From: Streptomyces longwoodensis
Lineage (GTDB): Bacteria > Actinomycetota > Actinomycetes > Streptomycetales > Streptomycetaceae
Assembly (NCBI RefSeq): GCF_001514125.1
Contig: NZ_KQ948566.1
Span: forward strand, 82,802 to 146,801
Reading direction: 5' to 3'
DNA: 64,000 nt
A program made the translations under genes and the position numbers. The notes below the pieces were generated by a model. The model did not search any database and was not told where the DNA came from. It saw only the letters and a list, made by a program, of their open reading frames with translations. This document shows positions 1 through 64,000 of the stretch, in pieces; within the stretch, counting starts at the first letter, position 1, and every line of letters begins with the position of its first letter.

Positions 1-714
1 CTGAACTTCACCACTCCGCACTGGCCGTGGCTCGGCGAGGACGACGAGGAGACCGGCGCCGAGATCGCCGCGAAGGTCCGCTCCGGCAACGTCCTGGGCG
101 CCCTGCTGCACAACGACGGCGGTTCGGTGCGGAAGTACCAGGAGATGGTCGAGAACCTCGACGCCTCCGTCGGCAAGGTGCTCGACGCGCTCAGGCGCTC
201 CGGCCAGGAGCACAACACGGTGGTCGTGTTCGCCAGCGACAACGGCGGCGAGCGCTTCTCCTACCTGTGGCCGCTCAGGGGCGGCAAGTCGGAGCTGCTG
301 GAGGGCGGCATCCGGGTCCCGACCGTCCTGCGCTGGCCCGCCCGGGTGGACGGCCACCAGGTGAGCCACGAGCCGGTCTTCTCCCCGGACTGGACGGCCA
401 CCCTGCTGGAGCTGGGAGGCGCCCGCCCCGCCCCCACCCACCCGCTCGACGGACACAGCCTGGCCGGCTACCTGCTGCGCGGCGAGGAACTGCCCGAACG
501 CGACCTGTTCTGGCGGGTGCGCGGCAACCGGGCCCTGCGGCGGGGCGACTGGAAGTACTACCAGGACTCGGCCGGCAAGGACCACCTGTACGACCTGTCC
601 CGGGACCAGCGCGAACAGGCCGACCACGCGACGGGCCGGCCCGAGCTCCTCGCCGAGCTGAAGGCCGCGTGGGAGCGGACCGCGGGGAGCCTGCTGCCGT
701 ACCCCGCCAGCTGA
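1..714 (+). CDS. Sulfatase (alkaline-phosphatase fold), C-terminal part
   Basis: The reading frame is open from the first base, so the start lies outside the window; 237 residues are visible. The text NFTTPHWPWLG, then VENLDASVGKVLDALRRSG and VVVFASDNGGE, is the usual C-terminal half of type I sulfatases. The asparagine-aspartate-asparagine block (SDNGG) contributes to the metal site, and the lysine in GGKSELLEGGIRVP is typical of the sulfate pocket. The formylglycine Cys/Ser motif would be upstream and cannot be checked. Such enzymes remove sulfate esters, often from exported carbohydrate or aromatic substrates. A short C-terminal DWKYYQD...LYDLSRDQREQ block is also family-typical. Substrate unknown. 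Confidence 0.88.
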   Translation: MNFTTPHWPWLGEDDEETGAEIAAKVRSGNVLGALLHNDGGSVRKYQEMVENLDASVGKVLDALRRSGQEHNTVVVFASDNGGERFSYLWPLRGGKSELLEGGIRVPTVLRWPARVDGHQVSHEPVFSPDWTATLLELGGARPAPTHPLDGHSLAGYLLRGEELPERDLFWRVRGNRALRRGDWKYYQDSAGKDHLYDLSRDQREQADHATGRPELLAELKAAWERTAGSLLPYPAS

Positions 715-795
715 CCGGCTGACCCCCTGGGGCCTCAGCGCGGGCTCCCTGCGACCAACATCGAGTTTTCCCTGTTCCCGGTCCCCGTCACGTCC

Positions 796-825
796 TGCTG
801 ACGTACAGTGAACGGTACGTCAGCA
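796..825. promoter_or_regulatory. 11-bp perfect inverted repeat, probable operator
   Basis: TGCTGACGTAC at 796-806 is matched exactly in reverse complement by GTACGTCAGCA at 815-825, with an 8-bp spacer. It lies about 40 bp upstream of the small two-gene unit at 862-1448 and nothing else is divergent here. I infer an autoregulatory operator or promoter-overlapping site. Confidence 0.6.
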
Positions 826-861
826 AGGGTTCGGTAGAAGCGAGTTGCGCGGGAGCCGCAG

Positions 862-1140
862 GTGAACGTGAGTGACGAGTGTCCGCGGCAGGGCAGCGGC
901 GAAATGGAGCCGATCCCGCGGACCATCGCCGCTGTCGCCGACGCGCTTCCCCCCGCCCGGCGCCACGAGTTCCACGCCGCGGTGAGCAGCGCCCGACAAG
1001 GACCCGAACGGGACGCTGCACTGACGACGTGGTGGCTCGAAGCACTGTTCGAGAGGGTGCCGGGACGGGACCAGCGCTTGGACGACACCGTCGCAGGCGT
1101 GGGACTCGTCGAGCTCGAACCGGAGACGCAGGAGCGGTGA
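862..1140 (+). CDS. Small acidic protein, first gene of an antitoxin-like pair
   Basis: A 92-residue protein starting at a GTG preceded by GGGAG. It has no membrane segment or signal peptide. The run LPPARRHEFHAAVSSA followed by a TTWWLEALFERVPGRD helix resembles small actinobacterial proteins annotated as DUF6247-type or antitoxin-like, which usually precede a RelE-like partner; this is recalled similarity, not a search result. The stop codon overlaps the next start by 4 bp (GTGA), so the two are translationally coupled, and a palindrome stands upstream. Codon use is normal for the window. Function not proven; an alternative is a small regulatory protein unrelated to toxin systems. Confidence 0.6.
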   Translation: MNVSDECPRQGSGEMEPIPRTIAAVADALPPARRHEFHAAVSSARQGPERDAALTTWWLEALFERVPGRDQRLDDTVAGVGLVELEPETQER

Positions 1141-1448
1141 ATCCGGGATCCAAGGGCTGGACCGCGGTCACGCAGGTCACCGCGTCCAAAGTACTCAGTC
1201 AGATGCGCGCATCCGGATTCGTGGACCTGCACGACAATGTCGTTCGCTTCCTGCGCGCCCTGGCCCTGGAGGTCGGCAGTGCGGTCGCGTCCGGGAAGCC
1301 GCCGCCCGGGCTGCCCATGACCATCCGGGGGGTCACTTGGTACAGCATGGCGGTGTCCAACGATCCCGTGTTCTTCAACTACAGCATTTATCCCGGTGAC
1401 TTGCAGATCAGAGTGTGCGATCTGATCTGGGTGACCACGATCGAATAG
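1137..1448 (+). CDS. Small partner protein, possible toxin of a two-gene unit
   Basis: The GTG at 1137 overlaps the preceding stop and gives 103 residues. The N-terminal half is helical (SKVLSQMRASGFVDLHDNV), and the C-terminal half is rich in beta and aromatic residues (VTWYSMAVSNDPVFFNYSIY, then a hydrophobic tail). The size, order (second gene) and tight coupling fit a RelE-like toxin or similar effector, but I see no diagnostic catalytic motif. The last codons and stop lie inside the first copy of an 18-bp tandem repeat. Its base composition is lower in GC than its neighbours (for example around 1375-1440), which hints at transfer. Confidence 0.55.
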   Translation: MNPGSKGWTAVTQVTASKVLSQMRASGFVDLHDNVVRFLRALALEVGSAVASGKPPPGLPMTIRGVTWYSMAVSNDPVFFNYSIYPGDLQIRVCDLIWVTTIE

Positions 1449-1492
1449 CTGTCATCGATCGAATAGCTGTCATCGATCGAAGAGCTGTCGTC
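1439..1492. repeat. Three tandem 18-bp units across a stop codon
   Basis: GATCGAATAGCTGTCATC is present exactly twice (1439-1456, 1457-1474) and once with two substitutions (1475-1492). Each of the first two units carries an in-frame TAG, so the repeat duplicates the stop of the upstream gene. ATCGAT palindromes form at the unit junctions. Confidence 0.85.
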
Positions 1493-1511
1493 GGGAGGGA
1501 CACGCCCGCCC

Positions 1512-2390
1512 TCACGAGGTGAACGCTCGCCGGCAGTGCGCGAGCAGTTCACGCATCCCCGGGCTGAGTGTCTTCTTCCAGACCAGGGCGAGCAGTGCGG
1601 GTGTCTCGACGTCCTCGATGGTGCGGGCGGTGAGACGGTCGCGGTGCTGCGCGGCCATGGAGTCGGTGAGGACGGCGACGGCGAGCCCGCGGGCGGCGAG
1701 GCCGGCGATGGCGTCCGCGGCGCTGGCCTGCAGCGTGATCGCGGGGCGAAGGCTCCCCGCGGCGCAGGCCTGGTCGAGTACCGTGCGCAGGCCGGTGCCT
1801 GGCGGCATGCACACGATCGGGTAGGCGATCAGGTCGCGCAGGGTGACCCGCCGACGGGTCGCCAAGGGATGCCCGGCCGGGACCGCCGCGACGAGCCGCT
1901 CGCTGATGAGGGTGAGCGCGTCCAGCCCGTCGGGGGTGTCGGCTGCCGCCCCGACGAGTGCCAGGTCGACGGCGCCGGTGCGGACCCCGTCGACGAGCCG
2001 GTCGGAGCTGTCCTCCAGCAGCGAGATCTCCACACCGGGATGTGCCCGGTGGAACGCGGCGAGGGCGTCGAACAGCGGGGCGACGGTGCAGCCGATGACC
2101 ATCCCGACGGTGAGGTGCCCCCGGATCAGGTCGGTCACCTCGCCCACCGCCTGGCCGACCGCCCCAGCGGCGGCGAGTGCGGCGCGGGCGTGGGCGAGTG
2201 CGGCCTTTCCCGCGACGGTGAGGGTGACGGTGCGGGCCGACCGGTCGAACAGCTCTGCCCCGAGTTCCCGCTCCAGTTGGCGGATCTGGGCGCTGACGCC
2301 GGACTGGCTGATGTGCACCCGCTCGGCCGCCCGGGTGAAGTTCCGCTCCTCGGCGACCGCGACGAAGTACTCCAGCTGCCTCAGCTCCAT
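1512..2390 (-). CDS. LysR-family transcriptional regulator
   Basis: A 292-residue protein with the standard LysR winged helix-turn-helix at residues 1-60 (MELRQLEYFVAVAEERNFT, then AAERVHISQSGVSAQIRQLE), a linker helix, and a periplasmic-binding-protein-like effector domain from about residue 90. Length is normal for the family. It is divergent from the SnoaL-like gene at 2489 with only 98 bp between the starts, the classic LysR/target arrangement, so I infer it controls that gene and itself. The inducer cannot be predicted. Confidence 0.9.
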   Translation of the reverse strand: MELRQLEYFVAVAEERNFTRAAERVHISQSGVSAQIRQLERELGAELFDRSARTVTLTVAGKAALAHARAALAAAGAVGQAVGEVTDLIRGHLTVGMVIGCTVAPLFDALAAFHRAHPGVEISLLEDSSDRLVDGVRTGAVDLALVGAAADTPDGLDALTLISERLVAAVPAGHPLATRRRVTLRDLIAYPIVCMPPGTGLRTVLDQACAAGSLRPAITLQASAADAIAGLAARGLAVAVLTDSMAAQHRDRLTARTIEDVETPALLALVWKKTLSPGMRELLAHCRRAFTS

Positions 2391-2399
2391 GACTGCGGA

Positions 2400-2414
2400 T
2401 TCTAGTTTCCAGAA
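2400..2414. promoter_or_regulatory. Candidate LysR box
   Basis: TTCT-N7-AGAA, which contains a T-N11-A core, lies 10 bp upstream of the LysR start in the divergent spacer. The arms are only 4 bp, so this is a weak call based mainly on position. Confidence 0.35.
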
Positions 2415-2488
2415 GATCCATCTGTTGGAGTTCTGACCGGGCGCCGGCCACGCTGGGAGACGTCGATGCCCGATGTCAGGAGGAACTC

Positions 2489-2872
2489 ATGCCGGAGCAC
2501 GAGAAGTACGAGAAGGCCATGCGGCCCGAGGACATCACCCGCTTGTTCGTCGAACGGTCCAACGCCGGTGACGCGGCCGGGGTCGCCGCTCTGTACGAAG
2601 AGGGTGCGGTGATGGCCTACCCGCCCGGCGCACAGACGGTGGGCCGGGAGGCGATCCGCGCGCTGTGGGAGAAGGTGCTGGCCCACCGTCCCCGTTTCGA
2701 GCAGGAACAGCCCCTGCCCACGCTGATCAGCGGCGACATCGCCCTCACCTCGACCCCTCCGGTGGACGGGGCCGGCGCCCGGGCGCAGGTCGTCCGGCGC
2801 CAGCCCGACGGAAGCTGGCTCCGCCTGCTCGACCAGCCCGAGTTCGTCCCGCCCGCCCACGGGTTGGCCTGA
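2489..2872 (+). CDS. SnoaL-like / NTF2-fold protein
   Basis: A 127-residue protein with AGGAGG five bases before its ATG. The pattern RLFVERSNAGDAAGVAALY, EEGAVMAYPPG, GREAIRALWEKVL is typical of the YybH/SgcJ branch of the NTF2-like superfamily, which forms a small alpha+beta cone used by isomerases, cyclases and dehydratases or as a ligand-binding scaffold. It has no signal peptide and is probably cytoplasmic. It is divergent from a LysR gene that likely regulates it. Substrate unknown. Confidence 0.8.
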   Translation: MPEHEKYEKAMRPEDITRLFVERSNAGDAAGVAALYEEGAVMAYPPGAQTVGREAIRALWEKVLAHRPRFEQEQPLPTLISGDIALTSTPPVDGAGARAQVVRRQPDGSWLRLLDQPEFVPPAHGLA

Positions 2873-3013
2873 CCGGGTGGTGCGGGCCCCGCACTCCCCC
2901 GTCACACCGCTCCCCAGCGGTGCCCCCTGCTAGCTTCACGAGCTGATCATGAGCCTCGTACCGCGTCGGCGCGGGCGGGGCGCGGAGCGTGAGCCAAGGC
3001 GAGGACGGCGGGC

Positions 3014-4144
3014 ATGACCGAGGACGCGAAGAGGCCGACCGTGGCGGAGCCCAAGCGCAGGACCCTGCTGGCCACCGCCGCCGCGGCGGCCGGGGCGTCC
3101 GCCGCCGTCGCGGCGGCCGCCCCCGCGTCGGCGGGCACCGGGGCACCGGCCCGGGCACGGCAGTCCACCGCGGTGGCCCGTCTCCTGGCCGTGCCCGCGG
3201 CCGGCCGCGGGGTCGCGTGGCTCCGGTCCGCCCTCCAGGTCGCCGTGGAGCTGGAGCTGTCCACCATCCCGCCATACCTGTGCGGCTGGTGGTCGGTGAA
3301 GGACCGCCGCTCGGACGCCGCGCGCCTGATCCGGCGCATCATCGACGACGAGATGTACCACCTGGGCATCGCGTGCAACCTCCTCGTGGCCGTGGGCGGG
3401 CGGCCCCGGATCAGGGCGGGGGCACCCACCTACCCCGGTCCCCTGCCCGGCGGCGTGCACCCGGGTGTCACCGTGTACCTGTCGGGGCTCACCCGGTCCT
3501 TCGTGCACGACGTGATGATGGCCATCGAGGCACCCGACGCGGCGCTCACGCGCGACCGTGGCACCTCCCCCTCCGTGGGCGACTTCTACACGGCCGTGCT
3601 GGAGGGCTTCTGGCTGGTGGCCCCGCACCTGTCCACCCACGGGCAGCTGGAGGCGCGCATCGGCTCGGACGAACTGCGGCCGGTCAGGACGCTCCTCGAC
3701 GTGCAGCGTGCCATCGACGTCGTCAGGGAGCAGGGCGAGGGCACCGGCAGTTCACCGGACGACTCCTTCGCCGACGACCACCCGGCCCACTACTACGCGT
3801 TCAGCGAGATCTACCACGGCCGGCAGCTGCGGGTGACCGACCGGGGCTGGACCTTCAGCGGGCCGCAGGTCCCCTTCCCCGACACCCGCCCCATGGCCCG
3901 CGTCCCGGCCGGCGGCTGGTCCCGGCCGCCGGAGCCGGTACGGCGGCTCCTCCACCGGTTCGACACCACGTACACCACCGTGCTGACCTCCCTCGACGCC
4001 GCCTGGTCGGACGGCGGCCCCCGCTCCCTGGGCGCTGCCGTCCACGCCATGCGCGGCCTGGAGGAACCGGCCCTGCACCTGATGGAGACCCGCATCCCCG
4101 GCAGGCGGAGCACCTACGGCCCGCAGTTCCGCGCTCTGTCCTGA
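3014..4144 (+). CDS. Ferritin-like (VioB/iminophenylpyruvate-dimer-synthase-type) protein with Tat-like leader
   Basis: A 376-residue protein. Residues 15-45 hold an RRTLLATAAAAAGASAA stretch, a twin-arginine-type leader with an alanine-rich core and an ASA cleavage region. The mature part begins with a helix LQVAVELELSTIPPYL, then IIDDEMYHLGIACNLLVAVG, the E/ExxH pattern of the ferritin-like di-metal domain found in VioB-type proteins. A second helical half follows (VHDVMMAIE, FYTAVLEGFWLV). In violacein-type pathways this domain couples two oxidised amino-acid imines; an exported version is unusual, so the reaction here is unknown. It is followed by an amino-acid permease on the same strand. 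Confidence 0.75.
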   Translation: MTEDAKRPTVAEPKRRTLLATAAAAAGASAAVAAAAPASAGTGAPARARQSTAVARLLAVPAAGRGVAWLRSALQVAVELELSTIPPYLCGWWSVKDRRSDAARLIRRIIDDEMYHLGIACNLLVAVGGRPRIRAGAPTYPGPLPGGVHPGVTVYLSGLTRSFVHDVMMAIEAPDAALTRDRGTSPSVGDFYTAVLEGFWLVAPHLSTHGQLEARIGSDELRPVRTLLDVQRAIDVVREQGEGTGSSPDDSFADDHPAHYYAFSEIYHGRQLRVTDRGWTFSGPQVPFPDTRPMARVPAGGWSRPPEPVRRLLHRFDTTYTTVLTSLDAAWSDGGPRSLGAAVHAMRGLEEPALHLMETRIPGRRSTYGPQFRALS

Positions 4145-4220
4145 CGCCGGCGAGTGCCGGCGTGACCCACGTGACGGATGTGGAGTGCGTGGTTTCCGGG
4201 TGGTGGGGGAGACGCGTCGT

Positions 4221-5558
4221 ATGTCCTCGGTCCAGAACGCGCAGCCGGACACCGCCTCCGGCACCGGCCTCAAGAGAGCCCTCACCACCCCGCTGCTGTA
4301 CTTCTTCATCCTCGGCGACGTCCTGGGCGCCGGGGTCTACGTCCTCGTGGGGCAGGTCGCCGCGGACGCCGGTGGGGCCGTGTGGGTGCCGCTGCTCGTC
4401 GCCCTCCTGCTCGCCCTGCTCACCGCCTCGTCGTACGCGGAGCTGGCCACGAAGTATCCCCGGGCGGGCGGCGCCTCCCACTACGCGACGAAGGCGTTCG
4501 GGCCATTCGCCGGCTTCATCGCCGGTTTCTGCATGCTCGCCGCCGGCGTCGTCTCGGTGGCCGCGCTCGCCCGGGGGTTCGGCGGCGACTACCTGTCGGC
4601 GTTCGTCGACCTGCCCGTGGCCGCGGTCGCCGTGGTCTTCCTCGCCCTGCTCGCCGCCCTGAACGCGCGGGGCATCCAGGAGTCGACGCGGGCGAACGTC
4701 GTCGCCACCGTGATCGAGGTCGGCGGGCTGCTGATCATCGTCGCGCTCGGCGGCTGGCTGCTGCTGCGGGGCGACGGCGACGTCGGCCGGCTCACCCAGC
4801 TCGGCTCGCCCGGCGAGAACGCGGCGCGTGCCGTGCTCAGCGGGTCCGTCCTCGCCTACTACTCGTTCGTCGGGTTCGAGACGTCCGTGAACGTCGCCGA
4901 GGAGACCCGCGACCCGCGGCGTTCCTACCCGCGCGCGCTGTTCGGCGCGCTGGCCACCGCCGGTGCCGTGTACGTCCTGGTGGGCATCGCCGCGTCGGCC
5001 GCCGTGCCCACCAGCCGCCTCGCCGCGTCCAGCGGGCCCCTGCTCGAGGTGGTCCACGCGGCGGGCGGCGTGCCTCCGCGGCTGTTCAGCGCGATCGCGC
5101 TGGTGGCCGTCGCCAACGGCGCGCTGCTGACGGGGATCATGTCCTCGCGGCTGGCCTTCGGCATGGCCCGCGACGGGCTGCTGCCCTCGGTGCTGACGCG
5201 CGTGCTGCCCGCCCGCCGGACGCCCTGGGTCGCGATCGCGGCCACCACGATCCTCGCGATGGTCCTCGCGGTGACCGGTAGCGTGGCCGAGCTGGCCTCG
5301 ACGCTGGTCCTGCTGCTGCTCGTCGTCTTCCTCATGGTCAACGTCGCGGTCCTGGTCCTGCGCCGTGACACCGGTACGGCGGACCACTTCCGCACGCCCA
5401 CCGTGCTGCCCGTGCTGGGAGCGGTCTCCTGCGTGGTGCTCGCCACCCAGGTCGAGGCCGAGGTCTGGTGGCGGGGGCTGGTGGTGCTCGCGGTCGGCGC
5501 CGTGCTCGGCGCGATCAGCCACCGCGCGGCCCAGCGCAAGGCCGCCTCGACGGCGTGA
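4221..5558 (+). CDS. APC-superfamily amino-acid permease
   Basis: A 445-residue integral membrane protein with about 12 hydrophobic segments. The N-terminal LLYFFILGDVLGAGVYVLVG is the unwound TM1 substrate-binding motif of APC transporters; YPRAGGASHYATKAFGPFAGFIAGF and SYVGFE-like YYSFVGFETSVNVAEE follow in the expected positions. I chose the ATG at 4221 because a GGGGGAGA box lies about 8 bp upstream; a GTG at 4185 is in frame but less well placed. It imports or exchanges amino acids or related amines at the cytoplasmic membrane. It follows the ferritin-like gene after 76 bp and may be co-transcribed. Confidence 0.85.
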   Translation: MSSVQNAQPDTASGTGLKRALTTPLLYFFILGDVLGAGVYVLVGQVAADAGGAVWVPLLVALLLALLTASSYAELATKYPRAGGASHYATKAFGPFAGFIAGFCMLAAGVVSVAALARGFGGDYLSAFVDLPVAAVAVVFLALLAALNARGIQESTRANVVATVIEVGGLLIIVALGGWLLLRGDGDVGRLTQLGSPGENAARAVLSGSVLAYYSFVGFETSVNVAEETRDPRRSYPRALFGALATAGAVYVLVGIAASAAVPTSRLAASSGPLLEVVHAAGGVPPRLFSAIALVAVANGALLTGIMSSRLAFGMARDGLLPSVLTRVLPARRTPWVAIAATTILAMVLAVTGSVAELASTLVLLLLVVFLMVNVAVLVLRRDTGTADHFRTPTVLPVLGAVSCVVLATQVEAEVWWRGLVVLAVGAVLGAISHRAAQRKAASTA

Positions 5559-5655
5559 CGGCCGGCCCGGCACCTGTTCCGCCCAGCCGCAACTCCTGCA
5601 TCCAGTAAGCGTTGGGCAGGGCACGCGTGCACATCCGGCCCCCGCGGATACGCGA

Positions 5656-5688
5656 GTGAGCCCCGGTCTCCCCTGGTCCGGGGCTCAC
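5656..5688. terminator. Hairpin terminator after the permease
   Basis: GTGAGCCCCGG at 5656-5666 pairs perfectly with CCGGGGCTCAC at 5678-5688 around an 11-nt loop. There is no U tract, which is common for Streptomyces terminators. It separates the permease from the Rrf2 gene. Confidence 0.7.
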
Positions 5689-5751
5689 GGTGTCTTCGGC
5701 GCCGTCGCGCTCGGAGCGACCTGTGGCAACGGAGACTTGCCGAATGCGGTT

Positions 5752-5768
5752 GTAACAGGTTCTGTTAC
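5752..5768. promoter_or_regulatory. Candidate Rrf2-family operator upstream of the regulator gene
   Basis: GTAACAG-GTT-CTGTTAC is a perfect 7-bp inverted repeat with a 3-bp spacer, 36 bp upstream of the Rrf2 start codon. The same geometry recurs before the downstream SnoaL-like gene at 6291. Confidence 0.6.
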
Positions 5769-5803
5769 GATCAAGCCCGAGGGTACGGGAGGTGGAGTCC
5801 GAC

Positions 5804-6235
5804 ATGAGTGCCAACAGCAGGCTGACCATCGCGGCGCACGCCCTGACCTGGATCGGGTTGTATCAACGACGTGGTCACGAGGTCGCCACCTCCGAGCAGA
5901 TCGCGACGAGCGTCAACACCAACGCCGTGGTGATCCGCCGCCTGCTGGGTGAGCTGCGCAAGGCCGGCCTGGCCGAGTCACGCCGAGGTGCGGGGGCGGG
6001 CTGGATGCTCACGCGGGACCTGGCGGCGATCACTCTGCTCGACGTCTATCAGGCCATCGAAGCGGGGCCGGTATTCGCCCTGCATCGCGCGACGCCGGAC
6101 CCCGAGTGCGTCGTGGGCCACGGCATCGGGCCGGCACTGACCGCCGTGTACGACGACGTGGAGGCCGCTCTGCGCAGGGAGCTGGCGAAGACCACGCTGG
6201 AGGACGTACTGCGGGACGTCTTGAAAGCCGCCTGA
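5804..6235 (+). CDS. Rrf2-family transcriptional regulator (YwnA-like)
   Basis: A 143-residue winged-helix protein. SRLTIAAHALTWIGLYQ opens the domain; TSEQIATSVNTNAVVIRRLLGEL is the recognition region; GAGAGWMLTRDLAAITLLDVYQAIE is the family wing. Only one cysteine (PECVVG) is present in place of the three-cysteine Fe-S site of IscR/NsrR, so a simple ligand- or redox-sensing repressor is more likely. I prefer ATG 5804, which has GGGAGGTGG about 8 bp upstream, to the in-frame GTG at 5792. It stands upstream of a SnoaL-like gene and both have matching palindromes, so autoregulation plus control of that gene is likely. Confidence 0.85.
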   Translation: MSANSRLTIAAHALTWIGLYQRRGHEVATSEQIATSVNTNAVVIRRLLGELRKAGLAESRRGAGAGWMLTRDLAAITLLDVYQAIEAGPVFALHRATPDPECVVGHGIGPALTAVYDDVEAALRRELAKTTLEDVLRDVLKAA

Positions 6236-6290
6236 CCTCGGGCCGCGCACTTCCCCTGACCGAGGGGAGCCGCCTTCCGCACCCAAGAAC

Positions 6291-6307
6291 GTAACCAAAA
6301 TGGTTAC
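6291..6307. promoter_or_regulatory. Candidate Rrf2-family operator upstream of the SnoaL-like gene
   Basis: GTAACCA-AAA-TGGTTAC is a perfect 7-bp inverted repeat with a 3-bp spacer, starting 44 bp before the SnoaL-like start. Length, spacing and the GTAAC ends match the palindrome at 5752-5768. Confidence 0.6.
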
Positions 6308-6334
6308 ATCGATGAAGAGAGGGAAGCAAGGACG

Positions 6335-6751
6335 ATGACAACAGACACCCAGAGCTCGCGGACCGTGGTCGAGAGGTTCCTGGAGCGCCTCGGCCGGCAG
6401 GACCCCGACGGCATCCAGGAACTGTTCTCCCAGGACGTCGACTGGCATGTCCCCGGCAGTGGCGCGCTGCCCTGGACCGGTCGTCGCACCCGTCGGGAGG
6501 AGATCGCACCCTACTTCTCCACGATGTGGCAGTACTTCGCGCCCGGCGAGAGCAAGGTCGTGCTGGAGCGCTTCATCGTCGACGGTTCTGACGTGGTGCT
6601 GCTGGCGGTCTTCACACACACCGCCGCACCCACCGGCAAGAGGTTCACCACACCGGTGGCCATGCACCTCACGATCGAGGACGGCCGGATCGGTCGCATG
6701 CACCTGTACGAGGACACGCTGACCGTCGCCGAGGCGTTCGACGCCGGCTGA
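6335..6751 (+). CDS. SnoaL-like / nuclear transport factor 2-fold protein
   Basis: A 138-residue NTF2-like protein: VVERFLERLGRQDPDGIQELFSQDVDW at the N-terminus, the PWTGRRTRREEI loop, and a closing TVAEAF helix. This is close to the SnoaL_2/ketosteroid-isomerase-like branch. An aspartate-tryptophan (VDWHVPG) sits where many members place pocket residues. The preceding GTAAC palindrome suggests control by the adjacent Rrf2 regulator. The catalytic role is unknown. Confidence 0.8.
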   Translation: MTTDTQSSRTVVERFLERLGRQDPDGIQELFSQDVDWHVPGSGALPWTGRRTRREEIAPYFSTMWQYFAPGESKVVLERFIVDGSDVVLLAVFTHTAAPTGKRFTTPVAMHLTIEDGRIGRMHLYEDTLTVAEAFDAG

Positions 6752-7305
6752 GCGCAGGGACTCCTTACTGATCGTTTCAGAATGAGTTGAGCTGCGGTCG
6801 GCAGGGTGTCCGAGGTGCGTGCTGATCTCGCTTCTGACGACCTGTGGGAGGGGGTTGCCCCGTTGCTGCCGCCCGCTCCCTCGGTCTCCTCACCCTTCCG
6901 GACGAGGACCACGGGACGAGTGGCCCTGGCGACCACGCCTTGGGCGACGGAGCCGACGAGGAACCCGGTGAAGCCGCTGAGGCCGCGCGAACCCAGCACC
7001 AGCAGGTCGGCCCGCTCGGCGGCCTTCAGCAAGGCCGCGGTAGCCGGGCCGTCGACCTGCTCGCCGGTGACGAGCACGTCGGGTACGACACTGCGCATAC
7101 GCTCCACCGCCTGCCGCAGGGCGCGGGGCGCCGGCTGCCGCTGCGCGGCGTTCGCGGGCTCGCCGCTGTGTCCGCGCGGGTGCCGGTCCCGGACGTGCAC
7201 CAGTCGCAGCGGCCGGTCACGACGCAGTGCCTCGCGGGCGGCCCACTCCGCGGCGGCGAGGCTCTCGGCCGATCCGTCCACTCCGGCGATGACGGGCGAC
7301 AGCAT
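6511..7305 (-). CDS. Universal stress protein, second domain lost and frame run-on through an IS remnant
   Basis: The ATG at 7305 has AGGAGG 7 bp upstream. Residues 1-140 form one complete Usp domain: SPVIAGVDGSAESLAAAEWA at the start and GSRGLSGFTGFLVGSVAQGV (the G-2x-G-9x-G-S/T ATP-binding signature) at the end. Relatives in this window have two such domains (about 300 residues). Here the second is missing: after VLVRKGEETE the frame reads antisense through a transposase remnant and then antisense to the SnoaL-like gene, which gives a non-homologous tail of about 120 residues. The Usp domain could still fold; the tail is almost certainly junk, and the gene could equally be called a pseudogene. 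Confidence 0.65.
   Translation of the reverse strand: MLSPVIAGVDGSAESLAAAEWAAREALRRDRPLRLVHVRDRHPRGHSGEPANAAQRQPAPRALRQAVERMRSVVPDVLVTGEQVDGPATAALLKAAERADLLVLGSRGLSGFTGFLVGSVAQGVVARATRPVVLVRKGEETEGAGGSNGATPSHRSSEARSARTSDTLPTAAQLILKRSVRSPCAQPASNASATVSVSSYRCMRPIRPSSIVRCMATGVVNLLPVGAAVCVKTASSTTSEPSTMKRSSTTLLSPGAKYCHIVEK
6758..6882 (+). mobile_element. IS5-like insertion sequence remnant (left end)
   Basis: GGACTCCTTACTGATCGTTTCAG from 6758 looks like the terminal inverted repeat of an actinobacterial IS5-type element. A GTG at 6806 behind GCAGGG then encodes VSEVRADLASDDLWEGVAPLLPPAP, which matches my recollection of transposase N-termini of that group. Homology stops abruptly near 6880, where the universal stress protein sequence begins. 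The rest of the element is gone, so this is a deletion scar. Confidence 0.65.
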
Positions 7306-7411
7306 GATGCGCACCTCCTGTGCTGGATCTGCTCCTTACCGCCGGCGTCGTCCCGGGGTGACCTGTGCTGTGACGCCGGCCGACGTCGACGGTGACTTCA
7401 CACCGTCGAAC

Positions 7412-8434
7412 TCACTTTCCCGCGTACAGGTCGAAGACGATCCGGGCCTTGATGTCGCCACGCAGTACGGCGTCGATGGACTCGTTGACGGAGGCGAGCG
7501 GACGGGTCTCGTAGATGACCTTGGTCCGGCCGGCGGCGTGGAGCTGGAAGACCTCGGTGAGGTCCTGCCGCGTGCCCACGATCGAGCCGATGACGGACGT
7601 GCCGTTGAGGACCGTGTCGAAGATCGGGACCTGGATCGTGCCGTGTGCGGGCAGCGCCACCATGACGAGCCTGCCGCCGCGCCGCAGGCCGGCGCTCGCG
7701 GCCTCGAACGCGGCCGGGTTCACCGCGAGGGCGATCGCGGCGTGGGCGCCGCCGTGCTTCTTCAACTCCTTGCCGACGTCCTGTTTGCGGGCGTCGATGA
7801 CGAGGTCGGCTCCGAGTTCGCGGGCGAGTGCGAGCTTGTCGTCGGTGACGTCGATGGCAGCGACGGTGGCTCCGGCGATCTTGGCGTACTGCAGGGCGAG
7901 GTGTCCGAGGCCGCCGACGCCCGAGATCGCGACGAGCTGGGCGGGCCGGACGTCCGCGACCTTGAGTGCCTTGTACGTGGTGACGCCGGCGCAGGTGAGG
8001 GGGGCGGCGTCGAACGGGGTGACGCCCTCGGGCACCGGCTGGGCGAAGTCGGCCCAGGCCAGCATCTTCTCCGCGTATCCACCGTCGCAGCCGTACCCGG
8101 TGTTGATCTGCTGCTCGCACAGCGTCTCCCAGCCGGACAGGCAGTGCTCGCACCGCCCACAGGCCTTGCCGAGCCACGGCACGGCGACCCTGTCCCCCAC
8201 GCCCAGGTGGGTGACGCCGTCGCCGAGCTCCTCGACGAGGCCCACTCCTTCGTGGCCGGGCACGAACGGCGGAGTGGGCTTGACGGGCCAGTCGCCGTGA
8301 GCGGCGTGGATGTCGGTGTGGCACAGGCCGGAGGCCTCGACGCGGATGCGGACCTGACCGGGGCCCGGCTCGGGGTCGGGGCGCTCCTCGATGACCAGGG
8401 GCTCGCCGAAGGCTCGTACGACTGCTGCCTTCAT
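7412..8434 (-). CDS. adhP: Zinc-dependent alcohol dehydrogenase, AdhP type
   Basis: A 340-residue medium-chain dehydrogenase. The catalytic zinc ligands are visible in EASGLCHTDIHAAHGDWP and PGHEGVGLVEELGDGV; the four structural-zinc cysteines lie in GKACGRCEHCLSGWETLCE; the Rossmann motif is ISGVGGLGHLALQYAK with an acidic residue after AAIDV, which favours NAD. Length and motif spacing match AdhP. It probably interconverts ethanol or similar alcohols and aldehydes. It lies among universal stress proteins and a DoxX-like gene, a combination seen in hypoxia or dormancy regulons. Confidence 0.92.
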   Translation of the reverse strand: MKAAVVRAFGEPLVIEERPDPEPGPGQVRIRVEASGLCHTDIHAAHGDWPVKPTPPFVPGHEGVGLVEELGDGVTHLGVGDRVAVPWLGKACGRCEHCLSGWETLCEQQINTGYGCDGGYAEKMLAWADFAQPVPEGVTPFDAAPLTCAGVTTYKALKVADVRPAQLVAISGVGGLGHLALQYAKIAGATVAAIDVTDDKLALARELGADLVIDARKQDVGKELKKHGGAHAAIALAVNPAAFEAASAGLRRGGRLVMVALPAHGTIQVPIFDTVLNGTSVIGSIVGTRQDLTEVFQLHAAGRTKVIYETRPLASVNESIDAVLRGDIKARIVFDLYAGK

Positions 8435-8462
8435 GATCTGTTCTCTCCTCCGGAAGGGTGCG

Positions 8463-9368
8463 TCAGTCGTGGGTGACGACGGCGACGGGGGCGGTGGAGT
8501 GGTGCAGGACGGCGTGGGTGACAGTGCCGATGTGGGCGCCGACGGCAGAGCTGCGGATGCGGCGTCCGACGACGACCAGGGAGGCTTCGAGGGAAGCGTC
8601 GATCAGCAGGAGCGAGGGGCTGCCGTAGTGCGACTGCTCCACGACGTCGACGTGGGGATACTTCTGCCTCCAGAGGCCCAGCACCTCGCTCAGGATCACG
8701 GCGTCGCCCCTCGCCATCTCCCGCTCGACGGCGGGCTCCAGGGCCATGCCGTAGGCGTAGTAGGGCGGCGGGTTCCAGGCGTGCACGACCCGCAGCGGCA
8801 CCGAGCGCCGCGCCGCGGCCTCGAAGGCGAACCCGATCAGCGTCTCGTCGGGATCGGCGACGTCGAGGCCGAGGACGACGGGACGGAGTGCCGTGGCCGT
8901 GGAGGGAGTTCCGGTCGGGTGCGTCCGGTGCTCAGCCGCGGTCTGCTCGCCGGCCCGGACCAGGACGACGGGCCGTTCGGTGTGCGCCACGACCGCGAGC
9001 CCGACGGAGCCGACCAGGAAGCCACCGATCCCGCCCAGGCCACGGGAGCCGAGGACGAGCATCTCGGCATCCTTCGCCGCATCGACCAGGGACTGAGCCG
9101 GTCGTCCGGTGAGTTGCTCGGTGCTCACCTCGATTCCGGGGTGGCGCCGTCGCAGGCCCTCGGCGGACTCGCGGGGGATCCGCTCGGTCCAGTGCCGGTG
9201 CGTCTCGGGGCCGAGGAGCGGTGCCTGGGCGATGGACTCGGGGACGGGCTCCCAGACGTGGACGAGTCTCACCGTCAGTCCGCGCAGTTCCGCCTCACGG
9301 GCCGCCCATTCCGCGGCGGCGCGGCTCTCGGGTGAGCCGTCGAGGCCGACGGTGATGGTGCGGGGCAT
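8463..9368 (-). CDS. Universal stress protein, two Usp domains
   Basis: A 301-residue tandem Usp protein. The start at 9368 (MPRTITVGLDGSPES) has TCCACCTCC on the plus strand just upstream, a strong Shine-Dalgarno. Domain 1 ends with GSRGLGGIGGFLVGSVGLAV; domain 2 runs from VVLGLDVADPDETL to VVGRRIRSS with HAVLHHSTAPVAVV. Both carry the ATP-binding glycine pattern, domain 2 in a diverged form. Tandem Usp proteins bind ATP and support survival under low oxygen or starvation in actinobacteria. It follows AdhP by 28 bp on the same strand and may share its transcript. Confidence 0.92.
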   Translation of the reverse strand: MPRTITVGLDGSPESRAAAEWAAREAELRGLTVRLVHVWEPVPESIAQAPLLGPETHRHWTERIPRESAEGLRRRHPGIEVSTEQLTGRPAQSLVDAAKDAEMLVLGSRGLGGIGGFLVGSVGLAVVAHTERPVVLVRAGEQTAAEHRTHPTGTPSTATALRPVVLGLDVADPDETLIGFAFEAAARRSVPLRVVHAWNPPPYYAYGMALEPAVEREMARGDAVILSEVLGLWRQKYPHVDVVEQSHYGSPSLLLIDASLEASLVVVGRRIRSSAVGAHIGTVTHAVLHHSTAPVAVVTHD

Positions 9369-9533
9369 GTTCTCCACCTCCTGATCCGGGACCCCGACGG
9401 GGTCCCGGATCCAGCGTCGTGTCCAGGGGTTCTTCATGGCAGGGGCCGCTGGTCCTTCACCGGGGACCAAGAGCCCCTCACAGGCCGCCGGGACGGGCCC
9501 GGGGCGATGTGCCCGTCTCGCCGGGTGCGGGGG

Positions 9534-10166
9534 TCAGCGCAGCCAGAGGTGGTCGCGGACGATCGGCAGCCGCGCCCACGGCCGGCCCAGGCCCCAGGTG
9601 GCTCCCGCTCCCGCTGCCGCCAGGGCGATCAGCGCGACGGCGTAGATCACGTGGTAGTCGGTGAACGGGTTCGTCGACATGCTGGGCGCGCCGTTCGGCA
9701 GGTGCTTGGCCGGCGGCCACTCGGCGAGCCACATCAGCGCCATCATCGCCGTGCCCGCCACCGCGGCCGGCCGCAGCGCCACACCTGCCATGACGGCCAC
9801 GCCGATGCCGAGCAGGCCGAGCATGAACAGCCAGTCCGCCCAGGGGTCGCCGGCCCAGGAGTGGAACGTCGACTCCATCGGTCCGGCGGCGACGGAGCTC
9901 AGGAAGCCCTTCGTCGGTGATCCGCCGTCGATCCAGCCCTTGCCGGAGGCGGTCGCGTAGCCGAGTCCGCAGGTCTTGTCCAGGAAGGCCCACAGGAAGA
10001 CGAATCCGGTCAGGATGCGCAGGGAAGCCAGGGCGTACGCCTGCGCGGTGTGCGAGCCGAGACGTGTCGAAGCGGCGGACCGGGTGCCGGAGCCGGCTCG
10101 GTTCCAGCGGAGGGCGGCCGGCAGGTGGAAGCCCGGGTCCCGGTGGGGGTGCTCGTGCACGGCCAT
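9534..10166 (-). CDS. DoxX/TQO-large-subunit-like membrane protein
   Basis: A 210-residue protein with about four hydrophobic segments: ALASLRILTGFVFLWAFLDK, WLFMLGLLGIGVAVMAGVAL, AVAGTAMMALMWLAEW and VIYAVALIALAAAGAGATWG. The first segment with RILTGFVFLWAFLDKTCGLGY is characteristic of DoxD/DoxX relatives, which form the membrane part of thiosulfate:quinone oxidoreductases. The ATG at 10166 is used because the family-like sequence starts a few residues later; the frame is open further upstream. It sits in the stress island beside two Usp genes and may have a redox role at the membrane. Confidence 0.8.
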   Translation of the reverse strand: MAVHEHPHRDPGFHLPAALRWNRAGSGTRSAASTRLGSHTAQAYALASLRILTGFVFLWAFLDKTCGLGYATASGKGWIDGGSPTKGFLSSVAAGPMESTFHSWAGDPWADWLFMLGLLGIGVAVMAGVALRPAAVAGTAMMALMWLAEWPPAKHLPNGAPSMSTNPFTDYHVIYAVALIALAAAGAGATWGLGRPWARLPIVRDHLWLR

Positions 10167-10718
10167 GATGGTGATCCCTTCGGGGAGGGGTGAATCGTCG
10201 TCCTTTTGACGTGTCCCACTCTCGTCCGATGCCCGGCACCGCGCCCGATGCCGAAGGTCTCCGGCCGTTGGGCTGAACGTCCCTGCAGGCGGCGCCAGTT
10301 GGCTTTCGGGTGTCGAACCGGCAGGCCACCGGGACGACTTGCGTCCGCTCCTTGCCCACACCAACTCCGTCGCCAGGCGCCGGACTTCGCCGCGGTCGAG
10401 GAACTGTGGCGGGAAGTCACCAGCCGTGGCTCGGTGTTCGCTCTGGTGCGGCGAGCAGGAGGCGCGCCGCCACGGCGGAGCGCCACGCTCCACGGGCCGT
10501 CAGCCGGCAGTGAGGTCCTGCCGGACCAGGGTGCCCGACCTGCCGTGGACGGTCTCGTAGGCCGCGTCCAGGGCACCGATCGCCGCCAGGAATCACCGTT
10601 GTGCGGCTCACCGTCGACGACGAGGCCGGCGGCGCCACCTGATCGCGGTCCTCCGCAAAGCCACGCGGCTTCTCACGCCGCGTTCGGCACGAGCCGCCGC
10701 TGCCGGCCGGGGCGCCCG
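10167..10718. other. Non-coding or degraded stretch in the stress island
   Basis: No intact gene is convincing here. On the minus strand, 10500-10592 gives a protein-like C-terminus (LAAIGALDAAYETVHGRSG and a few residues more, then stop) that is closed immediately upstream by another stop. This looks like the tail of a lost gene. I could not assign a family. The rest shows no features. Confidence 0.4.
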
Positions 10719-11636
10719 TCAAAGGTGCGGGACCACCGCGACCGGTGCGGTGGCATGGTGCAGCACCGCGTGGGTGACCGGGCCGATCGCCGCCCCGATC
10801 GCCGCGCGGCGCCGACGGCGGCCGACAACGAGCAGGGACGCGTCGCGCGAGGCCTCCACGAGGTGCGAGCCGGCCCTGCCGATCACGGCCTGCTCGGTCA
10901 CCTGCACGCCGGGGAACTCGTGCCGCCAGGGTTCCAGCGCCTTGGACAGGGCACGGTGCATGTCGCCGGTGAGTTCGTCGTGCAGTTCGGCGTTGAGGTC
11001 GCCGCCGTGGTCGTAGTAGGGCAGGTCCGGGCACCGGCCATGGACGACGCGCAGTCCCGCGGCACGCTGCGAGGCGGCCTGGAAGGCGAACTCGATCACA
11101 GTGTCGTCCGGAGCCGCGGTGTCGAGGCCCAGGACGACGTCGCGGAACGGTGCGGCCCCGGATGCGAAGGCGCCGGTATGGTGTTCGTCCTCCGGGCGCA
11201 GGCCGCCCCTGACGAGGACGACGGGCTGAGAGCTGCCCGCCACGACCGCCTGGGCGACGGAGCCGGCCAGGAAGCCGGTCACGCTGCTCAGGCCGCGAGA
11301 GCCCAGCACCAACAGGTCCGCTCGGCCGGCCGCGCCGAGCAAGGCGGGTACGGGTTCTTCGGCAAGACGGTCGGTGATGATCCGCAGACCCGGATGACGC
11401 CGCGCGACGGTCGCCTCGGCCTCGCGCAGCATGTGGTCCGCCCAGCGCATCTGCGGATCCTGGCTCAGGGACGTCCGGGGTACTCCGTCCGCGGATACGT
11501 GCACGTACGGCTTCGGACCGACGGCGTGGACCAGGCGCAGTGGGACGTCGCGGAACAGGGCTTCCCTGGCTGCCCAGTCGGCGGCGGTCAGGCTCTCCGG
11601 GGACCCGTCCAGGCCTGCGGTGATGGTGCGGGGCAT
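10719..11636 (-). CDS. Universal stress protein, two Usp domains
   Basis: A 305-residue tandem Usp protein starting at MPRTITAGLDGSPES, with AAGGAGA a few bases before the ATG at 11636. Domain 1 ends with GSRGLSSVTGFLAGSVAQAV; domain 2 starts at VVLGLDTAAPDDTVIEFAF and ends LLVVGRRRRRAAIGAAIGP. It is a close paralogue of the protein at 8463-9368 in architecture and length. The HAVLHHATAPVAVV ending recurs in both. Likely an ATP-binding stress protein of the same regulon. Confidence 0.92.
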   Translation of the reverse strand: MPRTITAGLDGSPESLTAADWAAREALFRDVPLRLVHAVGPKPYVHVSADGVPRTSLSQDPQMRWADHMLREAEATVARRHPGLRIITDRLAEEPVPALLGAAGRADLLVLGSRGLSSVTGFLAGSVAQAVVAGSSQPVVLVRGGLRPEDEHHTGAFASGAAPFRDVVLGLDTAAPDDTVIEFAFQAASQRAAGLRVVHGRCPDLPYYDHGGDLNAELHDELTGDMHRALSKALEPWRHEFPGVQVTEQAVIGRAGSHLVEASRDASLLVVGRRRRRAAIGAAIGPVTHAVLHHATAPVAVVPHL

Positions 11637-11738
11637 CTCGGTCTCCTTCGACGTCACTAAGTCAGGAAGTCAGTCTTGGGACAGTGCACTTGGGACAGGA
11701 GAGGCCCGACGTCCCCGTGCAGGGGTCCTCGCCGGCGG

Positions 11739-12179
11739 TCAGGCGGAGAGGTGCACGCCGTACACGGTGCGGCCCGCGACGAGTTCGCGCCCGGTGACCA
11801 GTTCTGGCTCGATGCGCACGAAGACCTCCTCGGGCGAGGGAGCGTAGGAGTTCGGGGTGACCCGCTCCAGGCGTGTCGCCTCGGCCGGATCCGTCACGAT
11901 GCCGGCCCGGCCGGTGACGACGACGCTCCAGCCGGAGTGCGTGTCCGCGTCGACCTCGTCCGCCTCGAAGGCGACGACAGCGCCGTCGACCGCGTGGGCC
12001 AGCTCCGATGCCGTCGACGTGCGCAGGAGCACCGCTCCGTCGGCGTCCAGGCCGAAGTTGACCGGCGTGACCGCGGGCAGCGCCTGATGCGTGTAGACGA
12101 TCCGGCCGACAGGAGCCATCACCAGCAGGCGCAGGCACTCCTGACGGCCGAGTTCACGGAAACCATCGTTCGGGTACAT
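11739..12179 (-). CDS. Pyridoxamine 5'-phosphate oxidase-fold flavoprotein
   Basis: A 146-residue PPOX-like split-barrel protein. CLRLLVMAPVGRIVYTHQALPAVTPVNF is the N-terminal strand pair of the family; the middle carries VVAFEADEVDADTHSGWSVVVTG and the end has VFVRIEPELVTGRELV. Such proteins bind FMN or F420 and are frequent in actinobacterial stress clusters. It is upstream of the third Usp gene on the same strand, with a 102-bp gap. Substrate unknown. Confidence 0.85.
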   Translation of the reverse strand: MYPNDGFRELGRQECLRLLVMAPVGRIVYTHQALPAVTPVNFGLDADGAVLLRTSTASELAHAVDGAVVAFEADEVDADTHSGWSVVVTGRAGIVTDPAEATRLERVTPNSYAPSPEEVFVRIEPELVTGRELVAGRTVYGVHLSA

Positions 12180-12336
12180 GGGTCAGCCCGTCTTTCGCCC
12201 GGTGGAGGAGGTCACACTCCAGGCTGAGCCCGTCGGCGGCCGCGGGTGAGGGCCACGGGTCCCGCCCTGGCCGGAGAGCGGCCCGAGGAGGTGGGGCGGC
12301 GGAGGGCCGGACGGCCTTTCCGGCACACATCCCAAC

Positions 12337-12351
12337 CGGATAGTCCATCCG
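12337..12351. promoter_or_regulatory. CGGAT-N5-ATCCG operator, copy 1
   Basis: CGGAT-AGTCC-ATCCG lies 66 bp upstream of the SDR start. It shares half-sites and spacing with copies at 12378-12392 and 13361-13375, so it is a probable binding site of the adjacent TetR regulator. Confidence 0.7.
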
Positions 12352-12374
12352 CATGCATGCTACCGTTGGGAACC

Positions 12375-12395
12375 AAGCGGATGACCTATCCGCTT
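12375..12395. promoter_or_regulatory. CGGAT-N5-ATCCG operator, copy 2
   Basis: AAGCGGAT-GACCT-ATCCGCTT is an 8-bp perfect inverted repeat. Its CGGAT core is displaced 41 bp (about four helical turns) from copy 1, so both sites face the same side of the helix upstream of the SDR gene. Confidence 0.75.
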
Positions 12396-12416
12396 TTTGC
12401 CGGAGTGGAGGGGCAC

Positions 12417-13307
12417 ATGAAGAAGACAGCGGTGGTCACGGCTGGCACAGGGGGCATTGGCTTGGAGACGGCGCTGGGGCTGGCCGGTGCAGGGTTCGCG
12501 GTCATGGTGATCGGGCGCGACCCCGGGCGGGGAGCCGAGGCCGTCGAGCGCATCAACGCGACGCGACCGGAGCACCCGGCCCGGTTCCTGGCCGCGGACC
12601 TCGCCTCGCTCGACCAGGTGCGTGCGCTCGCCCGGACGATCGCGGACGGTCACGCCGCCTCCGGGGAACCGCTCACCGTGCTGGTCAACAACGTCGGGGC
12701 AATGTTCGCCGAGCGCCAGGACCGGAACGGTGTCGAGGCGTCGTTCGTCGTCAACCACCTCTCGCCCTACCTGCTGACCGAGCTGCTGCTGCCCACACTG
12801 ACGGCCGGTGTGCCGAGCAGGATCGTGAACGTGACGTCGGGCGCGGTCACCGTGGCCAAGCGCGTGTTCGACGAAGTCGAGCCGCCGGGCGGCTACTACG
12901 GCTTCCACTGGTACGGTCGCGCGAAGCTCGCCAACCTGGCTTACACCTTGGACCTGGCTGACCGGCTGGACGGCACCGGCGTCTCGGTCTTCGCCGCCGA
13001 TCCCGGAGGGGCCGCGACGGGCATGACCAACGGCACCATGACCGACCCGAAGATCGTCTCACCCGCCCTACGACTGCTGTGGCCCCTGGTGCGCCGCACG
13101 TTCGAGCGCTCGACCTCGGGTCCGGCGTCCGCGGCGGCCAGGTCCTCCATCGTGGCCGCCACCGACGAGACGCTGACGGGCCGGACCGGCCTCGTCATCG
13201 GCGCCCAGGCGCACCCGGTCGCCCCGCACCGGGCGGCGGCCGACCCCCGCGTCGCCGAAGCCGTACGCCGACTCAGCGAACGGAACGCGCCGCTGTTTCC
13301 CGCCTGA
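12417..13307 (+). CDS. Short-chain dehydrogenase/reductase
   Basis: A 296-residue SDR. The nucleotide-binding motif is TAGTGGIG (residues 8-15), followed by VIGRDPGRGAEAVERI; NNVGAM is the NNAG-like motif; VTSGAVT gives the catalytic serine and WYGRAKLAN the YxxxK pair. The C-terminus is longer than in a classical SDR and resembles retinol-dehydrogenase/WW-oxidoreductase-like members. ATG 12417 follows GGAGTGGAGGGG. Two CGGAT-N5-ATCCG sites stand upstream, and the TetR gene with a third copy follows, so repression by that regulator is likely. Substrate unknown. Confidence 0.88.
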   Translation: MKKTAVVTAGTGGIGLETALGLAGAGFAVMVIGRDPGRGAEAVERINATRPEHPARFLAADLASLDQVRALARTIADGHAASGEPLTVLVNNVGAMFAERQDRNGVEASFVVNHLSPYLLTELLLPTLTAGVPSRIVNVTSGAVTVAKRVFDEVEPPGGYYGFHWYGRAKLANLAYTLDLADRLDGTGVSVFAADPGGAATGMTNGTMTDPKIVSPALRLLWPLVRRTFERSTSGPASAAARSSIVAATDETLTGRTGLVIGAQAHPVAPHRAAADPRVAEAVRRLSERNAPLFPA

Positions 13308-13360
13308 GCGTCGTACGCGCGGCGCGGCGCTGTGAGCATTGGGCGGGCGGCGCACCCATC

Positions 13361-13375
13361 CGGATGAACCATCCG
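13361..13375. promoter_or_regulatory. CGGAT-N5-ATCCG operator, copy 3 (TetR promoter)
   Basis: CGGAT-GAACC-ATCCG ends 14 bp before the TetR start codon, directly before a TAACAT -10-like hexamer. This implies autoregulation. The short distance also suggests a leaderless transcript. Confidence 0.7.
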
Positions 13376-13389
13376 ATTAACATGGGCTG

Positions 13390-13968
13390 ATGACGACGCC
13401 CCTACGCAAGGACGCGGCCCGCAACTGGCAGCGGATCGTCTCCGTCGCCCGCGACCTGGTCGACGAGGGCACACCGTTGCAGCTCAACGACGTCGCACGC
13501 CGGGCCGGCCTCGGGGTCGGCACCGTCTACCGCCACTTCGCCACGCCCGAGGCGCTGCTGGAGACCGTAGCCGCACCCTGCATGGAGGCCCTGGCCGCCC
13601 ACGGGCGGCAGGCGCTGACCGACACCGACCCCTGGCGCAGTCTGACGGGCTTCCTCTTCCACGTCGTCGAAGCACAGGTGACCGACGCGGCCCTGCCCCC
13701 CGTCGTCGCCGCGCCCACGGACGCCGTACCGCGCACCACCGAGCTCAAGCAGTCACTGGCGTCGGTCGGCGCCACCCTCCTCGCTCGGGCCCGCGATGCC
13801 GACGTGGTCCGCCCCGACCTCACCGCCGTCGACCTCGTCCCGCTCATGTGCGGCATCGCCCACGCCGTGAGCGTCCACGGCGGTAGCCACGCCGACCGGG
13901 TCGACACCGCACACCGCTACCTCGCGGCCCTCCTCGAGGGCTTGCGCACGACACCACCCGGCGCGTGA
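13390..13968 (+). CDS. TetR-family repressor
   Basis: A 192-residue protein. The DNA-binding domain spans residues 5-60, with LQLNDVARRAGLGVGTVYRHFATPEALLETV as the helix-turn-helix and following helix (shown here in part). The remainder is a TetR_C-like ligand domain (WRSLTGFLFHVVEAQ). It lies 82 bp after the SDR gene on the same strand. The matching palindromes before both genes indicate that it controls itself and the SDR. Only about 6 bp separate a -10-like TAACAT from the ATG, so translation may be leaderless. Confidence 0.9.
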   Translation: MTTPLRKDAARNWQRIVSVARDLVDEGTPLQLNDVARRAGLGVGTVYRHFATPEALLETVAAPCMEALAAHGRQALTDTDPWRSLTGFLFHVVEAQVTDAALPPVVAAPTDAVPRTTELKQSLASVGATLLARARDADVVRPDLTAVDLVPLMCGIAHAVSVHGGSHADRVDTAHRYLAALLEGLRTTPPGA

Positions 13969-14095
13969 GCCACCCGCCCCGCAGTGCACCGACACCCTCC
14001 AGGCGCGCCCACCCAGCACCGGTCCTGCACGGAGGGAAGCCTCGGGGGCGCTGCGGGCGCACGGTGTGCCACCCTGCGCCCGCAGCGTTCACGCA

Positions 14096-15382
14096 TCAGT
14101 CGATGACGTCAACGACCTCGCCGAGGTCGACGAACTTGAAGCCGGTGGCTTCGCGGTCGCCGTCACCGGGGGTCTCCTGGCCGTCCTGGACGACGAGCAG
14201 TCCGTCGGGGTAACGCGCGCCGAGCGGGGCGTTGAGAGCGGCGGCGCCGTCGCAGACCTCGGAGCCGTCGAGGGTGGCGGAGGCCGCGGCGATGCGGAAG
14301 GCGTTCTCGTACTCGTTGTCCTCGTCGCGTTCGCGGTCGTAGGCGACGAAGGTGTTGTCGCCCTGGCTGGAGGCGAGCAGGTAGCCGTCGCCGTCCGGCT
14401 CGGTGACCAGGGTCAGGCCCTCGACGTCGGCCGTCAGGTGCGTACCGCCGAAGCCGGGGTCGGCGCCGGGCGTGCATTCCTCGGTCTGCTCGTCGTACGT
14501 GCCCGGGACGCCGTACTCCCGCACCTTGTCGATCAGGGTCGGCGTGCCGGTCAGGCCGGCGTCGATGCGCCAGATACCGACGTCCTCCTGCCCCGCGTAC
14601 AGAGTTCCGTCCACCGGGTCGACGACCATGCCCTCGACCTGCGGCAGCTCGCCCGGCTCGGCGCACGGCGTCCAGGAGGCGCCGTTCGGCATCCGGAAGG
14701 ACGACGGCAGGTCCAGGGCGCGGACCTGCCGGTAGTCGACCGTGCCGGCCGGAGTGGCGATCAGCTCCAGCAGGGCGATCCGGGTGCGGTTGCGCCGGCT
14801 GACCAGGGCGTAGGAGCGGCCGGTGGTGCGATCGGTCCAGGTGGCCAGGCCGTACGCGGTCTGCTGCTTGTGGATCTCGGTCTGGTCGGCGGAGAACACG
14901 GGCCGCACGCCCGGGTCGGTGACGTCGGTGAGCGGGCCACCGGACTTGTTCCGGTCGATGCGGTAGATCCGCAGCCGGTCGTTGCCGCGGTCGCTGACCA
15001 CCGCGACGTCCGCGCGCACGCCCCCCAGACGCAGGCCCTGCACCAGGTCGACGTTGTTGAAGCGACCGGGCTTGCCGTCGGCGCCCGGACCGGCCGGGGC
15101 GGGGACCGACTGCACCTGGCGCGCGTCCAGGTCGTAGACCCGCAGGCCGCCCTGCTTGGCGGTCGCGATCACCAGGCTGCGGTCCGGGTCGGCGGCGTTG
15201 CGCCAGATCGCCGGGTCGTCCGCATTGGCGTTGCCGCCGGCCTCGTCGTCGAACAACGGCGCGGTCTCGGCCTTCGGCCGGACACTGTCCGGCCCGGAGG
15301 CCTGTGCCGTGGGAGCGAAGCAGGTCGCCAGTGCCGTGCAGAGAGCGATCGCGGAGGCGCGAGGTGCCAGACGTGTCGTCAC
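14096..15382 (-). CDS. Secreted beta-propeller phytase (3-phytase)
   Basis: A 428-residue protein. The GTG at 15382 gives a basic start and a hydrophobic leader (ASAIALCTALATCFAPTAQA), so it is exported. The mature part carries the BPP-type propeller blocks: DDEAGGNANADDPAIW near the N-terminus, RFNNVDLVQGLRLGG, VSDRGNDRLRIYRI, VEGMVVDPVDGTLYAGQEDVGIW and a glycine-aspartate-rich C-terminus. The acidic DDPAIW and EDVG elements are the calcium/phosphate-binding features of this family. It hydrolyses phytate to release phosphate outside the cell. A degenerate 11-nt-periodic PHO-box-like array lies upstream. Confidence 0.88.
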   Translation of the reverse strand: MTTRLAPRASAIALCTALATCFAPTAQASGPDSVRPKAETAPLFDDEAGGNANADDPAIWRNAADPDRSLVIATAKQGGLRVYDLDARQVQSVPAPAGPGADGKPGRFNNVDLVQGLRLGGVRADVAVVSDRGNDRLRIYRIDRNKSGGPLTDVTDPGVRPVFSADQTEIHKQQTAYGLATWTDRTTGRSYALVSRRNRTRIALLELIATPAGTVDYRQVRALDLPSSFRMPNGASWTPCAEPGELPQVEGMVVDPVDGTLYAGQEDVGIWRIDAGLTGTPTLIDKVREYGVPGTYDEQTEECTPGADPGFGGTHLTADVEGLTLVTEPDGDGYLLASSQGDNTFVAYDRERDEDNEYENAFRIAAASATLDGSEVCDGAAALNAPLGARYPDGLLVVQDGQETPGDGDREATGFKFVDLGEVVDVID

Positions 15383-15826
15383 GTTATTCCCTGTATGAGG
15401 TGGTTTGTTCCGTCGAGGGAGACACTCTCGGTCCCCGTTGTCATGCGCCTGACTGAAAGGTGACGAGTTGTCGAACACCTCGCGAAGACCAGCAGAGCGA
15501 GGACCAGGCCGCCCTCGCCGGCCCTCTCAGACCTGCGGCCGCCCCCGCGGTCGCGGCCTCACCGTGAGGACCGACCAGGGCCGGGCACCGCGTCTTTCCT
15601 CAGGCTAGGGAAGGAGGGCGGAGGCCGACATCAGGGGAAGCCCTTGCCCTCATGCGGGTGGTCACCGCGAGCCCGGCACCGAGACGCGGATGGGGTCGGA
15701 CAGGGTGCGCCTGCCCGCCCGCGCTTGACGGTGGGAAGTCCGCGCTGGTCCACTGCCTGCCAGGATGCGACGTCCGGTCCGGATCTCCCTGGCGGGAGCG
15801 GGGACCGAAGCGAAGGGGTGCGGCAA
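15383..15826. other. Intergenic region between phytase and GntR gene
   Basis: Apart from the PHO-box-like repeats at 15448-15476, I see no gene or strong repeat. It must hold the divergent promoters of the phytase and the GntR regulator. Confidence 0.5.
15448..15476 (-). promoter_or_regulatory. PHO-box-like direct repeats before the phytase
   Basis: On the minus strand GTTCGAC, CGTCACC and AGTCAGG occur at exact 11-nt intervals (15476 down to 15448), 66-95 bp before the phytase start. Compared with the Streptomyces PhoP unit GTTCACC, two repeats match at 5 of 7 positions and the third at 3 of 7. A PhoP link suits a phytase but the match is weak. Confidence 0.4.
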
Positions 15827-16537
15827 ATGTCAGCCGAAGCGATCGTCCGCCAGTCCGTCGTCGACGTGCTGGAGGAGCGCCTGCGGACGAGCATCCTGGA
15901 GGGCGCGCTGCAACCCGGCTCCCTGCTCCCGCCCGAGCGTGAGCTCGCCGCGTCCTACGGCGTCACCCGGACCACCCTGAAGCACGCCCTGTCCCGGCTG
16001 GAGCAGGCGGGTCTGCTCCGCACCCGGCACGGCGTCGGCACCCGGGTGCTGGACTTCCTCAAGTCCGGCGGTGCCGACCTGCTGCCGCTGCTGGTGGGCC
16101 AGGACGGGCGCTGGCTGGCGGACGTGTTCGAGGCCCGGCGGGCGATCGGTGCGCTCATCGCCCGCAAGGCCGCCGCGGAGTGCGGCACCGCGCAGGCGGC
16201 CCGGCTCCGCGCCGCCGTCGACGCGGTGGCCGGTGCCCCGGACCCGGCCGGCGCGCAGCTGGCCGAGCTCGAGGTGCACCGGGAACTCGCCCGCACCACC
16301 GGCAACCGCGTCTACGTCCTGCTCACGAACACGCTGCTGAACGCCTACCTGCCCGTCCGCCACCTCATGACCACGTCCTTCCCGGACCCCGCGACCGTCG
16401 CGGACCGCATCCGCGGGGTGGTGGAACCCGTGACGGACGGCACGGCCGACGAGGCCGGACGCGCGGCCGAGGAGTACTTCCGGCTGACCGCGGAGGAGAT
16501 GACCGCCGACCTCGCCTCGCACGGCCGGCGCACGTAA
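15827..16537 (+). CDS. GntR-family regulator (FadR/FCD type)
   Basis: A 236-residue protein. Residues 5-75 are the GntR winged helix: VLEERLRTSILEGALQPGSL, PPERELAASYGVTRTTLKHA, and LEQAGLLRTRHGVGTRV. The C-terminal helical domain (DVFEARRAIGALIARKAAAE; LEVHRELARTTGN) is the FCD/FadR-C acyl- or organic-acid-binding fold. I chose ATG 15827 because homology begins just after it; the frame is open 183 bp further upstream. No target gene is obvious; it lies between the phytase (divergent) and the GMC operon (same strand, 136 bp). Confidence 0.85.
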   Translation: MSAEAIVRQSVVDVLEERLRTSILEGALQPGSLLPPERELAASYGVTRTTLKHALSRLEQAGLLRTRHGVGTRVLDFLKSGGADLLPLLVGQDGRWLADVFEARRAIGALIARKAAAECGTAQAARLRAAVDAVAGAPDPAGAQLAELEVHRELARTTGNRVYVLLTNTLLNAYLPVRHLMTTSFPDPATVADRIRGVVEPVTDGTADEAGRAAEEYFRLTAEEMTADLASHGRRT

Positions 16538-16673
16538 CGACGGGTCGGCGCACGCCGGTCGGGGGTCTTGACCCGGCGGCAGTGGGCTGATTCCCTTCCG
16601 GCAGTGGATGAGCCACTGAGCCAGTCAGCCACTGGGGCCACCGGTCTGCTGGGGTTCCCTTCGGAGAGGAACG

Positions 16674-18128
16674 GTGTCGCACGTGGGAGACGGCCGGACG
16701 ACGCACTTCGCGGAGACGATGGAAGGAACGCTGCGGCTCGACCCCGGCGGGAGCCGGGAGCGAGGACTGCGGCTCGACCTGCGGGTGGACGCCCCTCACG
16801 TGGTCCGGCCGTTCGGCTCGACCGCCGCGGACGTCACGGGCCGCGTGCGGGTCAGCGGCTGGGCCGACGACCCGCACGCCTCGGGGCGCATGCTCATCGC
16901 CCCGCTGGCCCGGGGCCGGATCGACTACCAGGTGCGGTTCACGGCCCGGGACGGCCGCGCCTACGTGCTGGAGGGCCACAAGTCCCCCACCTGGCGGAAC
17001 CCGGTGCGGTCCATGACCTTCCTGCCCGTCCGCCTGCGGCCCGCGGAGGCGGACGGCACCGGCGGTGCCCCGGGGCCGTCCGGTGGCGAGGGCGTCCTGC
17101 GGTTCCGCCTGCGCGGCTTGCCGGGCTTCCTGACGAGCTGGCGGTTTCCGGCAGCGTCCGATGCCGTGGGGGCCTACAACTCGGCGCGCCCGGGCCGGCT
17201 GAACGTCTGGTACAGCACCTTCTCCGATCCGGTCACCGGCACCGGGTACTGGTTCCACCACGAGCTCGTGCGCCCGGTCGACGGCACTCCCTACACCCAT
17301 GGCTGGGCGGCCGTGTACCCGCCCGACACGCCCCCCGTCATCGAGTACTTCGGCCCCCACCCCCTCAGCGGGGACCCGTGGTCCCGGGTCGACGCGGCCG
17401 CCGCCGAAGAGCCCGGGTTCCACTCCCCCTCGGCCGTGGCGACCGCCCGTCACCTGCGCGGTAGGGCCGGCCGATTGGCCTGGGACCTGGAGGTGAGCGC
17501 CGGGTCCGCGCCCCTGCACACCTTCCCCCGCCTCGCCTGGCGGCGCCGGCTGCTGCCCGCCGTGCACGTCGTCCCCCAGGTGCGGGCGCGCTGCTCCGGC
17601 TCCGTGCGCCTCGACGGGACCTCGTTGCCGGTGGCCGACGCCGTCGGGGCCGGTGCCCGGATCGTGGGCCGCGGCAACGCCCACCGCTGGGCCTGGTTGC
17701 ACGCCGACCTGGACGACGACACCGTCCTGGAGGTGGTGGCGGCCGTGTCCACCCTGCCCCTGCTGCGGCGCCTCCCGCCGCTGGTGTTCCTGCGGCTGCG
17801 CCGCTCCGGACGCGACTGGCCGCGGGGCGACTGGCGCAGCGCCCTGGGCGTGTGGGGTGCCGGACGGTTCACGGCCAGGCCCGAGCTGCCGACCTGGAGC
17901 GTGCAGGGCCGCGCGGGAGGACACCGCATCACGGTGCGAGTGCACCTGCCCGCGGAGCGCAGGACCGCGGTCGCCTACACCGACCCGGACGGGTCCGGGG
18001 CCACCTGCCACAACAGCGAGCGGGCCGACGTCCACGTCCGTCTGGAACGGCGGAGCGCCGGCCGGTGGCGGACCGAGCGGGTCTGGGACGTGCGGGGCAC
18101 CGCACACGCCGAAGTGGGGCTGCGGTGA
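16674..18128 (+). CDS. Lipocalin-like (AttH/CrtC-type) partner of a GMC oxidoreductase
   Basis: A 484-residue soluble protein with no signal peptide, starting at GTG 16674. Residues 20-115 (DVTGRVRVSGWADDPHASG, RFTARDGRAYVLEGHKSPTW) resemble, from memory, an accessory domain fused to cholesterol-oxidase-like GMC enzymes. From about residue 175, WYSTFSDPVTGTGYWFHHEL and later GRGNAHRWAWLHADL recall AttH/CrtC lipocalin-type folds that handle hydrophobic substrates. The stop overlaps the GMC start by 4 bp, so the two proteins are made together. I infer a lipid or terpenoid substrate carrier or partner enzyme; neither activity is shown. Confidence 0.6.
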   Translation: MSHVGDGRTTHFAETMEGTLRLDPGGSRERGLRLDLRVDAPHVVRPFGSTAADVTGRVRVSGWADDPHASGRMLIAPLARGRIDYQVRFTARDGRAYVLEGHKSPTWRNPVRSMTFLPVRLRPAEADGTGGAPGPSGGEGVLRFRLRGLPGFLTSWRFPAASDAVGAYNSARPGRLNVWYSTFSDPVTGTGYWFHHELVRPVDGTPYTHGWAAVYPPDTPPVIEYFGPHPLSGDPWSRVDAAAAEEPGFHSPSAVATARHLRGRAGRLAWDLEVSAGSAPLHTFPRLAWRRRLLPAVHVVPQVRARCSGSVRLDGTSLPVADAVGAGARIVGRGNAHRWAWLHADLDDDTVLEVVAAVSTLPLLRRLPPLVFLRLRRSGRDWPRGDWRSALGVWGAGRFTARPELPTWSVQGRAGGHRITVRVHLPAERRTAVAYTDPDGSGATCHNSERADVHVRLERRSAGRWRTERVWDVRGTAHAEVGLR

Positions 18129-19993
18129 CCTCGGACCGCGGCCGGGCACTGGCCGCCGTACTGCTGGACATCGGCGAGGACTCCGACGGGGCGCCCTGGG
18201 AACGGCGAGTGCCGGAACGCCTCGCGGCCTTCACGTCGTCCCTGCCGCGAGGCGTCAGGGCCGGCCTGGACGCGGCGGACCTGGCGCTGGACGCCTTCTC
18301 CCTGCTGACCACCGCGCGGCGCGCCCACCGGTTGCCGCCCGAGGCCCGGGCGCGGCTCCTGCGGCGGCTGGTCCGCCTGCCCGGCTGCGAGGCGCTGCTC
18401 GACAGCGTGAAGGTCCCGGTGCTCCTGGCCGCGGGATCGAGCCGCCACGGCGCACGCGCCGTTCGGCCCTTCGAGCGCGCCGATCCTCCCCTGGACCTGT
18501 GCCCCTCGTCCGACTGGCCGGACACCCACCGCGCCGACGCGGTGGTGATCGGCTCGGGCGCGGGAGGGGCCGTGGCGGCGCTGACCCTCGCGGCGTCCGG
18601 GCGCTCGGTCGTCGTCCTGGAGGAGGGGCGGCACTTCCCGACCCGGGAACTCGCCTCCCGGCCGCCCCTGGACCGCTTCGCCGACGCCTACCGCGACGGC
18701 GGCGCCACGTTCGCCTGGGGCCTGCCGCCGGTGCTGCTGCCGCTCGGGCGGGCCGTCGGCGGCACCACCCTGGTCAACTCCGGCACCTGCTTCCGCACCC
18801 CCGACCGCGTCCTGCGGCACTGGCACCGTGAGCACGGCGTCGAACTGGCCGACCCCGCGCACTTCGCGCGACACCTGGATCACGTCGAGGAGCTCCTGGG
18901 CGTCGCCGTGCCCGATCCGGCGGTGCTCGGCCGCAACGGCGCGCTGGCCCTGCTCGGTGCCGACCGCCTGGGGTGGTCCGCCACCGCCCTGCGCCGCAAC
19001 GCCCGGGGGTGCGGGGGGTGTTGTGAGTGCGTCGCCGGTTGCCCCAGCGGTGCCAAGAAGGCCGTGCACCTGTCCGTGCTGCCCGGGGCCTGTGCGGCAG
19101 GGGCGCGGATCGTCACCCGCGCCCGCGCCACCCGGATCGTCACCGAGCACCGTGCGGGTGCCCGCCGGGCCGTCGCGGTGGAGGCGGTACGCCCGGACAG
19201 CTCGGTCCTCACTCTCACCACCGGCCTCGTGGTCGTGGCGGCGGGAGCCCTCCACACTCCGGCCCTGCTGCGGCGCTCGGGCCTGGCGGGTCACCCCCGG
19301 CTGGGGCGGAACCTGGCGATCCACCCGGCGGTCAGCGTCGCCGGACGCTTCGACGAACCCGTCACCGGTCCGGGGGCCGGCCCCAACGTCCTGCAGAGCG
19401 TCGGCGTCGACCAGTGGCACGCCGACGGGATCCTCATCGAGGCGACCGCCGCACCGCCGGGGATGACCTCGTTCGTCCTCCCGCACCTCGGGGCCGCGCT
19501 CAAACGCGAGGTGGACGACGCGCCCCGCCTCGCCTTCCTCGGCGCGATGGTCTCGGACCGCCCCTCGGGGCGGGTACGCGGAGCGCACCGGCCGCTCGCC
19601 TCGTACGCCCTGCACGCCGAGGACGGCCGCCGCCTGCTGCGCGCCGTCGGCCACATGGGGCGCGTCCTGTTCGCCGCGGGCGCTCGCGAGGTGCTCACCG
19701 GCCTCCCGGCGCACCCCGCGGTCACCTCGCCCGACGCCCTCGACGACCTGGTCGGGCGCACCGGTTACCGCCGTCTCCACCTGTCGGCCTTCCACCCGAC
19801 CGGGACAGCGGCCCTGGGGGCGGACGGCGGGCACTCCCCCGTGCGCCCCGACGGACGGCTGCGCGGGACGGAGGGGGTCCTGGTCGCCGACGCGTGCCTG
19901 CTGCCCTCCTCCCCCGGTGTGAACCCCCAGGTCACGATCATGGCGTTGGCGCACGCCGTCAGCGTGGAGGCCGTCCGTCGCGACGGCGGGTGA
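18125..19993 (+). CDS. GMC-family FAD-dependent oxidoreductase
   Basis: A 622-residue protein starting at GTG 18125 inside the upstream stop. Residues 1-135 form a helical extension like gluconate-dehydrogenase subunit 3. The FAD motif DAVVIGSGAGGAVAALTLA is at about residue 139, followed by VVVLEEGRHFP. GGTTLVNSGTCFRTP is the GMC signature region. RGCGGCCECVAGCPSGAKKA has five closely spaced cysteines, as in polyketide/sterol-type GMC enzymes with a Cys-rich insert. The C-terminus has FHPTGTAALGADG and GVLVADACLLPSSPGVNPQ, with active-site His/Asn. It oxidises an alcohol; sterol, terpenoid or long-chain alcohol are candidates. Confidence 0.85.
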   Translation: MTSDRGRALAAVLLDIGEDSDGAPWERRVPERLAAFTSSLPRGVRAGLDAADLALDAFSLLTTARRAHRLPPEARARLLRRLVRLPGCEALLDSVKVPVLLAAGSSRHGARAVRPFERADPPLDLCPSSDWPDTHRADAVVIGSGAGGAVAALTLAASGRSVVVLEEGRHFPTRELASRPPLDRFADAYRDGGATFAWGLPPVLLPLGRAVGGTTLVNSGTCFRTPDRVLRHWHREHGVELADPAHFARHLDHVEELLGVAVPDPAVLGRNGALALLGADRLGWSATALRRNARGCGGCCECVAGCPSGAKKAVHLSVLPGACAAGARIVTRARATRIVTEHRAGARRAVAVEAVRPDSSVLTLTTGLVVVAAGALHTPALLRRSGLAGHPRLGRNLAIHPAVSVAGRFDEPVTGPGAGPNVLQSVGVDQWHADGILIEATAAPPGMTSFVLPHLGAALKREVDDAPRLAFLGAMVSDRPSGRVRGAHRPLASYALHAEDGRRLLRAVGHMGRVLFAAGAREVLTGLPAHPAVTSPDALDDLVGRTGYRRLHLSAFHPTGTAALGADGGHSPVRPDGRLRGTEGVLVADACLLPSSPGVNPQVTIMALAHAVSVEAVRRDGG

Positions 19994-20417
19994 CCCGGGC
20001 AGCGTCTTGTCGACCATGCCTGGAGCCAGATGGGTGTGCCGGCCAGGGTGATGACGGCGAGGTAGCGACCGGGCTGCCGGTCCCGCCCGTCGCAGGCCAG
20101 GCAGACCTGCCGGTCAGCCCGCCACGGGAGCGTCGGAGCCCGCGCTCTACAAGCCCCCTTGGGCAGCCGTGTGCTATCGCAACAACGGCTCGGGCACCGC
20201 CCGGGTAGCGTCAGTCAACTCCCCATCCCTCACGACCCGCCCAACGATCGGATGATCGGAAGCACACGGGCTGGCGCGGACCGGGTGGCGGAGCCGTCCG
20301 GCCGCGTCCCGGGCGACATCGACCGCCACACCCCCAGCACCACCGCGGGCTGATAGCGGCCGGTGCCGACTGGACGCTCGCCGCAGGCCCGAAGGCGCAG
20401 TGCAGCCCCCTTGGGAT
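19994..20417. other. Intergenic stretch with a coding relic on the minus strand
   Basis: On the minus strand roughly 20025-20150 reads DRQVCLACDGRDRQPGRY, then LAVITLAGTPIWLQAW, with protein-like composition and two paired cysteines, but no start codon context and no proper end: it runs into the antisense of the GMC gene. I take it as the tail of a lost gene. 20160-20417 shows nothing recognisable. Confidence 0.4.
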
Positions 20418-21542
20418 TCACGGGGACGCCGGCACCCGCTGCGCGAGGTCCACCGCGGTGCGGACACCTGCGACGTACTCCAAGGGGCGCTCCCAGGCCG
20501 GGAAGTGCCCCCCGGCGGGCTCCTCCGTCCAGGAGCGGACGTCGAAGAAGCGTGCCGCGAAGGCGCGGGGCGCGTTGACGAGGTCCTTCGGGAAGATGGT
20601 GAACGCCGTGGGGACGTCGAGGCGTCCGGCTGGTTTCGCCGCGTTCTCGGCGTAGGGGGTGAAGGAGGTGCCGATCGCGCCACTGACCCAGTAGGCAGTG
20701 ATCCACGTGAGCAACTCGTCCCGGGTGAACACCGTTTCCACGTCGCCGCCGCAGTCGGTCCACGCCCGCAGCTTCTCCAGGATCCAGGCGGCCAGACCCG
20801 CGGGCGAGTCGCCGAGCGCCACCGCAAGCGTGTGGGGCCTGGTGGCCTGTTCGTGCATGTACCCGCCCTCTGCGGCCTGCCACTGATGACCGTGCTGGAG
20901 GTATGCCCGCTCCGCGTCGGACAGGTCCTCAGGCGGGTCCACCAGGAAGCGGTACTGCGACACGTCCGTCAGGTGCAGGGCGGCGACGCGGTCGGGGTGC
21001 GCCGCGGCCAGTGCCTCGGCGACGTCGCAGCCCACGTCGCCGGCGGACACGACGTAGCGCTCGTGGCCGAGGTCGGTCATCGCGTTCGCGACCGCTTCGG
21101 CCATGTCCCGGGACGACATGCCGCGGCCGGCGACCGGTGCGGCGAACGGGAAGCCGGGCAACGCCGGCACGACCACGTGGAGGTCGGTCAGCAAGGGCCA
21201 GACCCTCTCGAAGCGCAGGACGGAGTCCGGCCAGCCGTGGAGCAGTACCACCGCCACGGCGTCGGTGCGCGCTGCCCGCAGGTGGATGGCCCGCACCGGT
21301 GCGTCGGGGCGGCCGACGAGGGCCCAGGGCAGGGCACGCAGCCGGGCCTCGTGCTCGCGCCAGTCGTAGGAGCTGGCCCAGTAGGAGAGGAGGTCGGCGA
21401 GGTAGTCACCGTCGACTCCGCGCGCCCAGCCGAACCCGTCGGGCACGTCGACTCGGCGGTAGCCGGCAAGGCGCCGTCGCAGGTCGTCGAGCACCGTCTG
21501 CTCCACGACGGGGGGAGTAGCGGCCTGCTCCGTGCTGATCAT
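20418..21542 (-). CDS. Epoxide hydrolase (alpha/beta hydrolase)
   Basis: A 374-residue enzyme. The N-terminal EHN domain is visible (VLDDLRRRLAGYRRVDVPDGF, YLADLLSYWASSYDWREHEARL). The oxyanion region is VLLHGWPDS; the nucleophile aspartate lies in VVSAGDVGCDVAEAL, where a tryptophan usually follows in GGDWG and is replaced by valine; the catalytic histidine is in EEPAGGHFPAWERP. I chose the ATG at 21542 with GAGAGGTGG upstream. It opens epoxides to diols. It is convergent with the GMC operon and might act on related hydrophobic substrates, but nothing ties them directly. Confidence 0.88.
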   Translation of the reverse strand: MISTEQAATPPVVEQTVLDDLRRRLAGYRRVDVPDGFGWARGVDGDYLADLLSYWASSYDWREHEARLRALPWALVGRPDAPVRAIHLRAARTDAVAVVLLHGWPDSVLRFERVWPLLTDLHVVVPALPGFPFAAPVAGRGMSSRDMAEAVANAMTDLGHERYVVSAGDVGCDVAEALAAAHPDRVAALHLTDVSQYRFLVDPPEDLSDAERAYLQHGHQWQAAEGGYMHEQATRPHTLAVALGDSPAGLAAWILEKLRAWTDCGGDVETVFTRDELLTWITAYWVSGAIGTSFTPYAENAAKPAGRLDVPTAFTIFPKDLVNAPRAFAARFFDVRSWTEEPAGGHFPAWERPLEYVAGVRTAVDLAQRVPASP

Positions 21543-22190
21543 GTTGGGTTCCACCTCTCGTCCCTCCGGAACGTCTCCCACGTCCGCGTCCCGGCGATGC
21601 CCCGGAACGCGCCGTGAGCGGCGTCTGCCCCGAAAGGTGTACCCGGTACCGCAGGCGTCGACAGCTAGCCGCAGTACTCGTCGGCCCCAGGGCTCCGGGT
21701 GTGACGCGGAGGTGCTGCCACAGGTCGGCGACCCGCCGGACCGGTCCCGACGTGGAGGGTGCTGAGGTGCTCCTGCGCGTCGTCCGCCCTACGAGCCCTA
21801 TGGCGCGGCACCTTCACCTTCATGCTGCCCGGCCATCGGTACGCCCGGGCGTAGAGGAGGCGGAGCGTGGACGCTGCGGGGTGGACGCTGCCCATGACAA
21901 TTCGGCGTAGTGGGGGGCGCACGAAGGTGTGGGCAGAGCTTTTTTCGTGCTACAGGCGACCACGTTCACACCGCTGCATTCCCGACAGCGAGCCAGGACA
22001 GTCGAGTCTGCCAGCGGACAGGCCGCCGTTCAGCGAAGCCGCGGCATCGGAACGGCGTGCGCCCTGCCACCACCCCGCCGAACGGAGAAAGCCACCCAGC
22101 ACCGCAGCCGCCCTGCCGCCACAGCCGCGAAGTCGTTGGCGCTTGCCCCACCGAACCCACCTCGCACCACGAAAGAGAAGGTGTCCTGCC
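21543..22190. other. Intergenic region without a convincing gene
   Basis: A frame of 85 codons at 21665-21922 on the minus strand is open but has arginine-rich, low-quality composition and no Shine-Dalgarno; I do not accept it. AT content rises a little near 21935-21955 (a run of six T). The 5' region of the secreted-protein gene at 22191, including GAGAAGG before its ATG, lies here. Confidence 0.5.
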
Positions 22191-22751
22191 ATGCCTACCC
22201 TCACAAGGTCCCGGCGCTTAGGCGCTCTGCTCACCTGCGCGGCCGCGTTGAGCGCGTTGCTCATACCTGCCGCCCAGGCCGCACCCGCCGGCGCGGCGGG
22301 CACCCGGACCGCCCTGCTGGAGTGCCCCGGCTACGAGACCACCACCTACAACCCCGGTCTGACCCTGACTACCCGTCAGGTCGCGTTGTCGGCCGACGGT
22401 GCCGTCGGCCCCTGTGTGGGACTGCCGCTGGACCACACCAACGGCACCATCCACTTCACCGGCAACGGGCAGCTGTCCTGCATCGCGGGCAACTCGTCCG
22501 GCAGCGGACGCATCAACTGGCAGAACGACCAAGCCAGTACGACCACCTTCGACTTCACGGCCGGCGTCGGCCTGCGGCCCGGCGGAGTCTCGGTCCTCGT
22601 CCTCACCGGCACGGTCAAGTCCGGCGACTTCCAGGGCTCGACCGTCATCATCGAGATCGTCCTGGCCCCCGCCCCCGCCCAGACCCTGCAGTGCCTGACA
22701 GCCAACGGCCTGGACACCTCCTCCGGCGCGGTCGACCTCCAGATCACCTGA
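22191..22751 (+). CDS. Secreted protein of unknown function
   Basis: A 186-residue protein with a clear Sec signal peptide (RRLGALLTCAAALSALLIPA, then AQA). The mature part is beta-rich and starts TALLECPGYETTTYNPGLTL, with four cysteines suited to two disulfides. I recall similar small secreted Streptomyces proteins of unknown role, often in tandem. AGAGAAGG lies about 9 bp before the ATG. A damaged paralogue follows 77 bp downstream, which shares the SC...I.W...TV...T pattern of the C-terminal half. Confidence 0.75.
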   Translation: MPTLTRSRRLGALLTCAAALSALLIPAAQAAPAGAAGTRTALLECPGYETTTYNPGLTLTTRQVALSADGAVGPCVGLPLDHTNGTIHFTGNGQLSCIAGNSSGSGRINWQNDQASTTTFDFTAGVGLRPGGVSVLVLTGTVKSGDFQGSTVIIEIVLAPAPAQTLQCLTANGLDTSSGAVDLQIT

Positions 22752-22828
22752 GCACCACGGCGCGGCACATCCGGCAGCGGAAACCGCCGCTGCCGGGACC
22801 ACCATGCCGGAACGAGAAGGACCCCACC

Positions 22829-23181
22829 ATGCGCACACGCCCCTTACCCCCCGCCAGTCGCCGGAAGGCCTGGTCCTCACCGAGCACTTCAGCTGCGTCA
22901 TCTCCGTGCAGAGCCCGCTGACCCTCCCGGCCCGCACCTTCACCATCGGCTGGAACACCGGGGAGTCCAGCACCGTCACCTACCCCGCCACGACCGCAGT
23001 GAGGGCCGCGGACGGCACCGTGACGATCACCTCCGTCGGCGCGGTGACCGACGGGCTGGGCGAGGGCCAGGTGGCGACACAGGTGACCGTCGAACCCAAC
23101 CTCGACGTCACCGCCTGCGCCACGACCGGCCTCAGCGCCACCGACAGCCTGACCAACACCCTCGTCATCGCGCCCGCCTGA
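22829..23181 (+). pseudogene. Truncated, frameshifted paralogue of the secreted protein
   Basis: A GAGAAGG box 8 bp before the ATG at 22829 mimics the start of the upstream gene, but that frame (MRTRPLPPASRRKAW...) ends at 22921 with no leader. The homologous C-terminal half is in a different frame: LTEHFSCVISVQSPLTLPAR, TFTIGWNTGESSTVTYPATT and a TNTLVIAPA ending, to the stop at 23181. The signal peptide and first 60-70 mature residues are missing, so a deletion plus frameshift best explains it. An alternative is expression of a 125-residue cytoplasmic product from ATG 22804 in the second frame. Confidence 0.6.
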
Positions 23182-23275
23182 AGGTGCGGGGCCGGCCGTG
23201 GTCGCTGCTGCCGGCCGATCGGGTGCTGATGGTCGCGGCGCACCACCCCACTGGTGACGAGTCCCGAGACACGGC

Positions 23276-23734
23276 CTAGCAGGCGGCGACGAGCGCGGCC
23301 AGCACGCCGGCCGGGTCGTGCAGGACACGGGCGCCGTCGGCGACGACCCGTCGCGTCCCGGGGTCCACGGGACCGGTCCTCGCCCACTCCGGGGGGCCGA
23401 CGGCCAGCTCGACCTCCAGGCCGGAGGCCGTACGGCAGCGCCGTTCCGTGACCGGCCCCCACGACCGGGTACGGATCACCTCCCCCAGCCGCAGGTCCGC
23501 GACCCAGGCGTCCTCCAGCAGGTAGCGGGAGGGGGCCGTGGTGAGCAGGACGAGGTCGACGTCGGAGTCGGGCCGCGCCGCCCCGCGGGCGCAGGATCCC
23601 ACCAGGAGGAGTCCTACGACGTCCTCCCGGTCCCCGCACCACGCGGTGACCCGGTCGATGACGTCGTCGATCTCGGCCGCGCGCTGCGGTGGCAGGGCGG
23701 CCGGGGGGTGCGCTGACCGGTCGTGGTGGGTCAT
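23276..23734 (-). CDS. Nucleotidyltransferase-domain protein
   Basis: A 152-residue protein of the minimal polymerase-beta superfamily. GLLLVGSCARGAARPDSDVDLVLL is the GS-x10-DxD catalytic motif, here with SDVDL; a third acidic residue is likely in LEVELAVGP. It probably transfers a nucleotide to an unknown acceptor. The ATG at 23734 has AGGGAA upstream. Unlike MNT/HEPN toxin-antitoxin units, no HEPN partner is next to it. Confidence 0.8.
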   Translation of the reverse strand: MTHHDRSAHPPAALPPQRAAEIDDVIDRVTAWCGDREDVVGLLLVGSCARGAARPDSDVDLVLLTTAPSRYLLEDAWVADLRLGEVIRTRSWGPVTERRCRTASGLEVELAVGPPEWARTGPVDPGTRRVVADGARVLHDPAGVLAALVAAC

Positions 23735-23798
23735 GTGGGCATTCCCTTTCGCTTCGCACAGTGGTCGTCGCACGGCAGGTTCCCAGGCCACCCACGAT

Positions 23799-23840
23799 GA
23801 CGGGCCGGCCGCGGGAGCCTCACTCCGCGACCGGCCCGTC
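23799..23840. terminator. Terminator hairpin after the beta-xylosidase gene
   Basis: GACGGGCCGG (23799-23808) pairs with CCGGCCCGTC (23831-23840), and an inner CGCGG/CCGCG pair extends the stem. It stands 20 bp after the GH3 stop on the minus strand and closes the bxl operon. Confidence 0.75.
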
Positions 23841-23860
23841 CTCCCCGCCCGACGGTCTCC

Positions 23861-26251
23861 CTACGCCGTCATGGCGGTGTCCTCCTCGAACAGCGCGTGG
23901 AAGCGCCGGGTGTGGTCGACGTGGTGCTCCGGACCCTCCAGCGTGACGCGTGCGGTGAGCCGGGGGTCGCCGCTGGACGCGGACAGCCGCAGCTCCAGCT
24001 CACCCGGCTCGACCACGCGCCGGCCGTCGCGGCCGGTGAACGAGGCGACGTCGGCCGGGACGGTCACCCGCAGCCGCCGGGACTCGCCGGCCCGCAGGGG
24101 CACCCGGGTGAAGCCCACGAGCCGTTGCACCGGCTGGACCACGGACGCCACCGGGTCGTGCAGGTACAGCTGGACCACCTCGGTGCCGGGCCGCTCACCG
24201 GCGTTGCGGACGGTGAACGCGAGGGTCACCTCGCCGTCCGTGGCGGCGGTGTCGGTGTCGACGGCCAGGTCGCTCCACACGAACCGCGTGTAGGACAGGC
24301 CGTGCCCGAAGGGGAACGCGGCCGTCGGGTCGACGTTGGAGACCTCGCTGGCCTGCGCGAGCCGCGCGCCGAGGTAGGTGGAGGGCTGGGTGCCGGAGCC
24401 GCGGGGCACGCTGACCGGCAGCCGTCCGGACGGGTTGACCCGCCCGCTCAGCACCCCCGCGAGGGCCGGGGTGCCCTCCGCGCCGGGGAAGAACGACTGC
24501 ACGACGGCCGCCGACTCCTCCACGGCCCGGCCGAGCGCGTAGGGGCGCCCGGCGAGCAGCACGGTCACCACGGGCGTGCCCGAGTCGAGCAGCGCGTCGA
24601 GGAGGTGCTGCTGGGCGCCGGGCAGGGCCAGCGACTCCACGTCGCAGCCCTCGCCGCTGGTACCGCGCCCGAACAGGCCGGCGCGGTCGCCGAGGACGGC
24701 CACCACCACGTCGGCGTCGCGCGCCGCCGCCACCGCGTCCGCGAGGGAGGAGGTGTCGCCGTCGTCGACGCCGGTGCCGCGCACCACGGTCACTTCCGCG
24801 TCGGGGAACTCGCGCTCCAGGCTCTCGCGCAGGGTGGGCAGTTCGATGCCCACGGGCTGGTCGGGGTGGTGCACGCCGACGTGCTGCGGGAACGAGTAGC
24901 AGCCCAGGACGGCCGTGGCCTCCTCGGCGTTGGGGCCGACCAGGGCGATGCGGCGCGGTGCGGCGAGGGGCAGAACGCCGTCGTTGCTGAGCAGCACCAC
25001 CGCCTCCTCGGCGACCGTGCGGGCCAGTTCGCGGTTGGCGGGGCTGTCCAGGTCGACGGTGCCGCGCAGTGCGTCGGGGTCGGCCGGGTCGGCTGCGGCC
25101 AGGGCCGGCGGCACCGGGCTCCAGTCCGGGTCGAGCAGGCCGAGCCGTGCCTTCTGGGCGAGGACGCGGCGCAGGGCGCGGTCGATGAGGGCCTCGGGCA
25201 CGCGTCCGGCGCGCACGGCCTCGGTCAGGGGTGCCCCGAAGGTCTTGACGGTGGGCAGTTCCACGTCGACGCCCGCCCGCAGGGCGGTGCCCGCCGCGTC
25301 GGCCCAGTCGCCGGCCAGGCCGTGCAGGATCCTGAGGAAGGCGATGCCGAAGTAGTCGGCGACGACCGTGCCGTCGAAGCCCCAGGTGTCCCGCAGGAGT
25401 TCGGTCAGCAAGGCTTCGTCCGCCACGGACGGCAGCCCGTCGGTGTCGGTGTAGGCGTGCATGACCGAGCGGGCGCCGCCCTCGCGCAGGGCCATCTCGA
25501 ACGGCGGCAGCAGCACGTCGGCGCGTTCGCGGGGGCCCGCGCTCACCGGGGCGAGGTTGCGTCCGGCGCGGGAGGCGGAGTAGCCGACGAAGTGCTTGAG
25601 CGTGGCGACGATCCCGGCGGACTCCAGACCCCGCACGTACGCGGTGCCGATGGTGCCGACCAGGTAGGGGTCCTCGCCGATGGTCTCCTCGACGCGGCCC
25701 CAGCGGGCGTCGCGCACCACGTCGAGGACGGGTGCGAGGCCCTGGTGGACGCCGACCGCGCGCATGTCGCGGCCGATCGCGGCGGCCATCTCGCGGATCA
25801 GGTCAGGGTCGAAGGAAGCGCCCCAGGACAGCGGCACGGGGTAGGCGGTGGCCTGCCAGGTGGCGAAGCCGGCCAGGCACTCCTCGTGGGCCACGGCCGG
25901 GATGCCGAAGCGGTTGGCGGCGGTGATCCGCGCCTGGGTGCGCATCAGGGACAGCGCGCCGAGCGCCGGGTCGACGGGCGCGGTGCCGAACGGCCGGGTC
26001 AACTGGCCGAGCCCGGCCGGGAGCAGGGCGTCGAGGTCGACGGCGTCGTCCATCTCGTGCTGGTGCGGGGCGACTTCACCGCCCTCGGCGGACGCGCCGA
26101 CCCACACGCCGTACAGCTGGGCGATCTTCTCGTCGAGGGTCATGGCCTCGATCAGCGCCGAGACCCGCGTGTCGATGTCGTGGGCGGGATCGTTCCACAA
26201 GGGAATCTGAGGGGTTTCGGGGGTGGTCTCAACGGCCACGTTGGGGGTCAC
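23861..26251 (-). CDS. bxlA: GH3 beta-xylosidase/beta-glucosidase
   Basis: A 796-residue cytoplasmic GH3 enzyme without a signal peptide. The N-terminal barrel has VSALIEAMTLDEKIAQL, KHFVGYSASRAGRN, and FDGTVVADYFGIAFL, in which the aspartate is the expected nucleophile. The C-terminal half has the GH3_C Rossmann-like domain (VVLLSNDGVLPLAA) and a fibronectin-III-like end (PFGHGLSYTRF, then GTEVVQLYLHDPVAS). The GTG start overlaps the upstream permease stop by 4 bp. In the context of a LacI regulator, a sugar ABC importer and a GH10 xylanase, a xylobiose-cleaving enzyme is the best inference. Confidence 0.88.
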   Translation of the reverse strand: MTPNVAVETTPETPQIPLWNDPAHDIDTRVSALIEAMTLDEKIAQLYGVWVGASAEGGEVAPHQHEMDDAVDLDALLPAGLGQLTRPFGTAPVDPALGALSLMRTQARITAANRFGIPAVAHEECLAGFATWQATAYPVPLSWGASFDPDLIREMAAAIGRDMRAVGVHQGLAPVLDVVRDARWGRVEETIGEDPYLVGTIGTAYVRGLESAGIVATLKHFVGYSASRAGRNLAPVSAGPRERADVLLPPFEMALREGGARSVMHAYTDTDGLPSVADEALLTELLRDTWGFDGTVVADYFGIAFLRILHGLAGDWADAAGTALRAGVDVELPTVKTFGAPLTEAVRAGRVPEALIDRALRRVLAQKARLGLLDPDWSPVPPALAAADPADPDALRGTVDLDSPANRELARTVAEEAVVLLSNDGVLPLAAPRRIALVGPNAEEATAVLGCYSFPQHVGVHHPDQPVGIELPTLRESLEREFPDAEVTVVRGTGVDDGDTSSLADAVAAARDADVVVAVLGDRAGLFGRGTSGEGCDVESLALPGAQQHLLDALLDSGTPVVTVLLAGRPYALGRAVEESAAVVQSFFPGAEGTPALAGVLSGRVNPSGRLPVSVPRGSGTQPSTYLGARLAQASEVSNVDPTAAFPFGHGLSYTRFVWSDLAVDTDTAATDGEVTLAFTVRNAGERPGTEVVQLYLHDPVASVVQPVQRLVGFTRVPLRAGESRRLRVTVPADVASFTGRDGRRVVEPGELELRLSASSGDPRLTARVTLEGPEHHVDHTRRFHALFEEDTAMTA

Positions 26252-27066
26252 TTTCCTCCGACGCCCATCAGGCCCTGGACCAGGGCGCGACGGGCGAACA
26301 GGTAGACGAGAAGGACGGGCACCATGGACAGCGTCACCGCGCCCAGCAGGCCGGGGATGTCGACGCCGTGTTCGGTCTGGAAGTTGTACAGACCGAGCGT
26401 CACGACCTTGGTGGAGTCGGACTGGGTCAGGACGAGCGGGAACAGGAAGCCGTTCCACGCCTGCAGGGCGGAGAACACCACGATGGTGGACAGCCCGCCG
26501 CGGGACAGCGGCACCACCAGCTGGAAGAACATCCGCCGCGGGCTCGCCCCGTCCATCGCCATCGCCTCGAACAGCTCGGACGAGATGTCACGCATGGCGC
26601 CGCTGAGGATCAGCGCCGACATCGGCAGGCAGAAGGCCGCCGTCGGCAGGATCACGCCCAGCAGGTTGTCGTACAGCCCGGCCTCGCTGATCAGGTAGAA
26701 CATCGGGACGATGACGGCCTGCGCGGGGATTGCGAGGCCCAGCAGGAACAGGCGGAAGATCTGCGAGGTGACCCGGCTGCGGCTGCGCACGATGGCGTAC
26801 GCGAGCGGCGGCACCAGGGCGAGCACGATGCCCACCACGCACACGGTGACCAGCAGGGTATTGAAGAAGTACTGACCGAAGCCCGAGTCGAAGGCGCCGG
26901 TGTAGTTGTGCAGGGTGAAGGTGTCCGGCCAGGACACCGGGCCGTTCTTCGCGTAGTCCTCGCGGGTGCGCAGGGTCGCGGCGAGCAGCACGTACAGCGG
27001 CAGGCCGACGAACAGCAGCCAGACCAACGAGCCCGCTCCGGCGAGGTAGTTGGGGCGGCGCCTCAT
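26248..27066 (-). CDS. bxlG: Sugar ABC transporter permease (MalG-like)
   Basis: A 272-residue membrane protein with six predicted segments. The EAA loop is visible as ELFEAMAMDGASPRRMFFQLVVP. The first segment follows MRRRPNY and the protein ends FARRALVQGLMGVGGK, typical of the CUT1 MalG subunit. ATG and the previous stop overlap by 4 bp (ATGA), and its own stop overlaps the GH3 start. It forms the membrane channel with the other permease. No ATPase gene is in the operon, as usual for Streptomyces CUT1 systems that share MsiK. Confidence 0.9.
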   Translation of the reverse strand: MRRRPNYLAGAGSLVWLLFVGLPLYVLLAATLRTREDYAKNGPVSWPDTFTLHNYTGAFDSGFGQYFFNTLLVTVCVVGIVLALVPPLAYAIVRSRSRVTSQIFRLFLLGLAIPAQAVIVPMFYLISEAGLYDNLLGVILPTAAFCLPMSALILSGAMRDISSELFEAMAMDGASPRRMFFQLVVPLSRGGLSTIVVFSALQAWNGFLFPLVLTQSDSTKVVTLGLYNFQTEHGVDIPGLLGAVTLSMVPVLLVYLFARRALVQGLMGVGGK

Positions 27067-28028
27067 GACACACCCTCCATGTCGCTGCGCATCTTGTCGT
27101 AGCCGGAGACGCGCACGACGATCAGCGAGATGATGGTGGCGGCCACGACCAGGCAGAGCGCGATCGCCGAGCCGGCGCCGAAGTCGAAGCTCTTGAATGC
27201 CTTCTGGTACATGTAGTAGGCGCTGATGGTGGTGTCGGTGCCCGGGCCGCCCTGAGTCAGGATCAGCACGGTCTCGAAGGTGGTGAGTCCGCCGACGATC
27301 ATCAGGATCATCGAGGTGATCATCGAGTTGCGCAGCTGCGGCAGGGTGATGTGGAAGAACTGCCGGTAGCGCCCGGCGCCGTCGATCTCCGCGGCCTGGT
27401 AGAGGACGTCGGGTATGGCGCGTGCGGCGCCCTGGTAGATCAGGGTGTGGAAGGGCGTGAACTGCCAGGTGCTGACGAACGCCAGCACGCCGATGGCGGT
27501 GGCCTGCTTGCCGAACAGGTTGCCGTCGCCGAACAGCCAGGTGGCGCGTGCGGGGATGCCGAAGTTGGGGTCGAGCAGCGCCCGCCACAGCACGGAGACC
27601 GCGGTGGAGGACAGCAGCAGCGGGATGAAGTAGATGGCGGACAGGACGGCGCGGTTGCGCTGGTGGCCGGCGGCCCACACCCCGAGCACGATGCTCAGCG
27701 GGGTCTGGATGGCGACGCCGAGTGCGGTCAGCAGCAGGGTGAGCCAGATGCTGTTGATCATCACCGGGTCGTCGAGGATCCGGTTCCAGTTGTCGGTGCC
27801 GACCCACTGGGGCGAGCCGAGGCCGTTCCAGCTCATGAAGGACAGCACCGCCACCATGATCAGCGGTGCGATGGCGAACAGGGCGAAGAACAGGGTGGCG
27901 GGCAGCGCCCAGACGAAGCCCGGGCGCCCCACGAGGACGGCGGAGGAGCCCTCCGGCCGCCGCCGGACCTTCTTGGGGGTCTCGGCGGCGGTGGGAGCAC
28001 TCGTGGTCTGAGTGGTCATGAGTGTCAT
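27063..28028 (-). CDS. bxlF: Sugar ABC transporter permease (MalF-like)
   Basis: A 321-residue protein with a cytoplasmic, charged N-terminal tail (PKKVRRRPEG) and six membrane segments beginning ALPATLFFALFAIAPLIMVA. The EAA loop reads VLYQAAEIDGAGRYRQFFHI. It is the MalF-type CUT1 subunit. The ATG at 28028 overlaps the binding-protein stop (ATGA); a second in-frame ATG lies at 28019, without a good Shine-Dalgarno, so coupling to the upstream gene is likely. Confidence 0.9.
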   Translation of the reverse strand: MTLMTTQTTSAPTAAETPKKVRRRPEGSSAVLVGRPGFVWALPATLFFALFAIAPLIMVAVLSFMSWNGLGSPQWVGTDNWNRILDDPVMINSIWLTLLLTALGVAIQTPLSIVLGVWAAGHQRNRAVLSAIYFIPLLLSSTAVSVLWRALLDPNFGIPARATWLFGDGNLFGKQATAIGVLAFVSTWQFTPFHTLIYQGAARAIPDVLYQAAEIDGAGRYRQFFHITLPQLRNSMITSMILMIVGGLTTFETVLILTQGGPGTDTTISAYYMYQKAFKSFDFGAGSAIALCLVVAATIISLIVVRVSGYDKMRSDMEGVS

Positions 28029-29329
28029 TCGGTGGGCAGGGCCTGCATGGCCTTGATGAATCCGTCGGCGTCCAGCTGGCCGTTGAAGAACTGCTGCACG
28101 GCCTGGTGCATCGGGGTGCTCGCGGCCGGCGGGTAGGCCTGGTCCCACGAGAGCTGGAACGACGGGGCGGCGGCGACCAGGTCGTACTGGAAGCGCGAGT
28201 ACTCGGGGCTCGCCGACGTGGTGAGGAACTTCGGCACGTTCGTCGTGGTGGGCAGGTTGCCGATGGACATCTGCGCCTTGACGAACTCGTCGGAGTACAT
28301 GAGCTTCAGGAACTGCGCGACGGCCTCGGGGTGCTTGGTCTTCTTCAGCACCGAGTAGAAGTTGTTGGTGTTGCCGACCACGTTGGCCGGGTCGCCCTTG
28401 CCGCCGGGGACCGTCGGGAAGGTGGTGTAGCCGAGGCCCTTGGCGGCGAACTCCTTGGCGTCCGTCTGCTGCTGGGAGTAGTACCAGGAGCCCATCAGCT
28501 CGAAGGCGGCCTTGCCGGAGGCGACCAGCGCCGGGGAGGCGCCGTTGGTGTACTTCACCGAGTCGTAGTTGGTGCCGAAGGCGCCGGCGTCCACCAGCTC
28601 CTTGATCTGGCCGAGGGCCTTCTTGCTGTCGGCGCTCGCCCAGGCGTCCTTGTCGCCCTCCAGGGCCTTCTGGAACAGCTCTGGGCCGGCGATGCGGTCG
28701 TAGAGGTACTCGAACCACATCAGCGTCGGCCACTGGTCGCCGCCACCGAGGGCTATCGGGGTGACGTTCTTCTTCTTCAGCGTCTTGACCGCGGCGAGCA
28801 GGTCGTCCCAGGTCTTGGGCGGCTGGACGCCCGCCTTGTCGAGGACGTTCTTGTTGTGGAAGAGCAGCACCGGCTGGGTGCCGCGCATCGGGATGCCGTA
28901 GGACTTGCCGTTGACCACGGCACTGTTGAACACCGAGGGCAGGAACTTGTCCTTGAGGTTCGGGTCCTTGGCGATGAAGTCGTCCAGCGGCATCAGCAGG
29001 TCGGCCTTGACGAACGGCTGGATGCTGCCGCCGCCCCAGTTGAAGAAGACGTCCGGCGCCTGGGGCGTGCTGATGATCGTCTGCAGCTTCTGCTGGTAGT
29101 CGGCACCGGGGATGGTGTCGAGCACGGCCTTCACGTCCGACGTCTTGTTGAAGGTCTCGACGATCTGCTTCTCGACCTTGTTGCTGGCGTCGCCGTAGAC
29201 CAGGACGTGGATCTTCCCGTCGTTCGACGAACCGCCGCTGCCGTTCCCCCCACAGGCCGTCAGGCTCACGGCCATGGCGAGGGTGGCGCCACAGGCGAGC
29301 AGTCCGTGCAAGCGCGTGCGTGTCTTCAT
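28025..29329 (-). CDS. bxlE: Extracellular sugar-binding lipoprotein
   Basis: A 434-residue CUT1 binding protein. The leader ends with the lipobox LTACGG, so it is anchored to the outside of the membrane. The mature protein has the SBP_bac_1 pattern: DGKIHVLVYGDASNKVEKQI near the start, PDVFFNWGGGSIQPFV, and DQWPTLMWFEYLYDR. By position (first gene after a divergent LacI regulator, followed by two permeases and a GH3 enzyme) it matches BxlE, the xylobiose-binding protein. Ligand specificity is inferred only from context. The promoter region carries two overlapping palindromes. Confidence 0.9.
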   Translation of the reverse strand: MKTRTRLHGLLACGATLAMAVSLTACGGNGSGGSSNDGKIHVLVYGDASNKVEKQIVETFNKTSDVKAVLDTIPGADYQQKLQTIISTPQAPDVFFNWGGGSIQPFVKADLLMPLDDFIAKDPNLKDKFLPSVFNSAVVNGKSYGIPMRGTQPVLLFHNKNVLDKAGVQPPKTWDDLLAAVKTLKKKNVTPIALGGGDQWPTLMWFEYLYDRIAGPELFQKALEGDKDAWASADSKKALGQIKELVDAGAFGTNYDSVKYTNGASPALVASGKAAFELMGSWYYSQQQTDAKEFAAKGLGYTTFPTVPGGKGDPANVVGNTNNFYSVLKKTKHPEAVAQFLKLMYSDEFVKAQMSIGNLPTTTNVPKFLTTSASPEYSRFQYDLVAAAPSFQLSWDQAYPPAASTPMHQAVQQFFNGQLDADGFIKAMQALPTE

Positions 29330-29340
29330 CGTCCGCCTCT

Positions 29341-29366
29341 CGAAAGTTTCGGCATCATTGCCGAAA
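29341..29366. promoter_or_regulatory. Overlapping palindromes, probable BxlR operator
   Basis: CGAAA-G-TTTCG (29341-29351) overlaps TTTCGGCA-TCAT-TGCCGAAA (29347-29366). They stand 12-37 bp upstream of the bxlE start, in the divergent spacer with the LacI gene. The 11-mer recurs in altered form (CGAAACATTCG) near the xylanase gene. Confidence 0.75.
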
Positions 29367-29476
29367 GTCCATGCGGACGGACAGTAGGGGCCGATCCGAT
29401 ATCTGGTCAATGACCTTGCAGCCACGCGACCAAAGCGTTACCCCGGCCGTGACCCCGGTGACCTATCCTGCGCTGC

Positions 29477-30505
29477 ATGGACGATGACGACGACGCGACG
29501 GACGAGGGGCGAGTGACCCTTGCGACCGTGGCCCGAAAGGCCGGGGTGTCGCTGCCGACTGTTTCGAAGGTGCTCAACGGGCGTGCCGACGTCTCCCACC
29601 GGACGCGTGCCAAGGTGGAACGCCTGCTCGCGGCCCAGGGCTACCGGCGCCGCCCACCCGGCGCCGCCCGGGCGCCCCTCGTCGAGCTGGTCTTCCACGA
29701 ACTCGAGAGCGTGTGGGCGGTCGAGCTCATCCTCGGCGTCGAGAACGTCGCGAAAGCGAACGGTGCGACGGTCGTCCTCACCGAGAGCGGTACCCGGCAC
29801 GCGCCCGCCGAGGACTGGGTCGAGGGGGTGCTGCGACGGCGGCCGCTCGGCGTCGTGCTGGTCTTCTCCACGCTCCCCGAGCCCGTGAAGCGCCGACTGC
29901 GTTCCTTCGGCATCCCGTTCGTCATCATCGACCCCGCAGGCGACCCTGACCCCGACGTCCCCTCGGTCGGCTCGGCCAACTGGGCGGGCGGCCTCGCCGC
30001 GACCCGTCACCTCACCGACCTGGGTCACCGGCGCGTCGCCGTGATCACCGGCCCCGAGGACCTGATGTGCTCCCTGGCGCGTCTCGACGGCTACCGCTCC
30101 GCGATGGCCATGGCGGGCCTGGCCGTCGACCCCGCTCTCGTCCGGTACGGCGACTTCCACGTCCAGAGCGGCTACCGGCACGCCATGGAGCTGCTCGCGC
30201 TGCCCGACCCGCCGACGGCGCTCTTCGCCGGCAGCGACCTGCAGGCCCTGGGCGTCCTGCAGGCGGCGCGCGTACGCGGGCTGAGCGTCCCGCGGGACCT
30301 GTCCGTGGTCGGCTACGACGACGTCTCGCTCGCCCAGTGGACGAGCCCGCCCCTCACCACGGTCCACCAGCCCCTGCGCCACATGGCCGAGGAAGCGACC
30401 CGCATGCTGCTGGAGCAGGCGGACCCGGACGGCACGGCCCGGCGGATCGAACTGGCGACCCGGCTGGTGGTGCGTCAGACGACCGCGGGGCCGGCGATGG
30501 GGTGA
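29477..30505 (+). CDS. bxlR: LacI-family repressor of the xylobiose operon
   Basis: A 342-residue protein. The LacI HTH is VTLATVARKAGVSLPTVSKV at residues 13-32, then a hinge helix, and a periplasmic-binding-like sensor domain (ELIFHELESVWAVEL region; GYDDVSLAQWTSPPLTTVHQ near the end). It is divergent from bxlE. Two starts are possible: ATG 29477, 8 bp after a TATCCT -10-like box and so possibly leaderless, or GTG 29513, preceded by GAGGGGCGA. It should repress the transporter/xylosidase operon until xylobiose or a related sugar binds. Confidence 0.85.
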   Translation: MDDDDDATDEGRVTLATVARKAGVSLPTVSKVLNGRADVSHRTRAKVERLLAAQGYRRRPPGAARAPLVELVFHELESVWAVELILGVENVAKANGATVVLTESGTRHAPAEDWVEGVLRRRPLGVVLVFSTLPEPVKRRLRSFGIPFVIIDPAGDPDPDVPSVGSANWAGGLAATRHLTDLGHRRVAVITGPEDLMCSLARLDGYRSAMAMAGLAVDPALVRYGDFHVQSGYRHAMELLALPDPPTALFAGSDLQALGVLQAARVRGLSVPRDLSVVGYDDVSLAQWTSPPLTTVHQPLRHMAEEATRMLLEQADPDGTARRIELATRLVVRQTTAGPAMG

Positions 30506-30598
30506 GGGAGCGAACTACGGCTCCGTGGTGGGGCGTTGGGGTGGCGGGTCGGCTCGATCACCGGGTGTCCTGGAGGGAAACGCAGAGAGCCCCGTCCC

Positions 30599-30650
30599 GC
30601 CCGGTGGCCCGCGCAGGAGGCGGGTCGTACCGGACGGGGCGGGGCGCAAC
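30599..30650. terminator. Bipartite hairpin between bxlR and the xylanase
   Basis: GCCCCGTCC (30599-30607) pairs with GGACGGGGC (30642-30650), with an inner CCCGCC/GGCGGG pair (30606-30611, 30629-30634). It sits between two convergent genes and may serve both. Confidence 0.55.
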
Positions 30651-30662
30651 GTGCGTCGGCGG

Positions 30663-31757
30663 TTACCGCGTCGTCGACTTCGCGCGGGCGTGGCCGGAGA
30701 GCGCCTTCTGGACCGCGCGGAAGGCCGGCTTCACGCCGTAGTCCTCGTCCAGGAGGTTCGCCGCACCCTCCCCCTCGAACACGCCGGGCACCCAGGAGTA
30801 CCGGTCGGTGAAGCCCCAGACGGTGAACGAGATGCAGTGCCGGGTGCGCAGGCAGGCGTCCAGCAGCAGCCGGTAGCCCTCGGCCTGCGTGGCCAGCTTC
30901 TCGTCGTCCGCCGGGAGGACCATGCGGACGTCCGCCTCGGTGACCGCGGTGTCCAGGCCGAGCTTCTCGAAGCGGGCGAAGTTCTCGGGCACTCCGCCGG
31001 GCAGCCCGTACTGGATGCCCAAGTGCCCCTGGAAGCCGACCCCGTCGATCGGGACGCCCTCGGCCTTCAGCCGGCCGACCAGGTCGAGCACGGCGTCGCT
31101 CTTGGGGCCGGACCACTCGATGTTGTAGTCGTTGTAGAACAACTTGGCGTGCGGGTCCGCCTCGTGCGCCCAGCGGAACGCGTCGGCGATGTACCCCGGG
31201 CCCAGCTTGCGCAGCCAGATCGAGTCGCGCAGGGTGCCGTCGTCGTTGACCGCCTCGTTGACGACGTCCCACTGCCAGATGCGGCCCTTGAAGTGCCGCA
31301 CGGTGTCGGTGATGTGGCGGTGCAGGATCTGGCGCAGCTCCTGCCCGGTGAAGTCGCCGGTGGTCAGCCAGGAAGGCAACTGGCTGTGCCAGACGAGCGT
31401 GTGGCCCCGCACCTTCTGCCCGTGCCGCGCGGCGAACGCGACCAGCTGGTCGGCCGCGGCGTAGTCGTACACGCCCCGCTGCGGCTCGGTCACCTCCCAC
31501 TTCATGACGTTCTCCGGGGTGACGGTGGAGAACTGCTCCCCCGTGAGGCGGCGGTAGTCGGTGTCGTCGGCGAGTGCCGACATGTCGACGGCCGTGCCGA
31601 TGCGCAGCCGGTCGTCGGCCGCCAGCTGGCGGAGCGTGCGCTCCTTGCCGCCGTGGGCCGGGGCCTGTGCCGCGGCGGCCGAGCCGGCGGCGGCGAGGGG
31701 GACGAGAGCGAGGGACGACGTCATGGCGGCTGCCAGGACGAGGCGGGGCACCTTCAC
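30663..31757 (-). CDS. Secreted GH10 endo-beta-1,4-xylanase
   Basis: A 364-residue single-domain enzyme. GTG 31757 has AGGAGG 8 bp upstream and begins a Sec leader (VLAAAMTSSLALVPLAAAGS, then an AAAQA cleavage region). The catalytic acid/base is the glutamate of WDVVNEAVND and the nucleophile that of TEADVR; ENVMKWE and HTLVWHSQLP are the other GH10 hallmarks. There is no carbohydrate-binding module. It cuts xylan outside the cell; the products would feed the adjacent importer. Its 274-bp leader region holds two inverted CGAAACATTCGG boxes. Confidence 0.93.
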   Translation of the reverse strand: MKVPRLVLAAAMTSSLALVPLAAAGSAAAAQAPAHGGKERTLRQLAADDRLRIGTAVDMSALADDTDYRRLTGEQFSTVTPENVMKWEVTEPQRGVYDYAAADQLVAFAARHGQKVRGHTLVWHSQLPSWLTTGDFTGQELRQILHRHITDTVRHFKGRIWQWDVVNEAVNDDGTLRDSIWLRKLGPGYIADAFRWAHEADPHAKLFYNDYNIEWSGPKSDAVLDLVGRLKAEGVPIDGVGFQGHLGIQYGLPGGVPENFARFEKLGLDTAVTEADVRMVLPADDEKLATQAEGYRLLLDACLRTRHCISFTVWGFTDRYSWVPGVFEGEGAANLLDEDYGVKPAFRAVQKALSGHARAKSTTR

Positions 31758-31785
31758 TAGCACTCCTCCTAGGGAGAGTGGAGTT

Positions 31786-31797
31786 CCGAATGTTTCG
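31786..31797 (-). promoter_or_regulatory. CGAAACATTCGG box, proximal
   Basis: The 12-mer CGAAACATTCGG is read on the minus strand 29 bp upstream of the xylanase start. It resembles the CGAAAGTTTCG element of the bxlE promoter and known xylanase-gene operators of Streptomyces as I recall them. Confidence 0.6.
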
Positions 31798-31997
31798 AGG
31801 CGCTTTCGGAAGAGCGCGGCGCAACGGTATGGGGCACCGCAGGGGACGTCAACCGGTGCGACAGCCGCGTTTTTGCAAGCTCCGTACGGGCTGTCGGACC
31901 TCCGCGTCAAGCGGGCAACTTTCACCCGTGAGTGCGTGATTGATTGACCTTCGAGCACGCAGGCCCTATGTTCTAGGCCGCCGTTCGGAAAGGTTAT

Positions 31998-32009
31998 CGA
32001 AACATTCGG
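31998..32009 (+). promoter_or_regulatory. CGAAACATTCGG box, distal and inverted
   Basis: An exact second copy of the 12-mer in opposite orientation, 201 bp from the proximal one, close to the end of the 2'-5' RNA ligase-like gene. Two-site looping by a LacI-type repressor is possible. Confidence 0.55.
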
Positions 32010-32031
32010 TTGCGCTTGCGGGGGTGGGTGC

Positions 32032-32565
32032 TCACCCGCGAGGCTCCAGCACCTCCAGGGTGCCGGTGTGGGTGTCGAAGCTGCGCAGGGTGGTGAGCAG
32101 GAAGGTCTGCGGCGGCGTGGGCAGCAGACCGGGGATCCGCCGGTCGGCGAAGGCGCCCGCACGCCGGGTGCGGCCGAGGGTGACGTGCGGGTTCCACCGT
32201 CCCGGCGCGTGCAGGGGGTTGAGGGTCTCGGGCGGGCTGTCGGACGCCACTGCCTCCCACACCCGGCGGTGCAGGGCGGTCAGCGCCGGGTCCGGGTCGA
32301 GGGCCCAGGCGAGCACGGAGGTGGGCCGCTCGAAACGGATGAGCCCCGTGCACCGCACCGGGAGCGGCAGGGCGGCCGCCACCTCGGCGAGCTCCCAGCG
32401 GATCGGGCCGGTCAGCTCCGGACAGGCGGCAAGGGTCAGGTGCGGGCTGTTGGTGGGCGAGCTGTGCCGGGCCTGACTGGGCAGCCCCGCGTCCGCCAGC
32501 CGCCGCCAGGCCTCCCGGACCGCCTGGTCCGCCGCGTCATCCACCAGGAGCTCGACCGTCCGCAC
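32032..32565 (-). CDS. 2'-5' RNA ligase-like (2H phosphoesterase) protein
   Basis: A 177-residue protein with the two HxT/S catalytic motifs of the 2H superfamily: PHLTLAACP at about residue 41 and PHVTLGRTR at about residue 125. Members hydrolyse 2',3'-cyclic phosphates or join 2'-5' RNA ends; the in vivo role in bacteria is generally unclear. The gene stands alone, with its 3' end near the xylanase control region. Confidence 0.85.
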   Translation of the reverse strand: MRTVELLVDDAADQAVREAWRRLADAGLPSQARHSSPTNSPHLTLAACPELTGPIRWELAEVAAALPLPVRCTGLIRFERPTSVLAWALDPDPALTALHRRVWEAVASDSPPETLNPLHAPGRWNPHVTLGRTRRAGAFADRRIPGLLPTPPQTFLLTTLRSFDTHTGTLEVLEPRG

Positions 32566-32615
32566 CGACGCAGCCTACCGGCGGGGCGGCGTCGGCGCGG
32601 GACGGCACGTGCGGG

Positions 32616-33539
32616 TCAGCGCGGGTCGCGGATGCCGTCGATGACACGGGTCCAGTTGTCGCCGCCGTGGCCGGCCTCGATCGCACGCCGGTAGTGGGAC
32701 TGCACGGCCAGGGGAAGGGCGAGGTCCAGGCCCAGTGTCCGGCTGGTCTCGACGATGTGGTCGGCCGTCGCGCCCATCATGGTGACCGTGCTGAGGTCGC
32801 CGGGGTGCCGCCCTTCGTCCAGGGCGGCTCCGGGGTGTTCCTCCCCCGCCCGGACGATGGCGCCGATCGAGTCGGCGGCGGCGAGCAGTTCCGGCAGGGC
32901 CTCGCGGGCCGTCATGCCCGCGCTGCCCAGCATCGCGGTGGCGTGCATCAGGGCGGACAACGTCGTCAGGAAGACCGCGAGGTGGGCCTGGTACATCATC
33001 TGGGCGAGGCCCGGGTCCCCGCCCAGGTACTTCGGTGCTCCCAGCAGGGTCAGCGTCTCGCGGTGGCTCTCCAGCACCTGGGCGCTGCCGCTGTAGTAGA
33101 CGTGGGCGGACGGTGTGCCGACCAGCGGGGCGGGCACCATGACGCCCCCGGTGAGGAAGGCGGCGCCGTGGCCGGCCGCCCAGGTGGCCGCCTCGCGGGA
33201 GCGGTCGGGGGTGTCGGAACTGAGGTTGGCCAGGGTCTTGCCGGTGAGCGCGTCGGTGGCACCGTCGAGGATGTCGTACATCGCCCGGTAGTCGGTCAGG
33301 CTGAGGATCACGAGGTCGCCGGCCTCGACCGCCTCGCGGGCGGTCGCCGCGCGTCTCGCTCCGTCGGCGACGACGCCGTCGGCGCGGTGGGCGGTGCGGT
33401 TCCAGACGGTGACGGGACGGCCGGCGGCCAGGAGGGCGCGGGTCATCGCCCGGCCCATCGGGCCGAGTCCGATCACGGCGACGGTGCTGGTGGTGCGGTG
33501 GGATGGGGTCACGTCTCCATGCTGGGAGAATGCCGTCAC
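32616..33539 (-). CDS. NAD(P)-dependent beta-hydroxyacid dehydrogenase/imine-reductase-type oxidoreductase
   Basis: A 307-residue protein. VAVIGLGPMGRAMTRALLAAG is the Rossmann motif (part shown), followed by VTVWNRT, which favours NADPH. The C-terminal helical domain has LGGDPGLAQMMYQAHLAVFL and an imine-reductase-like central stretch (MMYQAHLAVFLTTLSAL). The canonical lysine of 6-phosphogluconate-type dehydrogenases is not obvious, as in imine reductases. The start could be GTG 33539 or the in-frame GTG 33512 (VTPSHRTTS). It is divergent from an HxlR regulator with a palindrome between them. Confidence 0.82.
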   Translation of the reverse strand: MTAFSQHGDVTPSHRTTSTVAVIGLGPMGRAMTRALLAAGRPVTVWNRTAHRADGVVADGARRAATAREAVEAGDLVILSLTDYRAMYDILDGATDALTGKTLANLSSDTPDRSREAATWAAGHGAAFLTGGVMVPAPLVGTPSAHVYYSGSAQVLESHRETLTLLGAPKYLGGDPGLAQMMYQAHLAVFLTTLSALMHATAMLGSAGMTAREALPELLAAADSIGAIVRAGEEHPGAALDEGRHPGDLSTVTMMGATADHIVETSRTLGLDLALPLAVQSHYRRAIEAGHGGDNWTRVIDGIRDPR

Positions 33540-33545
33540 GGTCGG

Positions 33546-33572
33546 AAGTACCGACTATTTACTGCGGTACTT
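33546..33572. promoter_or_regulatory. Candidate HxlR operator
   Basis: AAGTACCG (33546-33553) and CGGTACTT (33565-33572) form a perfect 8-bp inverted repeat with an AT-rich 11-bp spacer, between the divergent reductase and HxlR genes. Position and the GTAC-type half-sites suit an HxlR-family site. Confidence 0.7.
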
Positions 33573-33598
33573 ACCTTTGGGTGAGGGGGCGGAGCGGG

Positions 33599-33970
33599 AT
33601 GGCCAAGGCGCCCAGGCGCGGACCGTACGTCTGCGGGATAGACGCCGCGCTCGACGTGGTCAGCGGCAAGTGGAAGGGCCTGATCCTCTGGGAGCTGCAC
33701 ACCCATGGCGTGCGCCGTTTCGCCGAGTTGCGGCGGGGCCTGCCGGGAGTGAGCGAGAAGATGCTGACCCAGCACCTGCGGGAGATGGAGCAGGACGGCC
33801 TCGTGCACCGGGAGGTGTACGCCGAGGTGCCGCCCCGGGTGGAGTACTCCCTGACCGAGGACGGGCGCACGCTCAACGAGGCCCTCCGCTCGCTCGGGGC
33901 CTGGGGCACCGAACGGATCCGCCGGGAGGGCCTGCCGGCGGTGGACGTGACCGGGACGGCCGAGGTGTGA
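33599..33970 (+). CDS. HxlR-family transcriptional regulator
   Basis: A 123-residue winged-helix protein. GPYVCGIDAALDVVSGKWKG opens the HxlR domain with the family's conserved cysteine and GKWK; FAELRRGLPGVSEKMLTQHL is the recognition helix region, and YAEVPPRVEYSLTEDG is the wing. Many members sense aldehydes or electrophiles through that cysteine. It is divergent from the reductase at 32616, which it probably controls. Confidence 0.9.
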   Translation: MAKAPRRGPYVCGIDAALDVVSGKWKGLILWELHTHGVRRFAELRRGLPGVSEKMLTQHLREMEQDGLVHREVYAEVPPRVEYSLTEDGRTLNEALRSLGAWGTERIRREGLPAVDVTGTAEV

Positions 33971-34046
33971 CCGGCACGGTCGGGGTGTGACCGGGGCACC
34001 CGCTCCCGTGGGACTGGCCGCGGCAGGCGCTCCCGCGGGACGGACC

Positions 34047-34096
34047 GCAGCGGCAGGGCCGCCGGGGGCCGCACGCCCCGGAGTTCCTGCCGCTGC
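34047..34096. terminator. Bidirectional hairpin between convergent genes
   Basis: GCAGCGGCAGG (34047-34057) pairs perfectly with CCTGCCGCTGC (34086-34096) between the 3' ends of the HxlR gene and the inhibitor-like gene. Confidence 0.6.
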
Positions 34097-34125
34097 CGCC
34101 GCGGGGACCGTCGGTCCCGGTCAGG

Positions 34126-34698
34126 TCAGCTCCACGCGATGGAGGACACCTCGTCGTCCAGGGCACCTCCCGACCAGTCCCCACTGACCCGGGCGCCCTG
34201 GAAGTAGGAGTGCTCGTAGTAGACCGCCTCGCACTGGCCGTACTGGACGGCCGAGCCGATCTCGTCGTTCCAGTCGAACCCGGAGGCGTCCTTCACGCCC
34301 GACAGGTTGCTGTACGTCCAGTCGATGTCCGGGTCGGCGTCGCAGTCCGAGGAGCGGGTGATGGTCCAGGAGTGGCCCTTGCGGTTGGCGTCGTTGTAGA
34401 GCGTGCCGATCGCCACCGGGCTCAGGGCAGCGGCGTTGGCCTGGCGGAGCTGGGTCAGGTAGCGGCCCTCGACCTGGGTCGCCCCGGCCGGCAGCCGCAC
34501 CTTGCCACCGGTCGCGTGGGCGATCGCGCCGCTGAAGGTGTCGAAGCAGCTGACGCGGGCGCGGCCGGTCAGGTCGAGCACGCAGTGCCCGCCGCGGTCG
34601 GCGGACCCGGTGGCGGCCTGCGCGGCACCCGCGGTGCCCGGCAGGGTGACGAGAGCCAGCGCGGTGACGGCGGTGACGCCGGCGAGTCGCACGTTCAT
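34126..34698 (-). CDS. Secreted peptidase-inhibitor I36-like / beta-gamma-crystallin-like protein
   Basis: A 190-residue exported protein with signal peptide VTAVTALALVTLPGTAGAAQA. The mature part has three or four cysteines and aromatic-rich beta motifs, SFDTFSGAI-like CFDTFSGAIAHATGG and AVYYEHSYFQGARVSGD, the pattern of the I36/SMI and crystallin-like family. Members include metalloprotease inhibitors from Streptomyces. The actual target is unknown. It is convergent with the HxlR gene. Confidence 0.72.
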   Translation of the reverse strand: MNVRLAGVTAVTALALVTLPGTAGAAQAATGSADRGGHCVLDLTGRARVSCFDTFSGAIAHATGGKVRLPAGATQVEGRYLTQLRQANAAALSPVAIGTLYNDANRKGHSWTITRSSDCDADPDIDWTYSNLSGVKDASGFDWNDEIGSAVQYGQCEAVYYEHSYFQGARVSGDWSGGALDDEVSSIAWS

Positions 34699-34803
34699 GG
34701 TGTTCCCCCTTCGTGGTGCGCGCCGGTCCCCTTGACCGGCACGGCACTCACCCTGCCCGCCGGGCGCCGCGGTCTCTACGCGCGTTCCGCTGAGCGGAAC
34801 CGC

Positions 34804-35538
34804 TCAGTGGCGCAGCACGGGCGGCAGCGGGGCGGTGCCCTTCGCGGCCCTGCCGAGGTTGGCGGTGATGGCGGCACCGGCCCGTGCGGTGTGCTCGGCG
34901 ACCGTCTGGAGCCGTCGGTGGGGCGGCACCATCGCGGTGATGGCGGCGCGGAGTTGCCCGTCGGGCGAACACACCGGGAGGGCCGCGCAGCACACTCCGT
35001 CCATGACCTGCTCACGTTCCAGGACGGCGGCCTCCGGCCGGCCCGCCGTCCGGCGGGGCGGCCCGGCCGTGAGCACCTGGCCCGCCGCGGTGTCCAGGGT
35101 GAAGCCCATGCCGTCGCGGACGGGTGCGACCGGCTCGACCTCGCCGGGCACGGAGGCGATGGTCAGCGCGAGGTCCTCGTACAGGACGGTGACCACGACG
35201 CTGGCGCCGGTGGCGGCGCGCAGCCCGTGCAGGGGCTGGCGGGCGGCCAGGCGCAGTCCGGGATGGGGCTGCCAGGCCTGGCCGATCCGGTAGAGCTGGC
35301 CGCCCACGCGGTAGCGGCCGCGGTGGCGTTCGACGGCGCCGACGGTGAGCAGTTGGTGCAGCAGCCGGTGGGTGCTCGCCTTGGGCAGTCCGCAGGCGTT
35401 CGCGATCTGTGTGAGTCCGGCTTCACCGCCCTGCCGCCGTAACTCGTCCAGCAGCGCGAACGCCCCCTTCAACACTCCTCGGCCCATCGACGACGCGGAC
35501 GTGGTGCGCTGCTGCGACGGTGACGGTGAGTGCGCCAT
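34804..35538 (-). CDS. IclR-family transcriptional regulator
   Basis: A 244-residue protein. The N-terminal winged helix reads LKGAFALLDELRRQGGEAGLT, then GLPKASTHRLLHQLLTVGAV; the C-terminal GAF-like IclR sensor domain contains GASVVVTVLYEDLALTIASV and AAGQVLTAG. I use ATG 35538, although an in-frame GTG lies at 35589. Its target is not evident; the next gene on the same strand upstream is a type II thioesterase. Confidence 0.87.
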   Translation of the reverse strand: MAHSPSPSQQRTTSASSMGRGVLKGAFALLDELRRQGGEAGLTQIANACGLPKASTHRLLHQLLTVGAVERHRGRYRVGGQLYRIGQAWQPHPGLRLAARQPLHGLRAATGASVVVTVLYEDLALTIASVPGEVEPVAPVRDGMGFTLDTAAGQVLTAGPPRRTAGRPEAAVLEREQVMDGVCCAALPVCSPDGQLRAAITAMVPPHRRLQTVAEHTARAGAAITANLGRAAKGTAPLPPVLRH

Positions 35539-35716
35539 GAGGTCCCCCCAACGGACGGCGTCGGCCGTGTCCCCCGTCGGCACGGCCACCGGACGCCGGT
35601 TAGCAGGATGCCCGCTGTGCCCGTGGATTGACGAGACGATCGACGTGAAACACGCGGGGCCGACTTCTCCTCGGTCACGCCCGGGGGGCCGGTCGCCGTG
35701 CCTTGTAGCCGCCCGG

Positions 35717-36454
35717 TCAGGCCTTCAGGCGTTCCCGGAGCAGGGCCAGCACAGCCGGCTGATGGTGCGTCAGGTAGAAGTGGCCGCCGTCGAACACGTG
35801 CAGGTCGAAGTCGTGGTCGGTGTGCTGCCGCCAGCCCTCGGCCTCGTCGGGCGTCACCTTGGGGTCGGCGTCGCCCAGCAGCGCGGTCACCGGGCAGGAG
35901 AGCCGGGGCGCGGGGCGGTGTCCGTACGTCTCGATGGCCTGGTAGTCGGCGCGCAGGGCCGGCAGGATCAGGGAGAGGAGGTCGTCGTCGGCGAGCAGCG
36001 CCGCGTCCGTCCCGGCGAGCGCCCTGAGCTCGCGGACCAGGCCCGCGTCGTCCCCCAGGTGCACGGTGCCGGTGCCCCGGCCGGCGGGGGCGCGTCGCCC
36101 GGACACGTACAGCGAGGCCGGGCCGGGACCCGGCAACTGCTCCAGGCGCAGAGCGACTTCGTAGGCGACGACGGCGCCCATGCTGTGTCCGAACAGGTGC
36201 AGGGGCCGGTCGCGCCAGGGGGCGAGTGCCTCGGTGACCTGGTCGGCGAGCAGGCGGAGGTCCGTGACCGGCTGCTCGCCCATGCGGTCCTGGCGGCCGG
36301 GGTACTGCACCGCCAGGACGTCGACGTCCGGGCTGAGCGCGTTCGCCACGGGGAAGTAGAAGCTGGCCGAACCCCCGGCGTGCGGGAAGCACACCAGACG
36401 GGGCGCCTCCGGCCCGGCCGTGCGGTACCGCCGTAACCACGCGCCGCTGCCCAT
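35717..36454 (-). CDS. Type II thioesterase (alpha/beta hydrolase)
   Basis: A 245-residue enzyme. RLVCFPHAGGSASFYFP is the N-terminal oxyanion-hole motif of GrsT-type thioesterases; LHLFGHSMGAVVAYEVALRL holds the nucleophilic serine (GHSMGA); the histidine is in DGGHFYLTHH and an aspartate in GDADPKVTPDE. These enzymes remove wrong acyl groups from carrier proteins of polyketide or peptide synthetases. No such assembly line is in the window, so it is an orphan or serves one elsewhere. A TTG at 36466 is an alternative start with a better-placed GGGGG box. Confidence 0.88.
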   Translation of the reverse strand: MGSGAWLRRYRTAGPEAPRLVCFPHAGGSASFYFPVANALSPDVDVLAVQYPGRQDRMGEQPVTDLRLLADQVTEALAPWRDRPLHLFGHSMGAVVAYEVALRLEQLPGPGPASLYVSGRRAPAGRGTGTVHLGDDAGLVRELRALAGTDAALLADDDLLSLILPALRADYQAIETYGHRPAPRLSCPVTALLGDADPKVTPDEAEGWRQHTDHDFDLHVFDGGHFYLTHHQPAVLALLRERLKA

Positions 36455-36507
36455 GGGTGTGTTCAACCGGCCGCCCCCTCGTTCCGTGCGCCTGCTCCGT
36501 GCGCGTG

Positions 36508-36559
36508 CCTCGTGCGCCGGCCTCATGTGCCGGCCTCGTGCGCCGGCCTCGTGCGCTTG
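36508..36559. repeat. Four tandem 13-bp repeats upstream of the thioesterase
   Basis: CCTCGTGCGCCGG occurs at 36508-36520 and 36534-36546, with variants CCTCATGTGCCGG (36521-36533) and CCTCGTGCGCTTG (36547-36559). It lies in the spacer between the thioesterase and the divergent serine hydrolase. Confidence 0.8.
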
Positions 36560-36757
36560 CTGACCTTCGTGGCGACCCTAGCCAAGGAACGGGTGCGCGG
36601 GTAAGCCCCGTTGTCCCGTGTGCGCCCGGTCGGCGACCGACGCACCGCTCCCCCGGTGGTGCTACGTACACCTCACTTTCGGGACCGTGCACCACTGCCC
36701 TTTCCCACGCACCACGGCATCGTTTTCCCTGCCATTTCCAAGCGAGAGGGAGAACCG

Positions 36758-37915
36758 GTGCAGAACGTATTTACTTCCAAAGTGCGCAAGGTCCTTCTGG
36801 CGGTCGCGGCGGCAGGAATGCTGAGCACCGCCGTCACGAGTGCGGCGGTGGCCGAGTCGCCGCGGAAGGAGGCCGCGCTGCAGAAGAGTCTCGACTCGCT
36901 CGTGCGGGACGAGAAGTTCCCGGCCGCGTTCGCCTGGACCAGCAAGAACGGCCGGACGACGTCCCTGGTCGCCGGCTCCTCCGAGCTGCGCCGGCAGGTG
37001 CCGGTCCCCCACGACGGCCAGGTCAGGGCGGGCAGCAACACGAAGAGCTTCACGGCGACGGTGGTGCTCCAGCTCGTGGCCGAGGGCAAGGTCCGGCTCG
37101 ACGCGCCCATCGAGACCTACCTGCCCGGACTCGTGCGCGGAAAGGGCATCGACGGCCACCGGATCACCGTACGGCAGCTCTTGCAGCACACCAGCGGACT
37201 TCCCAACTACACCGAATACATCGGCATGGAGAACTTCGAGGGACTGCAGCACAGGTTCTTCCAGCCGCACGACCTGCTGTCCGCCGCACTGGCCCACCCC
37301 GCGCAATTCCCGCCCGGCTCGCGGTGGGAGTACAGCAACACCAATTACCTGCTGGCGGGCCTGCTGATCGAGCGGGTCACCGGGCGGCCGGTGCAGGAGG
37401 AGATGACCCGGCGCGTGATCAGGAAGGCCGGGCTGCGCCACACGTATTGGCCGCAGCCCGGCGACCAGTCCGTCCGGGGACCGCACCCGCACGGATACAC
37501 GACCGGCAACCTGGAGAAGGGCAACGTCGTCGACGCCACCGTCATGGACCCGTCCTGGGGCGGGGCGGCCGGCCAGCTGATCTCGACCCCGAGCGACCTC
37601 GCGGCGTTCGCCCGTGCGCTGCTCGACGGACGGCTGCTGCCGCCCGCCCAGTTGGCCGAGATGCGCAAGACGGTCGACGCACCGCTGCTGCCGGGATGGC
37701 GCTACGGACTCGGCCTGTTCAGCGTCCCGTTGAGCTGCGGCGGCGTGTACTGGGGGCACGGCGGCGACATCGACGGCTTCGAGACCCGTGGCGGCGCCAC
37801 GGACGACGGCCGCTCGGTCGGCCTCGCCGTGACCGCCCTGCCGGGGACCTTCGGAGACGCCGACGAGGCCGCGAAGGCCGTCATGGCGGCCGTGGACACG
37901 GCGTTCTGCACGTGA
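36758..37915 (+). CDS. Secreted serine hydrolase (class C beta-lactamase / DD-peptidase fold)
   Basis: A 385-residue exported protein; GTG 36758 follows GAGAGGGAGAA and the leader is VRKVLLAVAAAGMLSTAVTS. The SxxK motif is in RAGSNTKSFTATVVL, the YxN motif in YSNTNYLLAGLL, and the third motif is HGG in WGHGGDIDGF. HTSGLPNY is also family-typical. This matches Streptomyces R61-type DD-carboxypeptidases and related esterases. It may trim peptidoglycan stem peptides or hydrolyse esters or amides outside the cell. Confidence 0.9.
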   Translation: MQNVFTSKVRKVLLAVAAAGMLSTAVTSAAVAESPRKEAALQKSLDSLVRDEKFPAAFAWTSKNGRTTSLVAGSSELRRQVPVPHDGQVRAGSNTKSFTATVVLQLVAEGKVRLDAPIETYLPGLVRGKGIDGHRITVRQLLQHTSGLPNYTEYIGMENFEGLQHRFFQPHDLLSAALAHPAQFPPGSRWEYSNTNYLLAGLLIERVTGRPVQEEMTRRVIRKAGLRHTYWPQPGDQSVRGPHPHGYTTGNLEKGNVVDATVMDPSWGGAAGQLISTPSDLAAFARALLDGRLLPPAQLAEMRKTVDAPLLPGWRYGLGLFSVPLSCGGVYWGHGGDIDGFETRGGATDDGRSVGLAVTALPGTFGDADEAAKAVMAAVDTAFCT

Positions 37916-37955
37916 CGGGGCCGTGGTGAGCGGGGGACGGTCGGAACGGGTCCGT

Positions 37956-38717
37956 TCACTCCTGGTGGGCCGCCACGTCGCCGTTGACGGTGCTCAGCGT
38001 CATCGCGGGGCCGTCGCCGGCGCCGCGTGTCGGTACGGCGATCCGTTGTAGGCCGTTGCGGGTGGCGGCCGTGACCCGGTAGGCGGGGGCGTCGTCCGGC
38101 ACGGTGACGTCGACCGAGCCGTTGGTGGTGCGCCCGGAGACACGGCTCGCGGCCGTGGCGCAGGCGAGGACGACGTCCCCGTTGGACGTGACGCCGGACA
38201 GGCGGTCCGCGGACACGGCCGTGGCACGCACCGAGCCGTTGCGGGTGGTCAGTTCGACGGCCGCGTCGTCCCGGCCGGAACGGGCCACCGTGACATCGCC
38301 GTTGACGGTGGTCACGTCCAGGGCGGCCGCGATGCCGACGACGTCGACGCCCGCGTTGCGTGCGGTGACCGTGATCCGTACGTCGTCCGGGACCTCCACC
38401 GTGGGCATGCGCGGGCACGGGCGGCCCTCGCGGTCCTGTTCGACGCAGGAGAGGTCCAGCACCTCCATGCCGTCGCGGTGCGACCAGTGGGCGCCGACAT
38501 CGCCGTCGACGGAGACGCTCCGGCCGTCGGCGGGGCGCAGCCTGACCCCGTTGTCGGTGGTGATGACGACCGTGCTGCCGGAGTCCACGGCGCCGAGCAT
38601 CCCGTCGGCGCGCGGGCCACCGGAGCCGCCGTCCCCGCCGTGGCAGGCCACCGCGAGGGGCAGCACCGCCAGGGCAACGGTCAGACGGCGCAGGCGAGTT
38701 CCGGGGTTCGCAGTCAT
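37956..38717 (-). CDS. Lipoprotein with DUF4097-like beta repeats
   Basis: A 253-residue putative lipoprotein: RRLTVALAVLPLAVACHGG has a lipobox-like VAC. The mature protein is a series of beta repeats with the recurring pattern VTTVNGDVTV, LTTRNGSVRA, GVTSNGDVVL, RTTNGSVDVTV and LSTVNGDVAA, a right-handed beta-solenoid typical of putative adhesin DUF4097-type domains. Five NGxV turns are visible. Its role is unknown; surface exposure is inferred from the lipobox. Confidence 0.75.
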   Translation of the reverse strand: MTANPGTRLRRLTVALAVLPLAVACHGGDGGSGGPRADGMLGAVDSGSTVVITTDNGVRLRPADGRSVSVDGDVGAHWSHRDGMEVLDLSCVEQDREGRPCPRMPTVEVPDDVRITVTARNAGVDVVGIAAALDVTTVNGDVTVARSGRDDAAVELTTRNGSVRATAVSADRLSGVTSNGDVVLACATAASRVSGRTTNGSVDVTVPDDAPAYRVTAATRNGLQRIAVPTRGAGDGPAMTLSTVNGDVAAHQE

Positions 38718-38796
38718 GCACCCCGCTTTCCCCGGCTCGGCCCCGGCATGACCGGTCACCCCGCTCCTCACGTCACCGACGCGGCAGACTGAGGAG

Positions 38797-39537
38797 ATGG
38801 ACCCCGATGTCGACCCCGATGCGTACCCCGACCTGGTCGCCGCGGGCGGCCTGGGCGCGGCACTGGAACAGCTGGCGGCCGTCCTCGGCGTCGGTCTCAC
38901 CGTCGTCCCGCACGAAGGGCGGACGTCCCGGTCGGCGGGAATCGCCTCATCGGTCCCGGGACGCAGGCCGCTGTCGGTGTCCATCGCGGCCGAGCAGCGC
39001 TTCTTCATCGTCTCGGGCTGGAGTGAGGGCATCGAGAGCGTCACCGGAGGCACGACCGATCCGGCGGAGGTGGTCCTGGCCGGAGTGGCGTGGGGACGGG
39101 GCGCTCCACTCGGGGAGTTGGAGGCCCGGTTCCCCTTCCTGCGCGTCGGTGAGCGTGCGAAGGCCGCCGAACGCGGACCCGCGGCGGTGGTCGCGTTGCA
39201 GTGGCGGAGCCTGCGGAGACGGGCGGCCGGGGCGCCGGACGTCCCCGAGTTCGGCGACCTCGTGGAAGCGGCGCACGCCGAACCGCGGTTGAGACAGCTG
39301 TACGTGTTCTCCAGCCACTGGACGCTCGGCTTCAGCTCGTGCACCGGATACCCCTTCCGCACCGAGGTGGCCATCGCTCCGGCGCTCGGTGTGAGCCCGT
39401 ACCGCGTGATGCGGCGCCCCTACCGGACGGCGATCGGTGAGGCCGCCACGGCCGGGGAAGCCGTGGCGTTCGCGGTGTCCCGGCTGCCGGCCGACCTGGG
39501 GCCGGCTGTCGCGGGAACGGCCGAGGATGATGGATGA
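38797..39537 (+). CDS. DUF6193-like protein
   Basis: A 246-residue soluble protein. I recall the pattern VSIAAEQRFFIVSGWSEG, then PEFGDLVEAAHAEPRLRQLY and SSHWTLGFSSCTGYPF from proteins labelled DUF6193, natural-product-biosynthesis-associated. No catalytic motif stands out and there is no signal or membrane segment. The gene is divergent from the lipoprotein and convergent with a LysR gene, so no operon context is available. Function unknown. Confidence 0.6.
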   Translation: MDPDVDPDAYPDLVAAGGLGAALEQLAAVLGVGLTVVPHEGRTSRSAGIASSVPGRRPLSVSIAAEQRFFIVSGWSEGIESVTGGTTDPAEVVLAGVAWGRGAPLGELEARFPFLRVGERAKAAERGPAAVVALQWRSLRRRAAGAPDVPEFGDLVEAAHAEPRLRQLYVFSSHWTLGFSSCTGYPFRTEVAIAPALGVSPYRVMRRPYRTAIGEAATAGEAVAFAVSRLPADLGPAVAGTAEDDG

Positions 39538-39566
39538 CGCGCGTGGGAGGCCGGACCACCAGTTCA

Positions 39567-39606
39567 GTCAGGTCAGGTCAGGTCAGGTCAGGTCAGGTCA
39601 GGTCAG
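39567..39606. repeat. GTCAG pentanucleotide repeat, eight copies
   Basis: Eight uninterrupted GTCAG units. The last covers the stop codon of the minus-strand LysR gene (39603-39605), and the array fills the gap between two convergent genes. Because each unit reads TGAC on the minus strand, slippage would keep producing stops. Confidence 0.9.
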
Positions 39607-40454
39607 GAACGGTAGGCCGCTCCCGCCGTGCGGACGAAGGACGGGATGAGCGGATTGGGGTCGTCCTGCCGCCAGGCCGCGACCACCACGCTCGGCGGGA
39701 TGTCGGTCACCGGGACCGCGGTCAGCCCGGCGGGCAGGTCGTGGCCGAGGGGGGCCATGCCCACCGTGCCGTTCCAGAGAACCGTCTGGAGGCACTCCTG
39801 GACGGCGCGGACGACCGGGCCCTCACGGGGCCGGCCACCGTTCCAGTACGACCGCCAGGCCGGGTCGGTGCCCTCCGGGAACTGGAACCAGCGGCGGTCG
39901 GCGAGGTCGGCCAGGACCAGCGCGTCGTTCCGGGCCAGCGGATCGTCGGCGCGCAGCACCGCGCCCACCGGGTCGGCACGCAGCTCGCGCACGGCGAAAC
40001 CCGTCTCATCGAAGGGCCTGCGGGTCAGGGCGACGTCGACCAGTCCGCCCCGCAGCCCGCAGGTCGGGTCGGTCAGGTCGGCGTCCCGGACGCGCACCTC
40101 GACGCCCGGGTACCGACGCCGGTGGGCCGCGGCCAGGCGGATCGCGCCGGGGTCGGTGCCGTCGCCGAGGATGCCGACGGTGAGGGTGGTGACGGCGGCG
40201 GCCTCGGTGACGCGGAGGCGTAGCCGCTCTGCCTGGGCGAGCAGGGCGCGCGCCTGCTCCAGGAGCACCGCCCCCGCCGGGGTGAGCGTGACGCCGGCCG
40301 CCGAGCGGTGCAGCAGCGTCGCCCCCAGCTCGGTCTCCAGCTGCCTGATGGCCCGGCTAAGTGGCGGCTGGCTCATGTGCAGGCGGCGGGCGGCCCGTCC
40401 GTAGTGCAGCTCCTCGGCGACCGCGACGAAGTACCGCAGCGTGCGCAGCTCCAT
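39603..40454 (-). CDS. LysR-family transcriptional regulator
   Basis: A 283-residue protein with the LysR helix-turn-helix (MELRTLRYFVAVAEELHYG, RLHMSQPPLSRAIRQLE) and an effector domain (LTVGILGDGTDPGAIRLAAA; TDPAWRSYWNGG). Length is normal. It is divergent from the DoxX-like gene at 40537, with a perfect palindrome 12 bp from its start. I infer that it regulates that gene. The stop codon is embedded in a GTCAG repeat. Confidence 0.9.
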   Translation of the reverse strand: MELRTLRYFVAVAEELHYGRAARRLHMSQPPLSRAIRQLETELGATLLHRSAAGVTLTPAGAVLLEQARALLAQAERLRLRVTEAAAVTTLTVGILGDGTDPGAIRLAAAHRRRYPGVEVRVRDADLTDPTCGLRGGLVDVALTRRPFDETGFAVRELRADPVGAVLRADDPLARNDALVLADLADRRWFQFPEGTDPAWRSYWNGGRPREGPVVRAVQECLQTVLWNGTVGMAPLGHDLPAGLTAVPVTDIPPSVVVAAWRQDDPNPLIPSFVRTAGAAYRS

Positions 40455-40465
40455 GAACAGGCACG

Positions 40466-40480
40466 ATACCCGCCGGGTAT
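40466..40480. promoter_or_regulatory. LysR box between LysR and DoxX-like genes
   Basis: ATACCCG-C-CGGGTAT is a perfect 7-bp inverted repeat and contains the T-N11-A core expected for LysR-type regulators. It lies in the 82-bp divergent spacer. Confidence 0.75.
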
Positions 40481-40536
40481 GGGCCGTGCCGAAACGGTCT
40501 TGGACGGCTGGGGGCGCCGGGCGGTGGGATCGGGGC

Positions 40537-40914
40537 ATGAGCACAACCACCATGAAGGTCGCCTACTGGACGCTCGCCGGTCTGCTCGCGCTGTTCTACT
40601 TCTACAGCGGAGCGCTCAAACTGCTGCGCACACGCGAGGAGTTGCAGCCGATGATGGCCTGGGTGGACCGCACGCCGATGCCCGCCCTCCGGTCCCTCGG
40701 GGCGGTGGAGGTGCTCGGCGCGCTCGGTCTCGTCCTGCCGCCCCTCACCGGTGTCGCGCCCGGACTGGCCCTGGCCGCGGCCGTCGGGTTCGTGCTGCTG
40801 CAGCTCGGCGCCACCGGGGTCCACCTCAGCCGGGGCGACCGCCGGATCGAACTCAACCTCGGCCTCGTCGCCGCCGCGGCCGTGACGGTGTGGCTCGCGA
40901 CCACGTGGCTCTGA
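40537..40914 (+). CDS. DoxX-family membrane protein
   Basis: A 125-residue protein with four hydrophobic segments: VAYWTLAGLLALFYFYSGAL, AVEVLGALGLVLPPLTGVAP, LALAAAVGFVLLQLGATGVH and NLGLVAAAAVTVWLATTWL. FYSGALKLLRTREELQPMM is the DoxX_2-like signature after TM1. It is smaller than and unrelated in detail to the DoxX-like protein at 9534. It is probably regulated by the adjacent LysR protein; its activity is unknown. Confidence 0.8.
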   Translation: MSTTTMKVAYWTLAGLLALFYFYSGALKLLRTREELQPMMAWVDRTPMPALRSLGAVEVLGALGLVLPPLTGVAPGLALAAAVGFVLLQLGATGVHLSRGDRRIELNLGLVAAAAVTVWLATTWL

Positions 40915-40982
40915 CCGGCCGTGCGTCGCCCGGGACCCGCCGCGACGAGCCCTGGGGTTCCGTCCCGCTCGGTGGCCTCAGG

Positions 40983-41198
40983 TCAGGTGAGGTGCCTGAT
41001 GAGCATCCACGTCGCCACGGCGAGGAAGATCACGCCGCCGACCCTCGCCACCGTGTAGCCCGCCTTGGTGGGTTCCGTGGCGTCGTAGTCCTTCACGAAC
41101 GGACGCTGCAGCGGGCGGTTGGCCTTCCACAGCAACTGGGGCCTGACCACCTGGACGAGTCCCATCACGATGAACACGCACAGCAGTACGACGACCAT
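40983..41198 (-). CDS. Small membrane protein, DUF6199-like
   Basis: A 71-residue protein with two membrane segments (MVVVLLCVFIVMGLVQVV and VARVGGVIFLAVATWMLI) joined by a polar linker PQLLWKANRPLQRPFVKDYD. I recall this layout from DUF6199 proteins labelled as associated with natural-product genes. No catalytic residues are apparent. The ATG at 41198 is preceded by GGGGAT; the gene stands alone between two other small membrane-protein genes. Confidence 0.65.
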   Translation of the reverse strand: MVVVLLCVFIVMGLVQVVRPQLLWKANRPLQRPFVKDYDATEPTKAGYTVARVGGVIFLAVATWMLIRHLT

Positions 41199-41295
41199 CT
41201 GATCCCCCTTTTCGGAACTGGGTCGAGGCCCGCTTCCCGGGCCACTTGAGGCGGGACGGACGCACGCTCCGTGCGCCGGAGAGCGTGCGGCCCGG

Positions 41296-41526
41296 TCATG
41301 GGTGCTCCGTCCGTCGGCGTCGGTTGGCCCGGTTGGCGATCAGGAGACAGCCGAACACGACCACCATTACTGCGGGATAGACGGCTTGGCCCGGGCGCCC
41401 CTCAGCCAGCCGCCACACCAGCAGGGCCAGGTTCAGGCACAGCACCGCCCAGCCCAGCCAGAAGACCCAACGGGCTCCCGGACGCGTCCAGTTCGGCACG
41501 TCGTACTCTCGGCGCAACGGACTCAC
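41296..41526 (-). CDS. Small two-TM membrane protein
   Basis: A 76-residue protein from a GTG at 41526 with AGGAGG 8 bp upstream, which is the main reason to accept it. Two hydrophobic stretches are WVFWLGWAVLCLNLALLVW and AVYPAVMVVVFGCLLIAN, with a basic C-terminus (NRRRRTEHP). The orientation is probably both ends inside by the positive-inside rule. Function unknown. Confidence 0.6.
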   Translation of the reverse strand: MSPLRREYDVPNWTRPGARWVFWLGWAVLCLNLALLVWRLAEGRPGQAVYPAVMVVVFGCLLIANRANRRRRTEHP

Positions 41527-41685
41527 GAGGGCACCTCCTGCCCAACCCAGTGCCCCCGGGTGACGCGGCCAAGCAGGGTCGTGGCGACCGGCGCACCGTG
41601 GAGTGCCGTAGCCGTGATCTAGAAGTGATTGACAGCGGCACCGGGCGCGGCGGACAGTGCTTGCCCGGACGACCGGGGTGGGGAC

Positions 41686-41868
41686 GTGGAACAGCAGCAG
41701 TGGAGCGGGGTGGTGCGCTTCAGCATGTGGGGCTGGCTGTTGTGGATCCCGCTGCTCGCGGCCGAGGCCAAGCTCCGTCAGGCCAGGAGGCTGGGACAAC
41801 AGCGCGTCGTCGCACGCATGCAGGCGCGCCACGAGGAGGCACGGGACCGCGCTTCTTCCGCTGGCTGA
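41686..41868 (+). CDS. Possible small single-TM protein
   Basis: A 60-residue frame from GTG 41686: one hydrophobic segment (FSMWGWLLWIPLLAAEAKL) followed by a basic helix (LRQARRLGQQRVVARMQARH). Shine-Dalgarno support is poor (GGGG directly before the start). It is convergent with the TetR gene. Acceptable as a small membrane-anchored protein but not certain. Confidence 0.4.
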   Translation: MEQQQWSGVVRFSMWGWLLWIPLLAAEAKLRQARRLGQQRVVARMQARHEEARDRASSAG

Positions 41869-41940
41869 CCGCCGGGCATCGAAGGCGGATCGGCACAAGG
41901 GTCGGCACGAGAGGTCCCCAGCAGGCTTCGGCCGCCACCG

Positions 41941-42552
41941 TCACCGCTCGCCGCGGGCGTCAGCCCCGGGCAGGGCGCGCAGCGCGATGTCGACCGTCGC
42001 GTGCAGTGCCTCCCGGCTCGCGCCGCTCGCCGCGTGCACGGCGTTGCCCTCGCTGACGACCATGACGTAGCGGGCGAGGGCGTCGGGGTCGGTGTCCGCG
42101 GGCAGGTCGCCCTCCTCGACGGCGTGGGCGAGGCGCTGGGCGAGGGCCCGTTCGCCCGCCAGACGGCTGTCCGCGAGGAACTGGGCGATGCGGCCGCCCT
42201 CGCCGCCCTCGGCCAGGCCGCCCTGCACGGACAGGCATCCCGAGGGACGGTCGGCCCGGGTGAGCGCGTCCGCGTTGGCGCGCAGGAAGGTCTCGACGAC
42301 GGCGTGGGCGGTGGGCTGCGCGAGGGCTTCGCGGGCGTACGCCATGTCCGCCTCGGCGTAGCGGGCGACGGCGCGGTGGAAGAGTTCCTCCTTGTTGCCG
42401 AACGCGGCGTACATGCTGGTCCGGTTGATGCCCATGGCGTCGGTGAGGTCGGTCAGCGACGCGCCCTCGTAACCCTGGCGCCAGAAGACCTCCACCGCCC
42501 GGTCGAGCGCGGCGTCGGCGTCGAAGCCACGGGGTCTGCCGCGTACCGCCAT
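41941..42552 (-). CDS. TetR-family repressor
   Basis: A 203-residue protein. MAVRGRPRGFDADAALDRAV leads into the TetR HTH (ASLTDLTDAMGINRTSMYAA, then FGNKEELF). The C-terminal domain has GCLSVQGGL, with the cysteine often seen in AcrR/NemR-like members. ATG 42552 is preceded by AGGAGG. It is divergent from the SDR gene at 42695, and two similar 14-bp sites lie between them. It likely represses both. Confidence 0.9.
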   Translation of the reverse strand: MAVRGRPRGFDADAALDRAVEVFWRQGYEGASLTDLTDAMGINRTSMYAAFGNKEELFHRAVARYAEADMAYAREALAQPTAHAVVETFLRANADALTRADRPSGCLSVQGGLAEGGEGGRIAQFLADSRLAGERALAQRLAHAVEEGDLPADTDPDALARYVMVVSEGNAVHAASGASREALHATVDIALRALPGADARGER

Positions 42553-42603
42553 CTCCGCCGCCCTCCTCGGTCCCCGCATCGCCTCCCGACGCCCCTCGAA
42601 TTT

Positions 42604-42617
42604 TAACCGGGCGGTAC
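42604..42617. promoter_or_regulatory. TetR operator, copy near the regulator
   Basis: TAACCG-GG-CGGTAC is an imperfect copy of the 14-bp palindrome at 42662. It lies 52 bp upstream of the TetR start. Confidence 0.6.
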
Positions 42618-42661
42618 GGAATAGGGCGGGGAGCGACGGGGTTCTCCCACCATCGACTTCA

Positions 42662-42675
42662 GTACCGAGCGGTAC
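42662..42675. promoter_or_regulatory. TetR operator, copy near the SDR gene
   Basis: GTACCG-AG-CGGTAC is a perfect 6-bp inverted repeat with a 2-bp spacer, 20 bp before the SDR start codon. It shares its right half and spacing with the site at 42604, 58 bp away. Confidence 0.7.
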
Positions 42676-42694
42676 AGAAAAGGAGAGCACCGTC

Positions 42695-43441
42695 ATGGGA
42701 CAGCTCGACGGCAGGACCGCCCTCGTCACCGGCGCCACCTCCGGCATCGGCCTGGCAGCCGCCCGCCGGCTCGCCGCGGAGGGCGCCCACGTCTTCCTCA
42801 CCGGCCGACGGCAGGAGGCGCTGGACGACGCGGTCGCCTCCATCGGCGCACGCGCGACCGGCGTCCGCGCCGACGTCGCGAACCTCGACGACCTCGACCG
42901 CCTCTTCGACGGCATCCGGCAGCACGGTCGTCTCGACATCGTGTTCGCCAACGCCGGCGGCGGGGAGTTCGCGGCCCTGCCCGACATCACCTGGGACCAC
43001 TACGCCGACACGTTCCACACCAACGTCGGCGGCACCCTGTTCACCGTCCAGAAGGCGCTCCCGCTGCTCACGGAGGGCTCCTCGATCATCCTGACCGGCT
43101 CCAACATCGACACCAAGGGCGCCGCGTCGTTCAGCGTCTACGCCGCCACCAAGGCCGCCCTGCGCTCCCTGACCCGGAGCTGGGCCGCGGAACTCGTCAC
43201 CCGCGGCATCCGTGTCAACGCCATCGCCCCCGGGCCGGTCGAGACGCCGGGCCTCACCGGCCTGGCCGACGGACCCGAGGCGGCCGAGCAGCTCCTGCAG
43301 GGGCTGGCGGCCGGGGTTCCCATGAAGCGGCTCGGCCGCCCCGAGGAGATCGCCGACACGGTGCTCTTCCTCGCGAGCGACGCCAGCAGCTACATGACCG
43401 GCGCGGAGATCTACGTCGACGGCGGGGCCAGCCAGATCTGA
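42695..43441 (+). CDS. Short-chain dehydrogenase/reductase
   Basis: A 248-residue classical SDR: TGATSGIG cofactor motif at residues 12-19, FANAGGG for the NNAG position, LTGSNIDTKG for the catalytic serine region, YAATK for the YxxxK pair and SDASSYMTGAEIYVDGG at the end. FLTGRR after the second strand favours NADP(H). Length is exactly that of the family. AGGAGA precedes the ATG. Control by the divergent TetR is likely; the substrate is unknown. Confidence 0.92.
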   Translation: MGQLDGRTALVTGATSGIGLAAARRLAAEGAHVFLTGRRQEALDDAVASIGARATGVRADVANLDDLDRLFDGIRQHGRLDIVFANAGGGEFAALPDITWDHYADTFHTNVGGTLFTVQKALPLLTEGSSIILTGSNIDTKGAASFSVYAATKAALRSLTRSWAAELVTRGIRVNAIAPGPVETPGLTGLADGPEAAEQLLQGLAAGVPMKRLGRPEEIADTVLFLASDASSYMTGAEIYVDGGASQI

Positions 43442-43519
43442 CCGACCCGGCCGGCCTGAGGTCGCCCCGACCGGGCGTCACGCGGACGAGGACCGCGGCG
43501 GTCCGGGCGGGGAGCCCTT

Positions 43520-43553
43520 CGTCAGGGGCGTCCCACCTGGGACGCCCCTGACG
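43520..43553. terminator. Strong hairpin terminator after the SDR gene
   Basis: CGTCAGGGGCGTCCC (43520-43534) pairs perfectly over 15 bp with GGGACGCCCCTGACG (43539-43553) around ACCT. It is the strongest hairpin seen in the window, 79 bp after the SDR stop. Confidence 0.85.
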
Positions 43554-43706
43554 GATGCGCGCACGGTCCCGGCCACGCGCGTGCGGCAGGGGCTGCCCGT
43601 CCGGCTCACCCCTGATGGCGCAATAGCCCGGCGTCGGTGACCGTGGAGGGTGCCGGACGGGTCCGCCCGTCCGTACCTCCCCCTCCCCCACTGAAGGAGC
43701 ACCGCC

Positions 43707-44276
43707 ATGTCCGAACGCAACACCGTCATCCGCAGCCTGCACGACCTGGGCCTGGCGGCCTGGTTCGGCGGATCGCTGATGGGCGCGGTCGGCCTCAACG
43801 GGGCGGCCAGGGACGAGGGCGGCACGGAGACCACCACCGACCGCATCTCGTCGTCGGGCTGGGCCAAGTGGACGCCGGTCAACGCCGCCGCGATCGGCGC
43901 GCACCTGTTCGGCGGGGGCGGGCTGCTGGCGGTGAACGCGCAGCGGGTCGCCACCCAGCAGGGCGTCGCCGGCTCCACCGCGGCGAAGACCGTCGTCACC
44001 GCCGCGGCCCTGGCCGCCACGGCGTACGCCCGCGTCCTGGGCAAGAAGGTGGAGCTCGCTTCCTCGACCGACCCCGACGACCTCGAGAAGGCGCGGCAGC
44101 ACCCCGTGGACCTGCCCAAGGCGCGGCGGCAGCTGGCCTGCGCGCAGTGGGCGGTACCGGCACTGACCGGGTGCCTGGTGGTCCTCAACGCCCTGCACGG
44201 CGAGCAGCAGCGTCCCAGCCAGCAGGTCCCCGGCATGTGGGAGCGCGCCCTGTCCGCGACCCACCTCGGCGGGTAG
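43707..44276 (+). CDS. Conserved membrane protein of unknown function
   Basis: A 189-residue protein with hydrophobic segments near residues 12-30 (LHDLGLAAWFGGSLMGAVG), 62-78 (AAAIGAHLFGGGGLLAV), 95-110 and 148-164. It starts with SERNTVIRSLHDLGLAAWFG, which I have seen in actinobacterial hypothetical proteins. GAAGGAG stands 8 bp before the ATG. No catalytic motif is visible. It stands alone, convergent with the LD-carboxypeptidase. Confidence 0.65.
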   Translation: MSERNTVIRSLHDLGLAAWFGGSLMGAVGLNGAARDEGGTETTTDRISSSGWAKWTPVNAAAIGAHLFGGGGLLAVNAQRVATQQGVAGSTAAKTVVTAAALAATAYARVLGKKVELASSTDPDDLEKARQHPVDLPKARRQLACAQWAVPALTGCLVVLNALHGEQQRPSQQVPGMWERALSATHLGG

Positions 44277-44296
44277 GGCAGGTCCGGCTGATGCGC

Positions 44297-45286
44297 TCAG
44301 CCCTGTGCCACCGCCGGCTCCAGCAGGGTCAGCGTCCGCCGGTCGGCGTCCACGTCCGCGCGGACGCCGATGGGCAGGGGCAAGTTCGGTGAGGTGTGGC
44401 CGAAGTCGACCTGGGCGAGGACCGGGATGTCACGCTTCCCCAGGACGTCGAGCACCACGTCCCGCAGGCCCACGGGGGCGCCGCCGCCCTCGTGGGGCGT
44501 GACCTCGGTGGGGATGCCGACGACCATGCCCGCGATCCGGTCCAGCACTCCGGACAGCCGCAGGGTGTGCAGGTCGTTCCAGACGCGGGAGACCGGCCGC
44601 TGCAGCTCCTCCCAGAACAGGACGGCGCCGTCGAAGAGTTCGGCGGGCGGCGCGAACGGCGTCGCCTGGAGCAGGATCAGGCGGTTCAGCAGACCGCCGA
44701 ACAGGCGGCCCTGCGCGCGGCCCGGCCGCCAGGTCTCCCAGGGGCCGTTCGCCGGCAGCGCGCCCGGCGCCTCGGCCCGGGTGAGGGCACGGGTGTAGAG
44801 GTCGACGAGCTCGGAGCGGCGGGCCTCGTCGGCCAGGGTGTACCAGTCGCTGCCGAAGCCGTGGGTGGCAATGTCCGCGTGGAAGCCGACGAGTCCGGTC
44901 CGCGCGTGCAGGGCCATGTGCAGCAGCGAGATGTCGCTGTAGCCGATGATCGGCTTCGGGTCGGCGCGGATGGCGTCCAGGTCGATCAGGTCGAGGTAGC
45001 CGATGGTCGCCTGCCCGCCGGTGTGCGCGACGACGGCCCGTACCTCCGGGTCGCGCAGCAGGGCGTTGAGCTCGTCCGCCTGTTCCGCGGGCGTTCCCGC
45101 CGCCCACCAGCGGGGCCGCGCCGGGTCGACCATCGGGCTCACCCGCACCCGGAACCCCATCCGCTCGAGGACCGCCACGCCACGGGCGAGCAGCGGCTCC
45201 TCCCCCGGCTCGAGCTGACCCGAGAGCGCGGTCACGACCACGAGGTCGCCGGAACGCAGGGCACGGGGCCGAAGTACGGCGGGCAT
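44297..45286 (-). CDS. LD-carboxypeptidase / MccF-like peptidase S66
   Basis: A 329-residue protein. The S66 triad can be read: serine in PIIGYSDISLLHMAL, glutamate in AVLFWEELQRP and histidine in VDFGHTSPNLPLP. VVVTALSGQLEPGEEPLLAR is the N-terminal strand and loop. LdcA enzymes trim D-Ala from murein tetrapeptides; MccF-type members instead cleave microcin-C-like acyl-nucleotide antibiotics and give immunity. The sequence does not decide between them. ATG 45286 has GAGGAGG upstream. Confidence 0.85.
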   Translation of the reverse strand: MPAVLRPRALRSGDLVVVTALSGQLEPGEEPLLARGVAVLERMGFRVRVSPMVDPARPRWWAAGTPAEQADELNALLRDPEVRAVVAHTGGQATIGYLDLIDLDAIRADPKPIIGYSDISLLHMALHARTGLVGFHADIATHGFGSDWYTLADEARRSELVDLYTRALTRAEAPGALPANGPWETWRPGRAQGRLFGGLLNRLILLQATPFAPPAELFDGAVLFWEELQRPVSRVWNDLHTLRLSGVLDRIAGMVVGIPTEVTPHEGGGAPVGLRDVVLDVLGKRDIPVLAQVDFGHTSPNLPLPIGVRADVDADRRTLTLLEPAVAQG

Positions 45287-45372
45287 GACGAGTCCTCCTC
45301 CTTGTTGATCAACACTGGCGACCAACAAGATCCGCGCCGCCGACATTCCGTTCCACCTGGCCCTTCACCCGC

Positions 45373-47430
45373 TCACTCGCGCAGCAGCCGTTCGACGAGC
45401 CGTTCCCTGGCCAGGGCCAGGTGGCGGCGGTAGGTGCCGTAGGGCACGCCCAGGCGTCGGGCGGCGCTCCGGTGGGTGCGGGAGGCCGTGATGTAGGTGG
45501 CGGTGAGCGCCTCGTGGGCCTTCACGCCCGCGGGGTCGGTCCGGATCGCGTCGAGGGCGGTGAGGACGGCGTCGCGCAGGTCCGCGGCCGGGTCGGGCGA
45601 ACCGGGCGGCACGAGGCGGGAAGTGAGCAGGACGTTGGTGGCGAACGCGCGGGGGGTGTGCCAGGTGCGGAGCGCCTCCAGCACTCCCTCCGCGAACGCC
45701 GGGCGCGGCAGCCGGGCGGCGGGGTGGGGCCCGGCGGAGGCCGTGGGCCAGGTCGCCACGGGTGTGCTCGTGGCGCGGGCGCGGTGCTGCACCCACTCGT
45801 CCACCGTCTGCCGCCGCCAGTCCCGGCCGAAGACGTACTGCCGCCGCCCGCCGACCTCGACGGCCGCGAGCTGCGGCATCCCGGCGTCGGCGAGGTAGCG
45901 TCGCCAGCGGTCGGCGTCCTCGAAGACGGTGAAGGTCACCGCGCGCCCGTGGGCGCGCATCTCCTCGCCGATGGTGCGCCGGCTGATGAGCTCCATCAGG
46001 GGCGAGGGCCGCTGGTGCCCGCCGGGCTGCACCGCGAAGCGGCGGACGCCCAGGTGCTCGCCCGGTCCGAGGGGCGCGGCCGTCTCCACGAGGTCCCAGA
46101 CCGCCGCGACCACCGGGTCCGCGGCGCGGTCCTCGGGCAGGGGCGTGTCCAGCCGCAGCACGGCCATGAACGACACCGGCGTGGCGGAGCCCGCACGGCG
46201 GTGGACGCGGAACGCCTCCGGCTGGCGGACCACCCAGTGCGCGACCGCAGCCGCCGATGCCGGGCCTTCCGTGTCCTCGGCCATGCGCACCAGACCGGAC
46301 ACGTCCTCGGGCCGGAGCGGAGTGTCCTCGAGGTGCGGGTGCGTGCGGTAGTCGTACGGGTGCTCGGGGCCCCCTTGGTGGCGGAAGAGGAACATCCACT
46401 CGGCGACCCGCAGCGGTGCGTCGGCGTCGCTCGCGCCGCGTACGGCGTGCAGGGCGGCGAGTGAGACGCGCACGCGGACGTCGTCGTAGCGCTCGGGGTC
46501 CCGCCAGCGCAGGTCGGCGGCGAGGGTCGCCCGTACCGCGTCGTGCGGGTGCAGCCCTTCGGGCGTGACCTCGATGTACGGCAGGTGCCGCAGCCAGGAG
46601 AACACCGCCGCGGCGTCCTCGTCGCCCAGGACCGCGCGCAGCAGGGGCTCGCGGGTGACGTACGCCTGGGCGACGACCTCGAGGGCACGCCGGTGGACCA
46701 TGCCGGGCAGGTCGCCCACCAGCCGTTCGACCAGGGTCGTCAGGACGTCGCCGGTCGGCTCCCACGCTGTGCCGGGTGCCGCAGCGGGCACCGAGGCGGC
46801 CAGCGACAGGGCGAGGGGGCTGCCGCCGGCGAAGGCGGCGTAGGCGCCGCGCTGCTCGGCGGGGACGCCCCGGGCGGCGAGCAGTGCGTGGGACCGTTCG
46901 GCGTCGAGCGGCCGTACGGCCAGCGCGGTGAACAGGTGCGCCCAGCCGGGGTCCAGCGTCCACTCGACGTCGGGGGCGACCCGGCCCGCCAGGATGACGA
47001 CCGCGTGGTCGGCGAGCCGTGGCAGGAACGCCTCGCGCAGCCACGCCTCCAGGGGCCGGCACTGCTCGAACGTGTCGATGAGCAGTACCGTTCCGGCCTC
47101 GGCGCACGCCGGGGCCGCGGCCTCCTCCAGCCGGCGCGGATCGCCGTCGAGGAACCGGCCGTCCAGGTGCACCACGCGGCGGCCGGCCAACTCTGCCCGC
47201 CCGGCGGCGTAGCGCAGCAGCGCGGACTTGCCGATGCCGCCGGGCCCGTGCAGGTGGGCGACGATCGGTGCGTCCGCCGCGCCCGACAGCATCCGGTCGA
47301 GGACGGCCGGCTCCGCCTCCCTGCCCACCAGCGCGCCGGCACGCGCCGCGGCCAGCCGGCCCGCGAGCCGTCCCACCGCCGATCCGCCCGCGTCCGACGG
47401 GGTCGCGGCCGGCCGGCCCGCCGGCCACAC
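45373..47430 (-). CDS. STAND-like ATPase regulator with C-terminal HTH
   Basis: About 685 residues. The Walker A motif is HGPGGIGKSALLRYA and the Walker B is VLLIDTFEQ; the order NTPase-winged-helix-sensor resembles LuxR/SARP-type and other STAND proteins. The end (ITASRTHRSAARRLGVPYGT, then YRRHLALARERLVERLL) is a sigma70-region-4-like helix-turn-helix. A central part has GNAT-like or sensor sequence with no clear family. The start is uncertain: GTG 47430 gives a 74-bp gap to the cupin gene, while the frame remains open upstream and GTG 47376 has a GGCGGA box. It probably binds DNA after a ligand or ATP signal. Confidence 0.7.
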   Translation of the reverse strand: MWPAGRPAATPSDAGGSAVGRLAGRLAAARAGALVGREAEPAVLDRMLSGAADAPIVAHLHGPGGIGKSALLRYAAGRAELAGRRVVHLDGRFLDGDPRRLEEAAAPACAEAGTVLLIDTFEQCRPLEAWLREAFLPRLADHAVVILAGRVAPDVEWTLDPGWAHLFTALAVRPLDAERSHALLAARGVPAEQRGAYAAFAGGSPLALSLAASVPAAAPGTAWEPTGDVLTTLVERLVGDLPGMVHRRALEVVAQAYVTREPLLRAVLGDEDAAAVFSWLRHLPYIEVTPEGLHPHDAVRATLAADLRWRDPERYDDVRVRVSLAALHAVRGASDADAPLRVAEWMFLFRHQGGPEHPYDYRTHPHLEDTPLRPEDVSGLVRMAEDTEGPASAAAVAHWVVRQPEAFRVHRRAGSATPVSFMAVLRLDTPLPEDRAADPVVAAVWDLVETAAPLGPGEHLGVRRFAVQPGGHQRPSPLMELISRRTIGEEMRAHGRAVTFTVFEDADRWRRYLADAGMPQLAAVEVGGRRQYVFGRDWRRQTVDEWVQHRARATSTPVATWPTASAGPHPAARLPRPAFAEGVLEALRTWHTPRAFATNVLLTSRLVPPGSPDPAADLRDAVLTALDAIRTDPAGVKAHEALTATYITASRTHRSAARRLGVPYGTYRRHLALARERLVERLLRE

Positions 47431-47504
47431 AACTGCCGGGCCACGACGCTCGCCCGACGTGACCGGTGCGGGGGAAAGCGGGTCGAGCGCGCCGGCGCCG
47501 CGGA

Positions 47505-48005
47505 CTACAGGAACTCGCTTCGGTAGGTCGAGGCCAACTCGGCCGCGCGGCGGCGGCGTTCGGCGAGTTCCTCGTCCGTCAGCCGCGGCGGCGGCGCGTC
47601 CTTGCCCTCGACGACGTCGCCGATGCGCAGGAAGTACTCGTCCTGGCCGGCGGGGGTGCACATGCAGAGCATGCGGGCCGGTGCGCCGGAGACGTTGCGG
47701 AAGTGGTGCGGGGCGTTGGCCGGGACGTTGATCGTGGACCCGGCCCGCACGGTGTGCTTCTGCCCGCGGAAGGTGAACTCGATCTCGCCCTCGAGGAGGG
47801 TGAACATCTCCTCGAAGTCGTGCCGGTGCGGCGGCGGGCCACCACCGTCGGGCACGCGCATGTCGATCAGGCAGTACCGGCCGTCGGTCTGCTCGCCGGT
47901 GACCAGCAGGGCGTACGTGTTGCCCACGAGGGAGACGTACGTCGTGCCGGGGTCGTCCGGGTCGGCCACGGTCAGCGATCGGGACAGGTCGTCGTCGGGA
48001 AGCAT
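47505..48005 (-). CDS. Cupin-domain protein
   Basis: A 166-residue single cupin. Motif 1 is PPPHRHDFEEMFTLLEGEIEF with metal-binding His, His and Glu; motif 2 is VPANAPHHFRNVSGAPARML. All metal ligands of a functional cupin are present. These proteins range from dioxygenases to sugar-binding sensors. It is divergent from an AraC-type regulator at 48147 and upstream of the STAND-like ATPase on the same strand. Confidence 0.87.
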   Translation of the reverse strand: MLPDDDLSRSLTVADPDDPGTTYVSLVGNTYALLVTGEQTDGRYCLIDMRVPDGGGPPPHRHDFEEMFTLLEGEIEFTFRGQKHTVRAGSTINVPANAPHHFRNVSGAPARMLCMCTPAGQDEYFLRIGDVVEGKDAPPPRLTDEELAERRRRAAELASTYRSEFL

Positions 48006-48146
48006 CGCGGTCCTCGTCTCACGGGCAGGGGGGAAGATCGTTCACGTCGAAGTACGCCAAGACTAGGAACGGCCGTACGGAGAATGAAGGTACGTTGGCG
48101 ACACCAGACGGGACACCGGCGACACGTTCGCCGGCGCGGAGGACAC

Positions 48147-49130
48147 ATGAGCAGCAGACCGCGCTTCCTCGGTCCGAGCGACAGGGTGGGCACGTTCACC
48201 GTCGACGCCGGCTCCACGGGCACCGGCCGGGAGGCGTGGGAGTCGTTCACCGACACCTGGACCGACCGCATGGGGGAGCTGTACCCGCTGCCGGAGTTCA
48301 GCGCCTCCACGGTCGAGGGCTTCCGGGGGACGATGCGCTCGGTGGCCCTGGAGGACACCGCGGTCAACGAGTTCCGGGGTTCCTCACCCCTGAGCACCCG
48401 GGCCGTCGGTACGCACGAGCACGACCACGTCAGGCTGTACGTCGGGCTGCGCGGCGCGTTGACCCTGGAGGACCCGCACGACCAGGGCGGCGACGCCCAC
48501 GTGCCGGCCGGCACCTACTTCATGCACCACGTCGTGCGGGAGAACCACTTCCACTCCACGCCCGAGAGCGCCAACCGCATCTTCATCTTCCCGGGTGACG
48601 CCCTGCGCTCCCTGGTCTCCGGCAAACCCCGTGCGGGGCAGGCCACTTCGCCCGCGGCGCAGGTCCTCATGGCGCATGCCGGCATGGTCCAGCGGACCGT
48701 GGGCCACCTCGACCCGGCGGCGGCGCACGCGTCCCGCAACGCCCTGATCGAACTCGCCAAGGGACTGGTCCTCGACCACTTCGACGACCGCGAGCCCGTC
48801 TTCACCCCGGCACTGGCCCAGGCGGCCAGGGACCTGGCCGACACCCGTCTCGCCGACGCCGACCTCTCCCCGGCCACCGTCGCCGCGTCCCTGCACGTCG
48901 CCCCGCGCACCCTGCAGCGGGCCTTCGCGCGCCTGGAGGAGCCGTTCAGCGCGTACATACGCCGCCGGCGCCTGGAGGAGGCGGCCACGGCACTCACCGC
49001 TCCGACGTCACGCCTCACCGTCTCCGAGGCCGCCGCGCGCTGGCACTTCACCGACAGCAGCCACTTCATCCGCGCGTTCAGGAAGCAGTACGGGGTGACA
49101 CCGGCGGCCTTCGCACGTGGACGGGGCTGA
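48147..49130 (+). CDS. AraC-family regulator
   Basis: A 327-residue protein. The N-terminal AraC-binding-like domain (residues 30-190) has STRAVGTHEHDHVRLYVGLR and HFHSTPESANRIFIFPG; the C-terminal pair of HTHs has LSPATVAASLHVAPRTLQRAF and ARWHFTDSSHFIRAFRKQYG, followed by VTPAAFARG. ATG 48147 is preceded by GGAGGACAC. It is divergent from the cupin gene, which is the obvious target. Confidence 0.9.
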   Translation: MSSRPRFLGPSDRVGTFTVDAGSTGTGREAWESFTDTWTDRMGELYPLPEFSASTVEGFRGTMRSVALEDTAVNEFRGSSPLSTRAVGTHEHDHVRLYVGLRGALTLEDPHDQGGDAHVPAGTYFMHHVVRENHFHSTPESANRIFIFPGDALRSLVSGKPRAGQATSPAAQVLMAHAGMVQRTVGHLDPAAAHASRNALIELAKGLVLDHFDDREPVFTPALAQAARDLADTRLADADLSPATVAASLHVAPRTLQRAFARLEEPFSAYIRRRRLEEAATALTAPTSRLTVSEAAARWHFTDSSHFIRAFRKQYGVTPAAFARGRG

Positions 49131-49180
49131 CAGGGCGGGCATGGCTCACCGCGTCCCGACACCCCTGGGCTTCTACGCCT

Positions 49181-49684
49181 CTACGCCCCACCCTTGCGGC
49201 GGCGCGACGCGGCCGAGCGGGGCGGTGTCGCGCGCATGTGGTCGCGCACCGGCGCCAGCAGGCCGGCCAGGGACCTGACCTCGTCGTGCGAAAGCGGTGC
49301 GAACAGCAGGCCGCTGACCACCTCGACGTGCCCGGGCAGCACCTTCGCGAGCAGCTCACGCCCGGCACCGGTGAGGGTGACGGTGACGCTCCGCTCGTCG
49401 TCCGGTGAGGGCGCGCGGACGACCAGGCCCTCCTTCTCGAGCAGACCCACCTGGTACGTCAGCCCGCTGCGGCTGTAGACCACCCCGTCGGCCAGGTCGG
49501 TCATGCGGTGGCTGCCGGTCGGCGAGTCACCGAGGCGGGCCAGCAGCTGGAACTGCACGTAGCTGAGGTCGCCGCTCTCGCGCAGCTGCTGCTCGACGGC
49601 GTGGCGGAGCAGGCTGGTCACCTCGATGAGGTCGAAGTAGGCCCCGAGCTGCACGGGGTCGAGGGACGACGTCGCATCAGACAT
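49181..49684 (-). CDS. MarR-family repressor
   Basis: A 167-residue winged-helix protein. LSYVQFQLLARLGDSPTGSH and DLADGVVYSRSGLTYQVGLL form the HTH, and VVRAPSPDDERSVTVTLTG is the wing with the conserved DxRS. Three copies of the palindrome CTTCGAATTCGAAG lie between it and the quinone reductase gene, so control of both is nearly certain. Members respond to phenolics, peroxides or related stress. Confidence 0.93.
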   Translation of the reverse strand: MSDATSSLDPVQLGAYFDLIEVTSLLRHAVEQQLRESGDLSYVQFQLLARLGDSPTGSHRMTDLADGVVYSRSGLTYQVGLLEKEGLVVRAPSPDDERSVTVTLTGAGRELLAKVLPGHVEVVSGLLFAPLSHDEVRSLAGLLAPVRDHMRATPPRSAASRRRKGGA

Positions 49685-49699
49685 GGCCGGATTCTACTG

Positions 49700-49713
49700 C
49701 TTCGAATTCGAAG
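49700..49713. promoter_or_regulatory. MarR operator CTTCGAATTCGAAG, copy 1
   Basis: A perfect 14-bp palindrome 16 bp upstream of the MarR start. Confidence 0.85.
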
Positions 49714-49746
49714 AGATGCAGTTCCGCAGTGACCCACCACCCGACT

Positions 49747-49764
49747 TGCTTCGAATTCGAAGCA
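49747..49764. promoter_or_regulatory. MarR operator, copy 2 (18-bp perfect palindrome)
   Basis: TGCTTCGAATTCGAAGCA is palindromic over 18 bp and lies midway between the divergent genes, 49 bp from copy 1 and 38 bp from copy 3 (core to core). Confidence 0.87.
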
Positions 49765-49786
49765 GAGGTAGTCTCCTCATCAGTTG

Positions 49787-49800
49787 CTTCGAATTCGAAG
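49787..49800. promoter_or_regulatory. MarR operator CTTCGAATTCGAAG, copy 3
   Basis: A third perfect copy, 53 bp before the quinone reductase start, probably overlapping its promoter. Confidence 0.85.
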
Positions 49801-49852
49801 TAACTGCGACCGCAGCACGAAGCAACACCCACCGCAACGAAGGTGAACCCCC

Positions 49853-50797
49853 ATGAAGGCAGTGCGTTTCCACGAGTACGGCGACCCCGGCGTCCTGGTG
49901 CACGAGGACGTGGAGCAGCCCGTTCCCGGCCCCGGTCAGGTCCGCGTCCGCGTCGCGGCGACCTCGTTCAACCCCGTCGACGGCAACATCCGCGCCGGCT
50001 TCATGCAGGGCCCCATCCCGGTGGTGCTGCCCCACACCCCCGGCATCGACGTCGCCGGCACGGTCGACGCGCTCGGCGAGGGCGTCGAGGGCCTCGCGGT
50101 CGGCGACGACGTCGTCGGCTTCCTGCCGATGGACGGCCCCGGGGCCGCAGCCGAGTACGCCCTCGCACCGGCCGAGGTGCTGACCCCGGCGCCCAAGAGC
50201 GTCCCCCTGGCCGACGCGGCCGCGCTGCCCCTGGTGGGTCTGACCGCGTACCAGGCCCTGTTCGAGCACGGCGGGCTGGTGGCCGGACAGCGGGTGCTGG
50301 TCAACGGTGCCGGCGGCGCGGTGGGCGGTTACGCCGTGCAGCTGGCCAAGAACGCCGGTGCCCACGTCATCGCCACGGCCGGCCCGCGCAGCGGCGACGC
50401 GGTGCGGTCCGCCGGCGCCGACGAGGTCGTCGACCACACCACCACCGACCTGGCCGCGGCGGTGACCGAGCCGGTCGACCTCGCGCTCAACCTCGCCCCC
50501 GTCGACCCGGCCGAACTGGCCGCGCTGCTCACCCTGATCAAGCCCGGCGGGGTCCTCGTGAACACCACGGTGTGGATGCCCGCCCCCAGCGACGAGGAGC
50601 GCGGGGTGCGCGGCGTCGACCTGTTCGTCCGGAGCGACGCCGGCCTGCTGGCCGGGCTCGTGGCGTCGGTCGACCGCGGCGAGCTGCGCGTCGACGTCGC
50701 CGAGCGGGTGCCGCTGGCCGAGCTGCCCGCACTGCACGCACGGGCCGCCGAGGGCGGCGTGCACGGCAAGGTCGTCGTCGTCCCGTCCGCGGCCTGA
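49853..50797 (+). CDS. NADPH-dependent quinone reductase-like oxidoreductase
   Basis: A 314-residue zinc-free medium-chain reductase. MKAVRFHEYGDPGVLVHEDV and SFNPVDGNIRAG are characteristic of the QOR group; the nucleotide-binding motif is VLVNGAGGAVGGYAVQLAK. The zinc-ligand cysteines of alcohol dehydrogenases are absent. It probably reduces quinones or enones and so detoxifies the signals sensed by the divergent MarR repressor. GAAGGTGA precedes the ATG. Confidence 0.92.
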   Translation: MKAVRFHEYGDPGVLVHEDVEQPVPGPGQVRVRVAATSFNPVDGNIRAGFMQGPIPVVLPHTPGIDVAGTVDALGEGVEGLAVGDDVVGFLPMDGPGAAAEYALAPAEVLTPAPKSVPLADAAALPLVGLTAYQALFEHGGLVAGQRVLVNGAGGAVGGYAVQLAKNAGAHVIATAGPRSGDAVRSAGADEVVDHTTTDLAAAVTEPVDLALNLAPVDPAELAALLTLIKPGGVLVNTTVWMPAPSDEERGVRGVDLFVRSDAGLLAGLVASVDRGELRVDVAERVPLAELPALHARAAEGGVHGKVVVVPSAA

Positions 50798-50828
50798 CAC
50801 CGCTCCGCCCCACCGAAGGGACGGGGCC

Positions 50829-51170
50829 ATGGCACTCGGTCTGAACCCCGAGATCGCCCTTGCGCCGGCCCCGACGGCCGGCGCGTCGGCGGACGCCACT
50901 CCCCCGGCCGTGGGCGACGGCGGCTCCAGCCCGTCTGGAGGACCCGACCGCTCTGCCGCCCGCCTGCATCGAGGTCGGCCAACTGGGCGTGTTCCGCGAC
51001 GAGGACACGGCCTACCCGATGAAGCCCGGCCGGGTCGGGGTGCCGGTGGAGTTCCCCCTGCACCACCCCGGCGCACCGCACGAGTTCGACTCCCTCCCCT
51101 TCGACTCGGACGTCGCCCGGCGCGCCCCCGCATGCCGCGTCCGGGTGCTCAGGTCGATCCGACCTCCGCG
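50829..51170 (+). pseudogene. Alpha/beta hydrolase (lipase/esterase) relic
   Basis: From ATG 50829 (behind AAGGGACGGGGCC) the frame gives an esterase-like N-terminus, MALGLNPEIALAPAPTAGAS, and a proline-rich start. A different frame then gives a C-terminus: LPPACIEVGQLGVFRDEDTA, VGVPVEFPLHHPGAPHEFDS, RVRVLRSI. In intact HSL-type esterases these pieces are separated by about 200 residues that include the GDSAGG serine. The catalytic core is therefore deleted and the frame broken. The 3' end runs into the convergent AraC-type gene. Confidence 0.72.
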
Positions 51171-52042
51171 CGGGTGGCCGTACGGGTCACGGGGATCCAC
51201 AGGTGCGCGTCGGACCGGGCCGGGTCGTCCCGGCACGGCCGGACGCGCAGGATCTCCGGCCCCGGCCGGTACTCGTAGGGGTTGGAGGGCATCCAGTGGG
51301 CGGCGACATCGGCCCACATCTGCTGCAGTGCCTGCGGGAAGGGCCCGGTGTTCTCGAACACGGCCCAGGTGCCGGCCGGGCAGTCCAGCACGTCGAGGTC
51401 CACGGGCACGTCGTCCGCCCCGGTCACCACGGCGTGGTAGTGGTCCAGTGCGCTGCCCTCCTCGAAGTCGTCCGACAGCCGCACGGTCGCCGACACCACC
51501 CCCTCGGGCGCCTGGTCCGAGAGACCGGCGATCCGCTGCGTCGTCTCCGGGGGGATGCCGCGCACGAACTCGGCGATGTGCGGGTTGACCCCCTCGTACA
51601 CCAGCGGGACGCGGGCCTTCTTCCCGACGACCCGGAAGGCTTCCTTCGTCACGATGCGGTAGCGCATGGAGCTGTTCCCTTCGACGGTGAGGCGGAAGGA
51701 CAGCCGGGGTTGCGAGTGGAGCGCGGCACCGGTCCGCCGTGCCTCGCCGGGGCCGACACCGTGCACGGCGCGGAACGCCCGGGCGAACGCCTCCGCCGAG
51801 CCGTAGCCGTGGCGGAGCGCGACCGCCAGCAGGGTCTCCTCGCCGTCCAGCACGTCCGCCGCCGCCACGGTGAGCCGCCGACGCCGGACGTACTCCGAGA
51901 GCGGCATCCCGGCCAGTGCCGAGAAGAGCCGCCTGAAGTGGTAGTCGGACGTGAGCGTGATCCGCGCCAGCTCGGACACGTCGACGTGCCGGTCGAGGTG
52001 ACGCTCGATGTGCTCCATGGCCTCGTTCAGCCGATCCAGCAC
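51149..52042 (-). CDS. AraC-type HTH plus GyrI-like effector-domain regulator
   Basis: A 297-residue protein from GTG 52042 with GAGGAGG 9 bp upstream. Residues 1-110 are the AraC HTH pair (DVSELARITLTSDYHFRRLF; AVALRHGYGSAEAFARAFRA, then HGVGPGEAR). Residues 145-290 form a GyrI-like/AraC_E_bind domain (YRIVTKEAFRVVGKKARVPL; AVFENTGPFPQALQQMW). This is the Rob/SoxS-BmrR style of multidrug-sensing regulator. Targets are not obvious. Confidence 0.88.
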   Translation of the reverse strand: MLDRLNEAMEHIERHLDRHVDVSELARITLTSDYHFRRLFSALAGMPLSEYVRRRRLTVAAADVLDGEETLLAVALRHGYGSAEAFARAFRAVHGVGPGEARRTGAALHSQPRLSFRLTVEGNSSMRYRIVTKEAFRVVGKKARVPLVYEGVNPHIAEFVRGIPPETTQRIAGLSDQAPEGVVSATVRLSDDFEEGSALDHYHAVVTGADDVPVDLDVLDCPAGTWAVFENTGPFPQALQQMWADVAAHWMPSNPYEYRPGPEILRVRPCRDDPARSDAHLWIPVTRTATRAEVGST

Positions 52043-52290
52043 CCCTGACCTCCTCTTTCCCCTCACCTTAGGAGGGGGCGGGGCGGCCGCACCCGACATC
52101 CTGTGCCCGCTCCGGTCGGGTGCGCGGGCACCACGGGCCGGCTTCCGTCCCGGCCGTGCCCGCCGGCGTTCGGGGGCACGAGGAAGACCGGCGGAGGCGT
52201 CAGCAGTGCCTGACCGGACTCCGTGCGCAAAGACCGGCGTCGCGCAGGGAACGGCCCACGCCCTGGACAGGCACGACACCACCCGCTCTA

Positions 52291-52298
52291 CAACGTTG
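52291..52298. promoter_or_regulatory. LacI-type site CAACGTTG, distal
   Basis: CAACGTTG is a perfect 8-bp palindrome with the central CG typical of LacI-family operators, about 290 bp before the GH2 enzyme start. Eight bases can occur by chance, so support comes from the second similar site. Confidence 0.4.
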
Positions 52299-52471
52299 AA
52301 AACCGAGGACCGGCCCCATGACAGCACGCCCCCTGTGGCCGTGTCCAGATCCGTGCAGTACGTGCCCCTCCAAGGGCCTCGACACCCCCCGCAGCGGTCC
52401 GAACTTGTCCGTGCACAGGGTCTGGACAGGCTCCTGGGCCCCTGCTTTCATGCTGCCCGCGCCGATTTTTC

Positions 52472-52479
52472 CAACGTTA
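52472..52479. promoter_or_regulatory. LacI-type site CAACGTTA, proximal
   Basis: CAACGTTA shares seven of eight bases with the distal site and lies 104 bp upstream of the GH2 enzyme start, in an AT-rich pocket suited to a promoter. Confidence 0.4.
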
Positions 52480-52582
52480 TACAAGCCAGTTCCCGGTGCT
52501 CCCGGCGGTCCTGTCTGCTGTGGAGCCTCGTCCGGCGCACCAGGTTCAGGCGTGAGCGTTTCCCGTCGCGGAAAGGGTGAGC

Positions 52583-55500
52583 ATGAGTCCAGGCAGAACC
52601 CGAATACCCCTCTTCGGCCGACTCGTCGTGCTGCTGCCGCTGTTGCTGGGAGCCGCGTTGCTGACGCCGGCCCCGGCCGGTGCCGCACCGACTGCGGCCT
52701 CCCCGGCCCCGGCCGCCGCCGGCGACCTCGGACTGCGCGGCGACTACTACCGGATGTCCGGCCCCACGGCGCTGGACTTCGCCTCGTACACCGGCACCCG
52801 CATCGACAACTCCCTCCACGTCGACGACCTGTTGCCCACTCTGCGCACGTACGCCGGCACCACCGACAACGTCGCCGTGCGCTGGACCGGCCGGCTCGAG
52901 GTGCCCGCGGACGGCGCCTACACCTTCTACATCAAGGGCGACAACGGCTTCCGGATGTCCCTCGACGGCACCAGTGTGATCAACCACTGGACCACCGACT
53001 GGGACGTCCAGACCACCTCCGAGGCGATCACCCTGACCGCCGGACTGCACGACCTGGTGGTCGACTACAACCAGGGCAACGGCGGCGCCTACCTGCACAC
53101 CGAGTGGTCCGGCCCCGGCTTCGCCCGCCGGCCGCTGCCGGACTCGGCGCTGCACCTGCCGGCCGGCTTCGCCCCGGCCGACGCCAAGGCGACCGTGGGC
53201 AGGACCGGGCGGACCGCCACCGTCGAACTGCCCTCCGCCCTCACGTCCGTGCCCGCCGACGCGGCCCAGCACCTCGCCGTGCTCTCCGGGGGCACCCTGT
53301 GGCACCCCACGGTGGCCAAGGACGCCAAGAACCCGGCCGCGCTCGTGGTCACCGCGGGCAAGGACGACACCCCCGTCTCGCTGAACGCCGACGTGCGGAT
53401 CAGCTACGACGGCAAGGGCGGCATCACCACCGCGAAGGGCGACCTCGGACCGTTCTCCGTCGTCGCGCAGAACGACTCCACCTGGTACTTCGCCACCCCG
53501 TGGGCCAAGGACGTCTCCGCCGACAACGCGCTGCCCGAGTACCCGAGGCCGCAGCTGACCCGCAGGAACTGGCAGAACTTGAACGGCACCTGGCAGTTCC
53601 AGGCGACCGCGCAGGACGCCGCGCTGCCCACCGGGAAGCTGACCGGGAAGATCCTGGTGCCCTACCCGATGGAGTCGGGTCTCTCCGGAGTGGCCCGGCA
53701 CCACGACTGGTCGCTGTACCAGCGCACCTTCTCCGTGCCCAACGGCTGGAAGGTGGGGTCGGGCAACCGGCTGCGGCTCAACTTCGGCGCCGTCGACCAC
53801 GAGACATGGATCTACGTCAACGGCGAACAGGTCGCCCACCACGTCGGCGGCTACGAGGAGTTCAGCGCCGACGTCACCGACGCCCTGTCCCGGCACGGGC
53901 AGCAGACGCTGCTGGTGAAGGTGAAGGACACCACGGACGACAAGTACGCCGTGGGCAAGCAGTCGGCCGATCCGAGCGGCATCTGGTACACGCCGACCAG
54001 CGGCATCTGGCAGACCGTCTGGATGGAGCCGGTCCCCGAGGCGAGCGTCGACTCGCTGGTCCTCACCCCGGACCTGAAGGACAACTCGCTCGCCGTCACC
54101 GTGCGTCCCACCGCCACCACCCCGTCGTCGGCGAAGGTCACCGTCACCGCCTACGCCGGGAAGCGGCGCGTGGCGTCGGTCACCGGGCGCGCCGGTGCCG
54201 CGCTGCGCCTCCCGGTCACCAAGCCGCACCTGTGGAGCCCGGACGACCCCTACCTGTACGACCTGAAGGTGACCCTCGACGGCGGACGGGCCGGGAAGGA
54301 CCGGGTCGGTTCCTACTTCGGCATGCGGTCGATCAAGGTCGCCCCCGTCGGCGGCGTCAACAAGATCCTCCTCAACGGCAAGCCCACCTTCGTGATGTCC
54401 ACCCTCGACCAGGGGTTCTGGCCGGACGGCCTGTACACCGCGCCCACCGACGAGGCCCTGAAGTCCGACCTGGTGGCGCACAAGGAGCTCGGCTTCAACG
54501 CGGTGCGCAAGCACATCAAGGTGGAGCCCGCGCGCTGGTACTACTGGGCCGACCGGCTCGGTCTGATGGTGTGGCAGGACATGCCGAGCCGGATGACGGC
54601 CGCGGCGGGCACACCCGAGACGCAGACCTGGATCGACGAGGCCCACGAGATCGTCGACCAGCACCTGAGCACCCCGTCGATCGTCATGTGGACGATCATG
54701 AACGAGGGCTGGGGCGAGTGGAGCAAGGCCGCCACCGGTGAGCTGGCCGACGCGGTCAAGAAGCAGGACCCGTCCCGACTGGTGGACGCCCACTCCGGCG
54801 TCAACTGCTGCGCCTCCAAGGGCGATTCGGGCCGGGGTGACGTCATCGACTGGCACGACTACCACGGCCCGGCCAACCCCGCCCCCGACACCACGCGGGC
54901 CTCGGTCGACGGGGAGCACGGCGGCTACTCGTACGTCGTTCCCGGCCACATCCTCGGCACCGCCGGCGGCCAGGACTACGGTGACGCCGCCACCAGCACC
55001 GAGGAGCTGACCAAGGCCTACGTGGACAACACCAGGAAGCTGGTCCAGCGTGCCTCCTGCGGGCTCTCCGGTTCGGTCTACACCCAGATCACGGACGTGG
55101 AGGGCGAGCTCAACGGCCTGCTCACCTACGACCGCAAGGTGGTCAAGGTGCAGCCCGGCCCGGTCCGGGAGGTCAACCAGCAGGTGATCGCGGCCGGCGC
55201 CGCGGCGGGCGGCACGGACGTCCCGCCGGGCACCCCGGGCCTGTCCGGAGTGTCCTGGTGGCCGCTGCACCAGCAGTCCGGCACGGTCGCCGACGACGTC
55301 GCGGGCAGCCACGACGGCACCCTCAAGGGCGGCGCGACCTGGACCACCGGCCCGAACGGCGGCGCGGTCCAGCTAGACGGCAGCACCGGGTACGTCGACG
55401 CCGGCGCGCCCGTCCTGGACACCGAGAAGGGCGACTACTCGGTGGCCGCCTGGGTCCGCCTCGACGACAAGGGCCACTTCAGCACCGCGGTGTCCCTCGA

Positions 55501-55882
55501 CGGCGACCGCAGCAGCGTCTTCTTCCTGCAGTACTCGCAGGCCGACAAGCGGTTCGCGTTCAGCTTCGCGGGCAGCCGGGCGCTGGCGAACAGCATCGGT
55601 GAGCCGCAGACCGGCAAGTGGTACCACCTGGCGGGCAGTTACAGCCACCGCGACGGCACCCTGCGGGTCTACGTGGACGGCACCGAGTCGGGCTCCACCC
55701 GTGCGTGCAACGCCGAGGTGCCCACCGGGAACCTGGTGATCGGGCGCGGCAAGTACAACGGCGCCCCGGTCGACCACTGGGCCGGCGCACTCGCCGACGT
55801 CCACGCCTACGACCGCGCCCTGAGCGCGGCCGAGGTGGCCTCCCTGGCCGCCCACGAGCCCACCGCACCCGCCAAGCAGTGA
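52583..55882 (+). CDS. Large secreted GH2-type glycoside hydrolase (PA14 + GH2 + LamG)
   Basis: A 1099-residue exported protein; ATG 52583 lies 6 bp after GGAAAGG. The leader is LVVLLPLLLGAALLTPAPAG. Residues 46-170 are a PA14 carbohydrate-binding domain (LRGDYYRMSGPTALDF; GRLEVPADGAYTFYIKGDNG). Residues 310-870 are the GH2 sandwich, Ig-like and barrel domains: RRNWQNLNGTWQFQ, HETWIYVNGEQVAHHVGGYE, then MNEGWGEW with the likely acid/base E708 and VDGEHGGYSY with the likely nucleophile E778. Residues 905-1085 are a LamG domain. It removes sugars from polysaccharide or glycoprotein outside the cell. Related Streptomyces GH2 enzymes include galactofuranosidases and arabinofuranosidase-like members, as I recall. 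Confidence 0.85.
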   Translation: MSPGRTRIPLFGRLVVLLPLLLGAALLTPAPAGAAPTAASPAPAAAGDLGLRGDYYRMSGPTALDFASYTGTRIDNSLHVDDLLPTLRTYAGTTDNVAVRWTGRLEVPADGAYTFYIKGDNGFRMSLDGTSVINHWTTDWDVQTTSEAITLTAGLHDLVVDYNQGNGGAYLHTEWSGPGFARRPLPDSALHLPAGFAPADAKATVGRTGRTATVELPSALTSVPADAAQHLAVLSGGTLWHPTVAKDAKNPAALVVTAGKDDTPVSLNADVRISYDGKGGITTAKGDLGPFSVVAQNDSTWYFATPWAKDVSADNALPEYPRPQLTRRNWQNLNGTWQFQATAQDAALPTGKLTGKILVPYPMESGLSGVARHHDWSLYQRTFSVPNGWKVGSGNRLRLNFGAVDHETWIYVNGEQVAHHVGGYEEFSADVTDALSRHGQQTLLVKVKDTTDDKYAVGKQSADPSGIWYTPTSGIWQTVWMEPVPEASVDSLVLTPDLKDNSLAVTVRPTATTPSSAKVTVTAYAGKRRVASVTGRAGAALRLPVTKPHLWSPDDPYLYDLKVTLDGGRAGKDRVGSYFGMRSIKVAPVGGVNKILLNGKPTFVMSTLDQGFWPDGLYTAPTDEALKSDLVAHKELGFNAVRKHIKVEPARWYYWADRLGLMVWQDMPSRMTAAAGTPETQTWIDEAHEIVDQHLSTPSIVMWTIMNEGWGEWSKAATGELADAVKKQDPSRLVDAHSGVNCCASKGDSGRGDVIDWHDYHGPANPAPDTTRASVDGEHGGYSYVVPGHILGTAGGQDYGDAATSTEELTKAYVDNTRKLVQRASCGLSGSVYTQITDVEGELNGLLTYDRKVVKVQPGPVREVNQQVIAAGAAAGGTDVPPGTPGLSGVSWWPLHQQSGTVADDVAGSHDGTLKGGATWTTGPNGGAVQLDGSTGYVDAGAPVLDTEKGDYSVAAWVRLDDKGHFSTAVSLDGDRSSVFFLQYSQADKRFAFSFAGSRALANSIGEPQTGKWYHLAGSYSHRDGTLRVYVDGTESGSTRACNAEVPTGNLVIGRGKYNGAPVDHWAGALADVHAYDRALSAAEVASLAAHEPTAPAKQ

Positions 55883-55888
55883 CCTTGA

Positions 55889-55923
55889 GGGGAGGCTCCC
55901 GGGTCCGCCCCGGGGGCCTCCCC
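55889..55923. terminator. Hairpin between the GH2 gene and the transporter operon
   Basis: GGGGAGGCTCCCGGG (55889-55903) pairs with CCCGGGGGCCTCCCC (55909-55923) over 15 bp (one G-U pair) around a 5-nt loop, 7 bp after the GH2 stop. It should end or attenuate the transcript before the binding-protein gene. Confidence 0.8.
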
Positions 55924-56053
55924 CTCCGCCCCGCCTCCCCCGGCACCGCACCACCCCGCATCCCGCGGCTGCCCCCGCGGCCTCCCGTCCGGCGTCGCCG
56001 CGCCGTCGGCCCACGCCCCCCAGTCGCCCCACCACGCAAGGAGCGCACCACCC

Positions 56054-57133
56054 ATGACCACTTCGCGCAGATCCCGACTCGTCACCGCCGCCTGCCTCGC
56101 CGCCACCGTCGTCCTCGCCGCCGGCTGCGCCAAGGAGGAGGGAGACGACAAGGCCTCTTCCGACACCGGCCAGGGCGCCCAGGTCGTGCAGACCCCCTCC
56201 GCCGACCCGGGCACGGGCTGCACCCTCAAGACGTACGGCGCCACCAAGGTCGACCTGAAGAACGCGGTCGTCGGCTTCTCGCAGTCGGAGAAGGAGGCCA
56301 ACCCCTTCCGCATCGCCGAGACCCAGTCCATCAAGGACGAGGCCGCCAAGCTGGGCGTCAAGAAGCTGCTCACCACCAACGCGCAGTCCCAACTGCCCAA
56401 GCAGATCAGCGACATCCAGGACATGCTGGCCCAGGGCGCGCAGCTGCTCATCGTGGCGCCGCTGAACTCCGACGGCCTGGAGCCCGCGCTGCAGGCGGCC
56501 GCGGCCAAGCACGTGCCGGTGATCACCATCGACCGCAAGCTCAACGCCACCCCCTGCAAGGACTACGTGGCCTTCCTGGGCTCCGACTTCGTCGAGCAGG
56601 GCAAGCGCGCGGCGGACGCGATGATCAAGGTGACCGGCGGCAAGGGCAAGGTCGCGATCCTGCTCGGCTCCTCGGGCAACAACGTGACCACCGACCGCAC
56701 CAAGGGCTTCGTCGACCAGCTCAAGGCCAAGGCCCCGGGCCTGCAGATCGTGGCCCAGCAGACCGGCGAGTTCGCCCGGGACAAGGGCCAGCAGGTGATG
56801 GAGCAGCTGATCCAGTCCAAGCCGGACATCACCGCCGTGTACGCGGAGAACGACGAGATGGGCCTGGGCGCCGTCACCGCACTGAAGGGGGCCGGCAAGG
56901 AGCCCGGCAAGGACGTCAAGATCATCTCCATCGACGGGACCCGCAACGCCGTGCAGGCCCTGGCCAACGGGCAGTACAACGGGGTGATCGAGTCCAACCC
57001 GCGGTTCGGTCCGCTCGCCTTCGCCACCGCGCAGAAGTTCTTCGACGGCGGCGCCATCCCGGAGGACGTCATCATCTCCGACCGCGCCTACGACGCGTCC
57101 AACGCCAAGAGCTCCGTGGCCGGAGCGTACTGA
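56054..57133 (+). CDS. ytfQ: Furanose-type sugar-binding lipoprotein (YtfQ-like)
   Basis: A 359-residue periplasmic-binding-protein-type lipoprotein with lipobox VLAAGC. The mature sequence matches E. coli YtfQ in several blocks: VVGFSQSEKEANPFRIAETQ, PLNSDGLEPALQAA, TGEFARDKGQQVMEQ, AGKEPGKDVKIISIDG. YtfQ binds galactofuranose. An extra CTLKTYGATKVDLK segment before the domain is unlike E. coli. It is the first gene of a four-gene importer operon and lies after a GH2 enzyme gene. Specificity for galactofuranose, arabinofuranose or another furanose is an inference. Confidence 0.85.
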   Translation: MTTSRRSRLVTAACLAATVVLAAGCAKEEGDDKASSDTGQGAQVVQTPSADPGTGCTLKTYGATKVDLKNAVVGFSQSEKEANPFRIAETQSIKDEAAKLGVKKLLTTNAQSQLPKQISDIQDMLAQGAQLLIVAPLNSDGLEPALQAAAAKHVPVITIDRKLNATPCKDYVAFLGSDFVEQGKRAADAMIKVTGGKGKVAILLGSSGNNVTTDRTKGFVDQLKAKAPGLQIVAQQTGEFARDKGQQVMEQLIQSKPDITAVYAENDEMGLGAVTALKGAGKEPGKDVKIISIDGTRNAVQALANGQYNGVIESNPRFGPLAFATAQKFFDGGAIPEDVIISDRAYDASNAKSSVAGAY

Positions 57134-57211
57134 CGAGCCCTCGGGCTGCCGGGGCTGCCCCGCGACCGGGGCGGCCCGCTCCCCGCTGACCGACCGAGGA
57201 AGGTCGAACCC

Positions 57212-58930
57212 ATGGCACCATCCGAAGCGGCCCTCGCCACACCGCACCCGGGCGCCGACGGCGCCGCGCCGCCCGCCGTCCTGGAGGCCGTCGGCGTCGG
57301 CAAACGCTTCGCGGGCGTGGTCGCGCTCGACGACGTCTCCCTGACCCTGCGCCGCGGCGAGATCCACGCCCTGGTCGGCGAGAACGGCGCCGGCAAGTCC
57401 ACCCTGATCAAGGTCCTCACCGGCGTGCATCGGCCCGACAGCGGCGAGCTGCGCCTGGGCGGGGAGCCGGTGTCGTTCGCCAGGCCGCACGAGGCGCAGC
57501 AGGCGGGCGTGTCCACCATCTACCAGGAGGTCAACCTCGTCCCGATGATGAGCGTGGCGCGGAACATCTTCCTGGGCCGCGAGCCCCGGAACCGCCTGCG
57601 CCTGATCGACTTCCCCCGCATGCACCGGGAGGCGGCCGACCTGCTGGCCGGCTTCGGTGTCACCGCGGACGTCCGCCGTCCGCTGAACACCCTGGGCGTG
57701 GGCACCCAGCAGATGGTGGCCCTGGCTCGGGCGGTCTCGGTGCAGGCCCGCGTGGTGGTGATGGACGAGCCGACCTCCGCGCTCGAACCGCGCGAGGTGG
57801 AGACCCTGTTCCGGGTCATCGAGGACCTGCACAGCCGGGACATCGCCATCCTCTACGTCAGCCACCGCATGGACGAGCTGTACCGGATCTGCGAGCGGGT
57901 CACGGTGCTGCGCGACGGGCGGCTGGTGCACACCGGCGACCTCGCCGGACTGGACCGCACCCAGCTGGTGTCGATGATGCTCGGGCGGGAGGTGTCCGAG
58001 GTGCGGCGGCACGGTGTCACCCAGTTCAGCGGCGCGCACGACGCCGCCCGCGAACCGGTGCTCACCGCCCGGGGACTGAGCCGCCGTCACCTCCTGGACG
58101 AGGTGTCCCTGCAACTGCGTCCAGGTGAAGTCCTCGGTCTGGGTGGCCTGTTGGGCTCCGGGCGCACGGAGACCGCCAAGGCCCTGGCCGGTGCCCTGCC
58201 GCTGGACTCCGGCACGGTGACGGTGGGGGGCCGGGAGCTGCGCCGCCCCTCCCCCGCCGCGGCGATCCGGGCCGGCATCAGCCTGCTGAGCGAGGACCGC
58301 AAGGCCGAGGGCATCGTGCCCGGCCTGTCGGTGCGGGAGAACATCGTGCTGGCCGCGATGCCCCGCCTGTCCCGGGCCGGTGTCGTCTCCCGCAAGCAGC
58401 AGGACCGCATCGTGCGGATCTTCATGGAGCGCCTGCGGATCAAGGCGGCGGGGCCCGAGCAGAAGGTGGAGGAACTCTCCGGCGGCAACCAGCAGAAGGT
58501 GCTGCTGGCCCGGTGGCTGTGCCTGGAGCCCAAGGTGCTGCTGCTGGACGAGCCGACCCGGGGCATCGACGTCGGCGCCAAGGCGGAGGTGCAGGCTCTC
58601 ATCGACGAACTGGCGCAGGAGGGGCTGGCCGTCCTGCTGATCTCCTCGGACGTAGAGGAACTGGTGGAGGGCGCCGACCGAATGGTGGTGCTGCGCGGCG
58701 GCGCCGTGGCCGGTGAGCTGAGCGGCGACCTCGTCACCGAGGCCGACCTGCTCGGCGCCCTGGCCGCCCACCCGTCCGAGCCGCCGGCCCCGGCATCCGA
58801 GCCGGCCGTCTCCGAAACCCCCGCCTCGGAGCAACCCGCTTGCGAGCCACCTGCTTCGGGGCCACCCGCTTCCGAGCCACCCGCCGACGCGTCGCCGTCG
58901 GCGCCGCACGCAGACAAGGAGCAGCCATGA
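57212..58930 (+). CDS. ytfR: Sugar ABC transporter ATPase, two nucleotide-binding domains (YtfR-like)
   Basis: A 572-residue CUT2 ATPase. Domain 1: Walker A VGENGAGKSTLIKVLTGV, signature LGVGTQQMVALARAV, Walker B VVVMDEPTSALE. Domain 2 has LGGLLGSGRTETAKALAG, a degenerate Walker A, and SGGNQQKVLLARWL with LLLDEPTRGIDVG. The second A site being degenerate is normal for RbsA/YtfR proteins. The C-terminus carries about 50 extra residues of A-S-E-P-P type pentapeptide repeats, absent from usual members. ATGA overlap with the permease follows. It energises import of the sugar bound by the upstream binding protein. Confidence 0.9.
   Translation: MAPSEAALATPHPGADGAAPPAVLEAVGVGKRFAGVVALDDVSLTLRRGEIHALVGENGAGKSTLIKVLTGVHRPDSGELRLGGEPVSFARPHEAQQAGVSTIYQEVNLVPMMSVARNIFLGREPRNRLRLIDFPRMHREAADLLAGFGVTADVRRPLNTLGVGTQQMVALARAVSVQARVVVMDEPTSALEPREVETLFRVIEDLHSRDIAILYVSHRMDELYRICERVTVLRDGRLVHTGDLAGLDRTQLVSMMLGREVSEVRRHGVTQFSGAHDAAREPVLTARGLSRRHLLDEVSLQLRPGEVLGLGGLLGSGRTETAKALAGALPLDSGTVTVGGRELRRPSPAAAIRAGISLLSEDRKAEGIVPGLSVRENIVLAAMPRLSRAGVVSRKQQDRIVRIFMERLRIKAAGPEQKVEELSGGNQQKVLLARWLCLEPKVLLLDEPTRGIDVGAKAEVQALIDELAQEGLAVLLISSDVEELVEGADRMVVLRGGAVAGELSGDLVTEADLLGALAAHPSEPPAPASEPAVSETPASEQPACEPPASGPPASEPPADASPSAPHADKEQP
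58823..58882. repeat. Four tandem 15-bp repeats at the 3' end of the ATPase gene
   Basis: GCCTCGGAGCAACCC, GCTTGCGAGCCACCT, GCTTCGGGGCCACCC and GCTTCCGAGCCACCC follow directly and encode ASEQP, ACEPP, ASGPP and ASEPP. They extend the protein in frame without altering the start overlap of the next gene. Confidence 0.85.
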
Positions 58931-59895
58931 CCCAGTTGTCCCCGGCACTGGGACGCCGCGCGGTCCGGCTCGCCGCGCCGGCCTGGTTCCAGAAGTACGG
59001 CGTCTACACCGCGGTGGCGGCGCTGCTCGTCTACAACGCCGCCTTCACCGACCACTTCCTGACCGCCGCGAACCTGCGCACCCAGCTGGTGCAGGTCGCC
59101 CCAGTCGTCATCGTGGCGCTCGGCATGGCGCTGGTCATCGGCACCGAGGGCGTGGACCTGTCGGTGGGCTCCACGATGGCGCTGGCCGCGGCGCTGCTGC
59201 CGCTCTACCTCGGATACGGCATCGTCCCGGCCCTGCTGGTGGCGCTGGTGGCCGGTGTCGTGGTCGGCGCGGTCAACGGCACCCTGGTCGCGGTGGTGGG
59301 CCTGCAACCCATCGTGGCGACCCTGGCGCTGTTCGTCGGCGGCCGGGGGCTCGCCCTGGTGATGGCCGACGGACAGCTCAAGCAGATCGAGAACGCGGAC
59401 CTGCTGGCGCTGGGCAGCGGGGAGGTGCTGGGCGTCCCCGACGTGGTGCTGATCGCCGGTGTGCTGGCCCTGGTGGTGGCCGGAGTGGTCCACCGCACCA
59501 CCTTCGGCCGGCAGCTGGTCGCGGTGGGCGGCAACCGCGCCGCCGCCCGGCTCGCCGGACTGCCCGTCAGGCGGGTCCTCATCGGCGTCTACGTCCTGTG
59601 CGGCGTCCTCGCGGCCCTCGCCGGCGTGCTGGCCACCGCCCGGCTCACCGCGAGCGACCCCTCCGCGCTGGGCAACCTGATGGAGCTGTCCGCGATCACC
59701 GCGGTGGTGGTCGGCGGCACCCCGCTGACCGGCGGCTCGGTACGGGTGCTGGGCACCGTCACCGGAGCGCTGCTGATGCAGCTGCTGCGGGCCACGCTGG
59801 TCAAGCACGACCTGCCGGACTCCACCGCGCAGATGGCGCAGGCCGCCATCATCCTCATCGCCGTCTACGTCGCCCGGGAGCGTCGGTCCCGATGA
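58927..59895 (+). CDS. ytfT: Sugar ABC transporter permease (YtfT-like)
   Basis: A 322-residue membrane protein with about nine or ten hydrophobic segments. VIVALGMALVIGTEGVDLSV (the CUT2 signature) and ELSAITAVVVGGTPLTGGSV near the end identify an RbsC/YtfT family permease. Its ATG overlaps the ATPase stop (ATGA), and its own stop overlaps the next gene in the same way. It forms a heterodimeric channel with the next permease. Confidence 0.9.
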   Translation: MTQLSPALGRRAVRLAAPAWFQKYGVYTAVAALLVYNAAFTDHFLTAANLRTQLVQVAPVVIVALGMALVIGTEGVDLSVGSTMALAAALLPLYLGYGIVPALLVALVAGVVVGAVNGTLVAVVGLQPIVATLALFVGGRGLALVMADGQLKQIENADLLALGSGEVLGVPDVVLIAGVLALVVAGVVHRTTFGRQLVAVGGNRAAARLAGLPVRRVLIGVYVLCGVLAALAGVLATARLTASDPSALGNLMELSAITAVVVGGTPLTGGSVRVLGTVTGALLMQLLRATLVKHDLPDSTAQMAQAAIILIAVYVARERRSR

Positions 59896-60917
59896 AGTCA
59901 CTCACCACTGCCCCGAACCCGTCGGCCCCGCCCCGGGTCCCGCAGGCCTCCGCTCCCTCCCCCACCGGCCGGGAGCGGATCGCCCCGCTGCTGCAGCGGC
60001 ACGGCGCCTTCGCCGTGCTGGTGGCCCTCGTCCTGGTCTCCTCGTTCGTCTTCCCGTCCTTCGGCACCCTCGACAACGCCCAGAACGTCTCCGTACAGGC
60101 GTCCTTCATAGCCGTCGTCGCGCTGGGCATGACGCTGGTCATCATCACCGGCGGCATCGACCTGTCGGTCGGCTCGGTGTTCGCCCTCGGCGGCGTCCTG
60201 GCCGCCTGGGCCTCGCAGTACGGCTTCTGGGCCGCGCTGCTGCTGCCGCTCGTCGTCTGCGGGGCCATCGGCACCCTGAACGGCCTGCTGATCGCCCGGG
60301 CCGGCATGGCGCCGTTCATCGTCACCCTGGCCACCCTGCTGGGCGCCCGGGGCCTGCTGCTCGCCCTCACCGACGAGGGCGCCACCACGTACCTGGTGCC
60401 GCGGGACTCGGCCTTCGCCGAGCTCGGCCAGGGCACGCTCGGCGGCTTCGGGTACCCCGTGCTCGTCGCGCTGGCGCTGTTCGCGGTGGGCGGGGTGGTG
60501 CTGCAGCGCACGTCGTTCGGGCAGTCGCTGTTCGCGGTGGGCGGCAGTGCCGACGCCGCGACCCTGATGGGGCTGCCGGTGGCCCGCACCCGGGTGCTGG
60601 TCTACCTGCTCAGCGGCCTGCTGGCCGGCTTCGCCGGCGCGCTCAACGCCGCCCGGCTGTCCTCCGGGGTGACGATCATCGGCTCGGGCATGGAGCTGGA
60701 CGCCATCGCCGCGGTGGTCATCGGCGGCACGCTGCTGACCGGCGGGGCCGGCTCGGTCAGCGGCACCCTGTGGGGTGTGCTGCTGCTGGCGGTGATCCAG
60801 AACCTGATCAACCAGATAGGCTCGCTCAACTCGTCCTACCAGTCCGTGGTCAGCGGCGGCTTCCTCATCGTGGTGGTCGTGGCCCAGCGGTACCTTGCCC
60901 GGGCACGCCGCACCTGA
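59892..60917 (+). CDS. yjfF: Sugar ABC transporter permease (YjfF-like)
   Basis: A 341-residue membrane protein of the same family: FIAVVALGMTLVIITGGIDL, LLIARAGMAPFIVTLATLLG and IAAVVIGGTLLTGGAGSVSG. A proline-rich cytoplasmic tail of about 30 residues precedes TM1. Having two different permeases (YtfT + YjfF) beside a double ATPase and YtfQ-like protein is the hallmark arrangement of the E. coli galactofuranose importer. Four-base overlap with the upstream gene. Confidence 0.9.
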   Translation: MKSLTTAPNPSAPPRVPQASAPSPTGRERIAPLLQRHGAFAVLVALVLVSSFVFPSFGTLDNAQNVSVQASFIAVVALGMTLVIITGGIDLSVGSVFALGGVLAAWASQYGFWAALLLPLVVCGAIGTLNGLLIARAGMAPFIVTLATLLGARGLLLALTDEGATTYLVPRDSAFAELGQGTLGGFGYPVLVALALFAVGGVVLQRTSFGQSLFAVGGSADAATLMGLPVARTRVLVYLLSGLLAGFAGALNAARLSSGVTIIGSGMELDAIAAVVIGGTLLTGGAGSVSGTLWGVLLLAVIQNLINQIGSLNSSYQSVVSGGFLIVVVVAQRYLARARRT

Positions 60918-60981
60918 TGACACACGCCGCAGCGCGGGACCCGTCGCGGTCCTGCGCCCGGCCCGACAAGGAGGGAACGCC

Positions 60982-61998
60982 GTGGGCGTCAGCCTCAAAG
61001 ACGTCGCGCAACGAGCGGGAGTCTCGGTCAAGACCGTCTCGAACGTCGTCAACGACTATCCGCACGTCACCCCCGCGATGCGGGCCCGCGTCCAGCAGGC
61101 GATCGACGAGCTCGGCTATCGCCCCAACCTCACCGCGCGCCACCTGCGCAAGGGCCGGACCGGGATCATCGCGCTCGCCGTCCCCGAGCTCGGCAACCCG
61201 TACTTCGCCGAGCTGGCCAGCGCGGTCATCGACGCGGCGGCCCGCCACCACTACACGGTGCTGCTGGACCACACCGCCGGTATGCGGGAGAAGGAGATGC
61301 TCGTCTGCCAGGGCTTCCAGACCCATGTGATCGACGGTCTGATCCTGTCCCCGATCGAGCTGGAGAACCAGGACCTGCACGGCCGCACCGACACCTCGCC
61401 GCTGGTCCTGCTCGGCGAGCGCGAGTACGACGCGCCCTACGACCACATCGCGATCGACAACGTGGCGGCGGCGCGCAGCGCGGTGCGCCACCTGATCGCC
61501 ATCGGGCGGCAGCGGATCGCCTTCCTCGGCGCCCGCGCGGAGAGCGCCCGTCAGCCGGCCCACCTGCGCCTGCGGGGCTGGCGGGAGGAGCTGTCCGCGG
61601 CCGGACTGCCGCACGACGACTCGCTGGTGGCCCCCACCGACGGCTACGGCCGGGCGGACGGCGCCCAGGCCATGGCCACGCTGCTGGACCGCGGTGTGCG
61701 GCCCGACGCGGTCTTCGCGTACAACGACCTCCAGGCGATCGGCGCCATGCGGGTCCTGGGCGAGCGCGGGCTGCGCGTCCCGCAGGACGTCGCGGTGGTG
61801 GGCTTCGACGACATCGAGGAGAGCCGCTTCGGGGCGATCACCCTGACCACGGTGGCGCCCGACAAGCAGGCCATCGCCCGTCAGGCGGTCAACTGCGTCA
61901 TCTCCCGCCTGACCGACTCGGCCGAGGCCGAGCCACGGCGCCTGCGGCCGGGCCACGACCTGGTGGTACGCGAGTCGACCCTGGGCCGCCACCAGTAG
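60982..61998 (+). CDS. LacI-family repressor of the furanose locus
   Basis: A 338-residue protein from GTG 60982 with AAGGAGGGAA 8 bp upstream. Residues 1-55 hold the LacI HTH (VSLKDVAQRAGVSVKTVSNV) and hinge; the sensor domain begins GIIALAVPELGNPYFAELAS and ends VVGFDDIEESRFGAITLTTV. It lies 64 bp after the second permease on the same strand and likely controls the whole locus in response to the transported sugar. AACGTT-centred sites upstream of the GH2 gene are candidate operators. Confidence 0.9.
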   Translation: MGVSLKDVAQRAGVSVKTVSNVVNDYPHVTPAMRARVQQAIDELGYRPNLTARHLRKGRTGIIALAVPELGNPYFAELASAVIDAAARHHYTVLLDHTAGMREKEMLVCQGFQTHVIDGLILSPIELENQDLHGRTDTSPLVLLGEREYDAPYDHIAIDNVAAARSAVRHLIAIGRQRIAFLGARAESARQPAHLRLRGWREELSAAGLPHDDSLVAPTDGYGRADGAQAMATLLDRGVRPDAVFAYNDLQAIGAMRVLGERGLRVPQDVAVVGFDDIEESRFGAITLTTVAPDKQAIARQAVNCVISRLTDSAEAEPRRLRPGHDLVVRESTLGRHQ

Positions 61999-62029
61999 CC
62001 CTGGCCGGTAGCGGCAGCCCTCCGCCCGG

Positions 62030-63004
62030 TCACCCGGGTGCCGGGACGGGCCGGGGTGCCGGCCCGGTCCGGGTGCGGAAGGTGCGGCGGTAGGTGTCCG
62101 GGGGGACGCCGACGACGCGGTTGAAGTGGCGGCGCAGGGTGGTCGCGGTCCCCATGCCGGTGGCGGCGGCGATGCCGTCGATGCCGTCGTCGGTCTTCTC
62201 CAGCAGCTCCTGGGCGTGGCGGATGCGCTGGGCGAGCAGCCACTGCAGGGGGGTGGTGCCGGTGGCCGCCCGGAAGTGGCGGGTGAGGTGGCGCGAGCTC
62301 ATGCCGGCCCGGCGGGCCAGGTCCTCCACCGTCAAGGGCTGGTCGAGGCGCTCGACGACCCAGGGGATGAGGGCGGTGAGCGGGTGGGCGTCGTGGTCGG
62401 GCACGGGCCGGGTGACGAACTGCGCCTGCCCGCCGGACCGGTGCGGGGGGACGACCAGGTTGCGGGCGACCGTGTTGGCCACGGCGGATCCGTGGTCGAG
62501 GCGCACCAGGTGCAGGCACAGGTCGAGCGACGCCGCCTTGCCCGCCGAGGTGAGGACCGTGCCGCCGTCCACGTACAGGACGCCCGGGTCGACCTCCACC
62601 CGCGGGTAGCGCGCCGCCAGCACGTCGGTGTGGGCCCAGTGGGTGGTGGCGCGCCTGCCGTCGAGCAGGCCCGCCGCGGCCAGGACGAAGGCGCCCGTGC
62701 ACAGGGAGACCACCCGGGCGCCCGCGTCGTGGGCCGCGCGCACCGCCTCGACGAGGTCGCCGGGCGGGTCGGCGTCGACGTCCGCCCAGCCGGGGACGAT
62801 CACGGTGTCCGCCGCCGCGAGCGCGTCGAGACCGCGGTCGGGCTCCACGTGGAAGCGTCCGACGCGCACCGCGTGCGGTCCGCAGACCGCGACGTCGTAC
62901 CAGGGCCCGGTGACGGCCGCGGGGGCGGGCCCGAACACCTCCTCGGCCACGCCCAGTTCGAAGTGCAGCATCCCGTCCGTGACGGCCAGCGCTACCGAGG
63001 TCAT
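62030..63004 (-). CDS. GlxA-family regulator (DJ-1/PfpI domain + AraC HTH)
   Basis: A 324-residue protein. The N-terminal DJ-1/PfpI-like domain has VAVTDGMLHFELGV-type opening and ARVVSLCTGAFVLAAAGLLD with the nucleophile-elbow cysteine, followed by RRATTHWAHTDVLAARYP, as in GlxA. The C-terminal AraC HTH has LTVEDLARRAGMSSRHLTRH and IAAATGMGTATTLRRHFNRV. An upstream GTG at 63043 is also in frame. It is divergent from the dehydrogenase gene at 63106, its likely target. Confidence 0.9.
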   Translation of the reverse strand: MTSVALAVTDGMLHFELGVAEEVFGPAPAAVTGPWYDVAVCGPHAVRVGRFHVEPDRGLDALAAADTVIVPGWADVDADPPGDLVEAVRAAHDAGARVVSLCTGAFVLAAAGLLDGRRATTHWAHTDVLAARYPRVEVDPGVLYVDGGTVLTSAGKAASLDLCLHLVRLDHGSAVANTVARNLVVPPHRSGGQAQFVTRPVPDHDAHPLTALIPWVVERLDQPLTVEDLARRAGMSSRHLTRHFRAATGTTPLQWLLAQRIRHAQELLEKTDDGIDGIAAATGMGTATTLRRHFNRVVGVPPDTYRRTFRTRTGPAPRPVPAPG

Positions 63005-63105
63005 GTCCGTAATTGTACGGGGCGTGTCGTTCCTGACACTCACGGCGGACGGGCACCGCTGACCAGGATGGATCCCGTTGATCGGCGCGAGGTACGGGAG
63101 CGGAC

Positions 63106-64000
63106 GTGGCAGTGGGACAGACGGTGACGGTGTACGGGGCGTACGGGCACACCGGCCGGTTCGTGGTGGCGCACCTGCGCGAACGGGGGTTCGTGCCGGT
63201 CCTCGCCGGACGTGACGCGGGCCGGCTGGAGGCCCTGGCGGCCGAGCACCCCGGCCTGGAGGTCCGTCCCGCTGCGGTCGACGACCCGTCCTCCCTGGAC
63301 GACGCCCTCGCCGGCGCGGCGGCCGTCGTCAACTGTGCGGGCCCGTTCGCCACCACGGCGGCCCCCGTGATCGAGGCCGCCCTGCGCGCGCGGATCCCGT
63401 ACGTGGACGTGGCGGCGGAGATCGAGGCGAACGACGACACGTTCACGCGCTACACGGACCGGGCCCGGCGGGCGGGAGCGGTCGTCGTCCCCGCGATGGC
63501 CTTCTACGGCGGACTCGGTGACCTCCTGGCCACCGCCGCGACGGGCGACTGGACCGCCGCCGACGAGGCGCACATCGCCTACGGCCTCAGCGGCTGGGCG
63601 CCCACCCGGGGCACGCGCCTCGCGGGCCGGGTCTCCGCCGAGCGGCGCGGTGGCCGCCGCGTGCGCTTCACGGACGGCCGACTCCAGTACCACGACGACG
63701 AGTTGTCCACGGTGGTGTGGCCCTTCCCCGAGCCCGTGGGCTCCCGGCCCGTCGTCAGCGAGTTCACCATGGCCGACGTCGTCACCCTCCCCAGCCACCT
63801 GGCCGTTCCTGAGGTGCGCACGTACATGACGACCGAAGCGGCCGCCGGCGTGGCGAGCCCGGACACCCCGGCCCCCACCCCGGTCGACCAACGCGGCCGC
63901 TCCGCGCAGACGTTCGTCGTCGACGTCGTCGTACGCCGCGGAAGCGCCGAACGCCGCGCCGTCGCCCGCGGCCAGGACATCTACGCCGTCACCGCACCCC
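63106..64000 (+). CDS. Saccharopine dehydrogenase NADP-binding-domain protein, 3' truncated
   Basis: GTG 63106 after GGTACGGGAG begins a frame that runs to the window edge without a stop (298 residues visible). VTVYGAYGHTGRFVVAHLRE is the nucleotide-binding motif; VLAGRDAGRLEALAAEHP, VVNCAGPFATTAAPVIEAAL and YVDVAAEIEANDDTF are typical of saccharopine-dehydrogenase-like and trans-acting enoyl-reductase proteins. It is divergent from the GlxA-type regulator with a 101-bp spacer. The frame is missed by any method that requires a stop. Reaction unknown. Confidence 0.83.
   Translation, partial: MAVGQTVTVYGAYGHTGRFVVAHLRERGFVPVLAGRDAGRLEALAAEHPGLEVRPAAVDDPSSLDDALAGAAAVVNCAGPFATTAAPVIEAALRARIPYVDVAAEIEANDDTFTRYTDRARRAGAVVVPAMAFYGGLGDLLATAATGDWTAADEAHIAYGLSGWAPTRGTRLAGRVSAERRGGRRVRFTDGRLQYHDDELSTVVWPFPEPVGSRPVVSEFTMADVVTLPSHLAVPEVRTYMTTEAAAGVASPDTPAPTPVDQRGRSAQTFVVDVVVRRGSAERRAVARGQDIYAVTAP

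What the first reader, a model, noticed from the sequence alone, without database searches (positions are those of the whole stretch)
49700..49800. Triple exact MarR palindrome
CTTCGAATTCGAAG occurs three times in 101 bp; the middle copy is an 18-bp palindrome. Three exact operators for one divergent promoter pair is unusual and suggests cooperative occupancy or graded response.
Basis: seen in the sequence. Interest (0 to 1): 0.6.

Follow-up and report, generated by a model that had tools for sequence, protein, structure and literature searches.

The report
MarR repressor with one-plus-two operators
A soil bacterium's small repressor gene carries one binding site on its own promoter and a fixed-spacing pair on the promoter of the enzyme it probably controls; this is an ordinary local control circuit, but an unusually well conserved one.

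Summary
In detail: CTTCGAATTCGAAG occurs exactly three times in window 49700-49800 and nowhere else in the 8.36-Mb genome. Relatives show what it is. The sites are most likely operators of the adjacent cysteine-free MarR protein (49181-49684, -). They are not a cooperative trio but a 1+2 layout. O1 sits beside the -10 of marR's own, apparently leaderless, promoter. O2 and O3 are a tandem pair bracketing the -10 of the divergent quinone-oxidoreductase-like gene (49853-50797, +). The pair was found at 76 of 77 orthologue starts examined, spaced 38 bp in 56 of 76 (34-39 overall); O2 ends 6 bp before the -10 in 73 of 76. In 41 of 68 linked loci O1 lies 100 bp or more from the pair, and in eight genomes a pair stands before an oxidoreductase outside the 3 kb fetched around marR. 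In the genus sample, oxidoreductases of 75% identity or more have the pair in 9 of 9 genomes with the MarR and 0 of 8 without. Three clustered sites thus reflect a short intergenic region. This is a new member of the known MarR autorepressor kind. Binding, ligand and cooperativity are untested.

The parts
49181..49684 (-). marR: MarR-family regulator, 167 aa, no cysteine; predicted repressor
   Evidence: Pfam MarR_2 44.4 bits (cut-off 27) and MarR 35.5 (24.6); closest solved chains 3zpl (SCO3205) and 3zmd (AbsC); 0 Cys
49700..49713 (-). O1: operator on marR's own promoter, starts 29 nt upstream of its ATG
   Evidence: exact copy; O1 found at 77 of 81 marR starts, 59 of 77 at exactly 29 nt
49691..49696 (-). 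predicted marR -10 (TAGAAT), 3 bp from O1 and 6 bp before the ATG, so probably a leaderless mRNA
   Evidence: O1-to-(-10) distance 3 bp in 65 of 77; TAGACT in 50 of 77; column conservation over 59 rows
49746..49751 (+). predicted -35 (TTGCTT) of the oxidoreductase promoter, overlapped by O2
   Evidence: TTGCTT in 73 of 76 promoters with the pair
49749..49762 (+). O2: operator over the -35 and spacer of the oxidoreductase promoter
   Evidence: exact copy; ends 6 bp before the -10 in 73 of 76
49769..49774 (+). predicted -10 (TAGTCT) of the oxidoreductase promoter, 17 bp after TTGCTT
   Evidence: TANNNT found in all 76 pairs
49787..49800 (+). O3: operator just downstream of the predicted start of transcription (about +5 to +18, inferred)
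   Evidence: exact copy; 38 bp after O2 in 56 of 76
49853..50797 (+). MDR/quinone-oxidoreductase-like enzyme, 314 aa; predicted target gene
   Evidence: Pfam ADH_N, ADH_zinc_N, ADH_zinc_N_2 above cut-off; the three solved relatives at E 1e-30 or better are named quinone oxidoreductases or a homologue, 5a3j E 1.2e-39

Best explanation
The three palindromes are operators of the adjacent MarR protein, which represses its own gene and the divergent oxidoreductase. A dimer on O1 covers the region just upstream of the marR -10 and shuts marR off. A dimer on O2 covers the -35 and spacer of the oxidoreductase promoter and blocks RNA polymerase. A dimer on O3 sits just past the start point and adds a second block. 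A small-molecule ligand, perhaps an aromatic or quinone-like compound, would release all three. Shown by comparison: association of the sites with this MarR, their positions relative to predicted promoters, and absence of the pair at oxidoreductases in genomes without the MarR. Inferred: binding, repression, transcription starts, ligand class. Unknown: whether O2 and O3 are filled cooperatively.
For: The exact 14-mer is confined to this place in the genome. In 79 of 80 named relatives (L005-L084) at least one site with up to 2 mismatches was found. O1 was found at 77 of 81 marR starts (55 exact, 15 with 1 and 7 with 2 mismatches) and the pair at 76 of 77 oxidoreductase starts (pair rule: up to 4 mismatches per site, up to 5 in total; 58 of 76 have at most 1 per site and 28 of 76 are exact twice). 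The pair stays with the oxidoreductase when it lies about 1 kb from marR, downstream of marR, or elsewhere in the genome. In the genus sample, oxidoreductases at 75% or more have the pair in 9 of 9 genomes with a close MarR and 0 of 8 without (one-sided Fisher 4e-5, relatedness ignored). Among 52 pairs aligned at 38 bp, mean pairwise identity is 0.95 and 0.91 in O2 and O3, 0.65 between them and 0.50 in the flanks. SCO3205, the closest solved relative, binds one operator per divergent promoter (PMC3737563: abstract, passages, sections 15 and 24 read).
Against: No binding, expression or ligand data exist here. Four of 81 marR genes (L042, L067, L071, L075) lack O1, so autoregulation is not universal. 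Three of the eight no-MarR oxidoreductases keep one fairly good site (one exact, two with 2 mismatches). G292, which has the MarR, has a second oxidoreductase copy (79%) without sites, so per copy the count is 9 of 10; its upstream DNA resembles that of L160 and L161, so part of the 0 of 8 may be a separate paralogue line rather than operator loss. G177 has the MarR but no oxidoreductase match at E 1e-80 (its marR contig is 6 kb). The marR -35 is poorly conserved.
Confidence: 0.87

Rival explanations
1. Cooperative trio: dimers on O1, O2 and O3 interact (side by side or by looping) to give a graded or switch-like response across both promoters.
For: Three perfect sites within 101 bp. In 16 of 68 linked loci (window included) O1 is 20-86 bp from the pair, and in 8 of 68 one site was counted as both O1 and a pair member, so the promoters can share occupancy.
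Against: O1 is 100 bp to 2.4 kb from the pair in 41 of 68 linked loci and outside the fetched region in eight further genomes. O2-O3 spacing varies 34-39 bp and is about 3.6 turns; window O1-O2 is 49 bp, 4.67 turns.
Confidence: 0.1
2. The palindromes are bound by another regulator (for example the AraC-type protein whose gene ends at 49130) and MarR proximity is incidental.
For: An AraC-family gene lies next to marR (HTH_18 73 bits).
Against: O1 is present upstream of marR in 77 of 81 cases across many genera, and oxidoreductases in genomes without the MarR lack the pair. Conservation of the AraC neighbour was not examined.
Confidence: 0.04
3. The MarR activates the oxidoreductase gene rather than repressing it.
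For: Some MarR-family proteins act positively (SlyA/RovA class, recalled; not tested here).
Against: O2 overlaps the predicted -35 and spacer and O3 lies downstream of the -10: repressor positions, not usual activator positions.
Confidence: 0.04
4. Chance or a mobile repeat.
For: Two exact copies in genus genomes without the MarR (L115, L117) have no marR or oxidoreductase homologue in the 3 kb around them.
Against: Expected 0.002-0.010 exact copies per genome; near-constant promoter geometry in relatives of many genera.
Confidence: 0.01

Closest known systems
SCO3205 of Streptomyces coelicolor (PDB 3ZPL; PMC3737563: abstract, passages, sections 15 and 24 read)
   Same: Closest solved relative (E 4.9e-18). 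MarR with two operators in a divergent intergenic region, one near each gene, consistent with repression of both; nanomolar affinity, 24-bp footprints. Of its three base-contacting residues (Arg72, Ser73, His77) the Arg and Ser align with Arg and Ser here (alignment, read by eye).
   Different: Its consensus is TTnAAnnnTCAA, one operator per promoter, and the divergent gene is class III extradiol dioxygenase-like. Here the palindrome is perfect and the target has two operators. The contacting His aligns with Tyr.
E. coli MarR at marO, sites I and II (PMC3920692, passages read)
   Same: Two dimers at one promoter: site I between -35 and -10, site II near the translation start; site I is the important one. 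O2 and O3 sit in comparable places.
   Different: There marR is the first gene of the controlled operon (recalled); here marR itself has a separate single operator and the target is divergent.
HucR of Deinococcus radiodurans (PMC5487221, passages read)
   Same: Divergent marR-type gene and enzyme gene under one ligand-released repressor.
   Different: One site in the intergenic region; here three, although some relatives have a two-site form with a shared site.
AesR of Corynebacterium glutamicum (PMC13413800, passages read)
   Same: Divergent operons, two side-by-side palindromes with unequal affinity.
   Different: Neighbouring palindromes within one 44-bp footprint; different motif and targets.

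Membership tests
MarR family | MarR winged-helix domain above the curated cut-off | tested here: met
   PF12802 44.4 bits against 27; PF01047 35.5 against 24.6
MarR family | homodimer that binds palindromic DNA | not testable with these tools
   palindrome linked to the gene in 77 of 81 cases; no binding assay
MarR autorepressor with divergent target | operators overlapping both core promoters | tested here: met
   O1 3 bp from marR -10; O2 over -35/spacer of the target; promoters are predicted, not mapped
thiol-based MarR sensors (OhrR/QsrR type) | reactive cysteine (recalled criterion; a passage says some MarR proteins sense through cysteines) | tested here: not met
   0 cysteines in the protein
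HpaR (TIGR02337) | equivalog cut-off 121.2 bits | tested here: not met
   28.4 bits
SCO3205 subgroup | operator consensus TTnAAnnnTCAA and dioxygenase-like divergent target | tested here: not met
   operator is CTTCGAATTCGAAG (compared by eye) and target is an MDR oxidoreductase
PIG3-type quinone oxidoreductase (TIGR02824) | subfamily cut-off 296.8 bits | tested here: not met
   144.3 bits; it is MDR superfamily and quinone-oxidoreductase-like only

The most novel reading that the evidence does not exclude
The O2-O3 pair, held at about 3.6 turns with the -10 between the two sites, is a two-dimer clamp that silences the promoter cooperatively from opposite faces of the DNA (for example through the bent or unwound -10), while the single O1 gives marR a softer response; the 1+2 layout would be a conserved way to give enzyme and regulator different response curves from one identical site.
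Probability: 0.15. Interest if true: 0.5.

Novelty: new member of a known kind. Interest (0 to 1): 0.3.

Why it matters
It defines, by comparison alone, a likely complete local circuit (regulator, operator, both promoters, target) shared by many actinobacterial genera; the operator string was not found in the held paper library. Identical sites in single and paired form, with natural spacing variants and genomes that lack the regulator, make it a clean system to test whether paired operators act cooperatively. A perfect-palindrome operator confined to one locus could also be useful for biosensors.

Tried and rejected
Rejected: chance; thiol-redox sensing through the MarR, as it has no cysteine; a wider exact-site regulon in this genome, as there are no further exact copies and only one place with 1 mismatch (contig C6), with no marR or oxidoreductase homologue in the 3 kb around it, and 11 with 2 mismatches whose surroundings were not examined; activation, from site positions. 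Literature: the operator string was not found with MarR (TTCGAATTCGAA) or alone (CTTCGAATTCGAAG). A search for MarR with three binding sites and divergent genes listed one paper on another regulator; some searches listed general and related cases. Leaderless mRNA in Streptomyces rests on a search listing with abstract starts and general knowledge. The script chose outer pairs in L010, L034, L063 and L070 and found none in L005 and L080; one search replaced it. No structure prediction or fold search was run; the sequence match to SCO3205 seemed enough. The 11 places with 2 mismatches, the AraC neighbour's conservation and a MarR tree were left undone.

Full report
What is there. Window 49700-49800 holds three exact copies of the 14-bp palindrome CTTCGAATTCGAAG (49700, 49749, 49787) between two divergent genes. 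On the minus strand, 49181-49684 encodes a 167-aa MarR-family protein without cysteine. On the plus strand, 49853-50797 encodes a 314-aa medium-chain dehydrogenase/quinone-oxidoreductase-like enzyme, also without cysteine. The genome (8.36 Mb, 32 contigs) has these three exact copies and no other, one place with 1 mismatch and 11 with 2. Markov models expect 0.002-0.010 exact copies per genome. The genus is taken as Streptomyces because the closest named loci are Streptomyces and contigs of the genus sample match named Streptomyces contigs in length; the genome itself is unnamed.

Relatives. Some are near relatives (L082 and L083 carry the same strain number). A site with up to 2 mismatches was found in 79 of 80; L067 has none. 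In the genus sample, 10 of 295 genomes have a MarR at 87% identity or more and all 10 have an exact palindrome. Of the other 285, three have one: one in front of an oxidoreductase orthologue (L125) and two with neither gene near.

The layout is 1+2. With a uniform rule, O1 was found upstream of 77 of 81 marR genes (80 loci plus the window), starting exactly 29 nt before the start in 59 of 77, and followed by a TANNNT -10 (TAGACT in 50) 3 bp later in 65 of 77. In the window this -10 ends 6 bp before the ATG, which suggests a leaderless mRNA (inference). The pair was found at 76 of 77 oxidoreductase starts: 67 of 67 named loci with a readable start, the window, and 8 of 9 further loci reached by the palindrome. 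Spacing is 38 bp in 56 of 76, 37 in 11, and 34-39 overall. O2 ends 6 bp before a TANNNT -10 in 73 of 76, and its first bases complete a TTGCTT -35 in 73 of 76, 17 bp from the -10 in the window. O3 begins 9-13 bp after the -10. So O2 is locked to the promoter and O3 has slack. The pair rule was loose (up to 4 mismatches per site, up to 5 in total): 58 of 76 have at most 1 per site and 28 of 76 are exact twice. Listing all sites with up to 4 mismatches gave no such pair at 20 oxidoreductase homologues (50-80% identity) from genomes without a close MarR, nor at the second copy in G292.

The groups move apart. In the 68 linked cases (67 loci plus the window) O1 is 500 bp or more from the pair in 35, 100-499 bp in 6, 20-86 bp in 16 (the window, 49 bp, among them), the same site in 8, and missing in 3. 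The pair follows the oxidoreductase, not marR. In L029, L042, L054, L057, L061, L071 and L075 it lies downstream of marR. Where about 1 kb separates them, open frames lie between; Pfam finds a cupin in L013, L041 and L058 and an FMN reductase in L013 and L024, but a different helix-turn-helix regulator in L038 (six proteins from five loci tested). Thirteen named loci had no readable oxidoreductase start. Twelve of them (not L067), in 11 genomes, were searched for the palindrome with up to 1 mismatch. In eight genomes a pair stands before an oxidoreductase homologue further away or on another contig (L130, L132, L133, L134, L149-L152; 59-83% identity); in G296 it is only 4 kb from marR's site, in G299 190 kb. 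L073, whose genome G301 gave L152, also has an oxidoreductase cut by the contig end. In G303 and G304 no pair was seen; marR sits near contig ends there. G305 has the usual linked copy plus a second, 62% identical MarR beside a cupin-like frame with two sites 35 bp apart. Because these were found through the palindrome, they show where sites are, not a blind rate.

Natural control. In the same genus sample, 36 of 295 genomes have an oxidoreductase at E 1e-80 or better; 30 of the 40 listed matches received loci, and one more was fetched. Among those at 75% identity or more, the pair is present in 9 of 9 genomes with the MarR and in 0 of 8 without (Fisher 4e-5, not corrected for relatedness). 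Counted per copy it is 9 of 10, because G292 has a second copy without sites. G177, the tenth genome with the MarR, gave no oxidoreductase match at this cut-off. Against this: G246 keeps one exact site, G165 and G193 one with 2 mismatches, and L160, L161 and the second G292 copy have nearly the same upstream DNA, so they may be one separate paralogue line. G199 (MarR 59%, enzyme 60%) keeps the 1+2 layout with a changed centre (CTTCGAYRTCGAAG), so the outer CTTCGA/TCGAAG halves appear to matter most.

Mechanism. Most likely one MarR dimer per palindrome: O1 shuts marR, O2 blocks RNA polymerase at the oxidoreductase promoter, O3 adds a block past the start. Ligand release is inferred from the family. 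The ligand is unknown; the enzyme class and the FMN-reductase and cupin genes in some relatives suggest aromatic or quinone-like compounds. In six loci with short intergenic regions (L069, L074, L076, L077, L082, L083; the last two one strain number) there are only two sites, and the outer one also lies next to the marR -10. Three sites in the window thus mean that marR and target do not share a site.

Compared with what is known. The closest solved relative is SCO3205 (3ZPL), with one operator per divergent promoter, 24-bp footprints and nanomolar affinity (PMC3737563). Two sites on one promoter, the first between -35 and -10, are known for E. coli marO (PMC3920692). HucR uses one site (PMC5487221). 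The present system combines these known elements. It is a new member of a known kind; neither its operator string nor a paper on this protein came up in the searches made of the held library.

Noticed in passing
L013 1623-2793, L024 2049-2624, L041 2336-2908, L058 2358-3002: Some relatives carry a cupin gene (L013, L041, L058) and/or an NADPH-dependent FMN-reductase gene (L013, L024) between marR and the oxidoreductase; in the window only 168 bp lie between the two genes, so none fits there.
   Followed up: partly
L184 1165-2252: A second, 62% identical MarR beside a divergent cupin-like frame and a hydrolase-like frame (read by eye) has its own palindrome pair at 35 bp in the genome of L045/L019 (S. 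diastatochromogenes).
   Followed up: partly
L130 1338-1484: A marR remnant (matches only to residues 1-25 and 135-163) with an exact O1 stands beside an operator pair and oxidoreductase, while a full MarR lies on another contig of that genome (L052).
   Followed up: partly
L042, L067, L071, L075 upstream of marR: marR keeps a TAGACT- or TAGGGT-like -10 but has no O1, so autoregulation seems absent there.
   Followed up: no
genus sample; named loci: The MarR is patchy (10 of 295 genus genomes at 87% or more) yet 78-89% identical in distant actinobacteria such as Solirubrobacter, Actinoallomurus and Saccharothrix, which suggests horizontal transfer; no tree was built.
   Followed up: no
window 47505-49130: A cupin gene (-) and an AraC-family regulator gene (+) follow marR; the AraC gene ends 50 bp from the marR stop and converges on it.
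   Followed up: no
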